A DNA stretch of 64,000 bases from Cyanobacterium stanieri LEGE 03274 (GTDB taxonomy: Bacteria > Cyanobacteriota > Cyanobacteriia > Cyanobacteriales > Cyanobacteriaceae): assembly GCF_015207825.1 (NCBI RefSeq), contig NZ_JADEWC010000006.1, forward strand, positions 1 through 64,000. The letters are read 5' to 3'. Under the pieces are notes generated by a model. The model did no database searches and had not been told where the DNA came from. It saw only the letters and a program-made list of their open reading frames with translations. Of this stretch, positions 1 through 64,000 are shown in pieces (position 1 is the first letter of the stretch; each line of letters starts with the position of its first letter). The position numbers were made by a program, and so were the translations under genes.

Positions 1-348
1 GGGAAATGGTAGGGGGGTAATAATTTCGAGGGTGGGGCGATCGCCCTTCCAATTTTCGATACTATTGTCAATTATCTTACTAAGATTTTCCACAGGATTT
101 CCTACAATAACAACGCTATTTTCGGCTTCTGGATCTTTTAACCACTTTTCTAGGGTAGGGGCGATCGCCCCTTGAACACTTTCCTGATAAGCTATGGGAC
201 AATCCAACGATTCTATATACTCTTTAATATCAATCTTTAAAAATTGAGGAAGTTCCAATAAATCATCTTCATTTTGATTAATGGTTTGAGTTTTTATAAA
301 TAAAGATCTAACCTTATTATTAATATTCTTTAACCAAGACTGAGCCAT
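1..348 (-). CDS. Hypothetical protein, N-terminal part (runs off the window)
   Basis: An open frame reads leftward from an ATG at 348 and leaves the window at base 1, so only the first 116 residues are seen. It begins MAQSWLKNINNKVRSLF and contains a segment SVVIVGNPVENLSKIID. There is no signal peptide and no membrane helix in the visible part. I do not recognise the family and propose no function. Two HIP1-containing stretches lie inside the frame (around 37-52 and 157-172), which is normal for genes of this genome. It is divergent from the ABC permease at 446, with about 97 bases between the two starts that must hold both promoters. Confidence 0.6.
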   Translation of the reverse strand, partial: MAQSWLKNINNKVRSLFIKTQTINQNEDDLLELPQFLKIDIKEYIESLDCPIAYQESVQGAIAPTLEKWLKDPEAENSVVIVGNPVENLSKIIDNSIENWKGDRPTLEIITPLPFP

Positions 349-445
349 TAATTTTTCTCGCAATTTTTTGATTAAATAATAATACAAAAGATAAAAATAT
401 TATCATCATTTCCCATTCCCCGCCCTAAATATCTTAAATTAATGT

Positions 446-1471
446 ATGTCCCGTTCTAAATCTCTGCAATACTATATCATTGCCCGTATTTTATTAGCAC
501 CATTAATGCTATGGACTATCGTAACCATCGTTTTTTTACTATTAAGGGCTACCCCCGGAGATCCTGCCGATGCTATTTTAGGAGGTAGAGCGCCAGAATC
601 CGCAAAACAAGCCCTCCGGGAACAAATGGGTTTAGATAAGCCCCTTTTTATCCAATATATTAGTTATTTAGGGCAATTATTACGGCTTGATTTAGGATCT
701 TCTATTACTAGCCGTGGTTTAGAAGTAAAAGAAGTTATCAGTCAATACTTTCCCGCCACCCTTGAATTATCCTTCTTTGCCATGGTAGTGGCGATCGCCC
801 TTGGAGTAACCATCGGACTCATCTCGGCCTCCAAACCAAACACCATATATGATGTAGCAGGGAGACTATTTGGCATCATCACCTACGCCCTACCCCTATT
901 TTGGATGGGCATGGTAATGCAGATTATTTTTTCCGTGCAACTAGGATGGTTTCCCCTCGGCACTCGTTTTCCCATTGCCACCGCCACCCCTAGCCACATC
1001 ACGGGCTTATATGTCTTAGATAGCCTTTTAACCCTCAACCCGGGGCAACTACTCACCGCCCTTCACTACCTCGCCCTGCCCTCCGTTACCCTCGGTATTT
1101 TAATTAGCGGTATTTTTGAAAGAATAGTTAGGGTAAATCTCAAAAAAACCCTTCAATCTGATTATGTAGAAGCCGCTAGGGCAAGGGGAATACCAGAAAG
1201 ACAAATCCTTTTTGCCCACGCCCTCAAAAACGCCCTTATTCCCGTTATTACCGTCATGGGTTTAACCTTTGCATCCCTCCTAGGAGGCGCTGTTTTAACG
1301 GAAGTGACTTTCTCTTGGCCAGGCCTTGGTAATAGACTATATGAAGCCATATCCCAAAGAGATTATCCCACCGTACAAGGAATTATGGTTTTTTTCGGTG
1401 CGATCGTTGTTATTGCCAGTATCACCATTGACATTGTAAATGCTTATATTGATCCTCGCATCCGTTATTAG
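446..1471 (+). CDS. ABC transporter permease, DppB/peptide-nickel type
   Basis: An inner-membrane permease of the dipeptide/oligopeptide/nickel ABC family, 341 aa, the usual length for DppB-like subunits. The N-terminal helix is followed by the family motif LLRATPGDPADAILGG (about residues 32-47). The cytoplasmic EAA loop that contacts the ATPase is EAARARGIPERQI (about 240-252). The C-terminus ends in DPRIRY, as in most DppB proteins. About six hydrophobic segments are visible. No partner permease, ATPase or binding protein is beside it, so its substrate cannot be told. The stop codon TAG is shared with the first base of a repeat element at 1471-1792; before that insertion the frame would have ended in TAA at the same residue. 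Confidence 0.9.
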   Translation: MSRSKSLQYYIIARILLAPLMLWTIVTIVFLLLRATPGDPADAILGGRAPESAKQALREQMGLDKPLFIQYISYLGQLLRLDLGSSITSRGLEVKEVISQYFPATLELSFFAMVVAIALGVTIGLISASKPNTIYDVAGRLFGIITYALPLFWMGMVMQIIFSVQLGWFPLGTRFPIATATPSHITGLYVLDSLLTLNPGQLLTALHYLALPSVTLGILISGIFERIVRVNLKKTLQSDYVEAARARGIPERQILFAHALKNALIPVITVMGLTFASLLGGAVLTEVTFSWPGLGNRLYEAISQRDYPTVQGIMVFFGAIVVIASITIDIVNAYIDPRIRY

Positions 1472-1792
1472 GGCTTAATGAATAAAAGTATGATTTATAG
1501 TTTAGTTAGGGAATAGGCAACGGACAATGGTAAAAAAAGTTTTAATACTTAATATTTGGCGTAATATCAAGTCCACTTGATAACTTACCAATTAGCAATA
1601 TCTTATACTAAATCCTGTGTCAATAATATACTAATTAAGGCAGGGAACGGGGAACGGGGAACAGGCAAAAGATATTAATTGTTAATTGTTTACACGGTGG
1701 GGCAACTGCGAAAGTACAATTAATCTATTTACAACAAATTATCCGAACTTTATATAATTCAATAATATTTTATATTCAAAATTAACAACGCC
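1471..1792 (+). mobile_element. MITE-like element A, copy 1, flanked by 8-bp direct repeats
   Basis: The left end GGGCTTAATGAATAAAAGTA (from 1471) and the right end ...AATTAACAACGCC (to 1792) match the two ends of the copies at 6368-6489 and 58686-58813. The element is flanked by the direct repeat CGTTATTA at 1463-1470 and 1793-1800, which looks like a target-site duplication. It is about 320 bp, against about 125 bp for the other copies, because its middle carries other repeat material, including a piece of element B (about 1690-1749). No reading frame is inside. It fills most of the 376-base gap between the permease and the ArsA-like gene. Confidence 0.65.
1690..1749 (-). repeat. Fragment of double-hairpin repeat B nested in element A
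   Basis: On the minus strand this reads AAGTTCGGATAATTTGTTGT, then AAATAGATT, then GCAGTTGCCCCACCGTGTAA. It matches the left half of the element B copies at 27306-27439 and 51823-51980. It breaks off where the CCGTGTAA hairpin should close. Confidence 0.5.
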
Positions 1793-1809
1793 CGTTATTA
1801 ATATATGGA

Positions 1810-1826
1810 GGTGGGCAAAGCCCACC
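1810..1826. repeat. Gene-end hairpin repeat D (GGTGGGC AAA GCCCACC)
   Basis: A perfect 7-bp stem with a 3-base loop, 22 bases past the stop of the minus-strand ArsA-like gene. The same 17-nt unit with other loop bases occurs at 16785, 19581 and, with changes, 54295, each time just beyond a stop codon. No T-run follows, so it is not a textbook intrinsic terminator. Confidence 0.6.
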
Positions 1827-1847
1827 AATTTAACCTAAACCGATTTA

Positions 1848-3029
1848 TTAAGAAGGGCTAGAAAACTTAATTTTAAGATAATCTTCCTCAATTTTTGCCC
1901 CAGAAGGTTGTAAAGCCGCCAAGGCTTGGGGTAAAACTAAATTACGGCGATGATTACCAATTCTGACATTTAATTCATCTCCCGTCTTATTAAGTTTAAT
2001 TTGCTCCTTAGGAATACCAGGTAAATAAAGCTCTAAACTATAATTAGCGTCATCTTGAATTACCCTAATGGTATTTTCTGCATAATACACTTGACTAGGA
2101 TCTTCATCTTTATATAAAGTATCCTTCAAACGCTCTAATGCCTCTAAACCGCACATCTCCTCAGAAAACAAAGGAACTTCCTTCACAGGGAGAGGATGGA
2201 AATTATCATAAATTTCTTGTTTATAAACCGATTGATTTTCCTTCCATCTTTGGAAAAAAGGATCATCCACCTGATCAGGTATAATTCTATTAGCCACCAC
2301 CAAATCAGTGGAGACATTATAAAGACTCAAATAAGCATGGGCTCTCAAAGATTCTTTAATAACCATCCTCTCAGGATTAGTTACCAACCGCACAGATGTT
2401 TGGGTGTTATCGGTTAAAACCTTTTCTAAGGCTTCAATTTGTTGATAAAACTCATAGGGGGCATCCATTACCTCATTGGTGGGCAAAGAAAAACCCGTAA
2501 TGGGTTTAAAGAAAGGCTCAAAAAGAGGACGTAATGTAGCTGACATACTCTGTAGGGGTTTGTAAAACCTTCTCATGTACCATCCCCCCACTTCCGGAAG
2601 GCTAAGGAGTCTTAGGGCTGTACCCGTGGGCGCAGAATCGATAATTAAAACATCAAATTCCCCTTCGTCGTAGTGGCGTTTCATTCTCACCAAACCAAAA
2701 ATTTCATCCATCCCTGGTAAAATGGCTAATTCTTCGGCTTGTACACCATCTAGGCCCCTTGCTTGTAATACTTCGGTAATATATTTTTTTACTGCTCCCC
2801 AATTACCTTCTAATTCCATGAGAGCGTCTAATTCTGCACCCCAAAGATTTTCTTTAACTTTTTTGGGTTCATGACCTAATTCTAAATCAAAACTGTCCGC
2901 TAGGGAATGGGCTGGATCGGTACTTAACACTAGGGTTTTATGTCCTAATTCAGCGCACCTTAACCCTGTGGCGGCCGCAACGGAGGTTTTTCCGACTCCG
3001 CCTTTTCCTGTCATTAAAATTACTCGCAT
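1848..3029 (-). CDS. ArsA/GET3/TRC40-family ATPase with Hsp20-like C-terminal domain
   Basis: A soluble P-loop ATPase of the SIMIBI class, 393 aa. The deviant Walker A motif GKGGVGKT is at residues 8-15. The switch segment [10 protein letters not shown] (about 38-47) and the Walker B-like segment [17 protein letters not shown] follow, as in ArsA and eukaryotic GET3. The last 80 or so residues (from about 312) read as a small Hsp20/alpha-crystallin-like beta domain ([17 protein letters not shown], then DELNVRIG), an architecture known in cyanobacterial members. The arsenite-binding cysteines of true ArsA pumps are not apparent and no arsB is nearby. A role in delivering membrane proteins or in another client-loading process is more likely than arsenite export; that part is inference. 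Confidence 0.85.
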
Positions 3030-3235
3030 TTTTGATACTCAGTTATATTTTTATGGCTGAAGATATTATTATTTCTATTCTTTTAGAATATAACGTTTTG
3101 TAACGTAGTTGTGGGGTGTTTACCGAAATCCGTTCAATGCTAAAGTTAAAAATATAGATAAATATTCTCGAAAAACTAGATAAATATCAGCTCAAGTGAT
3201 TATCATTGACAATGGGATAATCATATTAACGCCGA

Positions 3236-3541
3236 ATGGACAATCAAGAAGTAAAATATCAGGATTTACAGGAAAAAATAGCATTGATTAATGAGCAAAT
3301 TACGGATTTAGCTCAAAGTTGCGATGGTGACTGTTTGAAAATACTGCACGTTTTAAGGGAGTTAGAGGCAACCCATCGCCATGTTAGTGATAGTTTTTTA
3401 AACCCTGCTTTGCCTACTAATCGTCATCGTCTTTATCTTTTGGTACGTCATATGGAGGAGGTGGGCGGATGGCCTTATATTCCACGAATGAGGTTAAAAA
3501 GTTTGTGTGAGAAGTTGTTACAGGAGGATGAGGAGGAATAG
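3236..3541 (+). CDS. Conserved hypothetical protein, 101 aa
   Basis: A small soluble protein starting MDNQEVKYQDLQEKIALIN and ending in an acidic tail (LLQEDEEE). It is mostly helical by eye, with an N-terminal heptad-like stretch and a His/Arg-rich middle (ELEATHRHVSDSF, RHRLYLLVRHMEEVGGWPYI). I do not recognise a named domain. It lies 71 bases ahead of the sugar kinase on the same strand and may share its transcript. Codon use resembles the neighbouring genes, so it is likely real. Confidence 0.65.
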   Translation: MDNQEVKYQDLQEKIALINEQITDLAQSCDGDCLKILHVLRELEATHRHVSDSFLNPALPTNRHRLYLLVRHMEEVGGWPYIPRMRLKSLCEKLLQEDEEE

Positions 3542-3612
3542 TTGCTGATAATGGTTTGGGACTATTGAATAATTTTTCATGGCATAATTAAACAGTTGCT
3601 TTTTTAGGTACT

Positions 3613-4857
3613 GTGGTGGATAGTTTTTATCTTGGCTTTGATTTTGGTACTTCGGGGGTAAGGGCTGTTACGGTGGATCAAAATCATCGGTTTGGAGATA
3701 TGATTAAAATAGAATCTTCTAATTATGATCATTGTTCCCATTGGTCTGAAGTATTATGGCAGATTTTGTCTCAGTTACCTCTTAATATAAGGCAAAATTT
3801 AAGGGCGATCGCCCTTTCAGGTACATCAAGCACTGTTTTATTATGTGATGAGATGGGGAAACCCCTCACCAATCCCCTTTGGTATCATGACAGTCGGGGA
3901 AAAGATACTCTCAAGTATCTAAGGGAGTTTGTACCCCAAAATCATCTTACCCTCAGCGCCACTTCTAGCCTCGCCAAACTTTATTGGTGGTATGGACAAT
4001 CTATTTTTAACCAAGCCCGTTATTTTCTTCATCAAGCAGACTATCTTGGTTTTTTATTACATGGTAAATTGGGCATCAGCGATTACCATAACGCCCTTAA
4101 GTTAGGTTATGACGTAGAAAATTTAATCTATCCCCCATGGTTGAAAAATCAACCTTTTTCCCATCTTTTACCCATGGTTAAACAGCCAGGAGAAACCGTG
4201 GCGACTATCACCGAAGACATTAGTAAAAAATTTAATATTAATCCTCGATGTGTGATTAAAACAGGTACAACCGATAGTATTGCCGCTTTTTTGGCTAGTG
4301 GTGTCACAACTCCAGGGGAGGGAGTAACTTCCCTAGGCTCAACCCTTGTGCTAAAACTCCTTAGTGAAACTAAAATTGATGATAGTCGTTATGGTATTTA
4401 TAGTCATCGTTTTGGTAACCTATGGTTAACTGGGGGGGCTTCTAATACGGGGGGGGCTGTGTTAAAACATTTTTTTTCATCTCAACAGTTGGAGGAATTA
4501 AGTGCTGATATTAATCCTAATAGTCTTGTTAATTATCATTATTATCCTTTAATTAATAAGGGCGATCGTTTTCCTATTAATAATCCTGAATTACCACCAA
4601 AATTAACTCCAAAACCTAATAATCCTACTCTTTTTTTACAAGGAATATTAGAAGGAATCGCAGAAATTGAACAAAAAGGCTATCAACTATTACAAGAATT
4701 AGGGGCTAATCATCTTACTAAAGTATATACAGCAGGGGGAGGTTCTGTTAATGAGAAATGGCAAGAAATAAGAGCCTTAAAATTAAATGTGCCTGTCACT
4801 AAATCGCCCTACTCAGAAGCCTGTTATGGAGTTGCTATCCTAGCAAAAGGAAATTAA
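3613..4857 (+). CDS. FGGY-family pentulose kinase, likely D-ribulose kinase type
   Basis: A cytoplasmic sugar kinase of the FGGY/actin-like ATPase fold, 414 aa. The N-terminal phosphate-1 motif is DFGTSGVRAV (residues 10-19). A second nucleotide-binding segment is CVIKTGTTDSIAAFLASG, and the adenosine motif is TAGGGSVNEKWQEI near the C-terminus. The short length and the motifs fit the cyanobacterial/plant group that contains Synechococcus SePSK and Arabidopsis AtXK-1, which act on D-ribulose; that assignment is from family knowledge. The start is GTG at 3613; a second GTG follows at once. No sugar isomerase or transporter is adjacent. Confidence 0.8.
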   Translation: MVDSFYLGFDFGTSGVRAVTVDQNHRFGDMIKIESSNYDHCSHWSEVLWQILSQLPLNIRQNLRAIALSGTSSTVLLCDEMGKPLTNPLWYHDSRGKDTLKYLREFVPQNHLTLSATSSLAKLYWWYGQSIFNQARYFLHQADYLGFLLHGKLGISDYHNALKLGYDVENLIYPPWLKNQPFSHLLPMVKQPGETVATITEDISKKFNINPRCVIKTGTTDSIAAFLASGVTTPGEGVTSLGSTLVLKLLSETKIDDSRYGIYSHRFGNLWLTGGASNTGGAVLKHFFSSQQLEELSADINPNSLVNYHYYPLINKGDRFPINNPELPPKLTPKPNNPTLFLQGILEGIAEIEQKGYQLLQELGANHLTKVYTAGGGSVNEKWQEIRALKLNVPVTKSPYSEACYGVAILAKGN

Positions 4858-4891
4858 TAAAAAGCAAAAAATAATCAATTAATAATAATTT

Positions 4892-5275
4892 TTATCTTAA
4901 AACAAACACTAATGTAGGGGCAAAAAATAAAAACATCATGCCTATTCCTAAAAAACCTCCTCGATAAATATTGAAGTCATATCCAATTCTTTTCCATGAA
5001 TAATGAAATATATATCTACCCAATAAAATATCAAAAACAACCATTAAAATTAACCACAATAAACCTACTAACAAACTATCAAAAATATTCATAGGTTTAA
5101 TCCAAGAAAATGTAAACCAAGTAATTAAAAAAATAAAAAAACAACCACTAACTATACCTATTTTTTTTGCTAAAGGTTCTCCTATTTTTCGGCTCACAAA
5201 TTTAACTCTGACAATACCTTGAATGGTTTCTATTATGGCAATTAAAATCCAAACAAGAACTATTCTTATAATCAT
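4892..5275 (-). CDS. Small integral membrane protein, 127 aa, unknown function
   Basis: Four hydrophobic segments are visible: residues about 3-22, 40-60, 68-88 and 108-126. Between the first two is a basic loop (RVKFVSRKIGEPLAKKIG), which suggests a cytoplasmic loop. No family is recognised. It is convergent with the sugar kinase, leaving 34 bases between the stops, and lies 64 bases downstream of the aspartoacylase-like gene on the same strand, so the two could be co-transcribed. Confidence 0.65.
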   Translation of the reverse strand: MIIRIVLVWILIAIIETIQGIVRVKFVSRKIGEPLAKKIGIVSGCFFIFLITWFTFSWIKPMNIFDSLLVGLLWLILMVVFDILLGRYIFHYSWKRIGYDFNIYRGGFLGIGMMFLFFAPTLVFVLR

Positions 5276-5339
5276 TTTTTTGAGAAAATATATTTATTAG
5301 CTATGCTAATTTGCCGATAGTTTCTGAATTAAGTATCAT

Positions 5340-6317
5340 CTATGTTTCTTCAGCAGAAGCCAGGTGAATGATAGCATCTCCCTGATTAACCAAGGGATTT
5401 TGTACATGACCGATTACTATACCGCTAAAAGGTGCTTTGATGGCAACACTTTTATTACCAAAGGGATCAGTAATTTTACCTAAAACCTGCTTTTTCCTCA
5501 CCTCTGCCCCTAATTCCGTTTCTAAAAGATAGATTCCGCTACTAGATGCCCTTATCCATTTGGATTTATGAACCATGATAGATTTTTTTTCGAGATCATG
5601 GTTATAGATATTGTACATTTTTAGGTAATTCATTACCCTTAAAATTCCTCTGACTCCTGTATCAATGGCTTTACCGTCAAATCTGAGCGCCTCTCCCCCT
5701 TCATATAACAAAATAGGAATACCTTTTTTACTAGCCGCTTGACGCAAAGAACCGTCCCTTGTGGTAGCATGAATCATCACTGGGGTATTAAAGGCGATCG
5801 CACATAGTCTTGTTTCCTCATCCTCAAGGTTAGCCCGAATTTGGGGTAAATTAACACGGTGAATGGCCGCCGTATGTAAATCAATACCATGGGTACAATT
5901 CGCCACCACCTCCCGCATAAAAAGTTCCGCCAAACGAGAAGCCAAAGAGCCAGATTCCGAACCAGGAAAAGAGCGATTCAAATCCCTTCTATCAGGCAAA
6001 TAGCGCGATTGTTCAATAAAACCAAACACATTGACAATAGGCACCGCAATAATACAACCCTTTAACCGCTCAGGATTAATTAACGAAACCACACGGCGGA
6101 TAATCTCCACCCCATTAATCTCATCTCCATGAATCGCCGCACTTAACCATAACCTTGCCCCATCCTCCTTACCATTAATCACCGTCACAGGCAAAGACAT
6201 CATTGTCTGAGTCGGCAACTTCGCCACGGGAATTTGTATCTGCTTCACCTGAGAAGGGGCAACTTCTTCCCCCGCAATTATTATTTTACTCACCAGATTA
6301 ATGCTTATAATGAACAA
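5340..6317 (-). CDS. Succinylglutamate desuccinylase/aspartoacylase-family zinc hydrolase
   Basis: An M14-type zinc amidohydrolase of the AstE/AspA group, 325 aa. Zinc ligands are seen as H63 and E66 in AIHGDEINGVEI and H148 in HGIDLHTA. The substrate-carboxylate motif RDLNRSFPG is at 111-119. The C-terminal third forms a beta-rich barrel (IKAPFSGIVIGHVQNPLVNQGD) resembling a lipoyl/biotinyl-like fold, common in this family. The real substrate is not known; relatives remove acyl groups from amino acids. No rimK is next to it, unlike many bacterial homologues. The first ten residues are hydrophobic, and a later Met at 39 is too far in to be the start. Confidence 0.8.
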   Translation of the reverse strand: MFIISINLVSKIIIAGEEVAPSQVKQIQIPVAKLPTQTMMSLPVTVINGKEDGARLWLSAAIHGDEINGVEIIRRVVSLINPERLKGCIIAVPIVNVFGFIEQSRYLPDRRDLNRSFPGSESGSLASRLAELFMREVVANCTHGIDLHTAAIHRVNLPQIRANLEDEETRLCAIAFNTPVMIHATTRDGSLRQAASKKGIPILLYEGGEALRFDGKAIDTGVRGILRVMNYLKMYNIYNHDLEKKSIMVHKSKWIRASSSGIYLLETELGAEVRKKQVLGKITDPFGNKSVAIKAPFSGIVIGHVQNPLVNQGDAIIHLASAEET

Positions 6318-6367
6318 CGTTGATTAATTGTGAGGCAAGGAATTTAAATTCCTTATTACCGTGAAAT

Positions 6368-6489
6368 GGCATTGCTGATTTTGAGCATGAAACATTATTG
6401 AATTACAGTAAATGTATAGTATTAAAACTATTATTACTATTGCCCATTGCCAAACTAAACCAAAAATCATACCTTAATTCACCAACGCC
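6368..6489 (-). mobile_element. MITE-like element A, copy 2
   Basis: 122 bp with terminal inverted repeats of about 23 bp: GGCATTGCTGATTTTGAGCA at 6368 and, on the other strand, GGCGTTGGTGAATTAAGGTA from 6489. Its inner part is nearly identical over more than 60 bases to the copy at 58686-58813 (shared core TACATTTACTGTAATTCAAT). It has no ORF. No target-site duplication is clear here. It occupies most of the space between the DUF4346-type gene and the aspartoacylase-like gene. Confidence 0.7.
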
Positions 6490-6509
6490 AAAAAAATAAT
6501 TAATAGGGC

Positions 6510-6890
6510 CTAATCTTGAATATAATCCTCTCCAGTTTTAAGAGCAATTTCCGCCCTGACAAACTCCCTACCTAAATAAGCAGCATGGTCAAACATACTA
6601 ACAGGAGGGGGACAACTTTCCTCAAAAAGTTTAATACAAATTTCCTTCGCCGTCGTCCCCGTAAATTTTGTCACCGCCTGACGAGGTTTAGCACCCTTAC
6701 AGGCTATCACCTCCCCCGTATCAGGATCAACAGCCAAACCCTGCTCATTAATCGCATTGCTGTAATGTTCTGCACAAATTAACTCTTTTTCTCGGTCAAT
6801 GGAAATGATAAAATATCCTTGGGGATCTAGCTCAATGAAACGATTAGACAATCTATTATCGGATTCAGTAAATTCTAATAATTTCGTCAT
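6510..6890 (-). CDS. DUF4346-type protein, 126 aa
   Basis: A small soluble protein, MTKLLEFTESDNRLSNRFIEL..., with the family-like segments LDPQGYFIISID and HAAYLGREFVRAEIALKTGEDYIQD at the C-terminus. I recognise it as the cyanobacterial DUF4346 type, which in archaea occurs fused to pterin-related proteins; the assignment is from memory of the C-terminal motif and is moderately sure. Two cysteines (about residues 34 and 63) and one near 86 are present, but no clear metal site. Element A copy 2 separates it from the downstream gene. Confidence 0.6.
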   Translation of the reverse strand: MTKLLEFTESDNRLSNRFIELDPQGYFIISIDREKELICAEHYSNAINEQGLAVDPDTGEVIACKGAKPRQAVTKFTGTTAKEICIKLFEESCPPPVSMFDHAAYLGREFVRAEIALKTGEDYIQD

Positions 6891-7108
6891 TAATACTTAA
6901 TTTTTAAAGCTCACAAGTTGTATTGACTACCCCTCCATTGTCGATCATTTTTCGATAAATTGTCAATTAGATTACAATTTGTATAAAACTAGATTTTCAT
7001 TGTCAGGTTAAGGAGTATGGGATGTGAGGGGTAAGGGTGATAATAGTTTAATTGTTCATTGTTCATATCTTTAAAATTCCTAAAACTTTTATCCCGAACT
7101 CAAGTTAT

Positions 7109-7432
7109 ATGAAAAATAATAACCCCGAAGAAAACCCAAATAAATTTTGGTTGTCACTATATTTAATGCCTGTAATTGGTCTTATTTTTGCCTTAATTAG
7201 CGTTCTTTCCTCCTCGGAATATAAAACTACTCAAATAAAAAAAATTAGCCGTTTATCTCTCAAGTTAGGAGGTGGATGGTTGATAATTTATAGTAGTTTA
7301 TGGTTGGGCAGTGTTTTAAGTAATGATTTATTTTCCCTTCGTTTAATGTATCTTAATGGGATGTTAACCACGGGTTATTTTCTATTATGTTTATTTTTTC
7401 TACTCAAATTGTGGGCTAGTAAAAAAGAATAA
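7109..7432 (+). CDS. Small membrane protein, 107 aa
   Basis: The protein starts MKNNNPEENPNKFWLSLYLM and has three hydrophobic segments (about residues 14-32, 53-70 and 79-102) and a positively charged C-terminus (KLWASKKE). I chose the ATG at 7109 rather than the upstream in-frame ATG at 7052. The extra 19 residues would be coded by repeat sequence (TTGTTCATTGTTCAT and the element end CCCGAACTCAAGTTA). No family is recognised. It precedes the ABC1 kinase gene by 77 bases on the same strand. Confidence 0.55.
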   Translation: MKNNNPEENPNKFWLSLYLMPVIGLIFALISVLSSSEYKTTQIKKISRLSLKLGGGWLIIYSSLWLGSVLSNDLFSLRLMYLNGMLTTGYFLLCLFFLLKLWASKKE

Positions 7433-7509
7433 AAAAAATATCAGATGATCTTGAGGTCAAATTGCTATATTAATGGAAAACAAATAGCTATTATCCCAAA
7501 AAATTATTT

Positions 7510-9165
7510 ATGTCATCTATTACAAAAACAAAAACAAGTTCCCGCCAAAGAGAAATCATTGAAATTGTCTTGGGTAATGGCTGGGATTATATGCGGGGGA
7601 TTTTGACGGGGGGAAAATCAGATAAACCACAACTACCAACCCCCGAAGTTTTAAGCCGTATCTTAGTGGAATTGGGCCCATTTTATGTGAAATTCGGGCA
7701 ATTATTAAGCACTCGCCCCGATTTATTACCTCCAAAATATATTGAAGCATTAACAGCATTACAAGCCAATGTGCCTCCTGTATCTTGGGGGGAGGTAGAA
7801 AAAAGTTTGGAGCAAGAATATAATCAACCCCTAGAGAACATTTTTTCTAGTTTTAATCGCCAACCTGTGGCGGCCGGTTCCATTGCTCAAGTACATCGTG
7901 CTACTTTGGTATCAGGGGTTGATGTGGCCATTAAGGTGCAACGTCCTAATATTGAGAGAATTGTTAATCAGGATATTAATATTATTAAGGGCATTGCCGA
8001 TTTAGTCGCCTTGAGTGATTTTGGTAATGATTATGATGTGGTGAGTTTAGCTGAGGAGTTTACGAGCGCAGTATTAGCGGAATTAGATTTTAGGAAAGAG
8101 GCTACTTTCACTGATAAATTAAGGCAAAATTTGTCTAAGAGTAAATGGTTTGATCCTCAAAAAATAGTAATTCCTGAAATTTTTTGGGACTACACAACTA
8201 AGAAAATTTTGGTGATGGAATGGTTAGATGGTAAGCCTATTTTAGAAGCTGATATTCCTACTTTTGAGGAGAAGCCTGATAATAATATTAGAACAGAATT
8301 AAGCACTATTTTATTTAGGGCTTTTTTTCAACAAATATACATAGATGGTTTTTTCCATGCTGACCCCCATCCCGGTAATATTTTCTATCTTGATGATGGT
8401 CGTCTTGCCCTCATTGACTGTGGTATGATAGGGCGTTTAGATCCTCGCACTCAACAATTATTAACGGAAATGTTGTTGGCTGTGGTAGATATTGATGCTC
8501 AAAAATGTGCTCAATTAACTTTAGAATTATCGGAAAATATTTCTTTAAAAACAAATATTGCTAGGTTAGAAAATGACTATAATATTATGCTGAGGAAGTA
8601 TTATAATTTAAGTCTTTCTCAGATTAATTTTAGTGAGGTTTTTTATGAGATTTTAGAGGTAAGTAGAAACAATAAGGTTAAGTTGCCAGGTAATATGGGT
8701 TTGTATGCTAAAAGTTTGGCGAATTTAGAAGGAGTTGCCCGAAAATTTAACCCACAAATTAATCTTTTGGATGAGATTAAACCTTTAACCATTGATTTAC
8801 TCCGTCGTCAGTTGTTGGGGGAAACTCCTTTACAAACGGTTTTTCGTACGGTGTTAGATTTAAAGTCGGTGGGATTACGATCGCCCCGTCAACTTGATGT
8901 AATTTTAGATAGATTAAGTTCAGAAACCCTGCAATTTAATTTACAAATCAGGGAATTAGATAGCCTACGTCGTAGCCTTGATGATTCTGCTAACCGCCTC
9001 TCGTTTAGTATTGTGGTAGGGGCGCTGATTGTCGGGGCGGCAATTATTTCCACGGGGGCAACAACACCCCAATTGATGTTACTGAGTAACATATTATTTG
9101 CTGTGGCTAGTTTCCTCGGTTTGTGGTTGGTAATTAGTATTTTACGCTCGGGAAGACTTAGGTAA
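7510..9165 (+). CDS. ABC1/AarF/UbiB-family kinase-like protein
   Basis: A 551-aa atypical protein-kinase-like protein of the UbiB/ADCK family, which in plastids and cyanobacteria affects prenylquinone and tocopherol metabolism. Visible motifs are the KxGQ segment (VKFGQLLSTRPDLLP), the alanine-rich nucleotide loop (PVAAGSIAQVHRA), the lysine in VAIKVQRPNIE, and the catalytic and metal motifs GFFHADPHPGNIF and LALIDCGMIGRL. Two C-terminal hydrophobic helices (about residues 500-545) anchor it in a membrane. The pathway is inferred from the family; no quinone gene is adjacent. Confidence 0.88.
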   Translation: MSSITKTKTSSRQREIIEIVLGNGWDYMRGILTGGKSDKPQLPTPEVLSRILVELGPFYVKFGQLLSTRPDLLPPKYIEALTALQANVPPVSWGEVEKSLEQEYNQPLENIFSSFNRQPVAAGSIAQVHRATLVSGVDVAIKVQRPNIERIVNQDINIIKGIADLVALSDFGNDYDVVSLAEEFTSAVLAELDFRKEATFTDKLRQNLSKSKWFDPQKIVIPEIFWDYTTKKILVMEWLDGKPILEADIPTFEEKPDNNIRTELSTILFRAFFQQIYIDGFFHADPHPGNIFYLDDGRLALIDCGMIGRLDPRTQQLLTEMLLAVVDIDAQKCAQLTLELSENISLKTNIARLENDYNIMLRKYYNLSLSQINFSEVFYEILEVSRNNKVKLPGNMGLYAKSLANLEGVARKFNPQINLLDEIKPLTIDLLRRQLLGETPLQTVFRTVLDLKSVGLRSPRQLDVILDRLSSETLQFNLQIRELDSLRRSLDDSANRLSFSIVVGALIVGAAIISTGATTPQLMLLSNILFAVASFLGLWLVISILRSGRLR

Positions 9166-9490
9166 TCTGAGTTAAGGATAAAATTTATAGTCGTGTAAAC
9201 AATTGATAATTGACAATGGACAATTAATAAATTACAACCTGAAACCTCATAATAATTACAAATCTCGAACGGAGGTTAGGTAAATATTATTAAAGTGTTA
9301 GGTTACAAGTGTTAGGGAGATGGGGGGTAAGGCTGATAATAGGTTAGTTGTCCATTGTTTTAATACTCTTTGTAAACATTTTTTTAGAAATAAAAATCTA
9401 GTGCTAAAATTTGGTAAAAACAGACGGTTTTAAACGTAGGTAATTTCAACATTGATAGGGTAATAAAACTATTTTTTTGAGAGTGAAACT
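9166..9490. other. Intergenic region with short tract repeats
   Basis: This 325-base gap has a CAATTGATAATTGACAATGG tract at 9200-9219, an isolated repeat-B end (CTCGAACGGAGGTTAGG, about 9264-9280) and a GGGAGATGGGGGGTAAGG tract at 9314-9331. The last 90 bases before the next start should hold the promoter of the large exported protein, but no strong -35/-10 pair stands out. No small ORF or RNA was recognised. Confidence 0.4.
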
Positions 9491-12400
9491 ATGATGGCTA
9501 GAAGGTCGACTTTGCTGGTTTCTTTTGTGTCGGGGTTAAGTATCTTTTATAGCCCGGTGGTTTATGGTCAAGAAATTGTGATCGATCGCACCACAGACAC
9601 TACCATTAAAATAGAAGGTAATAATATTATCATTAACGGTCAAACCCTATCGGCTGACGGTCAAAATTTATTCCATAGTTTTCAAGAATTTGGCTTAAGT
9701 AGTGAACAAATCGCCACATTTTTAACCAATCCCAATATCCAAAATATCCTCACCCGTATCACAGGGGGTAACCCATCCCAAATCAATGGTTTATTACAGG
9801 TAATGGGTGGTAACTCCAATTTATTTTTGATGAATCCTGCGGGAATTATTTTTGGAAAAGGGGCTAGTTTAAATGTTCCGGCCAATTTTAGTGCCACCAC
9901 TGCCACGGGTATCGGTTTTGCTGATGGGGTTTTTAGCGCCATAGGTTCTAATGATTATAGTAAATTAGTGGGAAACCCCCAAAGTTTTATTTTTAGTCAA
10001 GATAATATTGGTAGTATCATCAACAACGGAAACCTAACCCTTGGTGTCGGGCAAAATCTTAACCTAATCGGCGGGAATGTCATCCATGGGGGAATCGTGG
10101 AAACCTCTGGGGGCAAAATTAATATACAGGCAGTCGAAGGTACTTCAAGGATAAAAATAACCCCCGAAGGTAGTTTACTGAGTTTAGAGATTGATATACC
10201 GCAGAATGAGCAAGGAAATTTATTAGGGTTCACCCCTCAAGATTTACCATCTTTGTTAACAGGGACAGAAATAGATGGAGTCAGGGTAGAAAGTGGACAG
10301 GTGCGGGTAAATAATCAGTTGATACCCCAAGGGCAAGGAAGTGCGATCGCCTCAGGTACGATCTCCACCAATGGTAATAATATGGGAGGGGATATTACTA
10401 TTTTAGGGAAAAATGTAGGGGCGATCGACTCTACCATCACCGCCAACGGCATCACAGGGGGAGGAAACATCAAAATCGGCGGAGACACCAGGGGACAAGG
10501 TACAATTCCTAACGCCTCGGTTACCTACATAAGCCCAGAATCAAATATCACCGCCAACGCCATCAATGAAGGGGACGGCGGTAATATCATCATTTTCGCC
10601 CAAGACTTTGCCCGAATTAACGGTAATCTCAGCGCCACAGGAGGTCAGAGCAAAGGAAACGGAGGATTTATCGAAACCAGCGGTTTAAAAAGTTTTACCA
10701 TTACTTCCATACCCGATGTAAGTGCCTTCAACGGACAAGGGGGAGAATGGTTAATAGATCCCTACAATATAGAAATCGTTGACAGTGGAACATTAACCAA
10801 CATAAATGACGATAATAACTCTTTCACTGCCGAAAACGATAGCGCCATTTTACCCGTCGAATCCATTAAAAATGCCTTAACAAAAGGTAGTGTAACCATT
10901 GCCACAGGTACGGGGGGAACTCAAGAAGGGAATATAACTTGGAATGATAACGCCACCTTATCCTATGAAACCGATGATAACCATACCCTAACCCTAGAAG
11001 CATCAGGAAACATTGACTTTAACGGAAAAATTGAACCTTCATCGACTAATGATTTTCTCAATCTAGTTTTTAATAGTGACATAGATGAAAATAATCTCGG
11101 TGATGTCAACATCAATAATGGTTCGTCCATTATCACCACATCAGCATTTACCAACGTTGGCTCAATTACCCTCAAGGGAGAAAACATTAACATCGACACA
11201 TCTTTAAATAGTTTGGGGGGTGATATTTTCATTGAAGCGAGTAACGCTCTTTTGGCCAACGACATTAGCTCATCAGCATCTACTTTTGATGGGGGAAATA
11301 TAAACATCAACGCAGGGGGAGACATTTTTACCACCACCATCAGTGCTAATAGCGACTTCTCCAATGGTAACGGTGGTAATATAACTATCACTTCAGGAAA
11401 GAATATTAAAATATCAGATGTGGAAAGCAGAACGGCTGGAATAACCAATAAAGCAGGATTTGTCACCATTGAAGCCCAAGAAAATATTCTCACGGGTAAC
11501 ATTATCTCTGAAGCGTTTGACAGCGGTGATGCAGGAGGTATTACTCTTACTTCTGTGACGGGGAATGTGGAAACAGGGGATCTGATTTCTTTATCTTTTA
11601 ATGGTGATAGTGATGATATTACCGTCAATGCTTCTCAGGGCAACATAACCAGCCAAGATATTGTTTCAAAGTCCTTTATTCAGTCGGGGGATGTCAATCT
11701 TCAGGGGGGAGATACGGTGGTGGTTAACAGTGTTGATGTTAGTTCAGACCTTTTTGCGGGGAATATATCTATTATCACGGGAAATAATTTCAGGGCTTTG
11801 GGGCTGGTGGAGGCTAGTGATGCTAGTTTGTTGAGTAACGGAGCTAGTGGAGATGGGGGCAATATTTTTATTACATATACTGAAGTTGTACCCGCTGATT
11901 TTAGTTTTGATGTAAATGTGGGGGCTTTGATTCTCGATACCCCTAATGGTACGGCGGGAACTATTCAAGCTGGTTTTTTAAGAATTCCTGAGGGGGGAAA
12001 TGATCCTGATAATATTACTGAACCCACTAAAATAACGGGTTCTGGTAGTGGTGAAATCAATATCACTTTTGAAGTTCAGCCATTAAGCCCTCCGAATCAA
12101 CCCACGAGGCCGACTACTCCTCCTCGCCCTAAGCCTGAACCTGAGCCTGAACCTGAGCCTGAACCTGAGCCTGAACCTGAGCCTGAGCCTGAACCTGAGC
12201 CTGAGCCTGAGCCTGAACCTGAGCCTGAACCTGAGCCTGAACCTGAACCTGAACCTGAGCCTGAAATCATCGATCCTCGGGATGAATTGCTTTCTTTTTT
12301 AATTCAGTCCAATGAGAATGATCCGAGTAATAGTCAAACATCCTATAATCCTACGGTGGGGGAAAATATTCCCATGAGGGGTGAGGAGAGTTTATTAATT

Positions 12401-13681
12401 TTGAGTATTGATCAAGCAAAGGAAATATTAACCACCATTGAGAGTCGAACGGGGGTTAAAAGTGGCTTTATCTATGTGGGTTTTTCTCCTCGTAATTATG
12501 TGCCAAGGAGTTTTGATGAGGATATGGCAAGGCGAGAGGCTCAAAAAACTAATGAGTTTGGGCGGGTAATTGGTAATGTTCCCGATCTCGATCCTGTGAC
12601 GGATTTTGAAAATTTGGAAGGTACTCAGTTGGATATTTTAATTGTTACGGCAGAGGGTGATCCTTTGAGGGTTGTAGTGCCTGTGAGTCGGGAGGAGGTT
12701 ACTAATGCGGTTAATGGTTTATGGTCTGGGGTATCGGATATTTTTGAGCAGGGCGATCGCCACTTAAAAGATGCCAGTCAACTTTATCAATGGTTAATAG
12801 AGCCCTTGGAGGAGTTATTAACTGAACGGGAGATTGATAATTTAGTTTTTATGTTGCCCAATGACATGCGCTTTTTGCCTTTGGCGGCTTTATATGATGC
12901 TCAAAATCAACAATATTTAGTGGAAAATTATAGTATTTCCCTGACTCCTAGTCTTAATCTTAATGATAATGAATATAGTCCTGTGGGCGATCGCAGCTTA
13001 CTAGCCATGGGTGCATCAACCTTTGAGGATCAATCCGTTACCCCCTTACCCGCAGCGGGTTTAGAATTACCCACCATTGCGAGGGTATGGCAAGAGGCAT
13101 CGGAAGAAAATTTATTCACCAATGAAAACTTTACCTATGACAACATTCGTCGTAACTTGGCTCAAAATTCCTATGGCATAGTCCACTTTGGTACTCATGG
13201 AGAATTTAACACCATCCAAGAAGACTTAAGTTATATTCAATTGTACAACGATCGCCTGAACCTCAACGAATTACGTAGTTTAGGACTAAATGATCTCGGC
13301 GTTGAATTATTAGTCTTAAGTGCTTGTAACACCGCCTTTGGTAATGAAATCGCCGAACTAGGATTTGCAGGATTAGCCGTTCAAGCAGGGGTTAAAAGTG
13401 CGCTCGGTAGTGTCTGGCCGGTTAGTGATACAGGAACTTTGGCTTTAATGACTACTTTTTATAGCAACCTAAGAAACAATACCATCAAAGCCGAAGCCCT
13501 ACGTCAAGCCCAATTAAGTTTATTAAAAGGAGACACTCAAAAAAGTGAAGATGGTAATAACATCATTACCCCTAATTTAAATATTTCCCTCGAACAACTA
13601 CCCGAAATATCTCGACAATCAGAGGATTTTTCCCATCCCTTTTACTGGGCCCCTTTCACTATGATTGGTAGTCCCTGGTAA
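9491..13681 (+). CDS. Two-partner-secretion haemagglutinin-type protein fused to a CHAT protease domain
   Basis: A 1396-aa exported protein. Residues 1-26 form a signal peptide ([19 protein letters not shown]... to VYG/QE). Residues about 28-150 are a filamentous-haemagglutinin N-terminal secretion domain ([36 protein letters not shown]). A long beta-helical, Gly/Asn-rich stretch runs to about 870. A linker of 22 Pro-Glu units (residues 882-925) follows. The C-terminal 290 residues form a CHAT domain, a caspase-like peptidase fold, with the candidate dyad H1236 (FGTHGEF) and C1279 (LSACNTAFG). Such domains are each common in cyanobacteria; here they are one chain. No TpsB/Omp85 transporter gene is next to it. 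The substrate is unknown. Confidence 0.85.
12134..12265 (+). repeat. 22-unit CCTGAA/CCTGAG hexamer repeat coding (Pro-Glu)22
   Basis: A tandem 6-bp repeat in frame, CCT plus GAA or GAG, making an extended acidic polyproline-like spacer between the beta-helix and the CHAT domain. GAA and GAG vary irregularly between units while the dipeptide is kept. Such a tract can expand or contract without shifting the frame. Confidence 0.95.
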
Positions 13682-14175
13682 TCAAAAATTGGCGTTGATG
13701 AATGAAGGTATGATTTTTATAGTTTGGCAATAGGCAATGGTTTGAAGATCAGGAGTAAGGGGGATAGGGAGTAAAGGTACAATAAGTTCAATTTATTGAA
13801 TGAACTATCGTTAGCCGTGTAATTCATTACACGGTGGGGGTACGAAGATACAATCTATTGATAATATGAAATATAAAAAAGATTGCTATAAATATAACTC
13901 GGCTGGGACGTCATTTTAGAGGCTTTATTTGTCGCAAACATTTAAGTATTTTATATAACTAATTTTCCGAACTTCACATAACCTACACGGACGTATAATG
14001 CTACATCCCTACCATCAAATCCCGAACAGAGGTTAGATTATCAATAGCCATCCAAAAATTTTCCCTGTTTATCACCCCAAACTTACCTTACACGACCAAA
14101 CCTTCACAACCAGTTGTCAATCTTTACAAAAGTTCATATAATGGAAAACGTAATGAGTATAAATTACTATTTATC
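13682..14175. other. Repeat-rich intergenic region ahead of ndhD
   Basis: 494 bases with no gene. It holds a left-end fragment of element A (GGCGTTGATGAATGAAGGTA at 13691), a GGAGTAAGGGGGATAGGGAG tract, an inverted copy of element B (13780-13862) and an isolated B end (CCCGAACAGAGGTTAGA, 14022-14038). The final 130 bases before ndhD are free of repeats and likely hold its promoter and leader. Confidence 0.5.
13780..13862 (-). repeat. Double-hairpin repeat B, copy in inverted orientation
   Basis: It contains the hairpin CCGTGTAATTCATTACACGG at 13815-13834 and the second hairpin GTTCAATTTATTGAA at 13786-13800, in the reverse order of the copies at 27306 and 60074. The flanking CACCGTG... and GATTGTATCTTCG segments also match other copies on the minus strand. 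Confidence 0.7.
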
Positions 14176-15765
14176 ATGTTTACTTATGATTTTCCGTACC
14201 TTACAGCAATTATAGCCTTACCCTTAATCGGTGCCTTAGCCATTCCCCTCATTCCCGACAAATACGGCAAAAACACCAAAACCTATGCGCTATTCATCGC
14301 CCTAGTTAACTTTGGACTTATTATCTACGGTATTTCCCAAAATTACACCATGGGTATTAGCGATTTCCAAATGCAAGAAACCTATGAATGGCTACCCCAA
14401 ATCGGTTTAAATTGGTCATTAGCCATCGATGGTATATCCATGCCCCTGATTGTTTTATCAGGTTTTATCTCCACATTATCCATTCTCGCATCTTGGAAAG
14501 TTGATAACAAACCAAGACTATACTATTTCTTATTATTAGTTCTCTACAGCGCTCAAATTGGCGTATTTGCAGCCCAAGACTTATTATTATTCTTCATCAT
14601 GTGGGAATTGGAATTAGTTCCCGTTTATATATTAATTTCTATCTGGGGGGGCAAAAAACGTCTTTATGCAGCCACTAAATTTATTTTATACACCGCTTTA
14701 GCTTCTATTTTTATTCTCGTTTCAGGACTAGCTTTAGCATTCTATGGCGACACCTTCACTCTCAACATTACCGAATTAGGATTAAAAAATTATCCCCTTG
14801 CCCTCGAAGTCTTAGCCTATACAGGTTTCCTCATCGCCTTTGGCGTAAAACTCCCCATTTTCCCATTCCATACCTGGTTACCCGACGCCCATAGCGAGGC
14901 TTCTGCCCCTGTATCCATGGTTTTAGCAGGGGTTTTATTAAAAATGGGTGGTTACGGTTTAATTCGCTTCAACATGGAGATATTACCCGATGCCCATATA
15001 AAATTTGCCCCCATTTTAATTACCCTTGGGGTAGTAAACATTGTGTATGGTGCATTTACGGCTTTTGGACAAACTAACCTCAAACGTCGTCTTGCATCTT
15101 CTTCTATTTCTCACATGGGTTTTGTGTTGGTGGGTATTGCCTCCTTTACTGATTTAGGAATGAATGGAGCAATGTTACAAATGCTTTCCCATGGTTTAAT
15201 TGCCGCTGCTTTATTCTATCTTTCTGGGGTTGCCTACGAGCGCACCCACACCCTAATGATGGACGAAATGGGAGGTATGGCAAAACTAATGCCTAAAACC
15301 TTCGCCCTTTTCACTGCCGCATCAATGGCATCCCTTGCCCTACCTGGTATGAGTGGTTTTGTCAGTGAATTATCTATCTTCCTCGGTATTGCTCAAAGTG
15401 ACGCTTACAGCTCTACCTTTAAAATAGTCGTTACCTTTTTAGCAGGAGTCGGTTTAATCTTAACCCCTATTTATCTACTTTCCATGTTGAGAGTAGTATT
15501 CTATGGCAAAGAAGAAAACAACCTCCAATTACCTAGTTTTGGGGTAGATGCCAAACCCCGTGAAGTATTTATTACCGCTTGTTTAATTCTACCCATTATC
15601 GGTATTGGTTTATATCCTAAGCTAATTACTACCACCTATGATGTGGATACGGTGCAAGTAGCATCTAAGGTAAGGGCTTCTTTACCTGTGATTGTGGAAA
15701 ATCATGTAACTGCCGTCAAGGTTGCAGAAGTTGATTTATCTGCCATGCCTCAAATAGAGCGTTAA
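14176..15765 (+). CDS. ndhD: NAD(P)H-quinone oxidoreductase subunit 4 (NdhD)
   Basis: A proton-pumping antiporter-like subunit of the thylakoid NDH-1 complex, 529 aa, with about 14 membrane helices. Signatures are the TM5 glutamate segment [18 protein letters not shown], the lysine-bearing helix [21 protein letters not shown], and the helix with [12 protein letters not shown]. The sequence looks like the NdhD1-type respiratory/cyclic-electron-flow form rather than the CO2-uptake NdhD3/D4 forms, but I cannot run the phylogeny. It is a single gene, as ndhD1 often is in unicellular cyanobacteria, and is followed by a strong terminator at 15789. Confidence 0.93.
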
Positions 15766-15788
15766 TTGACATTGAATCTTTTTTCTTT

Positions 15789-15820
15789 CCCCTTTCCGTA
15801 ACAGAGAGGGGATTTTTTTT
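15789..15820 (+). terminator. Intrinsic terminator of ndhD
   Basis: CCCCTTTC (15789-15796) pairs with GAGAGGGG (15804-15811) in an 8-bp stem with one G-U pair, followed by A and eight T. It lies 24 bases after the ndhD stop and points the right way. Confidence 0.85.
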
Positions 15821-15842
15821 GCGTAAAAGTTAAAGTGGATAA

Positions 15843-16514
15843 TTACAAAGACTGCATGACTTTACCATAACTCCACAATTCTCGATAATAATTACCACTA
15901 ACTTGATCAAGATCATCAGTTAAATGATTAATACCAATGCCATTATTACCCATATCCTTACCTGAACTATGAATGTATTGATTATTTCCCAAATAAAGGG
16001 CTACATGGGTAACTTTTTGAACACCAAAAAAAATTAAATCCCCTTTTTCTAATTCCTCTCTATTTATTTTTTGACAAAAATCTTCTTGTTGATAAGAATC
16101 CCTTGGTAACCATATTCCCTCACTGGCAAAGGCTGACTGGATTAAACCCGAGCAATCATAGTTAGGGGCTACGGTGCCACCCCATAAATAATAATTAGAT
16201 ACTTGATGGGCTTGTAAGCAAAAATTGATAATGGCAGGAATTTTTTGGGCAATGTATTCACGAAAAACAGTTTTTTTCTGATATTTTTCCTTGGCAGGTT
16301 GTAAGTATTTTATGGATGATAGGGGTAACCATCCCTGATAATTGTCTTCACATAAACATACTTTTAGTGCCTCTTTTTCTGGCACATTAGAAATTAGTTT
16401 TAAATATCTCCCTTTTGCCCCTTGGGTGGATAATTCTTTACATTCAGCGTTGATAAACAAGTTGATATTTTGTGAACAAATATATTCTTCTGTATTAGAT
16501 GGAGATAAAAGCAC
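15843..16514 (-). CDS. NlpC/P60 cell-wall peptidase with SH3-like N-terminal domain
   Basis: A 223-aa cysteine peptidase like the gamma-D-glutamyl-diamino acid endopeptidase of Anabaena/Nostoc, which cuts peptidoglycan stem peptides. An SH3b-like beta domain covers roughly residues 10-75 (YLKLISNVPEKEALKVCLCE, GWLPLSSI). The NlpC/P60 domain has the catalytic triad C121 (NYDCSGLIQ), H170 (VTHVALYLG) and H182 (YIHSSGKD). WGGT just before the cysteine is also conserved. No signal peptide is apparent, so it probably acts on recycled muropeptides in the cytoplasm, which is inference. It is convergent with ndhD. Confidence 0.88.
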   Translation of the reverse strand: MLLSPSNTEEYICSQNINLFINAECKELSTQGAKGRYLKLISNVPEKEALKVCLCEDNYQGWLPLSSIKYLQPAKEKYQKKTVFREYIAQKIPAIINFCLQAHQVSNYYLWGGTVAPNYDCSGLIQSAFASEGIWLPRDSYQQEDFCQKINREELEKGDLIFFGVQKVTHVALYLGNNQYIHSSGKDMGNNGIGINHLTDDLDQVSGNYYRELWSYGKVMQSL

Positions 16515-16689
16515 GACTGTTATTAGGTGTCAATAAACCATTGATAATAAAAAATCTATGATAACTTGAATGGGGTTTTTAGGTCTTTTGTTTGGTTTGA
16601 AACCATATTTAATGATCTCCTTTTGCACTTCTATGGAGATTGTTGAGGGTTTTAAGGTGGGTAATTAACCTCAGGGATAATAGTAAATA

Positions 16690-16757
16690 GATAATATATC
16701 ATCACTCCCCTTGCAATGAATTACCAGACTATAAATTTTATTCCCAACTCAGGTTAA
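16690..16757 (+). repeat. Diverged double-hairpin repeat B fragment
   Basis: It reads ATATATCATCACTCCCCTTG then CAATGAATTACCAGACTATA and ends TTCCCAACTCAGGTTAATG, matching element B ends and the CCTTG-type hairpin with mismatches. It lies in the 295-base gap between the peptidase and argZ. Confidence 0.5.
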
Positions 16758-16784
16758 TGTTAAGAAATTTTGGAAACTTTGTCG

Positions 16785-16801
16785 GGTGGGCAATGCCCAC
16801 C
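16785..16801. repeat. Gene-end hairpin repeat D (loop AAT)
   Basis: GGTGGGC AAT GCCCACC, a perfect 7-bp stem ending 8 bases past the stop codon of the minus-strand argZ. It is the same unit as at 1810 and 19581. Confidence 0.65.
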
Positions 16802-16809
16802 AAATAATC

Positions 16810-18927
16810 TTAGACGGTTTGAGCCACTTGATAACGGTTAGTTAATTTGTCTAACTGTTGTACCAAAAGACTGAGGAATAAACCAACATCTGTAACGATG
16901 CCCACAGATTCCACCGAACCTCGATCGCTCAGTTTGGTTACCACGGCAGGATTAATGTCCACACATACCATTTTTACTCCCGCAGGGGTCATATTGCCTA
17001 CGCCAATGGAGTGTAACATGGTAGAGAGCATTAAGATCATGTTTGATCCTTGTACTAGGCGAGAATATTCGCTCTGAGCCTTAATTAAATCCATTTGGGT
17101 ATCAGGTAAGGGGCCATCATCTCGAATTGAACCCGCAAGGCAAAAAGGAACGTTATTTTTAACACATTGATACATGATACCTTTGGTTACTAATCCTTGC
17201 TCTACGGCGTTGGCGATGCTACCCGCACGGCGCACCATATTAATTACTTTAAGATGATGGCGATGGCCTCCGCTAACGGGTATTCCTTTACCCATGTCAA
17301 CTCCTAGGGATGTTCCCATCATAGCTTGTTCCATGTCATGAACGGCGATCGCATTTCCCCCCAACAAACATTGTACGTAACCATCTTCAATTAATCGAGA
17401 TAGATGAATTGCTCCCCCTGTATGGATAACCACAGGGCCTGCCACCACGGTTACTTTACCCCCTTGATCTCGGATATGGCGCATTTCCCAGGCAATTTGT
17501 TCAACCAATAATTCTACTCGACGTTCGCTAGATACTCCGCCACTCATGAAGCTAAATTCTTGGGGTTTGTTGCGTTGCTCACGGGATTGGGAGGCTCGAA
17601 TGGTACGAATGCCATCGACTCCTACTACTACTTTTTCCCCTGCTTCTAAATCACGCAATAGTTTACAGGTAGCGGTTAACGTGCCGTTTTCTTCCTTAAG
17701 GGCGATCGCACCGTCCATCCTTTGATTAGTTACCTGAATCCAGTTACCATTTACCCTGATTTCTGTGGGATAAATAGTTGTTACATAAAAATCATCGGGG
17801 GAAACCCCAGCCTTAACCACAGTTTCTAATATCACATCAGATTCTTTTTCGGGAGGAGATACGGCTCCCAAGTCAATCAATTGACTGATAATATCTTCCA
17901 TGACATCCTTAGAAGGCGCAGAAATTCTCACTTCCGCACAAGAGGGGCTTTGTCTTTCCACTCCTAAATTAAAATTGAGTACCTTAAAACTACCGCCTTC
18001 ATAAACGATTAAATCTAAGGCTCGATTCATCATACCGCTATCGAGTAAATGGCCTTCCATTTTAATAACTCGACTTTCCACATAGTCATTGGCGTGGACA
18101 TCCTCTAAAATAGGCTCAGTAACTCTCAAGGTTAAACATTTAGCGGCGCCCCCTGCTTTGAGAAACTCTGTTAAAGAAGTCTGCACTACCTTAAAACCTT
18201 TGTGGGTAATACGCTGTTCAAGATCTTGGCTAATCTTATTCATGATTACCACATCATTGATATTTACCGCATTACAAGCAAAATTCACCGCATCAGGTTC
18301 TTCTACGATAATACGTTTATCTTCAGGGACGCGCATTTCAATGAGGCGATTTGAATAACTATCAAAGGCCTCGGGATAGTAAAGTAAATAACCATTGCTC
18401 AAGGGGCAAAAACAGGTATCAAGGTGATAAAAGCGATTATCAATCAACCTCAAGGATAAAACCTCTGTATCTAGCCATCGGGCGATGTAGGGGTGAGAAT
18501 CTAACTCCGAACGAAAACCATAACCTGCCCATAGCCAACGTCCTTCCCTGTCAAAAAGGGCATCCCCTGCTCCCTCAAAGGGTAAATCCTTAGGTAATTC
18601 ATAAACCGTAAAGCCGTTTTGTTCAAACCATGCTTTAAAATAGGGTTCTTCTCCCTGTCTTTCGGGATGATAAAAACGACTTAAGACTACGTTGTCTCCT
18701 AATACTAATCCTGCATTGGCGGTAAATACCATGTCAGGAACACCTTTTTCGGGGTTAACTAGATCGACTGTAGCGTATTGTTTAATGATGTTGTGTAGGT
18801 TTTTCCATTGTTCCACCGCTTTTTGTTGACTCGATTTGTGGATGTTTCCTTCCATCCAAGGGTTAATTACATAGTCAACATCATAATGATCTGGAGCGCA
18901 CATTAAAATGCGGATATTGTCACTCAT
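16810..18927 (-). CDS. argZ: Arginine dihydrolase / AgrE-type bifunctional protein
   Basis: A cytoplasmic enzyme that converts arginine to ornithine, CO2 and two ammonium ions and so feeds the cyanobacterial ornithine-ammonia cycle, 705 aa. Residues 1-280 form the guanidine-group-modifying domain; the diagnostic N71 (FTANAGL) and catalytic C264 (GGAAKCLTLRV) are at the same numbers as in characterised ArgZ/AgrE, and H168 (RFYHLDTCFC) fits the catalytic histidine. From about 285 to 690 follows the LOR/SDH-type domain, which in Anabaena AgrE carries ornithine cyclodeaminase or proline-forming activity. It is a single gene with a repeat-D hairpin at its end. Confidence 0.93.
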   Translation of the reverse strand: MSDNIRILMCAPDHYDVDYVINPWMEGNIHKSSQQKAVEQWKNLHNIIKQYATVDLVNPEKGVPDMVFTANAGLVLGDNVVLSRFYHPERQGEEPYFKAWFEQNGFTVYELPKDLPFEGAGDALFDREGRWLWAGYGFRSELDSHPYIARWLDTEVLSLRLIDNRFYHLDTCFCPLSNGYLLYYPEAFDSYSNRLIEMRVPEDKRIIVEEPDAVNFACNAVNINDVVIMNKISQDLEQRITHKGFKVVQTSLTEFLKAGGAAKCLTLRVTEPILEDVHANDYVESRVIKMEGHLLDSGMMNRALDLIVYEGGSFKVLNFNLGVERQSPSCAEVRISAPSKDVMEDIISQLIDLGAVSPPEKESDVILETVVKAGVSPDDFYVTTIYPTEIRVNGNWIQVTNQRMDGAIALKEENGTLTATCKLLRDLEAGEKVVVGVDGIRTIRASQSREQRNKPQEFSFMSGGVSSERRVELLVEQIAWEMRHIRDQGGKVTVVAGPVVIHTGGAIHLSRLIEDGYVQCLLGGNAIAVHDMEQAMMGTSLGVDMGKGIPVSGGHRHHLKVINMVRRAGSIANAVEQGLVTKGIMYQCVKNNVPFCLAGSIRDDGPLPDTQMDLIKAQSEYSRLVQGSNMILMLSTMLHSIGVGNMTPAGVKMVCVDINPAVVTKLSDRGSVESVGIVTDVGLFLSLLVQQLDKLTNRYQVAQTV

Positions 18928-19247
18928 AAAAATTCTTGATATTTTTTAGGCTCAAAATAAGTATGGTTGCTTTATTTTTGCTGACATTTTATTCACAACC
19001 AGGCTCTTATTATACCTCGCTCTAGTTGCTCATTTTCCCTCTATAATCATTACTATGTTTTGAAATGATGACTTTATTTTTTGTTCTTTTGAAATGGTCT
19101 AAGGGCGATCGTCATACCACACCAAGACTTAGTAAAAACAACCCCTTTAACCATTGACAGATTTAGGGAAAAATTATATAATCACTCCATGGAATCAGAT
19201 GTAGCCCGTAAGACATCCGAGACAACAATAACAAGGAGGAAATAAAC
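18928..19247. other. Divergent promoter region between argZ and the DUF3155 gene
   Basis: 320 bases carrying the upstream sequences of two divergent genes. The right half holds a perfect consensus promoter (19154-19182) and the DUF3155 leader. The left half, next to argZ, is T-rich with one HIP1-like GGGCGATCG at 19105; no clear argZ promoter was picked out. Confidence 0.5.
19154..19182 (+). promoter_or_regulatory. Consensus sigma-70 type promoter for the DUF3155 gene
   Basis: TTGACA at 19154-19159 and TATAAT at 19177-19182 with a 17-base spacer, a full match to the consensus. Transcription should start near 19189. The leader of about 58 bases has a small dyad, GATGT (about 19199) pairing with ACATC (about 19214), and ends in the Shine-Dalgarno AAGGAGG (19233-19239). 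Confidence 0.85.
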
Positions 19248-19574
19248 TTGGCTAGAAAAAGAAAGCGTAAAAGCCGTCGCCGTCTTGAAGGAAGAAAAAT
19301 ATTAGAGTTAGTACCCCATCACTATATTGAAAGTGGAGAAGATAAGCCCGTAACCGCAGCTAGAAAACATATTCGGGCCAATGGTATTACTCCCCCAGCT
19401 TTATTGGTAGTAAAAAGGAACGAACATACAACAGATCGCTATTTTTGGGCAGAAAAAGGTTTATTTGGCGCTCAATATGTGGAGGAGAATCATTTTCTTT
19501 TTCCCAGTCTTCGTAGTATCAAACCTCAGGTAAAAAATACGACCACAAACCCTGCTTTATCTCTTAGTAATTAG
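19248..19574 (+). CDS. DUF3155 protein, 108 aa
   Basis: A small basic protein of the cyanobacterial DUF3155 family, function unknown. It begins MARKRKRKSRRRLEGRKIL, an Arg/Lys-rich stretch that suggests nucleic-acid or ribosome binding, followed by the conserved core VPHHYIESGEDKPVTAARKH and the segment NGITPPALLVVKRNEHTTD. The start is TTG at 19248, supported by AAGGAGG eight bases upstream and by the lack of an earlier start. With its consensus promoter it is probably highly transcribed. A repeat-D hairpin follows the stop by 6 bases. Confidence 0.85.
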   Translation: MARKRKRKSRRRLEGRKILELVPHHYIESGEDKPVTAARKHIRANGITPPALLVVKRNEHTTDRYFWAEKGLFGAQYVEENHFLFPSLRSIKPQVKNTTTNPALSLSN

Positions 19575-19580
19575 TTTTTA

Positions 19581-19597
19581 GGTGGGCAACGCCCACC
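19581..19597. repeat. Gene-end hairpin repeat D (loop AAC) between convergent genes
   Basis: GGTGGGC AAC GCCCACC, a perfect 7-bp stem. It sits between the stop of the DUF3155 gene (19574) and that of the convergent glycosyltransferase (19618), and could serve both transcripts. Confidence 0.65.
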
Positions 19598-19617
19598 ACA
19601 CAATATATTAGTTATCC

Positions 19618-20883
19618 TCACCATTGCTTAAGGTATTCAATATAGGTTTGAGCTACTTTGCCCCAATTCCAAGTATTTCGATAATGTTCTATATCAGTTT
19701 CATTTAAAGGTTCAATGGGATTTTGTATAAAATGCTCTATTTCTCTTGATAACTCTTGACTATCATGGCAAGGAAATAATATTACCCTTTCAGGACATTG
19801 ATATAAATCTACTTGCTCTTTGAATACCGTTAAATCAGAGGCAATTACGGGAATCCCCCTTACTATGGCTTCTGAAATAGCCAATCCAAAACCTTCATAA
19901 CGGGAGGGAAAAATAACACAATTACTTTTTTGATACCAATGTTCTAATTCTTCATCACTACAGTAGCCTAATCCTGTAAAATGTTGATCAATAATTTGTT
20001 CGTTTTCTTGACATATATATTCTAATTCTTTAATGTAGGTTTGATATTCTTTGGTGCTATTTTGTTGAGATAAATTAATCTTTGATGACAGAATTTTATC
20101 AGTTTCTTTTCCTATGAAAACCACCTTAAAGTTATAATTTTTTTCTTTAGCTAAAATAATCCCTGCTTTTATTACAGTAAGATGATCTTTATAAATGCCA
20201 AAAGAAGATGGAAATAAAAAAATAATCTCCTTTTTATTTTCTGTATTAGTAGTATTGGATAAATTATCTGAGCAGAAAAAACCTGCAATGGGAATACATT
20301 TAATCTGGGATTGATACTGCGGAAAAAGTGTCGTAATATCCTGTTTTGTTTGCTGGGAAATGGTAATTACGCCGTTAGATTTTTGAAGCCATTGTAATAA
20401 GCTAGAATCATATTCATTAGTATATTCTTTACTATAGGTTAGCGGTGAAAAATGCCAAAATATATCATAACTAATCATGAATAGGGGAACTTTTACTTTT
20501 GGAGGATTGATTCTATTGGCGATCGCATATAGACAATGAGTAATATTATATTTATTAATAATTTGTTCAAAAACCAAGTTTTGATAGTAACTTTGTTTAA
20601 AATTTTTAAAAATATCTAAATTAATTTTGTTTGCAAAAATGTTGATTTTGTTAATTAATCCTAAGAGCTTATTTTTGTAAGAAGAATTAACTAACGTAAA
20701 AGGCTGATAAACTATCTTATCACTATCAATAATTTGACTTTGATAATAACTCAAAAGAGAAGGAGAAGCAACTAAAATAAGTTGTTCAACCTGTTGACTA
20801 AGCTCGTTCACTAAAGAGATAATAACCCTTTCAACACCACCAATCCGATTATAGGGAACATAAAAAAGTAACTTCATAAACAC
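19618..20883 (-). CDS. Family 4 glycosyltransferase
   Basis: A 421-aa GT-B fold glycosyltransferase. The N-terminal acceptor domain starts MFMKLLFYVPYNRIGGVERV with the glycine-rich GGVERVI loop. The C-terminal donor-binding half has IIFLFPSSFGIYKDH, then PSRYEGFGLAISEAIVRGIP, the EX7E motif typical of retaining GT4 enzymes. Sugar and acceptor are unknown; surface polysaccharide is the likely product. It is AT-rich like the next glycosyltransferase upstream on the same strand, 220 bases away, which suggests a small surface-glycan pair. Confidence 0.88.
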   Translation of the reverse strand: MFMKLLFYVPYNRIGGVERVIISLVNELSQQVEQLILVASPSLLSYYQSQIIDSDKIVYQPFTLVNSSYKNKLLGLINKINIFANKINLDIFKNFKQSYYQNLVFEQIINKYNITHCLYAIANRINPPKVKVPLFMISYDIFWHFSPLTYSKEYTNEYDSSLLQWLQKSNGVITISQQTKQDITTLFPQYQSQIKCIPIAGFFCSDNLSNTTNTENKKEIIFLFPSSFGIYKDHLTVIKAGIILAKEKNYNFKVVFIGKETDKILSSKINLSQQNSTKEYQTYIKELEYICQENEQIIDQHFTGLGYCSDEELEHWYQKSNCVIFPSRYEGFGLAISEAIVRGIPVIASDLTVFKEQVDLYQCPERVILFPCHDSQELSREIEHFIQNPIEPLNETDIEHYRNTWNWGKVAQTYIEYLKQW

Positions 20884-21103
20884 TATTGATAATAAAAAAT
20901 TATGTGATAATACACAATTAAGATAACTTACTTTTTGTTCAGATAGAAAACAAATTCTAATTTAAAAAGTATATCCTCTATTATATTATTAATTTAAATT
21001 CATAGTATAAAATTAATATTTTGAACATAATTTACAGTTAATAGATAAATAACATCAAGCATTATTATATGTGAATAAAAACCTTTAATATTTAATAATA
21101 ATA
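20884..21103. other. AT-rich spacer between two glycosyltransferase genes
   Basis: 220 bases, very AT-rich and without a recognisable hairpin terminator, repeat or ORF. It must hold the promoter of the downstream glycosyltransferase if that gene is not read through from its neighbour. Confidence 0.3.
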
Positions 21104-22228
21104 TTAAATTGAAATAATATATTCATCCACAATTTTCTTAATTTCTTGAGAAAACTTTTCTTTAGAGAATAAATTTTGACGCTCATTTAATATACTTCTA
21201 AAAATTTTCTGCTTTTCTTCATTTTTAAGAACATCAACTATTTTTTCTATACCATCCTTTTCCTTCTCAAAAAATAAATCATTATTATCTATACCAATAA
21301 TTTCCATTTGTCCTCCCCTATTTTTAACAAAAGGAATAGCCCCAGCCTTCATCATTTCAGCTACCGATATACCAAAAGGTTCAAATTTAAAATGAATACC
21401 ATATTTACACTTATTTAAAATCTGTGTATATTCTTGATAACTCAAATTTTCACAGAGAGTAACCCAATCACTATTTTCCTTAACTACTTTCTTTAAAAAA
21501 CGATAATACTTACTCTGATAAATGCTACTTGTACCCCCAGTTAAATATAGTTTAATATTGAAACCCCTTTTTCTCACTTCCTTGAGCATATTTAAAGCCC
21601 GATGGGGTGCTTTTTCCATCACTAACCTACCACTGCAAATAAAAGCATCCTCCTTTTCATGCCAAGGAATATTAGAACCTTCTAGCATCACACAAGGATA
21701 AATTACGGTAGAATCTAAACCATATACTTGTTTTACAGCTTCAGCGGTAAAATTAGAATTAGTAATTGTAATATTTTCCTTAATTTGTTCTTTAGAAAAG
21801 TTAAATAATTGAGCTAAAAAATTATTTTGTCCATCTACAACTTTAACCCAGTGTAAATACTGAATCCCTTTTTTTCCTAAATCCACTCCGTTATACCCTG
21901 AAATGATCAGATCATAATCATCTTTGTAATACTTAATATGTGCCAGAACAGAATATAAAATAAAAGCTCGAAAAAATTTATTATTAGAAGATAAATAAGT
22001 AACTAATTTGGATAAAGGGCGAGATAAAATATAATTAATTTTAATATTTTGTGTATTAATATTGGTGCTATAAAATTTATTTAATTTGTCAATATTAACA
22101 TCAACAAAAGTAAATAAAGTTACTTTATAATCATGTTGTAAGGCATCAACGATCGCCAGTTCCACTGCTTCTGCACCTCCTCCTGCAAAGTACGGAGCAT
22201 ATACAGCAATCTTTTTTTTATCAACCAT
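21104..22228 (-). CDS. Family 4 glycosyltransferase
   Basis: A 374-aa GT-B glycosyltransferase if started at the ATG at 22228, giving MVDKKKIAVYAPYFAGGGAE, which puts the first beta strand and the GGGAE loop where the family has them. A frame extends back to 22291 but adds 21 residues of no obvious use. The donor domain shows ICSGRLVMEKAPHRALNML and KFEPFGISVAEMMKAGAIPF, the latter being the EX7E region. The substrate is unknown. It is related in type, not in close sequence, to the gene at 19618. It lies 105 bases beyond the end of the transketolase gene. Confidence 0.85.
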   Translation of the reverse strand: MVDKKKIAVYAPYFAGGGAEAVELAIVDALQHDYKVTLFTFVDVNIDKLNKFYSTNINTQNIKINYILSRPLSKLVTYLSSNNKFFRAFILYSVLAHIKYYKDDYDLIISGYNGVDLGKKGIQYLHWVKVVDGQNNFLAQLFNFSKEQIKENITITNSNFTAEAVKQVYGLDSTVIYPCVMLEGSNIPWHEKEDAFICSGRLVMEKAPHRALNMLKEVRKRGFNIKLYLTGGTSSIYQSKYYRFLKKVVKENSDWVTLCENLSYQEYTQILNKCKYGIHFKFEPFGISVAEMMKAGAIPFVKNRGGQMEIIGIDNNDLFFEKEKDGIEKIVDVLKNEEKQKIFRSILNERQNLFSKEKFSQEIKKIVDEYIISI

Positions 22229-22332
22229 TATTAAGTCATATTTATTATCAACAAAAAAAGCCACCAAAGGCTTCTGACTTATCATAGTCAATTTTGCCCT
22301 TAGTGACTCAAAAGTTTATCAGTTAACCAAAA

Positions 22333-24345
22333 TTAACCAAGAATAGATTTTGCTTTAGCGACAACGTTATCAACGGTGAAACCGAATTTTTCCATGACAA
22401 CTCCACCGGGGGCAGATGCACCATAGGTATTAACCCCGATACATAAGCCTTCATCACCTACGAAACGTTCCCAACCGAAGGTTGTACCAGCTTCGACGGA
22501 AATACGTTTTTTAATAGCCTTAGGTAATACAGATTCTTTGTACTCATCGCTTTGTTTGTCGAATAGTTCCACACAAGGCATGGAAACCACACGAACTTTT
22601 AAGCCTTCTGCTTTTAGTTTTTCAGCGGCATCTACACACAGAGAAACTTCGCTTCCAGTACCAATAAGGATTAAATCTAATTCTTCGGGGGGGAAACCAC
22701 AGGCAACCACATAACCACCTTTGGACACACCCTCGATGGAAGAACCAGCGAGGTTAGGTAAGCCTTGACGGGTTAAAGCCATGAGGGAAGGAGTTTTCTT
22801 GGTTTCGATCGCCACTTTGTACGCCCCAGAAGTTTCGTTACCATCAGCAGGACGGAATACGAGTAAATCAGGGATTAAACGTAAAGAAGCAACGTGTTCG
22901 ATGGGCTGGTGAGTGGGGCCATCTTCACCTAGGGCAATAGAATCATGGGTCATTACCCAGATGGTTTGAGCTTCAGAAAGGGCAGAAAGACGGATTGCAT
23001 TTCTCATGTAGTCAGTGAATACCAAGAAGGTAGCACCGTAAGGAATTAAACCAGTGTTATGGAGAGCAATCCCGTTACAGATAGCACCCATGGCGTGTTC
23101 TCTAACTCCAAAGTGGATGTTACGGTTTTCGTAAGCACCTTTTTGGAAGTCTCCAGAAACTTCAATTTGAGTTAAGTTGGAGTGAGTTAAATCCGCAGAG
23201 CCACCCACTAACTGAGGTAACACTTTAGAAATAGCATTTAAGCAGATTTCAGAGTGTTTACGACTAGCCAAGGCTTTATCTTCGGGGGTATAGATAGGAA
23301 GACAATCGGCCCAGTTTTCGGGAAGTTTACCAGAAGTGATGGTTTCAAATTCGGCGGCTTCGGTGGGATATTTAGATTTATAAGTAGCGAGGGTTTCATT
23401 CCACTGTGCTTCTAAATCAGAACCTTTTGCCCCTGCTTTTTGGAAATGATTGTAAGCATCTTGGGGAACTTCAAAGGGTTCATAATTCCAACCGAGGTTT
23501 TTACGGGTTGCATCCACTTCATCACCACCTAAAGCGGCACCATGTACCCCTGCGGTATTAGCTTTTTTAGGAGAACCATAACCGATGGTGGTGGTTACTT
23601 TGATCATAGAAGGTTTGTCGGTAACGGATTTAGCTTCTTCGATCGCCCTTGCAATGGCTTCTAAATCGGTGTTACCATTTTCCACATGGAGAACGTGCCA
23701 ACCGTAAGCCTCAAAACGCTTGGAAACATCTTCGGTGAAAGCGATGTCGGTAGAACCATCGATGGAAATGTGGTTATCATCGTATAAAGCAATAAGTTTA
23801 CCTAAACCCCAGTGTCCAGCAATAGAAGCAGCCTCCCCAGAAATACCTTCCATGTTACAACCATCACCCATAATTACATAGGTGTAGTGGTCGATGAGGG
23901 TGCAATCAGGCTTATTATATTTAGCCGCCAAATGGGCTTCAGCTAGGGCTAAACCAACACCATTAGCGATACCTTGACCCAGAGGGCCTGTGGTGACTTC
24001 TACCCCTGCGGTAACGAAGTTTTCGGGGTGACCGGGGGTTTTAGATTTCCACTGACGGAATTGTTTAATATCATCGATACTAACGCTATCATATCCATAG
24101 AGGTGTAATAGGGAGTATTGAAGCATAGAACCGTGACCGGCAGAAAGTACGAAGCGATCGCGGTTAATCCACTGAGGATTTTTGGGGTTAAACTTCATGA
24201 ATTGATCCCATAGCACGAAAGCCATAGGAGCCGCCCCCATAGGTAAACCAGGGTGTCCAGACTTAGCTTTTTCTACCCCATCAATAGAGAGAAAACGAAT
24301 AGCATTAATGCAAAGTTCTTGAATAGATTGGGTTGCAACCACCAT
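22333..24345 (-). CDS. tkt: Transketolase
   Basis: A thiamine-diphosphate enzyme that moves two-carbon ketol units between sugar phosphates in the Calvin cycle and the oxidative pentose phosphate path, 670 aa, full length. The substrate and TPP residues are in [12 protein letters not shown], the TPP/Mg motif is [20 protein letters not shown]...YDDN, and the pyrimidine domain has [18 protein letters not shown] with the catalytic glutamate. C-terminal residues include [20 protein letters not shown]. It is a single gene in the window with a HIP1 site inside. Confidence 0.96.
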
Positions 24346-24557
24346 AATTATTTTTTGTACTCGATTTGACTTTTAATTTAAAAATTGTTAGAGAATTTAC
24401 CGTTTATCTTCTCATTGTTTAGCAGAGATCGCAAGTTTTCCCCACAACAATTATAGAGAGATGTTGAAAAAAAGTTGTCATGAAGTTAGGGAATGGGGAA
24501 TAGGGACTAGGCAATGGTTTTATTTCTTTGAAGATGCGAACACTTCAACCATGACAA

Positions 24558-25475
24558 TTAATTTACGATGTCCTTGAGGGCGGATTCAAGATCCGCATAT
24601 TGGAAGTCATAACCCATGGTTTGGGTGGTTTTTTCTGGTAATACCTTTTGTCCTTCTAATACTACTTTGGCACCATCTCCGAGAAGTAATTCTAAAGCAA
24701 AACCAGGCACAGGTAACCAAGAAGGACGATTCATTACATCCCCTAAAGTCTCACATAGTTGATTCATTGTTACAGGATAAGGAGCAGTAGCATTAAAAGT
24801 TCCTTCAATACTACTATGGGCGATCGCCCTTACTAACAAATTAACCAGATCATCAATATGAATCCAAGAAAACCACTGTTTCCCCTCCCCAATGGGGCCT
24901 CCCGCAAAAATTTTAAAAGGAGGAATCATCTTCGCCAAAGCACCTCCATCCCCCAATACAATACCAAAACGGAAGATAACCAAGCGCACATCTACATCTT
25001 TCACCTTTTGGGCTTCTTCCTCCCAGGCTACACATACCTTAGCCAAAAAATCATCTCCCGCAGGGCTAACCTCAGTATAAGTAGCCGTTTCGCTAGTGCC
25101 ATAAAAACCAATAGCAGAGGCATTAATCAAAAAAGCAGGTTTTTGCTCACAAGATTTGATACCCTCAACAAGATTTCTAGTACCTAATTGACGACTATCA
25201 AGAATTTCCTGCTTATAACTAGGACTCCATCTTTCTCCAATGGGGGCCCCCGCCAAATTTACCACCCCATCACAACCATTTAATTGTTTTTGCCAATCTC
25301 CTGCCTGTTTAGGGTTATAACTAATATACTCTAAATTGGATTGTAAGTTGCTAGGAAAAACAGATCTTGCTTTATCAACATTACGGGTTAGAACAACAAT
25401 TTGATGATTTACCGCTAGTTTTTTAACTAACTCCTTGCCCACAAATCCCGTGGCGCCGGTAATAGCAATTTTCAT
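24558..25475 (-). CDS. TIGR01777-family NAD-dependent epimerase/SDR protein
   Basis: An extended short-chain dehydrogenase of the SDR39U1/YfcH group, 305 aa. The Rossmann glycine motif is ITGATGFVGKELV at residues 4-16, and NLAGAPIGERW (about 72-82) is a family hallmark. The second conserved part is FSWIHIDDLVNLLVRAI, and the C-terminus carries a DUF1731-like tail (RPSWLPVPGFALELLLGD). Substrate and physiological role are unknown. In plants the plastid homologue affects cell division, but that cannot be carried over with certainty. It is upstream of nothing obvious; petM lies 62 bases beyond its start on the same strand. Confidence 0.85.
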   Translation of the reverse strand: MKIAITGATGFVGKELVKKLAVNHQIVVLTRNVDKARSVFPSNLQSNLEYISYNPKQAGDWQKQLNGCDGVVNLAGAPIGERWSPSYKQEILDSRQLGTRNLVEGIKSCEQKPAFLINASAIGFYGTSETATYTEVSPAGDDFLAKVCVAWEEEAQKVKDVDVRLVIFRFGIVLGDGGALAKMIPPFKIFAGGPIGEGKQWFSWIHIDDLVNLLVRAIAHSSIEGTFNATAPYPVTMNQLCETLGDVMNRPSWLPVPGFALELLLGDGAKVVLEGQKVLPEKTTQTMGYDFQYADLESALKDIVN

Positions 25476-25537
25476 GAAAACTTTTAATAAAAAATGACCA
25501 ATATCTTAGTTACCTAACACTTAACCGAATCTAAATT

Positions 25538-25648
25538 TTATTCAGCTTCCCCTGTAACTTTTAAAAGTAAGAAACCCCAAGCCAAACCCACTAATACAAC
25601 ACTAAAACAAAGAATTGCTCCGCCAAATAACATACTTTCAGCAGTCAT
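25538..25648 (-). CDS. petM: Cytochrome b6f complex subunit PetM (36 aa)
   Basis: A tiny frame that translates as [20 protein letters not shown] then [16 protein letters not shown]. It is a single membrane helix with the conserved [10 protein letters not shown] core of PetM, the small subunit VII of the cytochrome b6f complex in thylakoids. Its 36 residues match the family length. It reads in the same direction as the SDR gene, which starts 62 bases downstream, so they may share a transcript. A purine-rich AGGAGAT sits just upstream of the ATG (25648). Confidence 0.93.
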
Positions 25649-25910
25649 GGTTTAATATCTCCTGATTAATTATTAATTTATTTATCCCAACAATTATATC
25701 CTAACCCTTTACCCTAGAAAAATTAAAGCTCCATAGCAACGCCTTCACTGACAAAAAAGCACATGAGATTGATTACTCCATACAACAAAATTAATAACGG
25801 CTCATTGTCCATTATCAATTATCAATTCTCCACTACTCCTATCTTGCCTAAAGATGTCAAAATTTGATAATCTAGGCAGATAACTTATAGCAGAAAATCT
25901 AAATATTAAA

Positions 25911-27074
25911 GTGGAAATCGTAATTGGTCGTGGAAAAACAGCTCGTCGAGCTTATGGTATAGATGAAATCGCCTTAGTACCAGGCATGAGAACCCTAGAC
26001 CCTATATTAGCAGATACAAAAGTAGAACTAGGGGGCATCGAAAGAGAAATCCCCATTATTGCTAGCGCGATGGATGGTGTTGTTGATGTACAAATGGCAG
26101 TCTTACTCTCCGAATTAGGATCTATGGGAGTGCTTAACCTTGAGGGCATCCAAACCCGTTACGAAGATCCTAACCCGATTTTAGATCGTATTGCCTCGGT
26201 GGGTAAATCTGAATTTGTGGGATTAATGCAGGAGTTGTATAGTGAACCAGTTAAAGCAGAATTAATTAAAAAAAGAATTACCGAAATCAAAGAAAAAGGA
26301 GGTATTGCCGCCGTTAGTTTAACTCCCGCAGGGGCTGCTAATTATGGTGATGCGGTAGCCGAAGCAGGGGCGGACATCGTCTTTATCCAAGCGACAGTGG
26401 TATCTACAGCGCACCTTTCCCCTGAATCCATTGATCCTTTGGATTTAGCTGGTTTTTGTGAAAGAATGCCTATGCCTGTATTCCTTGGTAACTGCGTTAC
26501 TTATGAAGTGGCTATGAATTTGATGAAAGCAGGGGCAGCGGGTATCTTAGTGGGTATTGGACCTGGGGCAGCCTGTACTTCCCGTGGGGTTTTAGGGGTA
26601 GGTATTCCCCAAGCAACGGCGGTGGCTGATTGTGCAGCCGCTAGGGATGATTTTTATCGGGAAACTGGTAAGTATGTATCGATCATTGCTGATGGTGGTA
26701 TCATCACTGGGGGTGATATTTGTAAGTGTATCGCCTGTGGTGCGGATGCGGTGATGATTGGTTCTCCCATTGCCCGTAGTGCCGAAGCCCCCGGTCGTGG
26801 TTTCCATTGGGGTATGGCAACTCCTAGCCCTGTGTTACCCCGTGGTACTCGTATTAATGTGGGTACTACTGGTACGATCAAGGAAATCCTCACAGGTCCT
26901 GCGAAGTTGGATGATGGTACTCATAATTTATTGGGTGCGTTAAAAACCAGTATGGGTACTTTGGGAGCAAAGGACATTAAGGAAATGCAACAAGTTGAGG
27001 TGGTTATCGCTCCTTCTTTGTTAACGGAAGGTAAGGTATATCAGAAGGCTCAACAGTTAGGTATGGGTAAGTAG
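25911..27074 (+). CDS. guaB3: GuaB3-family IMP dehydrogenase
   Basis: A 387-aa TIM-barrel enzyme of the IMPDH/GMPR family, of the GuaB3 subgroup shared by cyanobacteria and actinobacteria. It begins [20 protein letters not shown] at a GTG. It lacks the CBS pair of ordinary GuaB. The catalytic cysteine loop is [20 protein letters not shown], and the phosphate-binding segments [20 protein letters not shown] and [20 protein letters not shown] are present. A cyanobacterial GuaB3 has been shown to act as an IMP dehydrogenase, which would place it in GMP synthesis. It is a single gene with a terminator 125 bases downstream. Confidence 0.9.
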
Positions 27075-27199
27075 TTTAATAGGAATTAATAATTGACAAT
27101 GGATAATTGATAATTGTCATTTGTGGGGGTTTTCAATACCTCTTAATCGTTTTTATTTATCCAGCATATCTAAATTCTTTTAAACAACTTTCATAATAA

Positions 27200-27230
27200 C
27201 CTCTCTCCTATGGGGGAGGGGCTTTTTTTT
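27200..27230 (+). terminator. Intrinsic terminator downstream of guaB3
   Basis: TCTCTCC (27202-27208) pairs with GGAGGGG (27215-27221), allowing two G-U pairs, followed after one C by eight T (27223-27230). It is the first strong hairpin after the guaB3 stop. Confidence 0.75.
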
Positions 27231-27305
27231 GTCAAACTTGAGATAATAAATATCAAATCCGACGTATAAAGTGTATTATCACAGCCCCCTTGCAATGAAT
27301 TATAT

Positions 27306-27439
27306 CCAGTTCGGATAATTCGTTATAAATAGATTTCTTTGCAGTTGCCCCACCGTGTAATTCATTACACGGCTAACGGTAGTTCGTTCAATAAGTTGAA
27401 CTAAGATATTAATATTGGTAATATCCCGAACTGAGGTTA
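27306..27439 (+). repeat. Double-hairpin repeat B, near-complete copy
   Basis: It starts CCAGTTCGGATAATTCGTTA and ends ATATCCCGAACTGAGGTTA, so the two ends form an inverted repeat (AGTTCGG/CCGAACT). Inside are the hairpin CCGTGTAATTCATTACACGG (27353-27372) and the hairpin GTTCAATAAGTTGAAC (27386-27401). It has no ORF. It ends 8 bases before the last codon of the minus-strand hemE. Confidence 0.75.
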
Positions 27440-27446
27440 CTAAAAT

Positions 27447-28484
27447 TTAGTAACGGATGCTTTTAGCGGTTTCAAAGAAAACTCTAACATGATCTTCAGG
27501 TGTGCCTACTAATACACCATGACCAAGGTTCATAATATGTCCTTGATTTCCTGCTTTTTTAACGGTGTCGTGGATTCTGGCTTTGATAAATTCGGGAGTG
27601 CCAAATAATGCCCCAGGGTCCATATTACCTTGAACTTTCATGTCTTTGCCTAGTCTGGCTCTGGCTTGAGCCATATCTACTGTCCAATCAACACTGACAA
27701 TGTCAACCCCTGATTGTCCCATTTTTTCTAATACTCCAGCACTACCGCTGATATAGAGAATTAAGGGGGTGTCGGGATGGGTTTCTTTTACTTGTTTTAC
27801 TACTCTTTGTTGATAGGGGAGGGCAAAGGTTTCGTAGTCTTGGGGGCTGAGTTGTCCTGCCCAGGAGTCGAATAGTTGTACTACTTGCGCTCCGCAGTCG
27901 ATTTGATAACGGACGTAAACTGCGATCGCATCGGCTATCTTACCAAGGAGTTTGTGTAACATTTCAGGCTCAGAAAATGCCATACGTTTGATAACGGCAT
28001 AATTTTTGGAGCTTTTTCCTTCAATGGCATAGGCAGCAAGAGTCCAGGGAGAACCAACAAACCCCAAAACGGTGGATTTGTTACCAACTTCCGAACGGAG
28101 AGTTTTTAAAATAGTTTTTATAAAAGGTAATGATTCTTCGGGATCGAGGGGGTGTAGTTGCTCAATTTGTTCTAAACTACGGATGGGAGGATCGATAATA
28201 GGTCCTTTGCTTTCGACGATGTCGAAGGGGATGCCCATGCCGGGTAAGGGGGTGAGGATGTCGGAAAACATGATTACCCCGTCAGGTTGAAATGCCCTCC
28301 AAGGCTGTAGGGATATTTCAATGGCTAGGTCTGGATTTTCTGAGCGTTCCCGGAAACTGGGATATTTATCTCTTAAATCTCTATATACTTTCATATAACG
28401 TCCCGCTTGACGCATCATCCACACGGGAGGGCGATCGCCATTTTCTCCCCTTGCAACCCTTAATAAAAGAGGTAAATCGCTCAT
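27447..28484 (-). CDS. hemE: Uroporphyrinogen decarboxylase
   Basis: It catalyses decarboxylation of uroporphyrinogen III to coproporphyrinogen III in haem and chlorophyll synthesis, 345 aa, full length. The first signature is [14 protein letters not shown] (residues 18-31). [14 protein letters not shown] carries the conserved aspartate, and [16 protein letters not shown] matches the second PROSITE-type signature. [17 protein letters not shown] is at the C-terminus. It is a soluble cytoplasmic enzyme and a single transcription unit. A repeat-B element lies at its 3' end. Confidence 0.96.
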
Positions 28485-28750
28485 TAGATATATATTTTTT
28501 ATCTCAAATTTTAGTGCAACAATCAGCTTATCATTAGACCTATTTGTTATCCAAGAAATGTTAAGTTTATTTGCAAAAAAACTGGGTTTGATAAGGAAAT
28601 GAAAATATCATGAAAGGAAAAAATAACCAAAAATTGCGATTAATGATTTAGCATAGTTTGCTATGGCTTGAAATTTTGGGCTAAAAGTATTAAAAATTGT
28701 TCAATGGCCATGGCTCATGATCAAACTAATTTAGTGGAAAATTAACTACG
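28485..28750. other. Divergent upstream region of hemE and the LptD-like gene
   Basis: 266 bases between two divergent starts. A weak dyad (TTAGCATAGTTTGCTATGG at about 28648) is visible. No repeat element or small ORF was recognised; both promoters must be here. Confidence 0.3.
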
Positions 28751-31069
28751 ATGATTCCGATTCTTACTAGCTCCCTAATTGCTGTTTCCCCTGTCAATGT
28801 TGATTTTCAAGAGGAATTAACAACGATTAACCATCAAGAAACTATTGATCTCAACACCAATAATGATGGTAATTTGAATGATTCTCTGCACAAAAATTCT
28901 TCCTTGGAACAATTATCTTTACAAGGGTTACCGAATCTGGAATTATCTCCATGGCTAGGAATAAAAAATCCTCAAGGGGTGCTTAACGAGGTGATTGGGC
29001 AAGAAAGAAGTCTCAGATGGGGTAGTGGTCAAAATAATTTTTCTCTGGCTCAGAGCTTAGATAATGATACGGTGCGATTGATTACCAGTCAAAGGGGGGG
29101 CGGAAAATATCAGTTTGATTTTAATAAACATTCCCATTCTTTTGAGATAGCCCAAGAAAATGACCAACCTAACCGCACCATTATCAGTGATGATTTGGCG
29201 AATGTGGTGGAAATTGTCGCCGATGAACAAGAATTTTTGGATCAAGATAATGTGGTAAATGCCCGAGGGAATGTGGTAATTCGTTTTGCTAATGGGGTTT
29301 TGGCGGCGGATCAGGTTTCGGTAAATCTTAATACGAGAATTGCGGTGGCCGAAGGTGATGTTTCTCTTCAGCGGGGCGAACAACTTTTAAGGGGCGATCG
29401 CTTCGAGTACTTTTTTGTACAAAATGAGGGTACTATCGAAAATGCTCGGGGAACAATTTATCAACCTACCCTCGATGAAGATGTTAGCCTTGGAGATACT
29501 TCTAGTATTCGTCCTGCATTACCTTTTTCGGGACAAATCGGCACTAGTGGAGGTTCTGTTTCTCAAGTTAATTCTAGTGGTTCTTTAAATTTGTTATTGG
29601 GTAGCGAAGATGATTTGGAAGCCCTACAAAATAGATTGGGTATTCCTGTTACTGAGGAGGACGAAACCATAACTCGCTTAAGATTTGAGGCTGAGAGGGT
29701 AGAGTTTGACGGCAGGGATTGGAAGGCTTTTAATATTAGGGTAACTAATGATCCTTTTTCTCCTCCAGATTTGGAGGTAAGGGCGAGGGAGGCTACTTTA
29801 ACTAATATTAGTCCTTTTCGGGATGATTTGAGTGCGGATAATGCTAGGGTAGTTTTAGATCAAAGTCTTTCTTTACCTTTATTCTTTAGTCAGTTTACTT
29901 TTAGTTCTCGTCGTCGTCGTCCTTTCTTCTTTTCTGTGGGTTTTGATGGGGAGGATTTAGGGGGTTTGTTTATTGAACGGGATTTTAATATCTATGACAA
30001 AAATGACATTGTTTTAAGTATTACCCCTCAATTTTTGGTGCAAAGGGCCTTATTTCCTGATTCTATTGAAGATACTAACATTCCTAATCCTGAGGATAAT
30101 GGGGGTTTAACTAATGCTTCTAGTTATGGTTTAGTGGTTAAGTTGGATGCTACTTTTAGTGAACGGACGGAGTTAATTTCAACTACCCATTTAACGGGGT
30201 TGGATTTGGAAAATTTTGGCGATCGCCTCCGGGCTAATATTCGTCTTAATCATAAGATGGGTGATTTGGCTAACCCTTATCGTCTTACGGGGGAGTTTAC
30301 CAGTAGAGAAAGGTTATTTAATGGCTCTTTGGGCTTTCAGACAGTAGAACGCAGTATTGGAGCGATTATTTCTTCTCCTAATATTCCTTTGGGTAATAGT
30401 GGTTATGGTCTAGTTTATCAGGGTTCTATCCAAAATATTACGGCAGATACTGATCGACTTGATTTATTAGGTAGTGGCGATCGCACCGATAATGAAACCA
30501 ATCTTACCCGTGGTCAGGTGGCGGGATTAATAAATGGTAATATCTTTTTGTGGCGGGGAGAATCTTTGCCCCCTACTCCTAATGAGGGTTTAAAATATAC
30601 CCCCGTGCCTGTAACTCCTTTTGTGGCTATTACTAACGGTGTTACGGCCATTGGTAATTATTATAGTAATGGGGATACCCAAGGTTCGTTAACGGGTAGT
30701 GTTGGTTTACAGGGGCAGTTTGGGAATTTTTCACGGAAAACCTTTGATTATACTGGGTTTAATGTGACTTATAGTCAGAGTTTGGCTAATAGTAATTCTC
30801 CTTTTTTGTTTGACCGTTTTACTGATTCCCGTGTGTTATCTTTGGGATTAAATCAACAGGTTTATGGCCCTGTGAGGGCTGGTTTTCAAACTTTTATTAA
30901 TCTTGATACTGATGAGGCTATCAGCACGGATTATATTGTAGAATACAGCCGTCGTGCCTATGGTATTTTGTTACGTTATAATCCTGTTTTGGAAATCGGT
31001 TCGGTGAATTTTCGCATTAGCAATTTTAATTGGTCTGGCAATACTACTTCTTTTGATGGTAGGGATTAA
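28751..31069 (+). CDS. LptD/OstA-like outer-membrane assembly protein (DUF3769 type)
   Basis: A 772-aa protein of the cyanobacterial DUF3769 group, regarded as the LptD counterpart that inserts lipopolysaccharide in the outer membrane. An N-terminal OstA/LptA-like jellyroll domain is seen at about residues 145-245 (VEIVADEQEFLDQDNVVNAR, GNVVIRFANGVLAADQVSVN, LLRGDRFEYFF). The remaining 500 residues look like beta-barrel strands ending NFRISNFNWSGNTTSF. No clear cleaved signal peptide is at the chosen ATG; the first 17 residues are only mildly hydrophobic. No lptA/lptB genes are adjacent. Function is by family inference. Confidence 0.8.
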   Translation: MIPILTSSLIAVSPVNVDFQEELTTINHQETIDLNTNNDGNLNDSLHKNSSLEQLSLQGLPNLELSPWLGIKNPQGVLNEVIGQERSLRWGSGQNNFSLAQSLDNDTVRLITSQRGGGKYQFDFNKHSHSFEIAQENDQPNRTIISDDLANVVEIVADEQEFLDQDNVVNARGNVVIRFANGVLAADQVSVNLNTRIAVAEGDVSLQRGEQLLRGDRFEYFFVQNEGTIENARGTIYQPTLDEDVSLGDTSSIRPALPFSGQIGTSGGSVSQVNSSGSLNLLLGSEDDLEALQNRLGIPVTEEDETITRLRFEAERVEFDGRDWKAFNIRVTNDPFSPPDLEVRAREATLTNISPFRDDLSADNARVVLDQSLSLPLFFSQFTFSSRRRRPFFFSVGFDGEDLGGLFIERDFNIYDKNDIVLSITPQFLVQRALFPDSIEDTNIPNPEDNGGLTNASSYGLVVKLDATFSERTELISTTHLTGLDLENFGDRLRANIRLNHKMGDLANPYRLTGEFTSRERLFNGSLGFQTVERSIGAIISSPNIPLGNSGYGLVYQGSIQNITADTDRLDLLGSGDRTDNETNLTRGQVAGLINGNIFLWRGESLPPTPNEGLKYTPVPVTPFVAITNGVTAIGNYYSNGDTQGSLTGSVGLQGQFGNFSRKTFDYTGFNVTYSQSLANSNSPFLFDRFTDSRVLSLGLNQQVYGPVRAGFQTFINLDTDEAISTDYIVEYSRRAYGILLRYNPVLEIGSVNFRISNFNWSGNTTSFDGRD

Positions 31070-31229
31070 TTTATTGTTTTGTTTAAGGGCGATCGTTTTT
31101 ATCAATTAACCATGGATAATGATACAGTTCTACCATTTTGTTTTATTGAATGTGTCAACATGAAATTGGGTAATTAAAATTATTATAGATACTATATCGA
31201 TAAAGCAATCGCTTTCTACTTAATAATCA

Positions 31230-32645
31230 ATGACTATTATATATAACAAACTTATCAGGGATAAAATACCAGAAATAATAACAAAAAGCAATAAAACATA
31301 TCAGATAAAAACTCTTTCTTCTGAAGAATATAAAAACTCTTTGAAACAAAAGTTGTTAGAAGAAGTAAATGAATTTTTAGAAGCTCATGAAGATAATTTA
31401 ATGGAAGAAATCGCAGATATTTATGAGGTATTATCTGCCACGATTAATGCTTATGGTTTAAACAAAGAAACTATTGAAACCATTAGGCAAAATAAAGCAC
31501 AAGAAAAGGGTAAATTCGATAAAAAAATACAGTTAGTTTCAGTCAGTAACCAAGAAGATAAGGGATTAGATAATGATATTAATTTTATTAATAATTTAGA
31601 AAAATATTTAGAGGAAAATATTAGTAAAAAAGCAAATAAATTAGATCATAGTAAGGAGTTATTAAAACAAGTTTTTTTAACCATTGCAAAAGATAATCCT
31701 TTATGGCTTAGTCTAAAATTACCCGTGGAATGGGGTGGCTTAGGAGTAAGTAATAAAACCTTTTTTACGTCTAAGATGATGATGGCAAAATATTCAGGGG
31801 CGTTAGCTTTTTTACAGGCACAACATCAAACCGCTGTGGGAATGTTGTCTAAATCTGATAATCAAATAGTAAAGGAAAAATATCTACCTAATATTGCTAA
31901 GGGATTAAGTTTTTGTGGGGTGGCTTTTTCCCATTTACGTCGTTTAAAAAATGCTCCTTTAAAAGCCATTGCCCATGGAGATGGTTATCAGTTAACGGGG
32001 GATATTTTTTGGATTACAGGGTTTAATATTTTTGAATATTTTATTGTGGGTGCTGTTTTAGAGGATGGGGGGGAATTATATGCGATCGCACCTTTTAGGA
32101 ATATTGAGAAAAACGGTGGAAAAATAATTATTAATTCACCGATGCAACTAGGGGCGCTCGATGCAACAAATACAGTAAGTGCAACCATGGAAAAATGGTA
32201 TATTCATCATGATGATATTATTAAAATTAATCCCCCTCAAACGATTATTAAAGATAGTGAAAAACAGATATTAAATAATAGTGCTTTTGCCCTTGGTTGT
32301 GCTGAAAAAAGTTTAGAATTAATCAATCAAAATGCTAATAAATTACAACTTGAATCAGTATTTTTAAATTCTGAAAAATTAATGATTGAATTGAAAAATA
32401 TTAAACAAACTATTTTGACAGAAATCGAAAAACCATCAAAAACAACTCAAGAAAAACTGAATTTAAGGATAAAGGCCATTAACTTAGGTTTTCGTTGCGC
32501 CCAAGGGGCGGTAATCACCAGTAAAGGTTCGGCTAATTTACATAATCACACAGCCCAAAGACTGTATAAAGAAGCATTGGTTTACAGTGTTTCTGGGCAA
32601 ACCATTCCCATTTTAGAGGGAAGTTTTGAGATGTTAGTTAAATGA
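31230..32645 (+). CDS. Fusion of a MazG-like pyrophosphohydrolase domain and an acyl-CoA dehydrogenase-like domain
   Basis: A 471-aa chain of two unrelated folds. Residues 1-105 match short MazG/phosphoribosyl-ATP-pyrophosphohydrolase-like proteins: the start YNKLIRDKIPEIITK is their hallmark, and the metal motifs EEVNEF and EEIADIYEV give the E-E-x-x-E and E-x-x-D pattern. A charged linker (about 106-125) leads to an acyl-CoA dehydrogenase-like part, with LPVEWGGLGVSN, YLPNIAKGLSFCGVAFSHL, HGDGYQLTGDIFWITGF and a helical C-terminus. The usual catalytic glutamate of acyl-CoA dehydrogenases is not obvious. Substrates are unknown; nucleotide clean-up plus flavin chemistry is only a guess. The gene is AT-rich and stands in an accessory stretch. 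Confidence 0.75.
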   Translation: MTIIYNKLIRDKIPEIITKSNKTYQIKTLSSEEYKNSLKQKLLEEVNEFLEAHEDNLMEEIADIYEVLSATINAYGLNKETIETIRQNKAQEKGKFDKKIQLVSVSNQEDKGLDNDINFINNLEKYLEENISKKANKLDHSKELLKQVFLTIAKDNPLWLSLKLPVEWGGLGVSNKTFFTSKMMMAKYSGALAFLQAQHQTAVGMLSKSDNQIVKEKYLPNIAKGLSFCGVAFSHLRRLKNAPLKAIAHGDGYQLTGDIFWITGFNIFEYFIVGAVLEDGGELYAIAPFRNIEKNGGKIIINSPMQLGALDATNTVSATMEKWYIHHDDIIKINPPQTIIKDSEKQILNNSAFALGCAEKSLELINQNANKLQLESVFLNSEKLMIELKNIKQTILTEIEKPSKTTQEKLNLRIKAINLGFRCAQGAVITSKGSANLHNHTAQRLYKEALVYSVSGQTIPILEGSFEMLVK

Positions 32646-32749
32646 ATAGTCTAAAGTGCGATCGTACCTTAGCTTTTTTTAAGTTCCCATGCTCTTTTCA
32701 ATTTTGCATAGAGGTATTTTATTTTAGGTTATTTCTTTGACTCAGAAGT

Positions 32750-32784
32750 TATAATAAGTACTGATTATCGGTACCTAAAAGGAG
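32750..32784 (+). promoter_or_regulatory. Promoter -10, palindromic operator and ribosome site of the YefM-type gene
   Basis: A TATAAT box at 32750-32755 is followed at once by the 17-bp imperfect palindrome GTACTGAT-T-ATCGGTAC (32758-32774, 7 of 8 pairs) and by AAAAGGAG (32777-32784) ahead of the ATG at 32792. The palindrome placement fits self-repression by a Phd/YefM antitoxin. Confidence 0.6.
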
Positions 32785-32791
32785 TTGTTTT

Positions 32792-33043
32792 ATGGAAACA
32801 GTTAGCGTGAACCAATTTCGCTCCAACATTAAAAGTTTTGTGGAACAAGCGGCCAATGACCATGTGCCACTGAAAGTAACTCGTCGTAGTGGAGGCGATT
32901 TTGTAGTTATTAGTGCAGAAGATTGGGAGCGTGAACAGGAAACTCTTTATGTTCTGCAAAATTAAAGTTTAATCAAGCAAATAAAGCAATCTGTAAGCAG
33001 TCATATCAAAGGTTATGGTTATCAATCAAATATTTTTAACTAA
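32792..33043 (+). pseudogene. YefM/Phd-type antitoxin interrupted by an in-frame stop codon
   Basis: From ATG 32792 the frame reads METVSVNQFRSNIKSFVEQA...DFVVISAEDWEREQETLYVLQN (57 aa) and stops at TAA 32963-32965. In the same frame the sequence goes on as SLIKQIKQSVSSHIKGYGYQ to a TAA at 33041-33043, which is what intact homologues carry after LYVLQN. So one codon, number 58, has become a stop in an antitoxin of 83 residues. The kept part is the DNA-binding half; the lost part normally binds the YoeB/Txe-type toxin. No such toxin follows; the next gene is on the other strand. The short product could still act as a repressor. Confidence 0.8.
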
Positions 33044-33602
33044 GCATATTCACGAACTTAGAAATATTACTATTATTTTTGAGGTTCATTAATATATCAT
33101 TTACGTCAAGATTAACTGCTTTTGCTTGTCTATGGAGTATATCTTTAATTTTCAGAGAACCATAAAGATTTAGTAGAGTAACAAGGAAGTCATCAGGGGA
33201 GATTGCCTTTATAGCATAAGATTCAGTGGCATAATCAGGAAAATCTTTAAGATTAGCTGTAATAATAAGACTTGCTTTCGCTTCTATGGCAGTGGCAAGA
33301 ACATGACGATCTTTCGGGTCATTCTTCAGTGTATTAATAATTTTCTGTTTCGGTTCAACTAAAGATTCAGGAAAGGCTAACTTGATCTGTTCAACTCTTT
33401 TTTTTGCTTTTGATAAAGCTGTTTCTATGGTTATATTAGGTCTTTTTGCTAACATTTTAGCTAGATTTCTTGTGGTTTCTTCTAATATTTGTTCCGAAGT
33501 ATGAAACCGAAATAAATTTGCCTGAACCATTCTTAGCAAAGTATCGCAAAGGGGCATAGGAATGATGACACAAGCATCTAAAACTACTACTAACTTCCTC
33601 AT
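33036..33602 (-). CDS. PIN-domain ribonuclease toxin
   Basis: A 188-aa PIN-domain protein. The acidic metal-binding residues expected of a VapC-like endoribonuclease are visible: D9 (VVVLDACVII), E41 (QILEETTRN), D95/D98 (NDPKDRHVLATAI) and D120 (ITANLKDFP). The last 50 residues are an extra helical part. The preceding gene on the same strand, 23 bases upstream, codes a helix-turn-helix protein and is the likely antitoxin. The 3' end overlaps, on the opposite strand, the last codons of the broken YefM frame. RNA target unknown. Confidence 0.82.
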   Translation of the reverse strand: MRKLVVVLDACVIIPMPLCDTLLRMVQANLFRFHTSEQILEETTRNLAKMLAKRPNITIETALSKAKKRVEQIKLAFPESLVEPKQKIINTLKNDPKDRHVLATAIEAKASLIITANLKDFPDYATESYAIKAISPDDFLVTLLNLYGSLKIKDILHRQAKAVNLDVNDILMNLKNNSNISKFVNMLS

Positions 33603-33625
33603 GAATTATGTCCTAATTTTAGATT

Positions 33626-33976
33626 CTAGTCATATAATCCATCTTCTTTTAGCCCTTGTGAAAAACTGTTCAATAAATGATTACGCTTTTTGTCTCTGAT
33701 TTGCTGATACTGTACTACATCTTTGGTTTTGATTTTACGTCTCTTACCGATTTTTATATAAGAAAGCTCCCTATTTTTTAACATTTTATTGAGATAAGCA
33801 GGTGAAACGTTAAGAAAATCTGCTGTCTCCCCTATAGTCATATATTCATCACGACAAATGACAATTACTGATTGAACATCTCTTTGCAATTGTAAATTTA
33901 GCTCATTTCTTAAGTACCTTTTTTTTGTAACAGGTGTGTTTTTTGTTTCTTTCTCTGCTCTTTTTATATCTTCCAT
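33626..33976 (-). CDS. Excisionase-type helix-turn-helix protein, likely antitoxin of the PIN toxin
   Basis: A 116-aa protein with a basic N-terminus and a MerR/excisionase-like winged helix-turn-helix in the middle: MTIGETADFLNVSPAYLNKM, then ELSYIKIGKRRKIKTKDVVQY (about residues 46-90). The C-terminal tail (LLNSFSQGLKEDGLYD) could wrap the toxin. It lies directly upstream of the PIN gene with 23 bases between them, an arrangement known for HTH/PIN pairs. DNA binding and autoregulation are inferred. Confidence 0.75.
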   Translation of the reverse strand: MEDIKRAEKETKNTPVTKKRYLRNELNLQLQRDVQSVIVICRDEYMTIGETADFLNVSPAYLNKMLKNRELSYIKIGKRRKIKTKDVVQYQQIRDKKRNHLLNSFSQGLKEDGLYD

Positions 33977-34086
33977 ATGGCTATCTTAGAGTGACTCTTT
34001 TTTCATCATATCATTAGTTATAACATTCACATTTAACCTCGATCACAATGACGGTAAATTGGTTACACAATTCGATGTTTATGTAT

Positions 34087-34506
34087 TTAAAGATGCTCAA
34101 GATTTTCCTTTAAATCGGCTTTCTTCTTTTCAAGTCGCTGGAGCTTTTTTTGATAGTTCAATATATCACAATACGTTGTATAAGCACTAAAGGAAATCAT
34201 TGCTGAAACAATATAAATGATAGCTTGAAATAGTAAAACAAAATCATTCAAGCTATCATCAAAATTTAGATATTCTACCAATACAGGAATTGCGAATCCA
34301 ATAGATAAAAGAGAAAGAACTAAAAAAAGATTTACATAAGCTATTCCATTAAGTTCTATGGATAATTGTCTCAATTGATTAATATATTTAGAATAGGAAT
34401 CTATCTCCGCTATTTTCCTATGAATATTTTTTTTTCTATTTGCGAAATACAGTGAACATCCATAAGAGATTATTGCTCCGGCTAGTAAGTTAAGTATAAT
34501 GTTCAT
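34087..34506 (-). CDS. Small membrane protein with C-terminal coiled coil, 139 aa
   Basis: Hydrophobic segments are at about residues 2-20, 56-78 and 88-108; the C-terminal 30 residues (YQKKLQRLEKKKADLKENLE) form a charged coiled coil likely to be cytoplasmic. No known family is recognised. It is AT-rich and follows the toxin-antitoxin pair in the accessory stretch, 110 bases upstream of the antitoxin gene on the same strand. It may be part of the same acquired segment, but nothing shows a shared function. Confidence 0.6.
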   Translation of the reverse strand: MNIILNLLAGAIISYGCSLYFANRKKNIHRKIAEIDSYSKYINQLRQLSIELNGIAYVNLFLVLSLLSIGFAIPVLVEYLNFDDSLNDFVLLFQAIIYIVSAMISFSAYTTYCDILNYQKKLQRLEKKKADLKENLEHL

Positions 34507-34669
34507 GAGTCGTCTAGTTAATTAGTTAGATAATGAGAAGCTAATATTAAATAATATTCAGTAATTAGATGGGTTCAAGATAGTGGCGTAGACCAGAAAG
34601 AAACTATGGTACATATATTTTTTTTACTGTTAGTAAAATCTTAATATTAAAAGTAAAAGTCCGTTTATT

Positions 34670-37072
34670 TCAACTAAGTGCCTGATAAATAGCCCAAATC
34701 GCCATCGCCCTTAAATAATGACTAGCACGGAAAGTATTAACCGCCGTAATTGCTTCGGGGGTGCGGAATTGTAAACCATTGCCATAAACTTGATTAACCA
34801 CTGTTTCTGCTACCTGTAAACCCTCCTCCTTCATGCCATTGAGAATCATAAAGGCGACGATACCATAGTTAATTCCTGTCCAAATTTCGAGGGGGTGGGT
34901 ATCATTTTCCTTTTCTGGACTTCCATCGGGTTTAACCCCGTTGGCGATGCCGAGGGTGCCGTTATGGAATTTGAGATAACAAGCATCATAAATTTTTTGC
35001 AGGGTAGCGGTGACATATTCCTTTTCCACCACATCAGGTAACTTCAACAATTGGGCGTAATATTGTCCGCAGAGTTGATCTGCCATTACTACATCCGAAC
35101 CGCTTTTACTGTCTAGGTTGTAATATTCCCCATTCCAGAGGGTGTCATGGTAAATTGCCCTTGATTGATGTAACCATTGACGGAAAAGGGCGATCGCACC
35201 TTGGATATTTTCCTGAGCGTTTTCCTTCTCCAAAGCAGGATTTACAGGGGGATTATCTAATAATATAGTACCAATGGCGATGGCCGCTTCCAACGCACAT
35301 ATCCACAAACCACCACAATAGGCGCTGATACCCTGTAAACGCCAATCATCAAAAGTTTGATCAGGCGCACCAGAATTTTCGGGAATACCATCATTATCAA
35401 GGTCAAAACCCTTCACATAGTGCAAAGTTTCCACCACACTATCCCAACATTCCCACAAGAAATCCTGATCATTTTTACCCGTATAAAGATAATCCCGATA
35501 TACCAACAGCACAAAATCCGAACCCAAATCCTTCCACAAATTACAATCTTGGTAACTGGTATAGTTGCTTTTTATCCAAGGATGCTCATTAGGTGCGCCC
35601 AAATCGTGGGGAGTTGCCCCTTTTGCCTTCCTAATTGCCGAAGCACCGTTATAACCGATAATACGGGGAGTATCATCCGCCGTGGGAATGGCACGGGCAA
35701 AGGCTTCCATAACGGACTTTTCGAGACGGGGGAAAAGTTGTAAAAGTCCAAAAGAGCCGTATAAACGGACATCTAAACTTTCATACCAACGATAATCAAT
35801 ACATTCTAACACCCCAAATTGACCCACCGGATCATCCTCCGTGGCGGCTGTCCACAATGTACCCCCTTGGGTAAGCAAATATAATTCATTAAACAGAGCC
35901 ATTTTCAGCCAATCAGGCAAATTAGAACGACTCAAAATCGGCTCTTGCCACATTTTTATCTTATTTTGCCACATATCATGGTGTTTTAAGCCCGTGCGAA
36001 TCATTGACCACACATTACGCCCATTTCTGCCAAAAAAGTCGGTATAGCGACGAAAATAGTTAACTCCTTGGGCAAATTCCGTTACGGGGAAATCCCACCC
36101 TAAAATAAAAGGAATCTTTTTGGTTTTCCCAGGGCGAATGGTAAATCTGATCGCCATTGCCCCTGCAATTTGTTCCCCTGGTTCGGCGGGGGTTTCGTCC
36201 TGAAAGTCTGGTAAAGAGCCATTCATGGCAAATCTATCCCAAATTTCGCTGCCGTCTCCTTTGGGATTCCAACGGGTGTGATAAAATACCTCTAAGGTAG
36301 GATTGGTAGTAGTTGCGATCGCCCATTGCCCTTCCCCTTCCGTGGGTTCATCCTCTAACCTGATGCGATCGAATAAACAACCTACCCGAAAACCATCCTG
36401 TATCCATTGATTAAGATTGCCCGTACTGTTGCCCCAACGGGGTTTATACTCATACTCAGGGCTACCATCATCCCTCACCTTCACCGTGGGCGATTTAATG
36501 GCATTGGTAAACCAACCCACCGTATTTTGCCAGGATACCATAATGCTCATGGTAATGGGTTTATCAGTGGGATTATGAATACTCCACTCAAACACCGCCA
36601 TGGGATAACTAGACTCCTGATAACTCCCTGCCCAGACGGGAGAAAATTGTTCACATACCAACTGGGATTTAAACACCCCTTCATAACTAAACCAACTACG
36701 GGGATACAGTGCCGAATAAGTACCCTTTCCTTGAGGATACCATGACCAACTCGATAAACTACCATCCTCGGGAGCATTGGTACTGAGGGCATATACTTGG
36801 GCATCTTCCCCTTCCGGGTGTTCAAATACCGCAAACTGACAAGCAGGGAGAGTCGTAAAAGTATGATTTCCCCCGTCAATGTGCCACAAATTAAAATCTC
36901 CACTAGGCGCCCTACCGATACAACCTGCCCCAAAACCCCCCAAAGGCATCCCATGGTTTGCCCCATCATCCAAATTACTCTCGTAGCGCACAGTATAGGG
37001 ATGATCCCATTTTTTACCGATTTCACATTGCCAAGATTGAGGAGGAATATTAGGTAGTTCGATTTTGAGCAT
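34670..37072 (-). CDS. GH116-family glycoside hydrolase (GBA2/beta-glucosidase type)
   Basis: An 800-aa enzyme of the family that includes human GBA2 and bacterial beta-glucosidases/xylosidases. The N-terminal beta domain begins after residue 30 with GMPLGGFGAGCIGRAPSGDF, a GH116 hallmark. The (alpha/alpha)6 catalytic domain holds the nucleophile region DYRWYESLDVRLYGSF (Glu near 431) and the acid/base region GAPDQTFDDW (Asp near 573). No signal peptide is present, so it is probably cytoplasmic. The natural substrate, perhaps glucosyl-lipid or glucosylglycerol-type compounds, is unknown. It is a single gene. Confidence 0.9.
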   Translation of the reverse strand: MLKIELPNIPPQSWQCEIGKKWDHPYTVRYESNLDDGANHGMPLGGFGAGCIGRAPSGDFNLWHIDGGNHTFTTLPACQFAVFEHPEGEDAQVYALSTNAPEDGSLSSWSWYPQGKGTYSALYPRSWFSYEGVFKSQLVCEQFSPVWAGSYQESSYPMAVFEWSIHNPTDKPITMSIMVSWQNTVGWFTNAIKSPTVKVRDDGSPEYEYKPRWGNSTGNLNQWIQDGFRVGCLFDRIRLEDEPTEGEGQWAIATTTNPTLEVFYHTRWNPKGDGSEIWDRFAMNGSLPDFQDETPAEPGEQIAGAMAIRFTIRPGKTKKIPFILGWDFPVTEFAQGVNYFRRYTDFFGRNGRNVWSMIRTGLKHHDMWQNKIKMWQEPILSRSNLPDWLKMALFNELYLLTQGGTLWTAATEDDPVGQFGVLECIDYRWYESLDVRLYGSFGLLQLFPRLEKSVMEAFARAIPTADDTPRIIGYNGASAIRKAKGATPHDLGAPNEHPWIKSNYTSYQDCNLWKDLGSDFVLLVYRDYLYTGKNDQDFLWECWDSVVETLHYVKGFDLDNDGIPENSGAPDQTFDDWRLQGISAYCGGLWICALEAAIAIGTILLDNPPVNPALEKENAQENIQGAIALFRQWLHQSRAIYHDTLWNGEYYNLDSKSGSDVVMADQLCGQYYAQLLKLPDVVEKEYVTATLQKIYDACYLKFHNGTLGIANGVKPDGSPEKENDTHPLEIWTGINYGIVAFMILNGMKEEGLQVAETVVNQVYGNGLQFRTPEAITAVNTFRASHYLRAMAIWAIYQALS

Positions 37073-37147
37073 GGTTAGCAGTTGATAGTTAACAATTTAA
37101 CCATTTTAAGGTCTTGGGTATTTTTTTGATCTATATTTTAATTTGTA

Positions 37148-37250
37148 CCAGCTCACCTTAAACCTAACTTGAGTTCGGAATAATATTTTTAGTTACCTTG
37201 CAATAAATTACAAGGCTAACATTTTATCGTTTAATGAATTGAACTCAGAT
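37148..37250 (+). repeat. Double-hairpin repeat B, CCTTG variant
   Basis: It has the end GAGTTCGGAATAATATTTTT and the hairpin CCTTGCAATAAATTACAAGG (37196-37215), then GTTTAATGAATTGAAC. Compared with the CCGTG-type copies, both arms of the first stem have changed together. It lies in the gap upstream of the GH116 gene. Confidence 0.65.
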
Positions 37251-37307
37251 AAATGGTACTAGGCTTAAACACAAATCCAATCAACCCTAACACTTAAAAC
37301 CTAATAA

Positions 37308-37688
37308 CTAAATTCCTGGTTTACAAACATTATAATCTTCATGGGATACCACCGCTTCTGGCGCTACAAAACTGCCACAGTCTCGACAAATTAGGCGATA
37401 ATGCCTCGTTACGGGAATACTAATGATGAAGCGATTATGTCTTAGTCTTTTTCCCCTAAAATTGGTATAGCTAGTTTTGTTTTGCAGTTTTTTAATAATG
37501 TCCCTAGCCTTTAAAACTACGTTTTTTGGTAATGAACTTAAGTCAATGGGATCATGGTTAAAACTTTGTCTCCAAGCGTTTTTTGCCCTCCTTTTTTCTT
37601 CTCTCATGGAGTCTTGATGGGCGCATCTATGACATTTACTACCATATCCGACATGACCACAAGCAAAATTTTTCTTTCTTCTAGGCAT
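37308..37688 (-). CDS. Zinc-binding protein with two Cys/His clusters, 126 aa
   Basis: The N-terminus has C10, H12, C19, C22 and H24 (FACGHVGYGSKCHRCAH) and the C-terminus C101, C104, H116 and C122 (LICRDCGSF ... VSHEDYNVC), two likely zinc sites. Between them lies a basic helix (REEKRRAKNAWR) and a segment, FRGKRLRHNRFIISIPVTRH then YRLICRD, whose pattern recalls the last strands of RelE/ParE-type folds. I know of similar cyanobacterial hypothetical proteins but no function. It is a single gene with a 680-base gene-free region upstream of its start. Confidence 0.65.
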   Translation of the reverse strand: MPRRKKNFACGHVGYGSKCHRCAHQDSMREEKRRAKNAWRQSFNHDPIDLSSLPKNVVLKARDIIKKLQNKTSYTNFRGKRLRHNRFIISIPVTRHYRLICRDCGSFVAPEAVVSHEDYNVCKPGI

Positions 37689-38367
37689 GGTCTTTCCCTC
37701 AATTATATAACAACTTTAATTAACTAAAAAAATGGAGATCAATGATTAATTAAATTATGATTTATAATGTTCTTTTTGCAATTGTGTTAATTACAAATTG
37801 CATCATTTAACTATGATTAATTGAATAATATCAATTGATAGTTTTTATTTTTTTAATTATTTTTTGTAAGAACAAAGTTTTAAGCTAATAGTCCTTAGTA
37901 ATTTGTTTTTTGTTTTTAAAATCTAAATTCTATGGACAAATATGACTCTAAAAACTAAGACAAATTGATAAAAACCATAACTTTTAATTTTGTTATGTTA
38001 TTTAACTATGCTCTTAATTGTAATAATTAATTTTTGTAGTTATGTTAACTGATATTATTTTTCGTGGTTCTCACATTTCCAGCATTACTGGTAATCAGAA
38101 AACCTCAAAGGCTTTAATTGAGCATTGATCCCCACTTTTTTAGGATACAAGAATCTACTACAAACAGACAATTATTGTTGCAAATTATTAAAAAATCTCT
38201 TTACAAAACTTCATATAAAGAACATGGAGATAACCATCTAAAGTTTATTTATGGATGTTGGTGATTCTTTATCTTTGTAAAATCTATTACCGACTTCTAT
38301 ACCGTTGGTTGTTTTTCTATGATTGTGAATAGGAGAATTTCTGATACAATCAAACATTGTCAAATGG
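37689..38367. other. AT-rich gene-free region upstream of proS
   Basis: About 680 bases, the longest gap without repeats in the window. A near-palindrome (GCAATTGTGTTAATTACAAATTGC region, 37780-37803) is visible. One 28-codon frame at 38042-38128 has no ribosome site and is not called. The last 45 bases hold a proS promoter. An unannotated small RNA is possible but not shown. Confidence 0.4.
38323..38350 (+). promoter_or_regulatory. Probable proS promoter
   Basis: TTGTGA at 38323-38328 and TACAAT at 38345-38350 with a 16-base spacer, ending 32 bases before the likely start codon at 38383. Confidence 0.5.
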
Positions 38368-38382
38368 ATGGTCAATTTAAAT

Positions 38383-40167
38383 ATGCGTTTATCTCAGATG
38401 TTATGGGTTACTTTACGAGAAGACCCTGCGGAAGCTGAAATCCCTAGTCATAAGCTATTGTTGAGGGCTGGTTTTATTCGCCGTATTGGTAGCGGTGTTT
38501 ATGCTTATATGCCGTTGATGTGGCGTGTATTACAAAAAGTTTCCCAGATAGTCCGAGAAGAAATGAACGCAACGGGGGCGTTGGAATGTTTATTACCCCA
38601 GATTCAACCTGCGGATTTGTGGCAGGAGTCGGGGCGCTGGGATACTTACACCAAGGCAGAAGGGATTATGTTTTCTTTGGTGGATAGGCAAAAAAGGGAG
38701 TTGGGTTTAGGCCCTACCCATGAGGAGGTGATAACGGCGATCGCCAGTGATATGATCAAATCATACCGTCAGTTACCCCAACACCTATACCAAATTCAAA
38801 CCAAATTTAGGGATGAAATTCGCCCCCGTTTTGGCTTGATGCGTGGTCGAGAATTTATCATGAAGGATGGTTATTCGTTCCATACTAGCCCTGAATCCCT
38901 CAAGGAAACCTATGCAGATATGGATCGGGCTTACCGCAATATTTTAAGCCGTTGTGGGCTAAGTTTTCGGGCAGTAGAAGCCGATTCGGGGGCCATTGGC
39001 GGTTCAGGTTCTCAAGAATTTATGGTATTGGCGGATGCGGGGGAAGACGAGATTTTATACACCGAGGATGGTAAATATGCGGCTAACGTAGAAAAGGCGG
39101 TTTCTTTACCTGCGGATGTGGTGGCTTCTCCTTTTAGTAGTTTTGAAAAGAAAGAAACTCCTAACACTGAAACCATTGCCAAAGTAAGTGAATTTTTAAA
39201 CTGCTCTCCTACTAATATTGTCAAAAATGTTTTATATCAAGCGGTTTACGATTCAGGAAAAACTGTCTTAATTTTAGTCAGTATTAGGGGGGATCAAGAT
39301 GTTAATGAAGTTAAATTAAATAATGAATTGGTCAAAATTGCCCATAATTATGATGCTAAAACCATCATTAGTTTAACTGTTCCCGATGAAAACGCCCAAC
39401 AAAAATGGGCTAGTAAATCTTTACCCTTGGGTTATATTGCCCCTGATTTAAGTGATGATTACATTGCACCCTCAGCACAGGTAGAGGGTAGTTTTTTACG
39501 TTTAGCCGATGAAACCGTCAAAGATTTAGCCAACTTCGTCACGGGTAGCAATGAAATGGGTTATCATACCGTGGGCGCAAATTGGGGTAAGGAATTTACT
39601 TTACCTACCGTGGTGGATGTTCGTAAAGCGTCTGTGGGCGATCGCAGTTTACACGATTCTACACAATTGTTACAAACCGCCAGAGGTATTGAGGTAGGGC
39701 ATATTTTCCAACTGGGTACGAAATATTCCCAAGCCATGGGCGCTACCTATACCAGTGAGGCAGGAAAAGAAGAACCTTTCGTGATGGGATGTTATGGTAT
39801 TGGTGTATCCCGTCTTGCCCAGGCAGCGGTAGAGCAATCCTATGATAAAGATGGTATCATATGGCCAAGGGCGATCGCACCCTATCAAGCCATCGTTATT
39901 ATTCCTAACATCAGCGACGAACAACAAGTAAGAGTCGCCGAACAGCTATATAATGACCTCAATAAAGCTGGTATTGATACCCTTTTAGATGATCGTAATG
40001 AGAGGGCAGGGGTAAAATTCAAAGATGCTGATTTAGTGGGTATTCCCTATCGAGTAGTTACGGGGCGATCGTTAAAAGATGGTAAAGTAGAGTTTGTTAA
40101 ACGAGCCACCAAAGAAGCCCAAGACATCCCCATCGAAGCCGTAGTTGAAACTATCCTCAACGATTAG
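38383..40167 (+). CDS. proS: Prolyl-tRNA synthetase
   Basis: A class II aminoacyl-tRNA synthetase charging tRNA-Pro, 594 aa from the ATG at 38383 ([20 protein letters not shown]), the usual bacterial start; an in-frame ATG at 38368 would add five residues. Motif 2 is seen around [21 protein letters not shown] and motif 3 in [16 protein letters not shown]. The YbaK-like editing insert covers roughly residues 225-390, as in the long bacterial form. The C-terminal anticodon-binding domain begins near [15 protein letters not shown]. It is a single gene followed by a terminator hairpin. Confidence 0.95.
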
Positions 40168-40176
40168 ATTGTTAAT

Positions 40177-40198
40177 TCCCCCTACATTGGGGGATTTT
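40177..40198 (+). terminator. Terminator of proS
   Basis: TCCCCC (40177-40182) pairs with GGGGGA (40189-40194) round the loop TACATT, followed by TTTT. The same hairpin type with another loop is at 51775. Confidence 0.75.
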
Positions 40199-40234
40199 GC
40201 TTAGGGAATAAATTATAAAAATAGTTTCTTTTTA

Positions 40235-41002
40235 TCACAGGAAATATTCTAAAAAAATTAAAGTTAAACTGATTAAAACTACTCCATAACAAGCTAACCA
40301 ATGTACAGATTTTATGGATGGATAATTATAGTTATCTTGTTTTATTCTTATGCCATAACCCCTCAAAATCATAGCTTGATATACTAATTTTGACTCTTCA
40401 TAACTTCTTATTAATAGACTGGCAATTAAATTAGCAATAATTTTTAAATTTCTACGGCTTAATTTATGAAGTTTAAAACCTTTTAATTGTAACGCTTTTT
40501 CCATGGTTAAAAGGCGATCGCCCATCTGCTCTAAATAACGATAAGTAAGTAACATCATATCATTGATGATAGGTGAAAGCCCCAAGGATTGAAGAGTTTT
40601 TAAGGTAGAAATAAAAGGTGCAGTGGCAAAGAGAATTAAACTAATAGTTAAAATAGATAAAAATCTTATTATAATCACAATCACCATTAAAATACCCTCT
40701 ATTTTTACACTTATAAAACTCCAATTAAAGATAATATTTTCTCCAATTACGAAAGGCAAAAAAATAATTAATCCAATAATAAATAAACCTGGATAACGTA
40801 AGCGAGAAATTAAAAAGGTGATTGGCAATTTAGATATTACAAAAAAAAATACTGTAGTTAATACCATTACAGGTAATAACTTTAATTTATTAATAAAAGA
40901 AAAAGCCATAATCAAACTCATCAAAGCAATAAACTTTGGCTTTTGCTCCCATCTATGTATTGGAGAATTTAAATAAGCATATCGATCTAAAAATAATTTC
41001 AT
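40235..41002 (-). CDS. Energy-coupling-factor transporter membrane subunit (EcfT/CbiQ type)
   Basis: A 255-aa integral membrane protein with five to six helices in the first 170 residues. It carries the two coupling-helix motifs of the family, in ALQLKGFKLHK and QAMILRGYGIRI, which contact the ATPases. EcfT proteins serve vitamin or cobalt/nickel uptake modules. The ATPase (CbiO/EcfA) and substrate subunit (CbiM or other S-component) are not in this window, so the substrate is unknown. It begins MKLFLDRYAYLNSPIHRW, with the family's conserved N-terminal DPR-like DRYAYLNSP segment. It is convergent with proS. Confidence 0.82.
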   Translation of the reverse strand: MKLFLDRYAYLNSPIHRWEQKPKFIALMSLIMAFSFINKLKLLPVMVLTTVFFFVISKLPITFLISRLRYPGLFIIGLIIFLPFVIGENIIFNWSFISVKIEGILMVIVIIIRFLSILTISLILFATAPFISTLKTLQSLGLSPIINDMMLLTYRYLEQMGDRLLTMEKALQLKGFKLHKLSRRNLKIIANLIASLLIRSYEESKLVYQAMILRGYGIRIKQDNYNYPSIKSVHWLACYGVVLISLTLIFLEYFL

Positions 41003-41226
41003 TTAATATTAAATATCTAAGACTAATAGACATTAAAATAACTTCAGCTTGGGATAAGAGTTGTGTTATATGGTAGGGGACATACCATGGTACGTCCGTA
41101 CGGCTAGGAGATAAGGAGTACGGGGGATTGGGAGTAAGAGTAAAATAGTTCAATTATTCATTGTCAATTGTCAATTGTCAATTATTCAAGCCTTTACAAG
41201 ACTACACATGTTATCCCCAACTCAAG
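41003..41226. other. Repeat-filled spacer upstream of the EcfT-type gene and downstream of trpE
   Basis: 224 bases with a dyad (GGGGACATACCATGGTACGT, about 41077-41096), a GGAGATAAGGAGTACGGGGG tract and a triple unit TTGTCAATTGTCAATTGTCA (41165-41184). It ends in a repeat-B end (TTATCCCCAACTCAAGTTAAC) that reaches the trpE stop codon. No gene is seen. Confidence 0.5.
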
Positions 41227-42759
41227 TTAACCCAAACTCCTGATGGCTTCTAATAAACCCTTAGCCTTATTGATAGTTTCCTGATATTCCTTATCGGGAT
41301 CAGAATCTGCCACTAATCCAGCCCCTGCTTGAAGATAAACTCGGTGATTTTCTGCCCCTTGCGCTTTTTCCACAATCATGGTGCGAATAGTGATAGCGGT
41401 ATTTAATTGACCTTCAAAATTATAATAACCATACACCCCAGAATAAGGCCCTCTCCTTTCAGGCTCTAATTCATTGATAATTTCCATGGCTCGGATTTTA
41501 GGCGCACCGCTGACAGTACCTGCGGGAAAAGCGGCTTTAAGTAAATCCCAAGGGGTATATTTCTCCTCTAATTCTCCCGTAACGTTGCTGACAATGTGCA
41601 TCACGTGGGAATAACGCTCAATTACCATCAATTCATCTACGGTAACAGTACCTTTATGGCATACCCTACCGAGGTCATTTCTACCCAAATCCACTAACAT
41701 CACGTGTTCTGCCACCTCTTTGGGATCTTGTAACAAATCTTGGGCGAGGGCTTGATCTTCTTGAAGGGTTTTGCCCCTAGGGCGAGTTCCAGCAATGGGG
41801 CGTAGGGTGGCTTTGGTTTTGCCTTGTTCGTCTTTTTCGGCTTTAACCATCACCTCAGGAGATGAGCCGATTAATTGCCATCCATCAAAGTTATAGAAAG
41901 CCATATAGGGGGAAGGATTGATTAATCTTAAGGAGCGATACAATTCAAAGGGGTGACCACTGTAATAAGATTGTAATCTCTGGGAAATTACTACTTGAAA
42001 AATATCTCCTGCCTTAATATATTCCTTGGCCTTAGCAACACTGGCGTTAAATTGTTCTTTGGTGGTGTTACTCTGATAGTTTTCTAGGTTAGTGGAGTTA
42101 ATGGGTTTGTTGGGGTTAAACTCAAGGGGTTTGGCGGTGGTGGGTAGGGGTAACTGGAGTTTGAGGACTAATTTATTAATTTTGTCACAGGCTTGTTGAT
42201 AGATTTCTTCTAGGGTAAGGTGTTTTTGTCTTAAATCGGCATAGGCGATCGCCCATATTTTACGTTTTACCTGATCAAAAATCAAAAGATTATCAATTTG
42301 CATCCACATTCCATCGGGTAAATCACCCTCCTTGGGAGCATATACCTTCACCTTGGGTTCAATCCAAGAAATCAACTCATAACCCCAATAACCAAACAAA
42401 CCGCCAATATCTGGGGGTAATTGCGGTAAATGAACGGGCTTAATGGATTCGAGACAACTAGAAAGAATATCGAAAGGATTACCAGTAAAAACCTCTACTT
42501 TACCCTGTCGATGGGTTTTGGTGGTATGATGTCCCCTAGCTTCCAATGTCCAAACAGGATCACAACCTAAAAAACTATAACGCCCTAAGTTTTCTCCGCC
42601 TTCCACTGATTCCAATAAAAAACTGTAGGGTTGATCTGCGCATACCTTATACCAAGCGGAAACGGGAGTTTCTAAATCTGCCACTAATTCTTGATAGACA
42701 GGAATAAAGTTTCCTTGGTTGGTTAACGAAGAAAATTCATCGAAATCAGGGTAAATCAT
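41227..42759 (-). CDS. trpE: Anthranilate synthase component I
   Basis: It makes anthranilate from chorismate with ammonia delivered by TrpG, the first step of tryptophan synthesis, 510 aa. The chorismate-binding half shows [40 protein letters not shown] and [20 protein letters not shown] with the catalytic glutamates. The N-terminal feedback segment has [20 protein letters not shown] (the LLES motif of Trp-binding TrpE). That fits TrpE rather than PabB or TrpE2. trpG is not in the window. The stop codon region touches a repeat-B end. Confidence 0.94.
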
Positions 42760-43019
42760 TAATTACCAGTAATTTATAAGAAATATAGAGCAATATCTAT
42801 CCTACCATAATTTACGGGGTAAAATATCAGTTAAGACCTTGGAAAAAGAAGGGCGATCGAGCATAAAACACAATTAAATCAATTTTTTTCCTTCTTTAAA
42901 ATTTAATTTTCCAATGCCAGTAAGTGTGATCACATCAACGCCAAAAATAAGCATAAATATTGGCTAGAAGTCAGGGAACAATAGATAATAAAAGTAGATT
43001 ATTCAAAAAAAAAAGGGCA
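42760..43019. other. Divergent upstream region of trpE and the PatA-like regulator
   Basis: It contains a HIP1-like GGGCGATCGAG at 42851, the 10-bp palindrome TGTGATCACA (42925-42934) and a short element-A-like end (ACATCAACGCCAAAAA, 42932-42947). A run of ten A precedes the regulator start and may serve as an A-rich ribosome-binding leader. Confidence 0.35.
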
Positions 43020-44177
43020 ATGACGCTAAGAGAAAAATTTGAATCTTCCAATGAAAAAAAGGTAACGGGTAGATTAGATATAGTTGGAAATAAAGGTAAA
43101 ACTTGGCGCATATATTTCTGTTTAGGTAGAATCGTTTGGGCCGATGGCGGCGATCATCCCTATCGTTCATGGCAAAGATTAATTACAAAGTCTTGTCCTC
43201 AACTAGATTTAGATTTAATTGACTTAGCTTCTTCAAAGGATTATGAATGCTGGAATTATCAAATTATTGTAAATCTACTCAACCGCTTTCTTATCAACAA
43301 AGAACAAGCATTATCTATTATTAAATCAAGAATTATAGAAATATTGTTTGATATATTATATGCAGGGTCAAAACATAATTTATCCTATGATTTTATTGTG
43401 GCGGAAAAAGGTTTTTCCGAAGAATCAGGGTTAAAAAATTCTCTCAATTTGTTTCACTTTGATGAACCATTAACCCAAGCCGAAAATTTATGGTTAATCT
43501 GGCAAAAGGAAAAATTAACTCGTTGGTCTCCTAATACTGCACCAATTATCAAAAATCCTGCCATCCTCCGAAAAAATTTTAACACCCCTACTTATACTAA
43601 ATTAGTCTCTCTTTTCAATGGAAAATTAACTTTAAAGGAAGTTGCGGACAGACTCAAATTAAGCGTTGTTAAAGTTACTATCTGGTTGAGACCTTATTTT
43701 GAGAGGGATATTATTGAGTTAGTTTCGGTGAGTGATACTTCTTTAAATGTTACTTTAATTGGAGTTAGTGATAATAAAAATTACAAAATTACCAAACCCA
43801 CTCGTCAAAAATTAATTATCTGTGTAGATGATAGTATTCAAATATGCGAAATTATGAAGCATATCGTCACTAAGTCTGGCTATCAATTCATTGCCATTCA
43901 AAATCCTTTAAAGGCTTTACCTGAAATTATTACCCATAAACCTGATTTAATTTTTTTAGATGTGATGATGCCTATTATCAACGGTTATGAAATTTGTTCT
44001 CAGATTCGGCGAGTTTCTAATCTTAAGCATATTCCCATTATTATTCTCACTAGCAATGATGGTATGGTAGATCGGGTAAGGAGTAAGTTGGTGGGGGCTT
44101 CGGGATTTTTAGGGAAGCCCATTAATGAAGAAAAGGTAATTCAGAAAATTGAAACTTTATTGTCTAATCACAATTAG
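43020..44177 (+). CDS. PatA-type response regulator (PATAN/DUF4388 plus receiver domain)
   Basis: A two-domain regulator. The N-terminal PATAN-type domain shows VTGRLDIVGNKGKTWRIYFC and GRIVWADGGDHPYRSWQRLI, as in heterocyst-pattern protein PatA and phototaxis regulators PixG/PilG. The C-terminal CheY-like receiver (last 125 residues) has the acidic pair CVDDS, the phospho-acceptor in FLDVMMP, the ILTSND switch and the GKPI lysine. I prefer the ATG at 43020 (MTLREKFESSNEKK); an in-frame TTG at 42960 would add 20 poorly supported residues. No CheY, CheW or kinase gene is adjacent, so its partner is elsewhere. A role in motility or cell signalling is inferred. Confidence 0.85.
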   Translation: MTLREKFESSNEKKVTGRLDIVGNKGKTWRIYFCLGRIVWADGGDHPYRSWQRLITKSCPQLDLDLIDLASSKDYECWNYQIIVNLLNRFLINKEQALSIIKSRIIEILFDILYAGSKHNLSYDFIVAEKGFSEESGLKNSLNLFHFDEPLTQAENLWLIWQKEKLTRWSPNTAPIIKNPAILRKNFNTPTYTKLVSLFNGKLTLKEVADRLKLSVVKVTIWLRPYFERDIIELVSVSDTSLNVTLIGVSDNKNYKITKPTRQKLIICVDDSIQICEIMKHIVTKSGYQFIAIQNPLKALPEIITHKPDLIFLDVMMPIINGYEICSQIRRVSNLKHIPIIILTSNDGMVDRVRSKLVGASGFLGKPINEEKVIQKIETLLSNHN

Positions 44178-44196
44178 AATGCTTTCAGATTTTAAG

Positions 44197-45282
44197 TTAT
44201 TGGGGTAAGTCGGGGAAAACTTGTTGGACAGCGGGATGGACTAGACGATAATAATGAATATTTAAACCTTGAGCGAGGGTGGCATCTTGTTTTAATGCTC
44301 CGATACCCTGATTGGCTAGTTTAATTACATAGGGGAGGGTATTGTTATTGAGGGCTTGGGTGGAGGTGCGAGGCACGGCACCGGGTAAGTTGGGGATACC
44401 GAGATGGATTATGTCTTCTTCGGTGTAACTGGGGTTACTGTGGGAGGTGGTGCGCAGGGTTTCGATGCAACCCCCTTGATCTACTGCTACATCAAGGATA
44501 ACTGAACCGGGGGACATTTTTTTGACTAAGTCTCTTGATACTAGGATGGGGGTTTTTTTCCCTGTAATTAATACCGCTCCAATGAGTAAGTCGGCATTAA
44601 TGACGCTTTTGGCAATGGTTTGGGAGTTGCTGTAAAGTAGTTCTACCCTTGAGCCGAAGATGTTTTCTAGGTAGGCTAATCGGTCAATATTTACGTCTAA
44701 GATGGTTACTTTTGCTCCCATGCCTACGGCTATTTTAGCTGCTTCTGTGCCGACGATGCCCCCTCCGAGGATGACGATATTTCCTTGGGCAACGCCTGGG
44801 ATACCTCCTAGGAGTATTCCTTTTCCTCCTTGTTGTTTTTCGAGGTATCTTGCGCCTATTTGTACGGATAAACGTCCTGCAATGATGCTCATGGGGGTGA
44901 GCAGGGGTAGTCTGCCATCGGGTAGTTGTACGGTTTCATAGGCGATCGCCGTTACACCACTTTTGATTAAGGATTCGGTTAAGGTGCGATCGGCGGCCAA
45001 ATGAAGATAGGTAAATAAGATTTGTCCCTGCTTTAGATGAGGATATTCTTGGGGTAATGGCTCTTTTACTTTTACGACCATTTCTTGCTCCCAAACGGTT
45101 TTATAGTCGGTGATGGTAGCCCCTGCCCATTGATAATCTTCGTTGGTGAATCCTGAGCCTAAACCAGCCCCATCTTCCACAAATACTTGATGATTTTGCT
45201 CTGATAATATTTTGACACTGGCGGGGGTTAAACCTACCCTAAATTCTTGGTCTTTTATTTCTTTGGGAATACCTATCTTCAT
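44197..45282 (-). CDS. ald: Alanine dehydrogenase
   Basis: It interconverts L-alanine and pyruvate plus ammonium with NAD(H), 361 aa. It begins MKIGIPKEIKDQEFRVGLTP, and the pyruvate-binding lysine is in VVKVKEPLPQEY, the histidine in FTYLHLAADR. The NAD motif is VILGGGIVGTEAAKIAVGMG, and the C-terminal part has VILDVAVDQGGCIETLRTTS with the catalytic aspartate. In cyanobacteria it handles alanine breakdown. Two dyads lie 45-70 bases upstream of its start. It is convergent with the PatA-like gene, 19 bases between stops. Confidence 0.95.
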   Translation of the reverse strand: MKIGIPKEIKDQEFRVGLTPASVKILSEQNHQVFVEDGAGLGSGFTNEDYQWAGATITDYKTVWEQEMVVKVKEPLPQEYPHLKQGQILFTYLHLAADRTLTESLIKSGVTAIAYETVQLPDGRLPLLTPMSIIAGRLSVQIGARYLEKQQGGKGILLGGIPGVAQGNIVILGGGIVGTEAAKIAVGMGAKVTILDVNIDRLAYLENIFGSRVELLYSNSQTIAKSVINADLLIGAVLITGKKTPILVSRDLVKKMSPGSVILDVAVDQGGCIETLRTTSHSNPSYTEEDIIHLGIPNLPGAVPRTSTQALNNNTLPYVIKLANQGIGALKQDATLAQGLNIHYYRLVHPAVQQVFPDLPQ

Positions 45283-45622
45283 TAGATTATTTTTGTTTTC
45301 TTACTTTACCACCGAATTATTATAGGATCAATTGATGATCAGTTCTGATCATATTTTTTTTCAAAATAGTTGATTCTCAAAAATAATCTTCTACTTATTT
45401 CATTTAATTTAAAAGATATTCTCATCTTAATGTGGTCTGGAGACGATCAATCTACAAAATCTGAATGGCAATATACTATTATATTTTCCACAGAAGCAAC
45501 AATGATATTAAGGTGATATTAAAAAGATAATTAAAATATTTTATAACCATAACAATTACCAATAAATTTTGTAATATTAAGAATTAATGCTACACTAACC
45601 ATAGTTAATTTTACTAAAGATA
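45283..45622. other. Divergent intergenic region between ald and the MscS-type channel
   Basis: 340 AT-rich bases. Besides the dyads at 45327-45352, one 28-codon frame at 45430-45516 lacks a ribosome site and is not called. No repeat element of the other families is present. Confidence 0.35.
45327..45352. promoter_or_regulatory. Paired dyads upstream of ald
   Basis: ATCAATTGAT (45327-45336) overlaps the perfect hairpin ATGATCA-GTTC-TGATCAT (45335-45352), 45 to 70 bases upstream of the ald start, next to a T-run on the plus strand. The position suits an operator; a plus-strand terminator is less likely because no plus gene ends here. Confidence 0.4.
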
Positions 45623-46498
45623 ATGACTGGAATTATTGATACTATACAAAACAGTATTAACGAGCTAATAGGTAACTCCATAACGATTTTACCCGGTCTC
45701 ATTAGCGCCTTAATAATTGTTGCTCTGACTAGATACGGAGCAGAATTTACCCATAATCTCGCTAAAAAAGTGGCGGATAAAACGATCAAAAGTACCTCGT
45801 TAAGACTACTATTTTTAAAAGCGACTTACATCATAACTTGGATTGTGGGAATAGTAATTGCCTCCATTATTGCCTTTCCTGGCTTAAGATTAGGGGATAT
45901 TATTGCTACCCTCGGACTCGGTTCTGTGGCGGTGGGTTTTGCTTTTCAAGACATATTTAAAAACTTCTTGGCGGGTATTTTAATTTTATTAGAAGAACCC
46001 TTTGTAATTCAAGATCAAATTCAGGTGGATGATCATGAAGGGACGGTGGAAAATATTAATATTCGTACCACAGAAATCAAAACTTATCAGGGAGAAAAAA
46101 TACTAATTCCTAATTCCACGGTGTTTACTAGCGCCATTAAAATTAAAACGGCTTTTCCTTCTCGACGTACTGATTTAATGGTAGGGGTAGATTACAATAC
46201 TTCTTTACCCCAAGCTAAGGCGATTTTAGAGCAGATTATTAATACCATTGGTGGTGTTACCCATGAACCTGCTCCTGAGGTGGATTTGGTGGCTTTTAAT
46301 GACAGTTCCATTGATTTGGTGGTTCGATATTGGACGGATTCTCGACAGGCTGATGTTCGTCGCATTCAAACTAAGGCGATCGCAGCTATTAAACAGGCCT
46401 TTGATAATGAAGATATTGTCATTCCTTATCCTATCCGTACGGTGTACCATTTTAATCAGGAGAAATTTAATGATTATCTTCCCCCTGCCCAATCCTAA
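45623..46498 (+). CDS. MscS-family mechanosensitive ion channel
   Basis: A 291-aa small-conductance mechanosensitive channel that opens under membrane tension to release solutes. Three membrane helices occupy residues 1-110; the pore-lining helix and the following signature are in ATLGLGSVAVGFAFQDIFKN and FLAGILILLEEPF. The cytoplasmic beta domain follows (IQVDDHEGTVENINIRTTEI, YQGEKILIPNSTVFTS). Length and order match the E. coli MscS core. DUF3120 follows on the same strand after 75 bases. Confidence 0.92.
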   Translation: MTGIIDTIQNSINELIGNSITILPGLISALIIVALTRYGAEFTHNLAKKVADKTIKSTSLRLLFLKATYIITWIVGIVIASIIAFPGLRLGDIIATLGLGSVAVGFAFQDIFKNFLAGILILLEEPFVIQDQIQVDDHEGTVENINIRTTEIKTYQGEKILIPNSTVFTSAIKIKTAFPSRRTDLMVGVDYNTSLPQAKAILEQIINTIGGVTHEPAPEVDLVAFNDSSIDLVVRYWTDSRQADVRRIQTKAIAAIKQAFDNEDIVIPYPIRTVYHFNQEKFNDYLPPAQS

Positions 46499-46573
46499 TG
46501 GTCATTTTTTTGTCTTTACTTGTAAAATACATTAAGATTTAAGTAACGATAAGTAAAGATATTTTAAGAAATT

Positions 46574-47317
46574 TTGTTTAATAATACTTTTTTAACCCAA
46601 ATTAGTTCATATTTCCCGACGGTGATGGGGGCAGTGGTACAGTATCAGCAAGGGGTATGGCGAGATGAAGGAAAGCGTCAAGGAGTTCTCATTTTTCTGG
46701 CCTCGGCTTTCCTTGTGTCCATTCCTGTTTTTTTTCAAGCGCCCTTAGTCCGTACCTTTCCCATTTTAAGTTTATGTTCGACTCTGATTTGGGTTTTTTT
46801 TGGTCTTAAGTTGCGATCGCACCCTAAAACATATCTATGGGGAGACATAATCATTGGTTTTAGCTGGAGTTGGCTTTGTGGCTCAATTTATTGGGGTTGG
46901 TTAAGATGGACTCCCGCCATTCACATTCCCATCGAAGCCATCGGCTTACCCTTCGCCCTTTGGGGCATTTATCGTGGTTGGGGCCTCATCGGCAATTATT
47001 TTTATTTAGGCTCATTACTAGGCACCGCCATCACCGATTTATATTTCTACATCACAGGCTTAATTCCCTATTGGGTAGAAATCATGGACAGTGATCCTAA
47101 CCTCCTTAAACCTATATTACAAGGGGCGATCGCCCAAGTCAACACCCCATGGGGGATCAGTTGGGCTATCCTACTAGCTAACATCCTTCTGGGCATCAGT
47201 CTCTATGCCCTTCAACAAAAGAAACTCCATCACCTTGCCTTTGCCGGGGCTGTGGTAAGCACCATCATCACCGACGGACTATTTCTCGTAGCCGCCTATT
47301 TCGGCATCGCAGGGTAA
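46574..47317 (+). CDS. DUF3120 membrane protein
   Basis: A cyanobacterial integral membrane protein of the DUF3120 family, about 247 aa, function unknown. Seven or so hydrophobic segments are visible, with the conserved aromatic stretch WGDIIIGFSWSWLCGSIYWG and WLRWTPAIHIPIEAIGLPFA. The longest frame uses TTG at 46574; an ATG lies 17 codons further in (MGAVVQYQQG, 46625), so the start is uncertain. The motif GLIPYWVEIMDSDP lies in a loop between helices. A 7-bp hairpin (TACAAAT/ATTTGTA, about 47359-47378) lies after the stop. Confidence 0.82.
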   Translation: MFNNTFLTQISSYFPTVMGAVVQYQQGVWRDEGKRQGVLIFLASAFLVSIPVFFQAPLVRTFPILSLCSTLIWVFFGLKLRSHPKTYLWGDIIIGFSWSWLCGSIYWGWLRWTPAIHIPIEAIGLPFALWGIYRGWGLIGNYFYLGSLLGTAITDLYFYITGLIPYWVEIMDSDPNLLKPILQGAIAQVNTPWGISWAILLANILLGISLYALQQKKLHHLAFAGAVVSTIITDGLFLVAAYFGIAG

Positions 47318-47612
47318 ACTAACGCATCCTTACAACCCATGGTCATTCCTACTTGAATTACAAATATAAACATTTGTATCGCTTTATAAGTAAATACACT
47401 TAGTTACAAAACACTTACATTTGTTTTATTAACTACCAAATTATCCCTCAAGTATCACGAAATACCATTTATGGTCCTTTACCCTAAGTAACATAACGAA
47501 AATATTGTTAACACTTCTTAACCAAAAATAGACAAATATAACGAGTTATCATTACGATAACTTGGGTAGATTATAAATAAGCAATTATTACATTTGAAAG
47601 AGGTTATCAGAT

Positions 47613-47762
47613 ATGAGATTTTGTCTAAAGTGTAAAGGAAGCGGAAAAGTCTTAGAAAGAAGACTATCAGACTATATCAACTCTTTCGACTATTATCCCA
47701 TTGCCTGTCCTGACTGTGAAGGACAAGGAATAAAAAGCCAGAAATCTGCCCCTAGAAACTAA
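47613..47762 (+). CDS. DnaJ-type zinc-finger miniprotein, 49 aa
   Basis: A short frame with two CxxCxGxG motifs, CLKCKGSG (residues 4-11) and CPDCEGQG (32-39), separated by 20 residues. This is the zinc-binding arrangement of the DnaJ cysteine-rich region without the J domain. It starts MRFCLKCKGSGKVLERRLSD at an ATG with AGAGGT nine bases upstream. Such miniproteins occur next to photosystem or chaperone genes in some cyanobacteria, but here it stands alone. A role as a redox or assembly factor is only inferred. Confidence 0.78.
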   Translation: MRFCLKCKGSGKVLERRLSDYINSFDYYPIACPDCEGQGIKSQKSAPRN

Positions 47763-47982
47763 TTTTGAGAGTTATTAGTAAGTCAATATGTGAATGACAA
47801 TTTTTTTGAGGATTTGAGCACTCTTTCTTGTAATTTTATTACAGGTAATTCATAAAATTAAATAATATAACCCAACAAAAAAAAATGGTACTAATATATA
47901 GAGTAGCTATATATTTATCAAGAATGAGTAAAAAGTGTTAATTCTAGAGAAAATTAAAAGTTTATAAAACGCTCAAATTAAA

Positions 47983-48012
47983 TTGACACAAATTTAAAAA
48001 TCATGATAGTAT
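47983..48012 (+). promoter_or_regulatory. Probable promoter of the DUF4214 surface-protein gene
   Basis: TTGACA at 47983-47988 and TAGTAT at 48007-48012 (18-base spacer; GATAGT at 48005 would give 16). It lies 45 bases ahead of the ATG at 48057. The 294-base gap upstream is otherwise AT-rich and without recognised elements. Confidence 0.55.
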
Positions 48013-48056
48013 GTAGCGACAGAAAAATAATTTAGCTCAAATATCAGTTAAAAACA

Positions 48057-49715
48057 ATGACCAAATTAGTACAATTACAGGGAACATTTACTCCCACTGA
48101 TTTCTTTCGTAGTTTTGGTACTCAACCCCCTCAGACAGGTCGTCAGGGTAAACCTGTTGATGAATATGAATTTAGACTTACTGCATCTGGATCTCCCACA
48201 ATAAAAGTAGAATCAAGTGCAACCCCTCTTAATGGACCACAGGCGTTCAAGTTGATTCTAATTAATACAAGCAATAACGAAGTTGTGGCGTCTGCTGGGT
48301 CTGTTGGTGGTGAAGCTACTTTAACCCCTCCAAGCAACTTGAGTGCCAATCGCACTTATCGCCTTCAAATAGTTGGTCGGCAAAATAATAATGATAATAA
48401 TTTATTCACTTTTAACACTGGGAACCCCGTTACATACAATGTAAGTGCAGAGCTCTCTCTTACTTCTGTAGCTGAGTTTCAAGCAGGAAGTTTTATTCCT
48501 CGCACCAGTGGCTTTAGTCAAAGAGGTGCAGGAGCTAATAGTGTATCTTTAGATGGCGTACTTCAGGGATCTGACAACTTTTTGGTTGCCTTTCCCACTG
48601 CTAATCTCATAGGTCCATCAGGCTTTACCACTACTAACATTTTAACTCCTAATAACCTCACCAATAATATAAGTGCTGTGGGCTATGCAGACGAGTTCAA
48701 AGTTGATATTGTCAACTCTACTCAGTCTTCCAATGGGGGAGATTTAGTTGTTACTGTTAACACTCGCACTACTAACGGATTAGGAGCCAATGATGATACT
48801 AGACCATATATATCCGTAGTTAATGATAGTACAGGCGAAATACTACCTGGTGGACAAGTGTTTACTTTCCTTAACAATGGCTCCACATCAGTTACTATTC
48901 CAGAAGGAATAATTGATACGCTAGTTCAAGACGGAGATTCCATCAGAATTAAAGTCGCAGGTTTTGAAGCAAATGGTCCTAATATAGCTGGATTAGACGG
49001 TGATGCTAACCTTCCTTATTCCTTAGTGGTATCCTCTGTAAACCGTAACATTACAGTTTCAGAAAGGTTATCTCAAGCTCCGGGTGTTCCTAGTGTACCG
49101 GAGACCCCCAGTGTAGAACCATTAACTTTAAACAGTGACAACGTACAAATTGCTTATGTTGCATACTATGGCAGACCTGCAGATCCTGAGGGTCGTGACT
49201 TTTGGAGCGATGTTTTGGCTCGTGAAAATGTAGTTTATTCTCCTAGATCTGGGTCTGGTATTGATACTCTATCTCCTGAAGCGTTAAATCTTTACAATAC
49301 ATTTACCAATGACTTTGGGAATGTAGATTCTCAACCAGAAGCCCTTGAAGTCTTCGGAGGCTTAAATGCGGCAGGAATAGTCAACAGAATATACAGAAAT
49401 GCTTTTAACCGGAATGCTGAAGCTGAAGGTTTAGCATTCTGGACTGGAAAACTCAATGAAGGTTTCCCTCAAGCTGCGATCGCCTTAGAAATCGCTTTAG
49501 GTGCTCAGGCTACTGATATAGTTGCTCTTAACAATAAAATTGAGGGTGCTGACTTATTCACCGATAATCTTATTTCTCAAGGTGTAATTAATCGCTATAA
49601 CGGTGAAACTGCTCGTCAAATAGGTCGAAACTTTGTTAGTAGTATTGATCAGTTTAGCATTCCTAGTGCCTTACAAGGTCAAGTTGATACTGCCATTAAC
49701 TCTCTCCCCGCCTAG
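48057..49715 (+). CDS. DUF4214-containing surface or secreted protein
   Basis: A 552-aa protein with no N-terminal signal peptide (MTKLVQLQGTFTPTDFFRSF). The first 340 residues are beta-rich and Asn/Ser/Thr-rich (YEFRLTASGSPTIKVESSAT), repeat-like in style. The C-terminal part, about 365-540, is a DUF4214 region: QIAYVAYYGRPADPEGRDFW, then IVNRIYRNAFNRNAEAEGLA, two copies of the Y-x-x-x-x-G-R-x-A-D-x-x-G-x-x-x-W style motif. DUF4214 proteins are usually type I-secreted or S-layer associated. It has its own promoter and terminator. Role on the cell surface is inferred. Confidence 0.78.
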   Translation: MTKLVQLQGTFTPTDFFRSFGTQPPQTGRQGKPVDEYEFRLTASGSPTIKVESSATPLNGPQAFKLILINTSNNEVVASAGSVGGEATLTPPSNLSANRTYRLQIVGRQNNNDNNLFTFNTGNPVTYNVSAELSLTSVAEFQAGSFIPRTSGFSQRGAGANSVSLDGVLQGSDNFLVAFPTANLIGPSGFTTTNILTPNNLTNNISAVGYADEFKVDIVNSTQSSNGGDLVVTVNTRTTNGLGANDDTRPYISVVNDSTGEILPGGQVFTFLNNGSTSVTIPEGIIDTLVQDGDSIRIKVAGFEANGPNIAGLDGDANLPYSLVVSSVNRNITVSERLSQAPGVPSVPETPSVEPLTLNSDNVQIAYVAYYGRPADPEGRDFWSDVLARENVVYSPRSGSGIDTLSPEALNLYNTFTNDFGNVDSQPEALEVFGGLNAAGIVNRIYRNAFNRNAEAEGLAFWTGKLNEGFPQAAIALEIALGAQATDIVALNNKIEGADLFTDNLISQGVINRYNGETARQIGRNFVSSIDQFSIPSALQGQVDTAINSLPA

Positions 49716-49751
49716 GATTAAGAAGATCTTTGTCAGTTAATATAAATTTGA

Positions 49752-49783
49752 AGCCCTCTAAGTTTAGAGGGCTTTTTTCTTTT
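49752..49783 (+). terminator. Terminator of the DUF4214 gene
   Basis: AGCCCTCTA (49752-49760) pairs with TAGAGGGCT (49765-49773) round AGTT, followed by a T-rich tail. A 9-bp perfect stem. Confidence 0.9.
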
Positions 49784-49863
49784 GCATATTTGTTATGTTT
49801 GATAGGAAAGAAAGGGTATCATGGGGGAAATGAACAAATATAAATAAATAGGTTATAAATCAT

Positions 49864-51726
49864 ATGTTAGAGCGTATTGATTTTGATGCGAGGGTGGCTG
49901 AATTTGATCGTATCGTCAGTTTTTTTGGGGGAAATAACGGTATGATGGAGGGCCTGGGCGATTCCTTTGATGATGAGGGATTTAGTGAGTTTGTTGATAA
50001 TAATTCTATTATTCTTAATGAGATGAATAATGGAGAAATGTCAGAGCCGATTACCTTGGTGGTGGATGTTTTTGAGGATCAAAATGATGGTAATGCTAGT
50101 AATGGTTTATCTTTACGGGATGCGATTATCATTGCCCATAGAGATCCTGCTAGACAATATATCATTCAATTGGCCGCAGGGACTTATAATTTAACCATTG
50201 AGGGTAGGGAGGATTTTCGGTTTCAAGAGCAAGTTGGTTCTCCCGCTGAGACAGAGGGGGTAGAAGGAGATGATGGGCAAGAAGAAGAACAACAGGAAGA
50301 AGAAACCGTTGATGAGAATCAAGAAGACACAGGAGATGAAAATCAAGAGGACTCAGGAGATGAGGGAGAAAATGGCGGTGGTGATAGTGGTGGAGAAAAT
50401 CAGGATGATACTGATAATGGTGATAATGGTAATGGTGAAGGGGAACAACCAGAAACCCAAGAAAGTGTTTTAGGGTTATTTGATAATACGGTTCTTCGGA
50501 CTGGGGATTTAGATATTAGTACCCGTGTAACCATTGTGGGTGAAGATCCTAGTAATACAATTATTGATGCAGGGGCGCTGGGCGATCGCATCTTTGACAT
50601 TAAGGAAGGAGGTAGTTTAATCTTAGAAAACCTTACCCTTCAAAATGGTTTAACCCAAGGAACATTCGCAGAAGGTGGGCCGGTGGATCAAAGTTTAGAT
50701 CCTGATTCTTTTCTCGGCGGTGCGATTCGAGTGTTGCAAAATGGTGAACTGACAGTTAATAACAGTATTCTCCAAGAAAATACCGCAGGTTGGGATGGGG
50801 CTAGTTCCCCCGCAAATGTGAACGGCGGTGCGATCGCCAATCTCCTTGGTACAGTAAACATTAATAACTCCATCATCAGAAATAACCAATCAGAGGTCAA
50901 TGGAGGAGGACTGTTCAACAATGGAGCCATGACCATTAGTAATAGTGCCATTATCGGTAACGATGCCAACGTGAGAACCTTTTATGTTGACCAAGTAGAA
51001 GGGGGTGGGGGCATTTGGCACAGTGGAGGAAGCCTTACCATTCTCAACACCACCATTGCCCAAAATAGAGCCTTACTAGCAGGTTTTAAAGCCGTTGAAC
51101 CCACCAATCCTAACAATGATGCCTTTGCTGGGGGCGGTGGAATTCTCATCGATTTAGTGGATGAAGGTGGCCCAGGACAAGTAACCATCGTCAATGCTAC
51201 TATCGTAGAAAACAGTGCCGAGTTAGGTTCTGGTATCTTATCCAACGGAGATTTGGAAGGCATTCTAATCCGAAATAGTATTATTGCCAAAAATATAGAT
51301 AGCCCTGATATTGAAGGTTTTTTCAGCATTGGTAGTGCTTCTAACCTTGTGGGTAATGGTAATGGCTTAATTGTCGATGGAATTAATGGCAACATTGCAG
51401 GGGGCATCAATAATCCTGTTGATCCTCTTTTGGGTAGTTTTGATGGAGCTGGTTTTTATCCTTTATTAGAAGGTAGCCCCGCTATCAATGCAGGAAATAA
51501 CACTTTTATTGAACAAGTTTCTATTTTTGAGGAGGTGTTAACTGATCAAAGAGGATTAAACCGTATTGTTAATGGTACGGTGGATATTGGTAGTTTTGAG
51601 TTTGGGGCGGATAGTGTTGCGGCGGAAAATGTTGCTCCCCCCCTAGAAACTGCTAATAACATTGTGCCTGTGGCTAATAATAGTCTTGGAATTGGTCAAG
51701 CATTTTTTTCTTTCTTTAATTTGTAA
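49864..51726 (+). CDS. Choice-of-anchor Q beta-helix protein with an acidic insert
   Basis: A 620-aa protein whose main part is a right-handed parallel beta-helix of the choice-of-anchor Q type: the start VVDVFEDQNDGNASNGLSLR and DAIIIAHRDP, then rungs such as GAIRVLQNGELTVNNSILQE and GGGIWHSGGSLTILNTTIAQ, and the ending LTDQRGLNRIVNGTVDIGSF. Between the first strand block and the helix is an insert of about 60 Glu/Asp/Gln/Asn/Gly residues (about 130-195), clearly low-complexity. There is no signal peptide; secretion by a type I system is likely by analogy. It follows the DUF4214 gene and its terminator, so it has its own transcript. Confidence 0.8.
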   Translation: MLERIDFDARVAEFDRIVSFFGGNNGMMEGLGDSFDDEGFSEFVDNNSIILNEMNNGEMSEPITLVVDVFEDQNDGNASNGLSLRDAIIIAHRDPARQYIIQLAAGTYNLTIEGREDFRFQEQVGSPAETEGVEGDDGQEEEQQEEETVDENQEDTGDENQEDSGDEGENGGGDSGGENQDDTDNGDNGNGEGEQPETQESVLGLFDNTVLRTGDLDISTRVTIVGEDPSNTIIDAGALGDRIFDIKEGGSLILENLTLQNGLTQGTFAEGGPVDQSLDPDSFLGGAIRVLQNGELTVNNSILQENTAGWDGASSPANVNGGAIANLLGTVNINNSIIRNNQSEVNGGGLFNNGAMTISNSAIIGNDANVRTFYVDQVEGGGGIWHSGGSLTILNTTIAQNRALLAGFKAVEPTNPNNDAFAGGGGILIDLVDEGGPGQVTIVNATIVENSAELGSGILSNGDLEGILIRNSIIAKNIDSPDIEGFFSIGSASNLVGNGNGLIVDGINGNIAGGINNPVDPLLGSFDGAGFYPLLEGSPAINAGNNTFIEQVSIFEEVLTDQRGLNRIVNGTVDIGSFEFGADSVAAENVAPPLETANNIVPVANNSLGIGQAFFSFFNL

Positions 51727-51774
51727 CTAAAAATCCAGTTATATCAAGTTAGGGTTGATTATTACAATAAAAAG

Positions 51775-51796
51775 TCCCCCATTATTGGGGGATTTA
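51775..51796 (+). terminator. Terminator-like hairpin after the beta-helix gene
   Basis: TCCCCC and GGGGGA enclose ATTATT, followed by TTT. It is the same hairpin type as the proS terminator. Confidence 0.65.
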
Positions 51797-51822
51797 AGAG
51801 GCAAACCCCCTATAAAATCAAG

Positions 51823-51980
51823 TTCGGATAATCAGTTATAAATAGATTATATCTTCCTCGCCCCACCGTGTAATGAATGATACCCAATCCGATTTAGAAA
51901 ATATATCATCACTCGCCTTGCAATGAATTACAAGGCTAACAGTTTATCGTTCAATAAATTGAACTAAGATAACCTGAATT
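51823..51980 (+). repeat. Double-hairpin repeat B, composite copy
   Basis: It begins AATCAAGTTCGGATAATCAG and contains a broken CCGTGTAATGAATGA arm. Then comes the full CCTTG-type hairpin CCTTGCAATGAATTACAAGG (51916-51935), GTTCAATAAATTGAAC (51949-51964) and an end GAATTCGGGATAA. It looks like one copy joined to or inserted in another. The rest of this 436-base gap has GGGAACAGGGAACAGGCAAC and another B end at 52141-52162. Confidence 0.7.
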
Positions 51981-52162
51981 CGGGATAAAATTTTCTGGTA
52001 AAGGTGGGGAACAGGGAACAGGCAACAGTAGTGATATTGCTCAGAATCAATAACTTTGGTAATCAAAAATATATTTCGTACTGTAATTAAACAATATCCC
52101 AAATCAAACCTAGACTCCAAAACTTGTGCCACTCATAACTCGTTATCCTGAATTGAGGTTAA

Positions 52163-53029
52163 CTAAATATCGAGGGGATTAGAAATAATATTTAAACCTA
52201 ATTCCTGCCAATAATTAATAATTTCTTGGGGGGATTGTACCTGATTGAGATGGAGCGGAATTTGATCGGTGATAATTCTGGGTTGAGCCGCTCTCATGAT
52301 GGCATTAAGATTATGGACATCTAGGTTATAGATAAAAACTGGTTTGTCTCCATAGTTAAGAATGTTATGGGCTAGTTTTTCGTAATTGATGGAAAGAATA
52401 TTATTAATATTGATGATGATTTTCTGTGTATCAGGATCATTATTAAGGGTTGAAAGTAACATTTCCCAATCCACTTCCTGAAAGGTACAATTACCCAAAT
52501 TAATCACAGTAGATACCCCTTGATTATGGTTTTGGTATAGCAAAGCCAATTCAAAACTTATTTTACTATCTCCATAATTAATAATACCAATGTTACCCGT
52601 GGGGTACAGTTGAGGATTTAACACCCCATAACTAGCTTTATTGGCTAATAATATTCCTGCGCCGTTTGTGCCTAAAAGTTGTACTTGTTTTTGTTGGGCT
52701 TTTTGTTTTAACTTAAATAAGTCAAGGGGAGGAATTCCCCCCGCATTGATAATAATTTGCTTTATCCCTGCGTCCATGGCTTCTAGGGTGGCATCTAAGA
52801 CGCTGTAGGGATGGTTAAAAATGATGCTGGTGTTGATACCCCCAAGATGTTCCACCGCTTCGCTCACAAGGTCAAATAGAGGTATATCATGGTATGAATC
52901 GCCAATGTAGGTCGATGGTACTCCCACAAGTTGATTAATGTTTTTCCACTGGGTAGCCTTGACGTAACATAGGGCATCGGGTTCGTTGATACCCTGTAAT
53001 AAGATTTTTGGCTCAAAATTCCATACCAT
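52163..53029 (-). CDS. Succinyl-CoA ligase alpha-subunit-like protein, probably not a ligase
   Basis: A 288-aa protein that follows the SucD fold from end to end: CoA-binding Rossmann start (ILLQGINEPDALCYVKATQW), YSVLDATLEAMDAGIKQIII, the loop QLLGTNGAGILLANKASYGV where true SucD has GPNCPGxI, and GNIGIINYGDSKISFELALL. The phosphohistidine motif GHAGA near residue 245 of SucD is missing; the matching stretch reads VFIYNLDVHNLNAIMRA. The family member is recognisable but the catalytic histidine is gone. No sucC is adjacent. It precedes nothing but shares direction with dxr, which ends 19 bases upstream of its start, so the two are probably co-transcribed. Confidence 0.75.
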   Translation of the reverse strand: MVWNFEPKILLQGINEPDALCYVKATQWKNINQLVGVPSTYIGDSYHDIPLFDLVSEAVEHLGGINTSIIFNHPYSVLDATLEAMDAGIKQIIINAGGIPPLDLFKLKQKAQQKQVQLLGTNGAGILLANKASYGVLNPQLYPTGNIGIINYGDSKISFELALLYQNHNQGVSTVINLGNCTFQEVDWEMLLSTLNNDPDTQKIIININNILSINYEKLAHNILNYGDKPVFIYNLDVHNLNAIMRAAQPRIITDQIPLHLNQVQSPQEIINYWQELGLNIISNPLDI

Positions 53030-53047
53030 AGTTTATTTTTTCTTGTT

Positions 53048-54217
53048 TTAAGCTAATACTGTGAGGGATTGTAACACCTCTTTTCTGGCCCATTGATCGG
53101 CTTCAATTATATCATCTAAGGATGGTTGGGCTTTGTTTTGGGTCGAGAAGCGATCGCACACAGTCTCAATCAAACGGGGAATATCGAGAAAAGCAATTTT
53201 TTCTTCAAGGAAAAGAGCCACCGCCTGTTCATTGGCCGCATTTAACACCGCAGGTAAACAACCCCCCGCCCTACCTGCCGAGTAAGCTAGTTGCATACAA
53301 GGATATTTCTGATGATCAGGTTCACGGAAAGTAAGACTACCGACTTTTACCAAATCCAAAGACTCCCAATTAGTGTAAAGGCGATCGGGATAGGAAAGGG
53401 CATAAAGTAAAGGTAAACGCATATCCGCCCAACCCAACTGAGCTAACACAGAAGTATCTTGCAATTCAACCATAGAATGAATAATACTTTGAGGATGAAT
53501 CACAATATCAATATCATCATAATCCATACCAAAAAGATAATGGGCTTCAATGACCTCTAACCCCTTATTCATCAGGGTAGCAGAATCAATGGTAATTTTT
53601 TGACCCATGGACCAATTAGGATGTTTCAAAGCATCTTTAACCGTTACTGAAGCCAACTTCTCCACGGGTAAATCACGAAATGAGCCCCCAGAAGCAGTTA
53701 AGATAATTTTTCTCAAACCTTTATCCGGCACACCCTGTAAACATTGAAAAATGGCAGAATGTTCAGAGTCCGCAGGAAACAACTTTACCCCATATTGTTC
53801 AATTAAAGGTAACACCACTGGTCCCCCGGCGATCAAGGTTTCCTTATTAGCAAGAGCAATATCTTTTCCTGCCTTAATGGCGGCAATGGTGGGTAATAAT
53901 CCGGCACAACCGACAATACCAGTAACAACACTTTGGGCGCTTCCATATCTTGCCACCTCACAGATACCATCACTACCTCCCAAGAGAATCGGTTGATAAT
54001 CTATACCCGTCAATAATTCTTTTAGGGAAGATAGATTATTTTCATCTCGAATGGCCACAATTTCTGGCTTAAATTCCTTAATTTGTTGGGCAAGGAGAGT
54101 TAAATTATTACCTGCTGCCAATCCAATTACCCGAAATTGTTGAGGATTTTCCCTTACAATATCTAAAGTTTGAGTACCGATCGATCCTGTTGATCCTAAT
54201 ATAGAAATTAATTTCAT
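53048..54217 (-). CDS. dxr: 1-deoxy-D-xylulose 5-phosphate reductoisomerase
   Basis: It makes 2-C-methyl-D-erythritol 4-phosphate, the first committed step of the MEP isoprenoid path, 389 aa. The NADPH motif is [16 protein letters not shown] (residues 5-20). [25 protein letters not shown] and [12 protein letters not shown] carry metal and substrate residues, and [19 protein letters not shown] follows. All lengths are normal. The SucD-like gene begins 18 bases after the dxr stop on the same strand. Confidence 0.96.
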
Positions 54218-54294
54218 AGCTTAGTGTGTCATGGTGATAATCAATATCTTAACCCGACTTCGCTACAAAAAATATTGGTTTTAGGTTGATGGAG

Positions 54295-54312
54295 GATGGG
54301 CATAGCCCACCC
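54295..54312. repeat. Gene-end hairpin repeat D, diverged copy
   Basis: GATGGGC ATA GCCCACC, with a stem base changed compared with the other three copies (T-G and A-C at one step). It ends 23 bases beyond the stop of the minus-strand exoprotein at 54335. Confidence 0.5.
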
Positions 54313-54334
54313 AAACTCTAAAGATTTTTTTCAC

Positions 54335-57300
54335 CTAAACTACAGGGGTAAATCTAACCACCGCATCATTAAAGTCGGAGTCACTAACTCCCAAATTACC
54401 TGGTAAATCTTCAAAGCCGAAAATATTATTACCCAAACTACGAATATGCGCAGAATTATCAGGATTAGCACCGAGGTAGCTAAAATAAGCCACAATTTCA
54501 GTGTCAAAGTTTTCTAAGGTTGCCGCCACATTAGAGGGATTCAGCTCAAGGAAAGCATTGATAGCATCTCCTATGTTACCGCCATCGGGAATTAAATTAC
54601 CCCCATTGGTAATGATGAAAGGAGCGTAAATTCTTCCCCCTTGTAATAAAGCATCACCAAAGTCATCGGCATTGGTATTTTTATTGGGATCTCCATTTGC
54701 CCCTAATTCAAGGTTAAAGTTATTAACCGCATTGGAAATGGCAGTAAAAGCATAACCTTCGTCACCTGGGTTTAATAAGTCGTTGGTAGAGCCATTATTG
54801 TTAGAATCGAAGGTATCGAAAATTGACCCATTGACATTTTGTACTTGATATAAGCCGATAATGTTATGGAAACTAGCATCCGTACGATTTAAGATGTTAT
54901 CTTCTACCCTGACGAATACGTTTTGGGGATTTTGAGATAAATTAACGATGATACCTTCTCCGTTACCCACTTCTTGGATGGTGAAACTAACGTTATCATC
55001 GACATTATTGCCTCCTTGGTTGTTATTACCCCCTCCGCCTCCGCCAGAGCCAGAGCTATTGATTAAAGAATCTTCACGGAAATTGAGGTTTTGGATGCGG
55101 GTATCTTCTTCAATGGGAGTGTCCGCTTGATTAAAGGCTCGATCTGCATCGGGATGAAATTCTGCTAAATATTCCGCCAAAGCATCTTGCTCTCCGCCAA
55201 TGGGTAGGTCAGAATTACTGGGTAAATTATCAACCGTTAAACTGTCTAGGGTGACAACATTTTCAAAATAGAAAGCGGGATAGCCGTCACCTCCAGTGGC
55301 TAAGAAATCCAAAATTGCCATTTTATAGGTACTATTAGGATCAACTACTAAATCACCATTAACAACGATCGCCTCTTGAGTACCATCTTCACGATCTAAG
55401 ACAAGGTTTCTGATTCTTTCCCCTGCTACGGCGACCCCAGTGGCATCCCCGTTATCATCACGGGTAAATTGGATTGCTGTATTATCAGGGTCAAAACTAA
55501 AACTAAAACCGCCAATTTGTCCAAATTGTCCAGAGGTTGAACCTTCTACCCATTGTGCCACAAAATGCTCTGCTAAATCTTTGATTCCTTGGGCTGAAAT
55601 ATCAGCAACGGAGAGTTTATTATCAAAACGGAGGGAGTTGGCAATATCTAAGCGGGAAACATCTCCTTCTTCTTTACCCACGGCAGGATTAGCTTGGGGA
55701 GGCAATTGTACTAACTCGTTTGTACCACCTTCAATAAAGGATACCCCAATTTGATCTCGGATACCGCCACCATTTTTCACGGAAATATCGATGTCAAAGC
55801 CATATTGTTCGGCATACCAAAGGTTAGCATCGGCGGTTAAGTTACCGAGGTTGGTTTCTTCTGCTCTGACACTGGTACGCAATCCGTTAAGATAAACTTC
55901 TGTATTGCCGAATATTGTACCATCTTGGGAATTAATGAAGTCACCTACGTTATCCACAACAGCTACTAAGTCTTGATTGGCAACATTTCTTACTTGCTCA
56001 AAAGTAGTAATATCTTCTTCGTAGAGACGATCAACCCCCGCAATATCCGTAGCGAAAGTACCGCTATCATCGCCAATTTCGATAATTTGACCTTCAGAAT
56101 CAAAATCGATGATTAATTGTCCTAAATAACGATAATTCCCCCCTGTATTGACTAAGTAAACGTCATTACCTTCAGCATCTTGGAATACTTGGGGATAAGG
56201 TTGTAATAATTCGGGAGCTACTTGAGTTTCATCTTGACGCAAAATATCGTCATCATTGGCCATGACACGATTAGAACCACCGCCCATGATAATATCAACG
56301 TCGGTGAGTTTAGTTGCCAAAGCCTGTTCAATCTCAAACTGTTGTGAGTGAGTCATCAAGACTATTTTATTGATGCCTTGATTTACTAATTCATCCACAA
56401 AGGGTTGAATATTGTCAGCTAAAAGTTGAGCATTAACTTCAATATCTCGACTGGTGGGGTCAGTTAACATGGTGATGCCACCGATATTGGCAATTTGAGG
56501 AAGATAAGGCACAACCGCCCCAATAATCCCCACTTCTTCACCATTAACATCAATTACCACACTTTCAGTTAGGCTATTGGGTTGAGGTGCCTCACCAGAT
56601 TCTACTACTAAATCTTTCAAATCAGAGCTATCGGTGGAATAGTCTAGGTTAGTAGCTAAGTAGGGGAACAATGCTCCCTCATAACCCGTTTCAGGATCAA
56701 TACCGACTCCTTGAATAAAAGGGTTACTATCGATCGCATTATAGAAAGCACCAGGTCCGGCGTCAAATTCGTGATTACCGACGGCGGCGGCATCCCAACC
56801 TAAGGCATTTTGAACTAAGATGTCTGCAATACCTAACTGCCCATAAATATCAAGACTAGCATTAAAGAAGGGGCCAGCGATAAATAAGTCACCAGAAGTG
56901 AGTTTCAGGGTATTCTCATAACCTGCATCTAATGCATTCATTACGGCTGAAAAACCGATGGCATCTTGTAAGGCTGGAATACCAGCTTCTTGATCCGAAG
57001 CATGGAGGATTTGTAAAGTAAAGGTTTTTGGTTCTATTTCATAAACGCTAGTGGAGCCACTCACTTCGTTAGAAACCACCAATAAAGGAACACCATTGGG
57101 GCTATCATCAGCACTGATAAAAACTAAACCTTCTGGTCCTAAATCCCCTGCTGCAGGATTAGAAGAACCATCTTCCAATTGAGCATCCACAGTAAAATCA
57201 CGGTTGTTGATATATTGAACAAACTGAGCATCAGTGGGATCACTAATATCATATACCATAATACCCCCTACCCTTTCTAAGCCAATGAAGGCATAGGGAG

Positions 57301-58561
57301 TGCCATCGATTTCACCGATTACTACCCCTTCAGGCTCTGGCCCTTTGTCGTCGGAACGAGAGTCAAAGGAATCGTTATCATCGTTGTTACTGTTGAAGTA
57401 TGCGGGGATTTGTTGGGCTACGATATTTTCAAATTGGCTACCGCTATCAAATACTAGGTTACCAGATTCATCCCAGATGGAAAAAGAACGCGCACCGTAA
57501 GCATATATTTCTTCATAATCTCCATCATCGTCAGCATCCCCTAGGGTGGTGGTAATATTTAAACGTCCTAATTCACTATTTTCTTGTAACACAGCAGCAT
57601 TAGGAAAGACGGTGGGATCAAGGTTTAAATCTCCTACCCTTGCTTCTTCACTGAAGTTGTCGTAATCTCGGGCATCCCCTTCGTTGGCGGTGACAATGTA
57701 GTTCATGCCGTTAACGGTGTAAGAGGCGATCGCATCGGGCTGAAACATTCCTTTCACTGGCCAGTTACGAATATTGATAGCATCATCACGGTTACTCGCA
57801 TCTAGCTCATTACCAGCTAAACTATGATCCTTGAATCCGAGGGGAATTATATTGGTGACGGTACTAGAAGCAATGTCCACCACCGCCAAAGCGTTGTTTT
57901 CCTGTAATGCCACATAAGCGGTGGTAGAATCGGCAGAAACGGTAATATATTCGGGTTCTAAATCTTGAGAAACCGTGGCATTAGGCCCAAAAATTCTCAC
58001 TCCCTGAGCGATTAAACTATCTTTTTGAGCATCAAAAGCATTAAAATCAGCGGTGGTAACGGTGGCATTAAGTACCCCATTACTGATGTCAATGATACTG
58101 ATTGAACCTTCTGGATCGATGGATGCGTCTGTATTGTAGTCGTTGGGTTCTCCCTCATTGGCCACTAATATTTTAGTTCCATCGGGGGTAAAGGTAAGCA
58201 TATCGGGTAATGCTCCCACTGTAACGGTATTGAGAGGGGTTACAGGGTTAGAAAAATCACTGTTGCTATCAAAAAAGACAACACTACCAGGATCGGTTTT
58301 TGTGTTTGCTTCAAGGGCGATCGCAACTATACCATCTTTAATCGCTACACTATTGGCCACACCACCCAAGGCAGAAACATCTATTTCCCCCAATTTTATG
58401 GGGTTAGTAGGAGCACTAAGATCAATAACATCAACGGTAACCGATTGAGCATTAACAATGAAAAGAATCTGATTATCTGGATCATAGGCGGGAATTTCTG
58501 CCGCACTCTCATCAAAAAAACCAGTGTTGTAAGTACCCAGTAGATTAAGATTTATACTCAT
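54335..58561 (-). CDS. Large exoprotein: choice-of-anchor I, 5'-nucleotidase/metallophosphatase and DUF4114 domains
   Basis: A 1408-aa multidomain protein. Residues 1-505 form a choice-of-anchor I beta-propeller-like domain (ANEGDARDYDNFSEEARVGD). A metallophosphatase follows (about 515-790: LQILHASDQEAGIPAL, LTSGDLFIAGPF, AAAVGNHEFDAGPGAF), then a 5'-nucleotidase C-terminal domain (about 860-1100: KNGGGIRDQIGVSFIEGG). A GGGGGNNNQGG linker lies near 1170, and a DUF4114 domain ends the chain (DFGDALLQGG ... FGFEDLPGNLGVSDSDFNDA). The first metal motif is D-Q-E instead of the usual D-x-H. No signal peptide; type I export is likely. Probable role: extracellular phosphate release from nucleotides. 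Confidence 0.85.
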   Translation of the reverse strand: MSINLNLLGTYNTGFFDESAAEIPAYDPDNQILFIVNAQSVTVDVIDLSAPTNPIKLGEIDVSALGGVANSVAIKDGIVAIALEANTKTDPGSVVFFDSNSDFSNPVTPLNTVTVGALPDMLTFTPDGTKILVANEGEPNDYNTDASIDPEGSISIIDISNGVLNATVTTADFNAFDAQKDSLIAQGVRIFGPNATVSQDLEPEYITVSADSTTAYVALQENNALAVVDIASSTVTNIIPLGFKDHSLAGNELDASNRDDAINIRNWPVKGMFQPDAIASYTVNGMNYIVTANEGDARDYDNFSEEARVGDLNLDPTVFPNAAVLQENSELGRLNITTTLGDADDDGDYEEIYAYGARSFSIWDESGNLVFDSGSQFENIVAQQIPAYFNSNNDDNDSFDSRSDDKGPEPEGVVIGEIDGTPYAFIGLERVGGIMVYDISDPTDAQFVQYINNRDFTVDAQLEDGSSNPAAGDLGPEGLVFISADDSPNGVPLLVVSNEVSGSTSVYEIEPKTFTLQILHASDQEAGIPALQDAIGFSAVMNALDAGYENTLKLTSGDLFIAGPFFNASLDIYGQLGIADILVQNALGWDAAAVGNHEFDAGPGAFYNAIDSNPFIQGVGIDPETGYEGALFPYLATNLDYSTDSSDLKDLVVESGEAPQPNSLTESVVIDVNGEEVGIIGAVVPYLPQIANIGGITMLTDPTSRDIEVNAQLLADNIQPFVDELVNQGINKIVLMTHSQQFEIEQALATKLTDVDIIMGGGSNRVMANDDDILRQDETQVAPELLQPYPQVFQDAEGNDVYLVNTGGNYRYLGQLIIDFDSEGQIIEIGDDSGTFATDIAGVDRLYEEDITTFEQVRNVANQDLVAVVDNVGDFINSQDGTIFGNTEVYLNGLRTSVRAEETNLGNLTADANLWYAEQYGFDIDISVKNGGGIRDQIGVSFIEGGTNELVQLPPQANPAVGKEEGDVSRLDIANSLRFDNKLSVADISAQGIKDLAEHFVAQWVEGSTSGQFGQIGGFSFSFDPDNTAIQFTRDDNGDATGVAVAGERIRNLVLDREDGTQEAIVVNGDLVVDPNSTYKMAILDFLATGGDGYPAFYFENVVTLDSLTVDNLPSNSDLPIGGEQDALAEYLAEFHPDADRAFNQADTPIEEDTRIQNLNFREDSLINSSGSGGGGGGNNNQGGNNVDDNVSFTIQEVGNGEGIIVNLSQNPQNVFVRVEDNILNRTDASFHNIIGLYQVQNVNGSIFDTFDSNNNGSTNDLLNPGDEGYAFTAISNAVNNFNLELGANGDPNKNTNADDFGDALLQGGRIYAPFIITNGGNLIPDGGNIGDAINAFLELNPSNVAATLENFDTEIVAYFSYLGANPDNSAHIRSLGNNIFGFEDLPGNLGVSDSDFNDAVVRFTPVV

Positions 58562-58685
58562 TATAATTGATATAGTTAATTGTAGTCTCGAAATAAGGGC
58601 TTAGTATTACCAACGCCGTCTAACAAAGTACCGTAGCAGGTTTAACGACTAATTAACTTTTGAATAAGAGATGATTAAGAAAAAA

Positions 58686-58813
58686 GGTGTGGGTGAATTA
58701 AGGTATGATTTTAGTTCAGGAAGAGAACAGGGAATGGGCAATAGTAATAACAGTTTTAATACTATACATTTACTGTAATTCAATAATGTTTCATACTCAA
58801 AATCAGCAATGCC
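58686..58813 (+). mobile_element. MITE-like element A, copy 3
   Basis: 128 bp. The left end GGTGTGGGTGAATTAAGGTA and, on the other strand, the right end GGCATTGCTGATTTTGAGTA are inverted repeats of about 23 bp. The right two thirds are almost identical to copy 2 (6368-6489) in opposite orientation. It has no ORF and no clear target duplication. Confidence 0.7.
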
Positions 58814-58998
58814 GAACAATAAATAATCTAACTATCATTATCCTATCTCCCTTACCTCTCATCTCCCTCCAACAACCCATTGTGTGATGACAGATTTTAG
58901 CTTTTCTTCCTTAAGAATCCTCACATCTAGTTTTCAACAAAAATACTAATCAAACAAGTGCGAGATGAATTACGGTCAAGGTTTATGGTATAATCCGA

Positions 58999-59275
58999 TC
59001 AAGCGGTGCTAGAGAGATGTAGCCGTAGTCAGCGAACTCCCCGTTGTATAAAGGCTAGAGACTACCTGTCAATCAATTAATTAATTAATTGATAGCCCCA
59101 ATGCCTCAATGTTCCTCTTGTAAGCAATAAGCGTAAATGAACAAAGGCGGGTGAAATCATTAAACAGAATTACTACCTTCGGAACGAGGGATAAAGCCTA
59201 TCGCCAGAAAGTAAGACTCAGTAATCTACGAAGATTAAAAAGCGTTTCTTTGGGTAGGAAGCCTACATCATAATC
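58999..59275 (+). ncRNA. Structured RNA candidate, possibly HEARO/IscB omega-RNA type without its ORF
   Basis: About 277 nt after a TATAAT box (58989-58994). Pairings seen: GTAGTC (59025-59030) with GACTAC (59060-59065); AGCC (59021) with GGCT (59053), which would cross the former as a pseudoknot; a 22-bp AT palindrome (59072-59093) acting as a variable hairpin; GGCG (59147) with CGCC (59202); AATCT/AGATT (59223-59236); and GTAGG-AAG-CCTAC (59253-59265). The segment GTCAGCGAACTCCCCGTTG resembles, from memory, the conserved part of HEARO RNAs that accompany IscB nucleases. No IscB/HNH frame follows; hisG does. tmRNA, RNase P RNA, 6S and group I intron signatures were looked for and not found. 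Confidence 0.45.
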
Positions 59276-59338
59276 TTTGATTTGGTGTGTGGTAGTTCAC
59301 TTAATAATTGGTTGAGTCACCATTGCAAAAGTAAATCC

Positions 59339-59992
59339 ATGTTAACGATCGCACTTCCTAAAGGCGCATTATTAAAAGACAGTATCGAACTATGCCAAAA
59401 AGCAGGGCTAGATTTTAGCTTATTTTTATCATCTAGTAACCGTCAACTACAAATAGAAGATCCCACGGGGGTAGCCAAAGCCTTATTGGTAAGGGCCCAA
59501 GATGTTCCGGTATATGTAGAATATGGTCAAGCCCATCTTGGTATTGCCGGTTTTGATGTCCTCAAGGAAAAGAAAGCCAATATCGCACACCTAGCGGATT
59601 TGGGATTTGGTTATTGTCGTATGTCTGTGGCAGTGCCAAAGGATAGCCCCTACCGTAAATCCATTGATTTACCTGCCCATGGTATCGTGGCTTCAAAATT
59701 TGTTAACTGTGCCAAGGAACATTTTCGGGCTTTAGATTTACCTGTGGAGATTGTACCCCTCTACGGCTCGGTAGAATTGGGCCCGATTACGGGGATGTCA
59801 GAGGCGATCGTGGATTTGGTTTCTACGGGCAAAACCCTACGGGAAAATGGTTTGATTGAAATAGATGTTCTCTTTGAAAGTAGCGCCTATCTGGTGGCGA
59901 ATCCCCTTCTCTATCGTCTTAACCGTGATAATATTGCTGATTTTGTGGAACAAATGACGGTTAACAATGGACAATTGACAATGGGCAATTGA
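59339..59992 (+). CDS. hisG: ATP phosphoribosyltransferase, short (HisZ-dependent) form
   Basis: First enzyme of histidine synthesis, condensing ATP and PRPP, 217 aa from the ATG at 59339 ([20 protein letters not shown]); an upstream in-frame ATG at 59282 is not used by the family. Motifs are [30 protein letters not shown] and the PRPP loop [20 protein letters not shown]. The short length means it should need HisZ as regulatory partner, not seen here. The last 12 residues, [11 protein letters not shown] after EQM, are coded by the CAATGGACAATTGACAATGG tract, so the original stop has been lost into a repeat. Confidence 0.93.
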
Positions 59993-60000
59993 CAATTAAA
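59965..60000. repeat. CAATTGACAATGG tract overlapping the hisG end
   Basis: Alternating AACAATGGACAATTGACAAT and GGGCAATTGACAATT. The same words are dispersed at 9200, 27096 (AATTGACAATGGATAATTGA), 25800 (other strand) and 41165. Confidence 0.6.
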
Positions 60001-60073
60001 TTCTATCTTTAAAGCCATAAATCTTATCTTACTTAAGGAAGGCTCACAAGAGATCAATATTAAAGTTAATTTA

Positions 60074-60140
60074 CCCTAATCCACCGTGTAATGAATTACA
60101 CGGCTAAATGGTAGTTCGTTCAATAAATTGAACTACAATA
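60074..60140 (+). repeat. Double-hairpin repeat B, short copy
   Basis: It contains CCGTGTAATGAATTACACGG (60084-60103) and GTTCAATAAATTGAAC (60118-60133), both perfect stems. It is followed by TTGCCTATTGCCTGTTGCCT (about 60166-60185). It lies between hisG and the GH3 gene. Confidence 0.75.
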
Positions 60141-60243
60141 TTGATTGTCAAAAATATTACCACTATTGCCTATTGCCTGTTGCCTATTCCCCGCTAACCC
60201 TAGAAGTGATATAGAATCAGTAAAGCTAATTTCCCAATCTTCC

Positions 60244-61824
60244 ATGAAAAATTTATCTCTCCAGGAAAAAATAGGACAGTTAATAGTCGTACGCACCACG
60301 GGCTATTTATTTGATCATCAAATTCGTTATCCTGCATGGGAAGCCAATAACCAACAATTGCAGACATGGTTATGGGAATATAACATTGGTGGAGTAATTC
60401 TTTTGGGGGGAAGTTGTGCGGAAATTGCCCAACGCACTAAACAGTTAAATGATTGGGCAAAGACTCCTTTGTTGGTGGCGGCGGATATTGAAGAAGGGGT
60501 GGGGCAAAGGTTTACGGGGGCTTCTTGGTTTCCTCCTCCCATGGCGTTAGCCCAAATTGCAAGGGATGATATGGAGTTAGCCAAAAAGTATGCGCAACAG
60601 ATGGGGCAAATTACTGCCCATGAGGCTTTGAGTATGGGGGTTAATTGGATTCTTGCCCCTGTGGTGGATGTGAATAATAATCCTGATAATCCTGTGATTA
60701 ATGTTCGGGCTTTTGGGGATAATCCTGAGGTGGTGAGGGAGTTAAGTTCGGCTTTTATTCGGGGTACTCAATGTTATCCTATTTTGAATGGGGCGAAGCA
60801 TTTTCCAGGCCATGGAGATACTTCTACGGATTCTCATTTGGATTTACCGATAATTAACCATTCCCCCGCAAGGTTAGAGGAGATAGAGTTAGTACCGTTT
60901 CAAGGGGCGATCGCCCTCGGGATTGATGCTATTATGACGGCACATTTGTTAGTTAAGGCCTATGATAATCAAAATCCTGCTACCCTTTCCCACGCCATTC
61001 TTACTCAACAATTGAGGGAAAATATGGGCTTTGATGGTTTAATTGTTACCGATGCCCTCATCATGGGAGGGGTGGCGAAATATGCACCCCCTGAAAAAAT
61101 AGCCGTCAAAGCGCTACAGGCAGGAGCAGATATTTTATTAATGCCTGAAAATCCCCTAATTGCCATCCAATCAATTATGGAGGCGGTGGAAAGGGGGGAA
61201 ATTACTGAAAGTCGCATTGATGAGAGTTTACAACGGATAGAAAGGGCGAAGGGGAAATTATCTCATATTCCTCCCGATGTTTCTTTTTCAGAAATTAGTA
61301 ATAGCACATCTCAAGGGGTGGTCAAGGAAATTTTAATCCAAAGTAATCAAACAAAGGTATTAAAGAGTGTCAAAAAGGTTGATCAGGGCATAAATATAGT
61401 GGTAGTGGATGACCTTTTAAACTGTGATTTTTTAGATCGCCAAACTCCCGCCATTACGATTCCTGCCACTTTTGGTTATCATTGCCAAGTATTTGATCAG
61501 CGTAACCTTCATATCTGGGAAAATCAACCCATCAATCAACCTTTTATCCTCCAAGTATTTATCCGTGGTAATCCTTTTCGTGGTAGTGCCGGATTAAGTG
61601 CGATCGCCCTTAAAACCTATACCAAACTACTTCAAGATCCCCAAATCCAAGGGGTAATGGTATATGGAAGCCCATACATCAAAGAGTGGTTTACTCAACA
61701 ATTAAAACAAAACCTTCCTTGGGCTTTTTCCTATGGTCAAATGGCGATCGCCCAACAGCTTTTATGTGAACAAATATTTCAAATATCAACAAACCTTGAC
61801 ATCAATAAAGGCAACTTTTTGTAA
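60244..61824 (+). CDS. GH3-family glycosidase, beta-N-acetylhexosaminidase type
   Basis: A 526-aa glycoside hydrolase family 3 protein, starting MKNLSLQEKIGQLIVVRTTG at ATG 60244. The frame is open back to 60145 but that part is repeat-coded. The catalytic barrel has LLVAADIEEGVGQRFTGASW, NWILAPVVDVNNNPDNPVIN, the NagZ-like loop AKHFPGHGDTSTDSHLDLP (His/Asp acid-base pair) and the nucleophile aspartate in LIVTDALIMGGV. The C-terminal 160 residues are an extra domain that NagZ lacks. The KHFPGHG(x)4DSH loop marks N-acetylglucosaminidases that recycle murein. No signal peptide. Confidence 0.9.
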   Translation: MKNLSLQEKIGQLIVVRTTGYLFDHQIRYPAWEANNQQLQTWLWEYNIGGVILLGGSCAEIAQRTKQLNDWAKTPLLVAADIEEGVGQRFTGASWFPPPMALAQIARDDMELAKKYAQQMGQITAHEALSMGVNWILAPVVDVNNNPDNPVINVRAFGDNPEVVRELSSAFIRGTQCYPILNGAKHFPGHGDTSTDSHLDLPIINHSPARLEEIELVPFQGAIALGIDAIMTAHLLVKAYDNQNPATLSHAILTQQLRENMGFDGLIVTDALIMGGVAKYAPPEKIAVKALQAGADILLMPENPLIAIQSIMEAVERGEITESRIDESLQRIERAKGKLSHIPPDVSFSEISNSTSQGVVKEILIQSNQTKVLKSVKKVDQGINIVVVDDLLNCDFLDRQTPAITIPATFGYHCQVFDQRNLHIWENQPINQPFILQVFIRGNPFRGSAGLSAIALKTYTKLLQDPQIQGVMVYGSPYIKEWFTQQLKQNLPWAFSYGQMAIAQQLLCEQIFQISTNLDINKGNFL

Positions 61825-61972
61825 CATAAACAACAAAAAGCCATATATAGATAGACATCCATAGAAAATCTTAAGGAAAAGTAATAAATTATACAGAAAC
61901 ACTTTATTTCCCAGTTTGATGAGTTAGACTATAGTGGAAAGTGAACAAAATCAATCAACGAGGAAAAAGCAG

Positions 61973-62206
61973 ATGAAAACCCTAGAAAAAACTGCAACCA
62001 AATATTCCATCGATATGATCAAAGATGAAGTAAGACAGTTAGTAGAAAAAGGAACTGTCAGTCGTCATCAACCCATTTATATCCTTTGTCAGTATATTCC
62101 CGCCAGAGAGTGGGTATGTGTAGAATGTGAACTCGAAAAATGCGACTATTTATTAAGAGATCAAATCGGTGATTTGATTGCCTCTGAACAATGGGAAAAT
62201 GACTAA
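61973..62206 (+). CDS. DUF4327 protein, 77 aa
   Basis: A small cyanobacterial protein of unknown function, recognisable from YSIDMIKDEVRQLVEKGTVS and the core QPIYILCQYIPAREWVCVEC followed by ELEKCDYLLRDQIGDLI. Three cysteines (YILCQYIP, CVECELEKC) might bind a metal. I chose the ATG at 61973 with AGGAAAAAGC upstream; a GTG at 61934 would add 13 polar residues not expected in the family. It is a single gene between the GH3 gene and carB. Confidence 0.85.
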   Translation: MKTLEKTATKYSIDMIKDEVRQLVEKGTVSRHQPIYILCQYIPAREWVCVECELEKCDYLLRDQIGDLIASEQWEND

Positions 62207-62560
62207 ATAAAACCAAAAATAAGTTAGCTTTTATACTGCTATTAATAAAAATAATTGTCACATCTTATAATCACTTTTATGGGTTTTTTGAGAAAAAAAT
62301 AAAGCAGACATAATCGCTAACAGAAAAAAATATTATCTGTAAGACAACTATAGTTGTGATGATAAGCAAAAAAACTTAATCACTTTTCAAATTAAACCGA
62401 TTTAAAACAATTACCCCCACCCCTCATCTCTCCATCTCCCTATCTCCTCATAAAATGGGATTGTCATTGAACAAACATAAAGTAAAAGAAAAATAAAGAA
62501 CGATAGGCATTAGAATATTTGAGATTAAGATAAATTAAAGAGTTGAGGCGGTAAAGATAT
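62207..62560. other. Intergenic region upstream of carB
   Basis: 354 bases, AT-rich, with one C/T tract, CCCCCACCCCTCATCTCTCC (62412-62431) followed by ATCTCCCTATCTCC. This is the minus-strand form of the GGGAGATGGGG tract family. No clear promoter, attenuator or small ORF was recognised. Confidence 0.4.
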
Positions 62561-64000
62561 ATGCCACGTCGTGAAGATATAAACAAAATCCTTATTTTAG
62601 GTTCTGGACCGATTATCATTGGACAAGCCTGTGAATTTGATTATTCAGGAACTCAAGCCTGTAAAGCCCTAAGAGAGGAAGGTTATGAGGTTGTTCTTGT
62701 AAACTCCAACCCAGCAACCATTATGACCGATCCTGATACGGCTGAACGTACCTATATCGAACCCATTACCCCAGAAATTGTCGAAAAAGTGATCGCCAAA
62801 GAGCGCCCCGATGCTTTACTGCCTACCATGGGGGGGCAAACCGCGCTTAATACAGCGGTTTCTTTGGCTGAATCAGGGGTATTAAATAAATATGGTGTAG
62901 ATTTAATCGGTGCAAAACTACCCGCCATCAAAATGGCTGAAGATAGAGAATTATTTAAAGATGCCATGGCAAGAATTGGAGTGCCTGTGTGTCCTTCTGG
63001 TATTGCCAGTAATTGGGAAGAAGCCAAAGCCGTAGCCGCTGAAATTGGTTCTTATCCTTTGATTATTCGTCCTGCTTTTACCATGGGTGGTACAGGGGGC
63101 GGTATTGCCTATAACCAAGAGGAATTTGAGGAAATGGCAAAGTTTGGTATTGATGCTTCTCCCATGTCCCAAATTTTGATTGAAAAATCCCTCATTGGCT
63201 GGAAGGAATATGAATTAGAAGTAATGAGGGATATGGCGGATAATGTGGTTATTATCTGTTCCATTGAAAATATTGACCCCATGGGGGTACATACGGGGGA
63301 TTCTATTACCGTTGCCCCTGCTCAAACCTTAACAGACAAGGAATATCAGCGCCTCAGGGACTATGCAAAGGCGATTATTCGAGAAATTGGGGTAGAAACG
63401 GGGGGTTCTAATATTCAGTTTTCCATTAATCCTGTTAATGGAGAGGTGATTGTTATTGAAATGAATCCTCGGGTTTCTCGCTCCTCTGCTTTAGCTTCTA
63501 AAGCCACCGGTTTTCCCATTGCGAAATTTGCGGCTAAGTTGGCGGTGGGTTATTCTTTGGATGAGATTTCCAATGACATTACAAAAAAAACCCCTGCTTC
63601 CTTTGAGCCTACCATCGATTATGTGGTCACAAAAATTCCTCGTTTTGCTTTTGAGAAGTTTCCAGGCTCATCCTCTACTCTGACAACTCAAATGAAGTCC
63701 GTGGGGGAAGCCATGGCCATTGGACGTACTTTTAATGAGTCTTTTCAAAAGGCGTTGAGATCCCTTGAAACTGGTCGTTTTGGCTTTGGGTGCGATCGCC
63801 ATGAAACCCTACCCACATTATCACAAATTAGCTCCCATTTACGCACACCTACCCCCGATCGCATCTTCAGTGTTTACCATGGCTTTAAATTGGGCATGAG
63901 CGTAGAAGATATTCATGGGTTAAGTGCGATCGATCCTTGGTTTTTAGATAAAATGCAAGAAATTGTCGAGATCGAAAAATTCATGAAACGTACTCCCCTT
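62561..64000 (+). CDS. carB: Carbamoyl-phosphate synthase large subunit, N-terminal 480 residues
   Basis: It starts [20 protein letters not shown] at ATG 62561 and is still open at the window end. The visible part is the first ATP-grasp (carboxyphosphate) domain: [38 protein letters not shown], and the metal-binding [20 protein letters not shown], followed by the start of the oligomerisation domain. The enzyme makes carbamoyl phosphate for arginine and pyrimidines with CarA, which is not adjacent. The missing part should be about 600 residues. Confidence 0.95.

Follow-up and report, generated by a model that had tools for sequence, protein, structure and literature searches.

A 400-bp stretch upstream of hisG in the window (the whole 64,000-nt stretch of DNA analysed here) is, as judged by sequence comparison, a mobile element. 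We consider it likely to be a non-autonomous IS200/IS605-type element that has, in place of a tnpB gene, a promoter-like site together with an orphan guide RNA for TnpB, and that is served in trans. The guide RNA is called orphan because the element has no tnpB of its own, and the nuclease must therefore come from elsewhere; the element probably borrows TnpB from other elements in the cell. An earlier note on this DNA had marked 58989–59276 as a structured RNA that might be an orphan HEARO/IscB omega-RNA with its guide on the 5′ side. Those limits cut the element, whose true span is 58901–59300 and which ends 24 bases past the noted end.

Borders, insertion and relatives of the element upstream of hisG

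We placed the borders of the element (58901–59300, forward strand) from empty sites. In two sister genomes the site upstream of hisG is unoccupied and reads ..GATGACAGATTTTAG|TTAATAATTGG.. (G004, locus L137; G001, locus L138), and the window holds 400 bp between GATGACAGATTTTAG and TTAATAATTGG, with TTTAG (58896–58900, forward strand), the target motif or TAM, on the host side of the left junction and no target duplication. Reciprocally, the site occupied by the G004 copy is empty in the window's own genome (G000), again after TTTTAG. The downstream host gene hisG (59339–59992, forward strand; Pfam PF01634, E 4.5e-51) lies outside the element. The same unit, ~390–400 bp long, also occurs in other genomes of the genus; in G003 it is present at three unrelated sites, in copies that are identical over 394 bp.

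A motif-free search of 51 distinct copies yielded 40 left ends (left anchor missing in 11) and 38 right ends (missing in 13, nine of which lie within 250 bases of a contig end). TTTAA or TTTAG precedes 36 of the 40 left ends (TTTAA 24, TTTAG 12, and GTTAG, GTTAA, ATTAA and ATTAG once each), and 32 of the 38 right ends read TCAC; four of the six others look like wrong anchors and two are CTTTAC and CTTCAA. Precise insertion 3′ of a short motif with no target duplication, seen at the two empty sites and in this tally, is a trait of IS200/IS605 elements. An earlier, motif-based count gave 47 placements, 27 of them with both ends, and its tallies of motif and right end are partly by construction because TTA[AG]C and TCAC were written into its search. 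The 27 both-ended elements are 382–588 bp long and have longest ORFs of 24–123 aa, with no tnpB encoded within or overlapping the same element. Lying within or overlapping a tnpB gene is a usual feature of a TnpB reRNA that is dispensable for the function claimed here. The earlier note called the marked stretch free of ORFs, which is confirmed insofar as the sole listed ORF of at least 40 aa inside it is one of 40 aa at 59151–59273.

The ends tie the element to tnpB carriers. Its left end (58901–58985, forward strand) contains an imperfect palindrome and is similar to that of L013, a tnpB element of G002, with 84% and 79% identity over 58895–58936 and 58965–59011, and the right end of L013 is near-identical to that of the element. 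In G423, a genome with a single TnpB match, the tnpB element (L127) and the orphan element both have the TAM TTTAA, and their left ends are identical in 93 of 111 alignment columns. Palindromic ends are thus common to the orphan elements and to the tnpB elements L013 and L127, a second IS200/IS605 trait. Short left-end matches (34–36 nt) also lie beside two Y1 tnpA loci of G120. Matches to Y1 TnpA were found in nine of ten genomes, with one in the window's own genome, a weak one in G003 and none in G423, so current mobility is doubtful in the last two. Around the sole Y1 transposase match of the own genome (L197, C2) lie numerous near-identical copies of a short repeat (..ATCGCCTCGTAATAAATTCCGAGGCTACGG..).

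As for candidate sources of TnpB, the own genome has seven PF07282 matches, and its tnpB at L002 has three Pfam OrfB domains and, by eye, the RuvC D/E/D motifs. All 32 genomes tested have TnpB, and 30 of them have the core of the orphan RNA, since G021 and G001 are among the 32; this co-occurrence is weak support because TnpB is very common in these genomes anyway and the comparison covers carriers chiefly. Single cyanobacterial genomes can hold very many PF07282 matches, with at least 139 in G188, at least 133 in G210 and at least 118 in G027.

A TnpB-type 3′ module and pseudoknot

The last ~100 nt of the element match, at the level of sequence and covariance models, the scaffold of a TnpB guide RNA (reRNA) and are homologous to the 3′ end of tnpB. 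The 14 elements behind our covariance model, R2, come from other lineages, include no RNA of the window's type and carry no tnpB in the interval from core to right end; they are 14 of the 17 rows of alignment A5, the near-duplicates L077, L100 and L101 being omitted. R2 matches 59197–59300 (forward strand; 37.2 bits, E 6.5e-7) and the match stops exactly where the element does; the next best match in the 64 kb has an E-value of 0.7. We then compared R2 with a tnpB set of 35 loci: 30 with PF07282, four further tnpB loci, and L052, where no tnpB is annotated (L017 and L131, both counted, represent a single gene). At E ≤ 1 the model matches 27 of the 35, with E-values (which are rough) below 0.001 at 15 loci, L052 included, and between 0.001 and 1 at 12; it gives no match in the remaining eight. 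At 18 loci the tnpB ORF was located, and R2 matches 14 of these, every match overlapping the 3′ end of the ORF. A blastn comparison agrees, the 3′ half of the window's element matching the 3′ end of tnpB in the own genome and in relatives. By both R2 and blastn, the element thus has a 3′ scaffold homologous to the tnpB 3′ end that terminates at the right end, as in a TnpB reRNA.

In two lineages, f2 and f55, the 3′ module is longer than in the window. A DNA search of 11 genomes found such long modules at 29 loci, with no adjoining tnpB at any of them (flanks up to 1.5 kb); the one tnpB match near f2 or f55 loci, at L144, lies about 0.6 kb off the element. R2 was built for this reason, and the assignment of a partner to f2 and f55 rests on the covariance model.

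A TnpB-type pseudoknot can form between 59182–59185 and 59295–59298. The first side is the loop of a hairpin, CCTTC-(GGAAC)-GAGGG (59176–59190, forward strand), which resembles a hairpin in tnpB tails; the second is GTTC (59295–59298, forward strand), which lies beside the predicted guide and can pair with the loop GAAC. All four pairs are formed in 32 of 32 scorable copies (33 copies, L026 being unscorable), compared with a mean of 12.2 and a maximum of 21 of 32 when ends were shuffled in 1000 trials. The paired states are GACA/TGTC (14 copies), GAAC/GTTC (11), GAAG/CTTC (5) and two wobble variants. The search demanded a hairpin of at least five pairs, a loop GG[AG]NN and an end [TG]TCAC; these patterns fixed two of the four pairs, so that just the other two could vary, and independent changes are few, because the states follow lineages. 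In the alignments both sides are 100% paired, with two-sided change at two of four pairs in A5 and at none of four in A4.

The same arrangement recurs in tnpB genes. Among tnpB tails chosen for a GTTCAC end, seven of seven (six distinct genes) have a hairpin with a loop that can pair with that end, in a search that printed pairing hairpins only; the tails with the like hairpin are L002, L013, L017/L131 (one gene), L127, L128 and L050. Pairing potential and covariation therefore link an upstream stretch to the bases beside the guide, and in the ISDra2 TnpB structure, as described in extracts of PMC10097598, the bases immediately ahead of the guide are paired to a stretch that lies about 100 nt upstream. 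RNAalifold paired the corresponding bases here with a GCG at the 5′ end; this pairing was dropped, since the loop-to-end pseudoknot explains those bases better.

A conserved 5′ domain with a promoter-like site

The TATAAT box remarked on in the earlier note is present at 58989–58994 and forms part of an extended −10 promoter-like site (TGG TATAAT; 58986–58994, forward strand), from which transcription would start at about 59001. A loose extended −10 motif (TGn?TAnnnT) stands at the same place in 39 of 46 distinct copies and is near-consensus in 18 of the 46, a tally made with no chance control. The predicted transcript is an orphan guide-RNA scaffold (59001–59300, forward strand) with two-sided changes in its predicted pairs. 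Among 12 window-type copies (alignment A4), pairing is kept through two-sided change at 12 of 45 predicted pairs; among 17 copies of other lineages (A5, 16 distinct) two-sided change is found at 34 of 51 predicted pairs. Scored over the whole RNA, A5 has 97.5% of cells paired and two-sided change at 33 of 48 pairs; none of 500 shuffles scored as high, and slid controls reached at most 12 such pairs. The share of paired cells is favoured because the structure was derived from that very alignment. L027 and L076, which have inserted sequence, and L054, whose end was not read, were omitted from the covariation alignments. The structured RNA that had been seen in the single sequence is real, since related sequences are conserved and covary.

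The conserved 5′ core (59019–59065, forward strand) consists of an invariant GTAGCCG and a stem, P1 (59025–59030/59060–59065), around a hairpin at 59032–59034/59042–59044. P1 pairs GTAGTC with GACTAC, is 100% paired in 15 distinct sequences and has two-sided change at three of six pairs. It is the half that held of a pseudoknot proposed earlier, in which AGCC/GGCT was to cross GTAGTC/GACTAC; the AGCC/GGCT pairing has no two-sided changes, with one pair broken in five and another in four of the 15 distinct rows. A proposed terminal hairpin GTAGG-AAG-CCTAC can be written, yet it is not kept across copies, because the CCTAC side varies (CCATC, TCAAC, CCAAC, CCCAC) at constant GTAGGAA. A second hairpin, P2 (CTGTCAAT / ATTGATAG; 59066–59095, forward strand; A4 columns 67–71/92–96), is paired in 12 of 12 A4 sequences, one pair showing two-sided change, one showing one-sided change and three being invariant. 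P2 contains an ATTAATTAATT repeat (59072–59093) that causes false blastn matches, and at this place the window's copy is 8 nt longer than those in G002–G004. Across 19 sequences the 5′ core has 29 invariant positions, and a search of 32 loci from the tnpB set did not detect it (best E 0.25). The 5′ half is thus a conserved domain that had no match in Rfam, and we infer that it replaces the body of tnpB, where it could serve RNA stability or folding, or the capture of TnpB. Among the matches listed in a search of the open-access PMC literature, no description of this RNA or its 5′ domain was found, and extracts of PMC10711439 and PMC11870625 held nothing on tnpB-less guide RNAs.

A search of the named genome collection with the core pattern found 37 stretches, every one of them cyanobacterial by its title, with carriers in Pseudanabaena, Crocosphaera, Microcystis, Microcoleus, Tychonema, Geitlerinema, Xenococcaceae, Pleurocapsales and others. 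Within the order we count 25 of 388 genomes where 29 were reported, because four (G021, G033, G220 and G299; L044, L046–L048) match only a low-complexity ATTAATTAAT repeat and were dropped; a sample of the class under stricter filters gave nine of 388. Viral contigs gave no match to the core pattern, and plasmid searches returned 1, 1, 0 and 2 records, all matching over 9–33% of the query.

Variant elements join other 5′ parts to the same 3′ module. L176 (1501–2060 in G324, minus strand) is tnpB-less and has the 3′ module (R2 E 4.2e-20) with a quite different 5′ part that the core model R1 does not match. A second tnpB-less type, in the window's genus (L011, L015 and L008), has the 3′ module (R2 E 1.7e-5 to 5e-4) and lacks the P1 core, and L011 and L015 have a common leader with ..ATGGC.ATAACCAAG... 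That one 3′ module is found with several kinds of 5′ module (L176; L011 and L015) suggests more than one origin. There are also deletion derivatives: L164, near position 1549, is almost just two joined ends, and L152 lacks most of the 5′ core.

The existence of L152 and L164 would suit a reading in which the element upstream of hisG is itself a decayed tnpB element or a passive MITE, its RNA-like sequence being a remnant of tnpB with no function of its own, and so would known ends-only PATEs, among which a PATE-like element of Halanaerobium retains the right end together with the final 58 nt of tnpB (extracts of PMC7290912). Decay is, however, hard to reconcile with two-sided changes in many RNA helices, with a promoter-like site kept in most copies and with 29 invariant positions in a core that went undetected when 32 loci of the tnpB set were searched, and we regard this reading as unlikely.

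Predicted guide, proposed working and known systems

The predicted guide of the orphan RNA is the 16 nt of host sequence that abut the right end (59301–59316, forward strand), TTAATAATTGGTTGAG in the hisG leader. We place it on the 3′ side because the 3′ module matches the TnpB scaffold, and the 3′ flank is guide-like because the sequence past the right end changes from site to site, with 32 different 16-nt flanks behind 33 right ends (counted after removal of records that agree in both core and flank). TAM and guide together, TTTAG-TTAATAATTGGTTGAG, recur without mismatch at both empty sites (G001 and G004). When up to three mismatches are allowed, they match the own genome only at the right junction of the element, where TTCAC stands in place of the TAM, and no TAM-bearing target was found there. 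By sequence, then, the RNA has the layout of a TnpB reRNA, with a 3′ guide taken from flanking DNA and a TAM 5′ of the target.

We propose that TnpA of another element would excise and insert the orphan element, and that TnpB made elsewhere in the cell would bind its transcript at the 3′ module and take the flanking 16 nt as guide. The resulting RNP would cut TAM plus target, which are present only after excision or where the element is absent, and repair from an intact copy would then restore the element, amounting to TnpB retention in trans by a protein-less element. Extracts of PMC8612924 describe a proposal of the same geometry, in which TnpB cuts the donor joint after excision and so restores the element. 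TnpB is able to make its guide from its own message (extracts of PMC10278001), and the orphan RNA would bypass the need for a guide made in this way.

The conserved 5′ domain could alternatively mean that the RNA guides a dedicated partner, for example a target-repressing, nuclease-dead relative of TnpB, which the 5′ domain would select. This would fit the lack of a detectable 5′ domain in the tnpB set and the two clades that, by DNA search, bear the same long 3′ module without tnpB. The module and pseudoknot are nevertheless common to tnpB tails, as are the ends in G423 and G002, and site-to-site differences in the flanks suit selfish retention better than regulation; a dedicated partner strikes us as improbable.

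A strongly conserved 5′ core might also be the ribozyme of a self-splicing or self-cleaving, IStron-like element, and at four loci joining the flanks gives a long frame in the same orientation (L006, 879 bases; L076, 951; L088, 495; L007, 369). The longest frame across joined flanks is, however, below 300 bases at 22 of 28 sites, counted with left ends that are crude and in some cases wrong (for example L024, L072 and L101), and Rfam gave no intron or ribozyme match, which makes such an element very unlikely. Two weak Rfam matches in the window, S414 (E 8.2) and mir-84 (E 4.5), were taken as chance. In 12 further loci (10 with the RNA, two with tnpB) Rfam gave nothing relevant, and two weak matches there (E 0.036 and 0.8) lie outside the elements and were likewise taken as chance.

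Orphan HEARO/IscB omega-RNAs are known, and the RNA here is alike in kind, being structured, orphan and free of any large ORF. What survives of that assignment is an orphan OMEGA-type guide RNA with no nuclease gene, open to use by a nuclease coded elsewhere; on this evidence, family and guide polarity do not survive. The HEARO model had no match at E ≤ 10 in the own genome (control genomes likewise gave none over the cut-off), nothing relevant in Rfam matched the window, the 3′ module is TnpB-type and the bases 5′ of the RNA are transposon sequence conserved in copies at different sites and so cannot be a site-specific guide, which leaves a HEARO RNA with a 5′ guide next to no chance.

With a TnpB guide RNA served in trans as the preferred reading, we tentatively entertain a broader one, to which we give somewhat less than even weight: a family of guide-RNA-only transposons, so far found in cyanobacteria only, may parasitise TnpA and TnpB of autonomous relatives, with the 5′ domain as a dedicated module that evolved in place of the tnpB frame and lets a free RNA compete in trans for TnpB. 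Because TnpB can cut its guide from the tnpB message, guide and nuclease are bound to a single element; a conserved guide-RNA-only element, if true, would show the nuclease shared and exploited in trans. Guide and nuclease became split on the way to CRISPR–Cas12, and natural, separately transcribed guide RNAs would be a model for that split. The role of the conserved 5′ domain is a directly testable question that this raises.

In kind the element is familiar, as a non-autonomous member of IS200/IS605; what sets it apart is a probable orphan TnpB guide RNA with a conserved 5′ domain. Meers et al. in 2023 are said to discuss PATEs together with TnpB. Like PATEs as described in extracts of PMC7290912, the element has palindromic left and right ends and no transposase gene and is thought to be mobilised in trans; unlike them, it has an interior made of a conserved, covarying RNA with a promoter-like site and occurs in several cyanobacterial families. 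The RAGATH-18-derived reRNAs of IS607 TnpB are likewise structured RNAs serving TnpB, but in extracts of PMC11061315 they belong to IS607 and lie beside tnpB, whereas the orphan RNA had no Rfam match. HEARO/IscB omega-RNA (RF02033) is also an OMEGA-type guide RNA of a mobile element, from which the orphan RNA differs in giving no match to the covariance model and in its predicted 3′ guide and TnpB-type 3′ module. The closest parallels are with the TnpB reRNA of ISDra2 (extracts of PMC8612924 and PMC10097598), in which the RNA likewise has its 3′ end at the right end, takes its guide from the flank, has the TAM 5′ of the target and has a pseudoknot between the pre-guide bases and a stretch ~100 nt upstream; unlike the ISDra2 reRNA, the orphan RNA does not come from a tnpB gene and has its own promoter-like site and an extra conserved 5′ domain.
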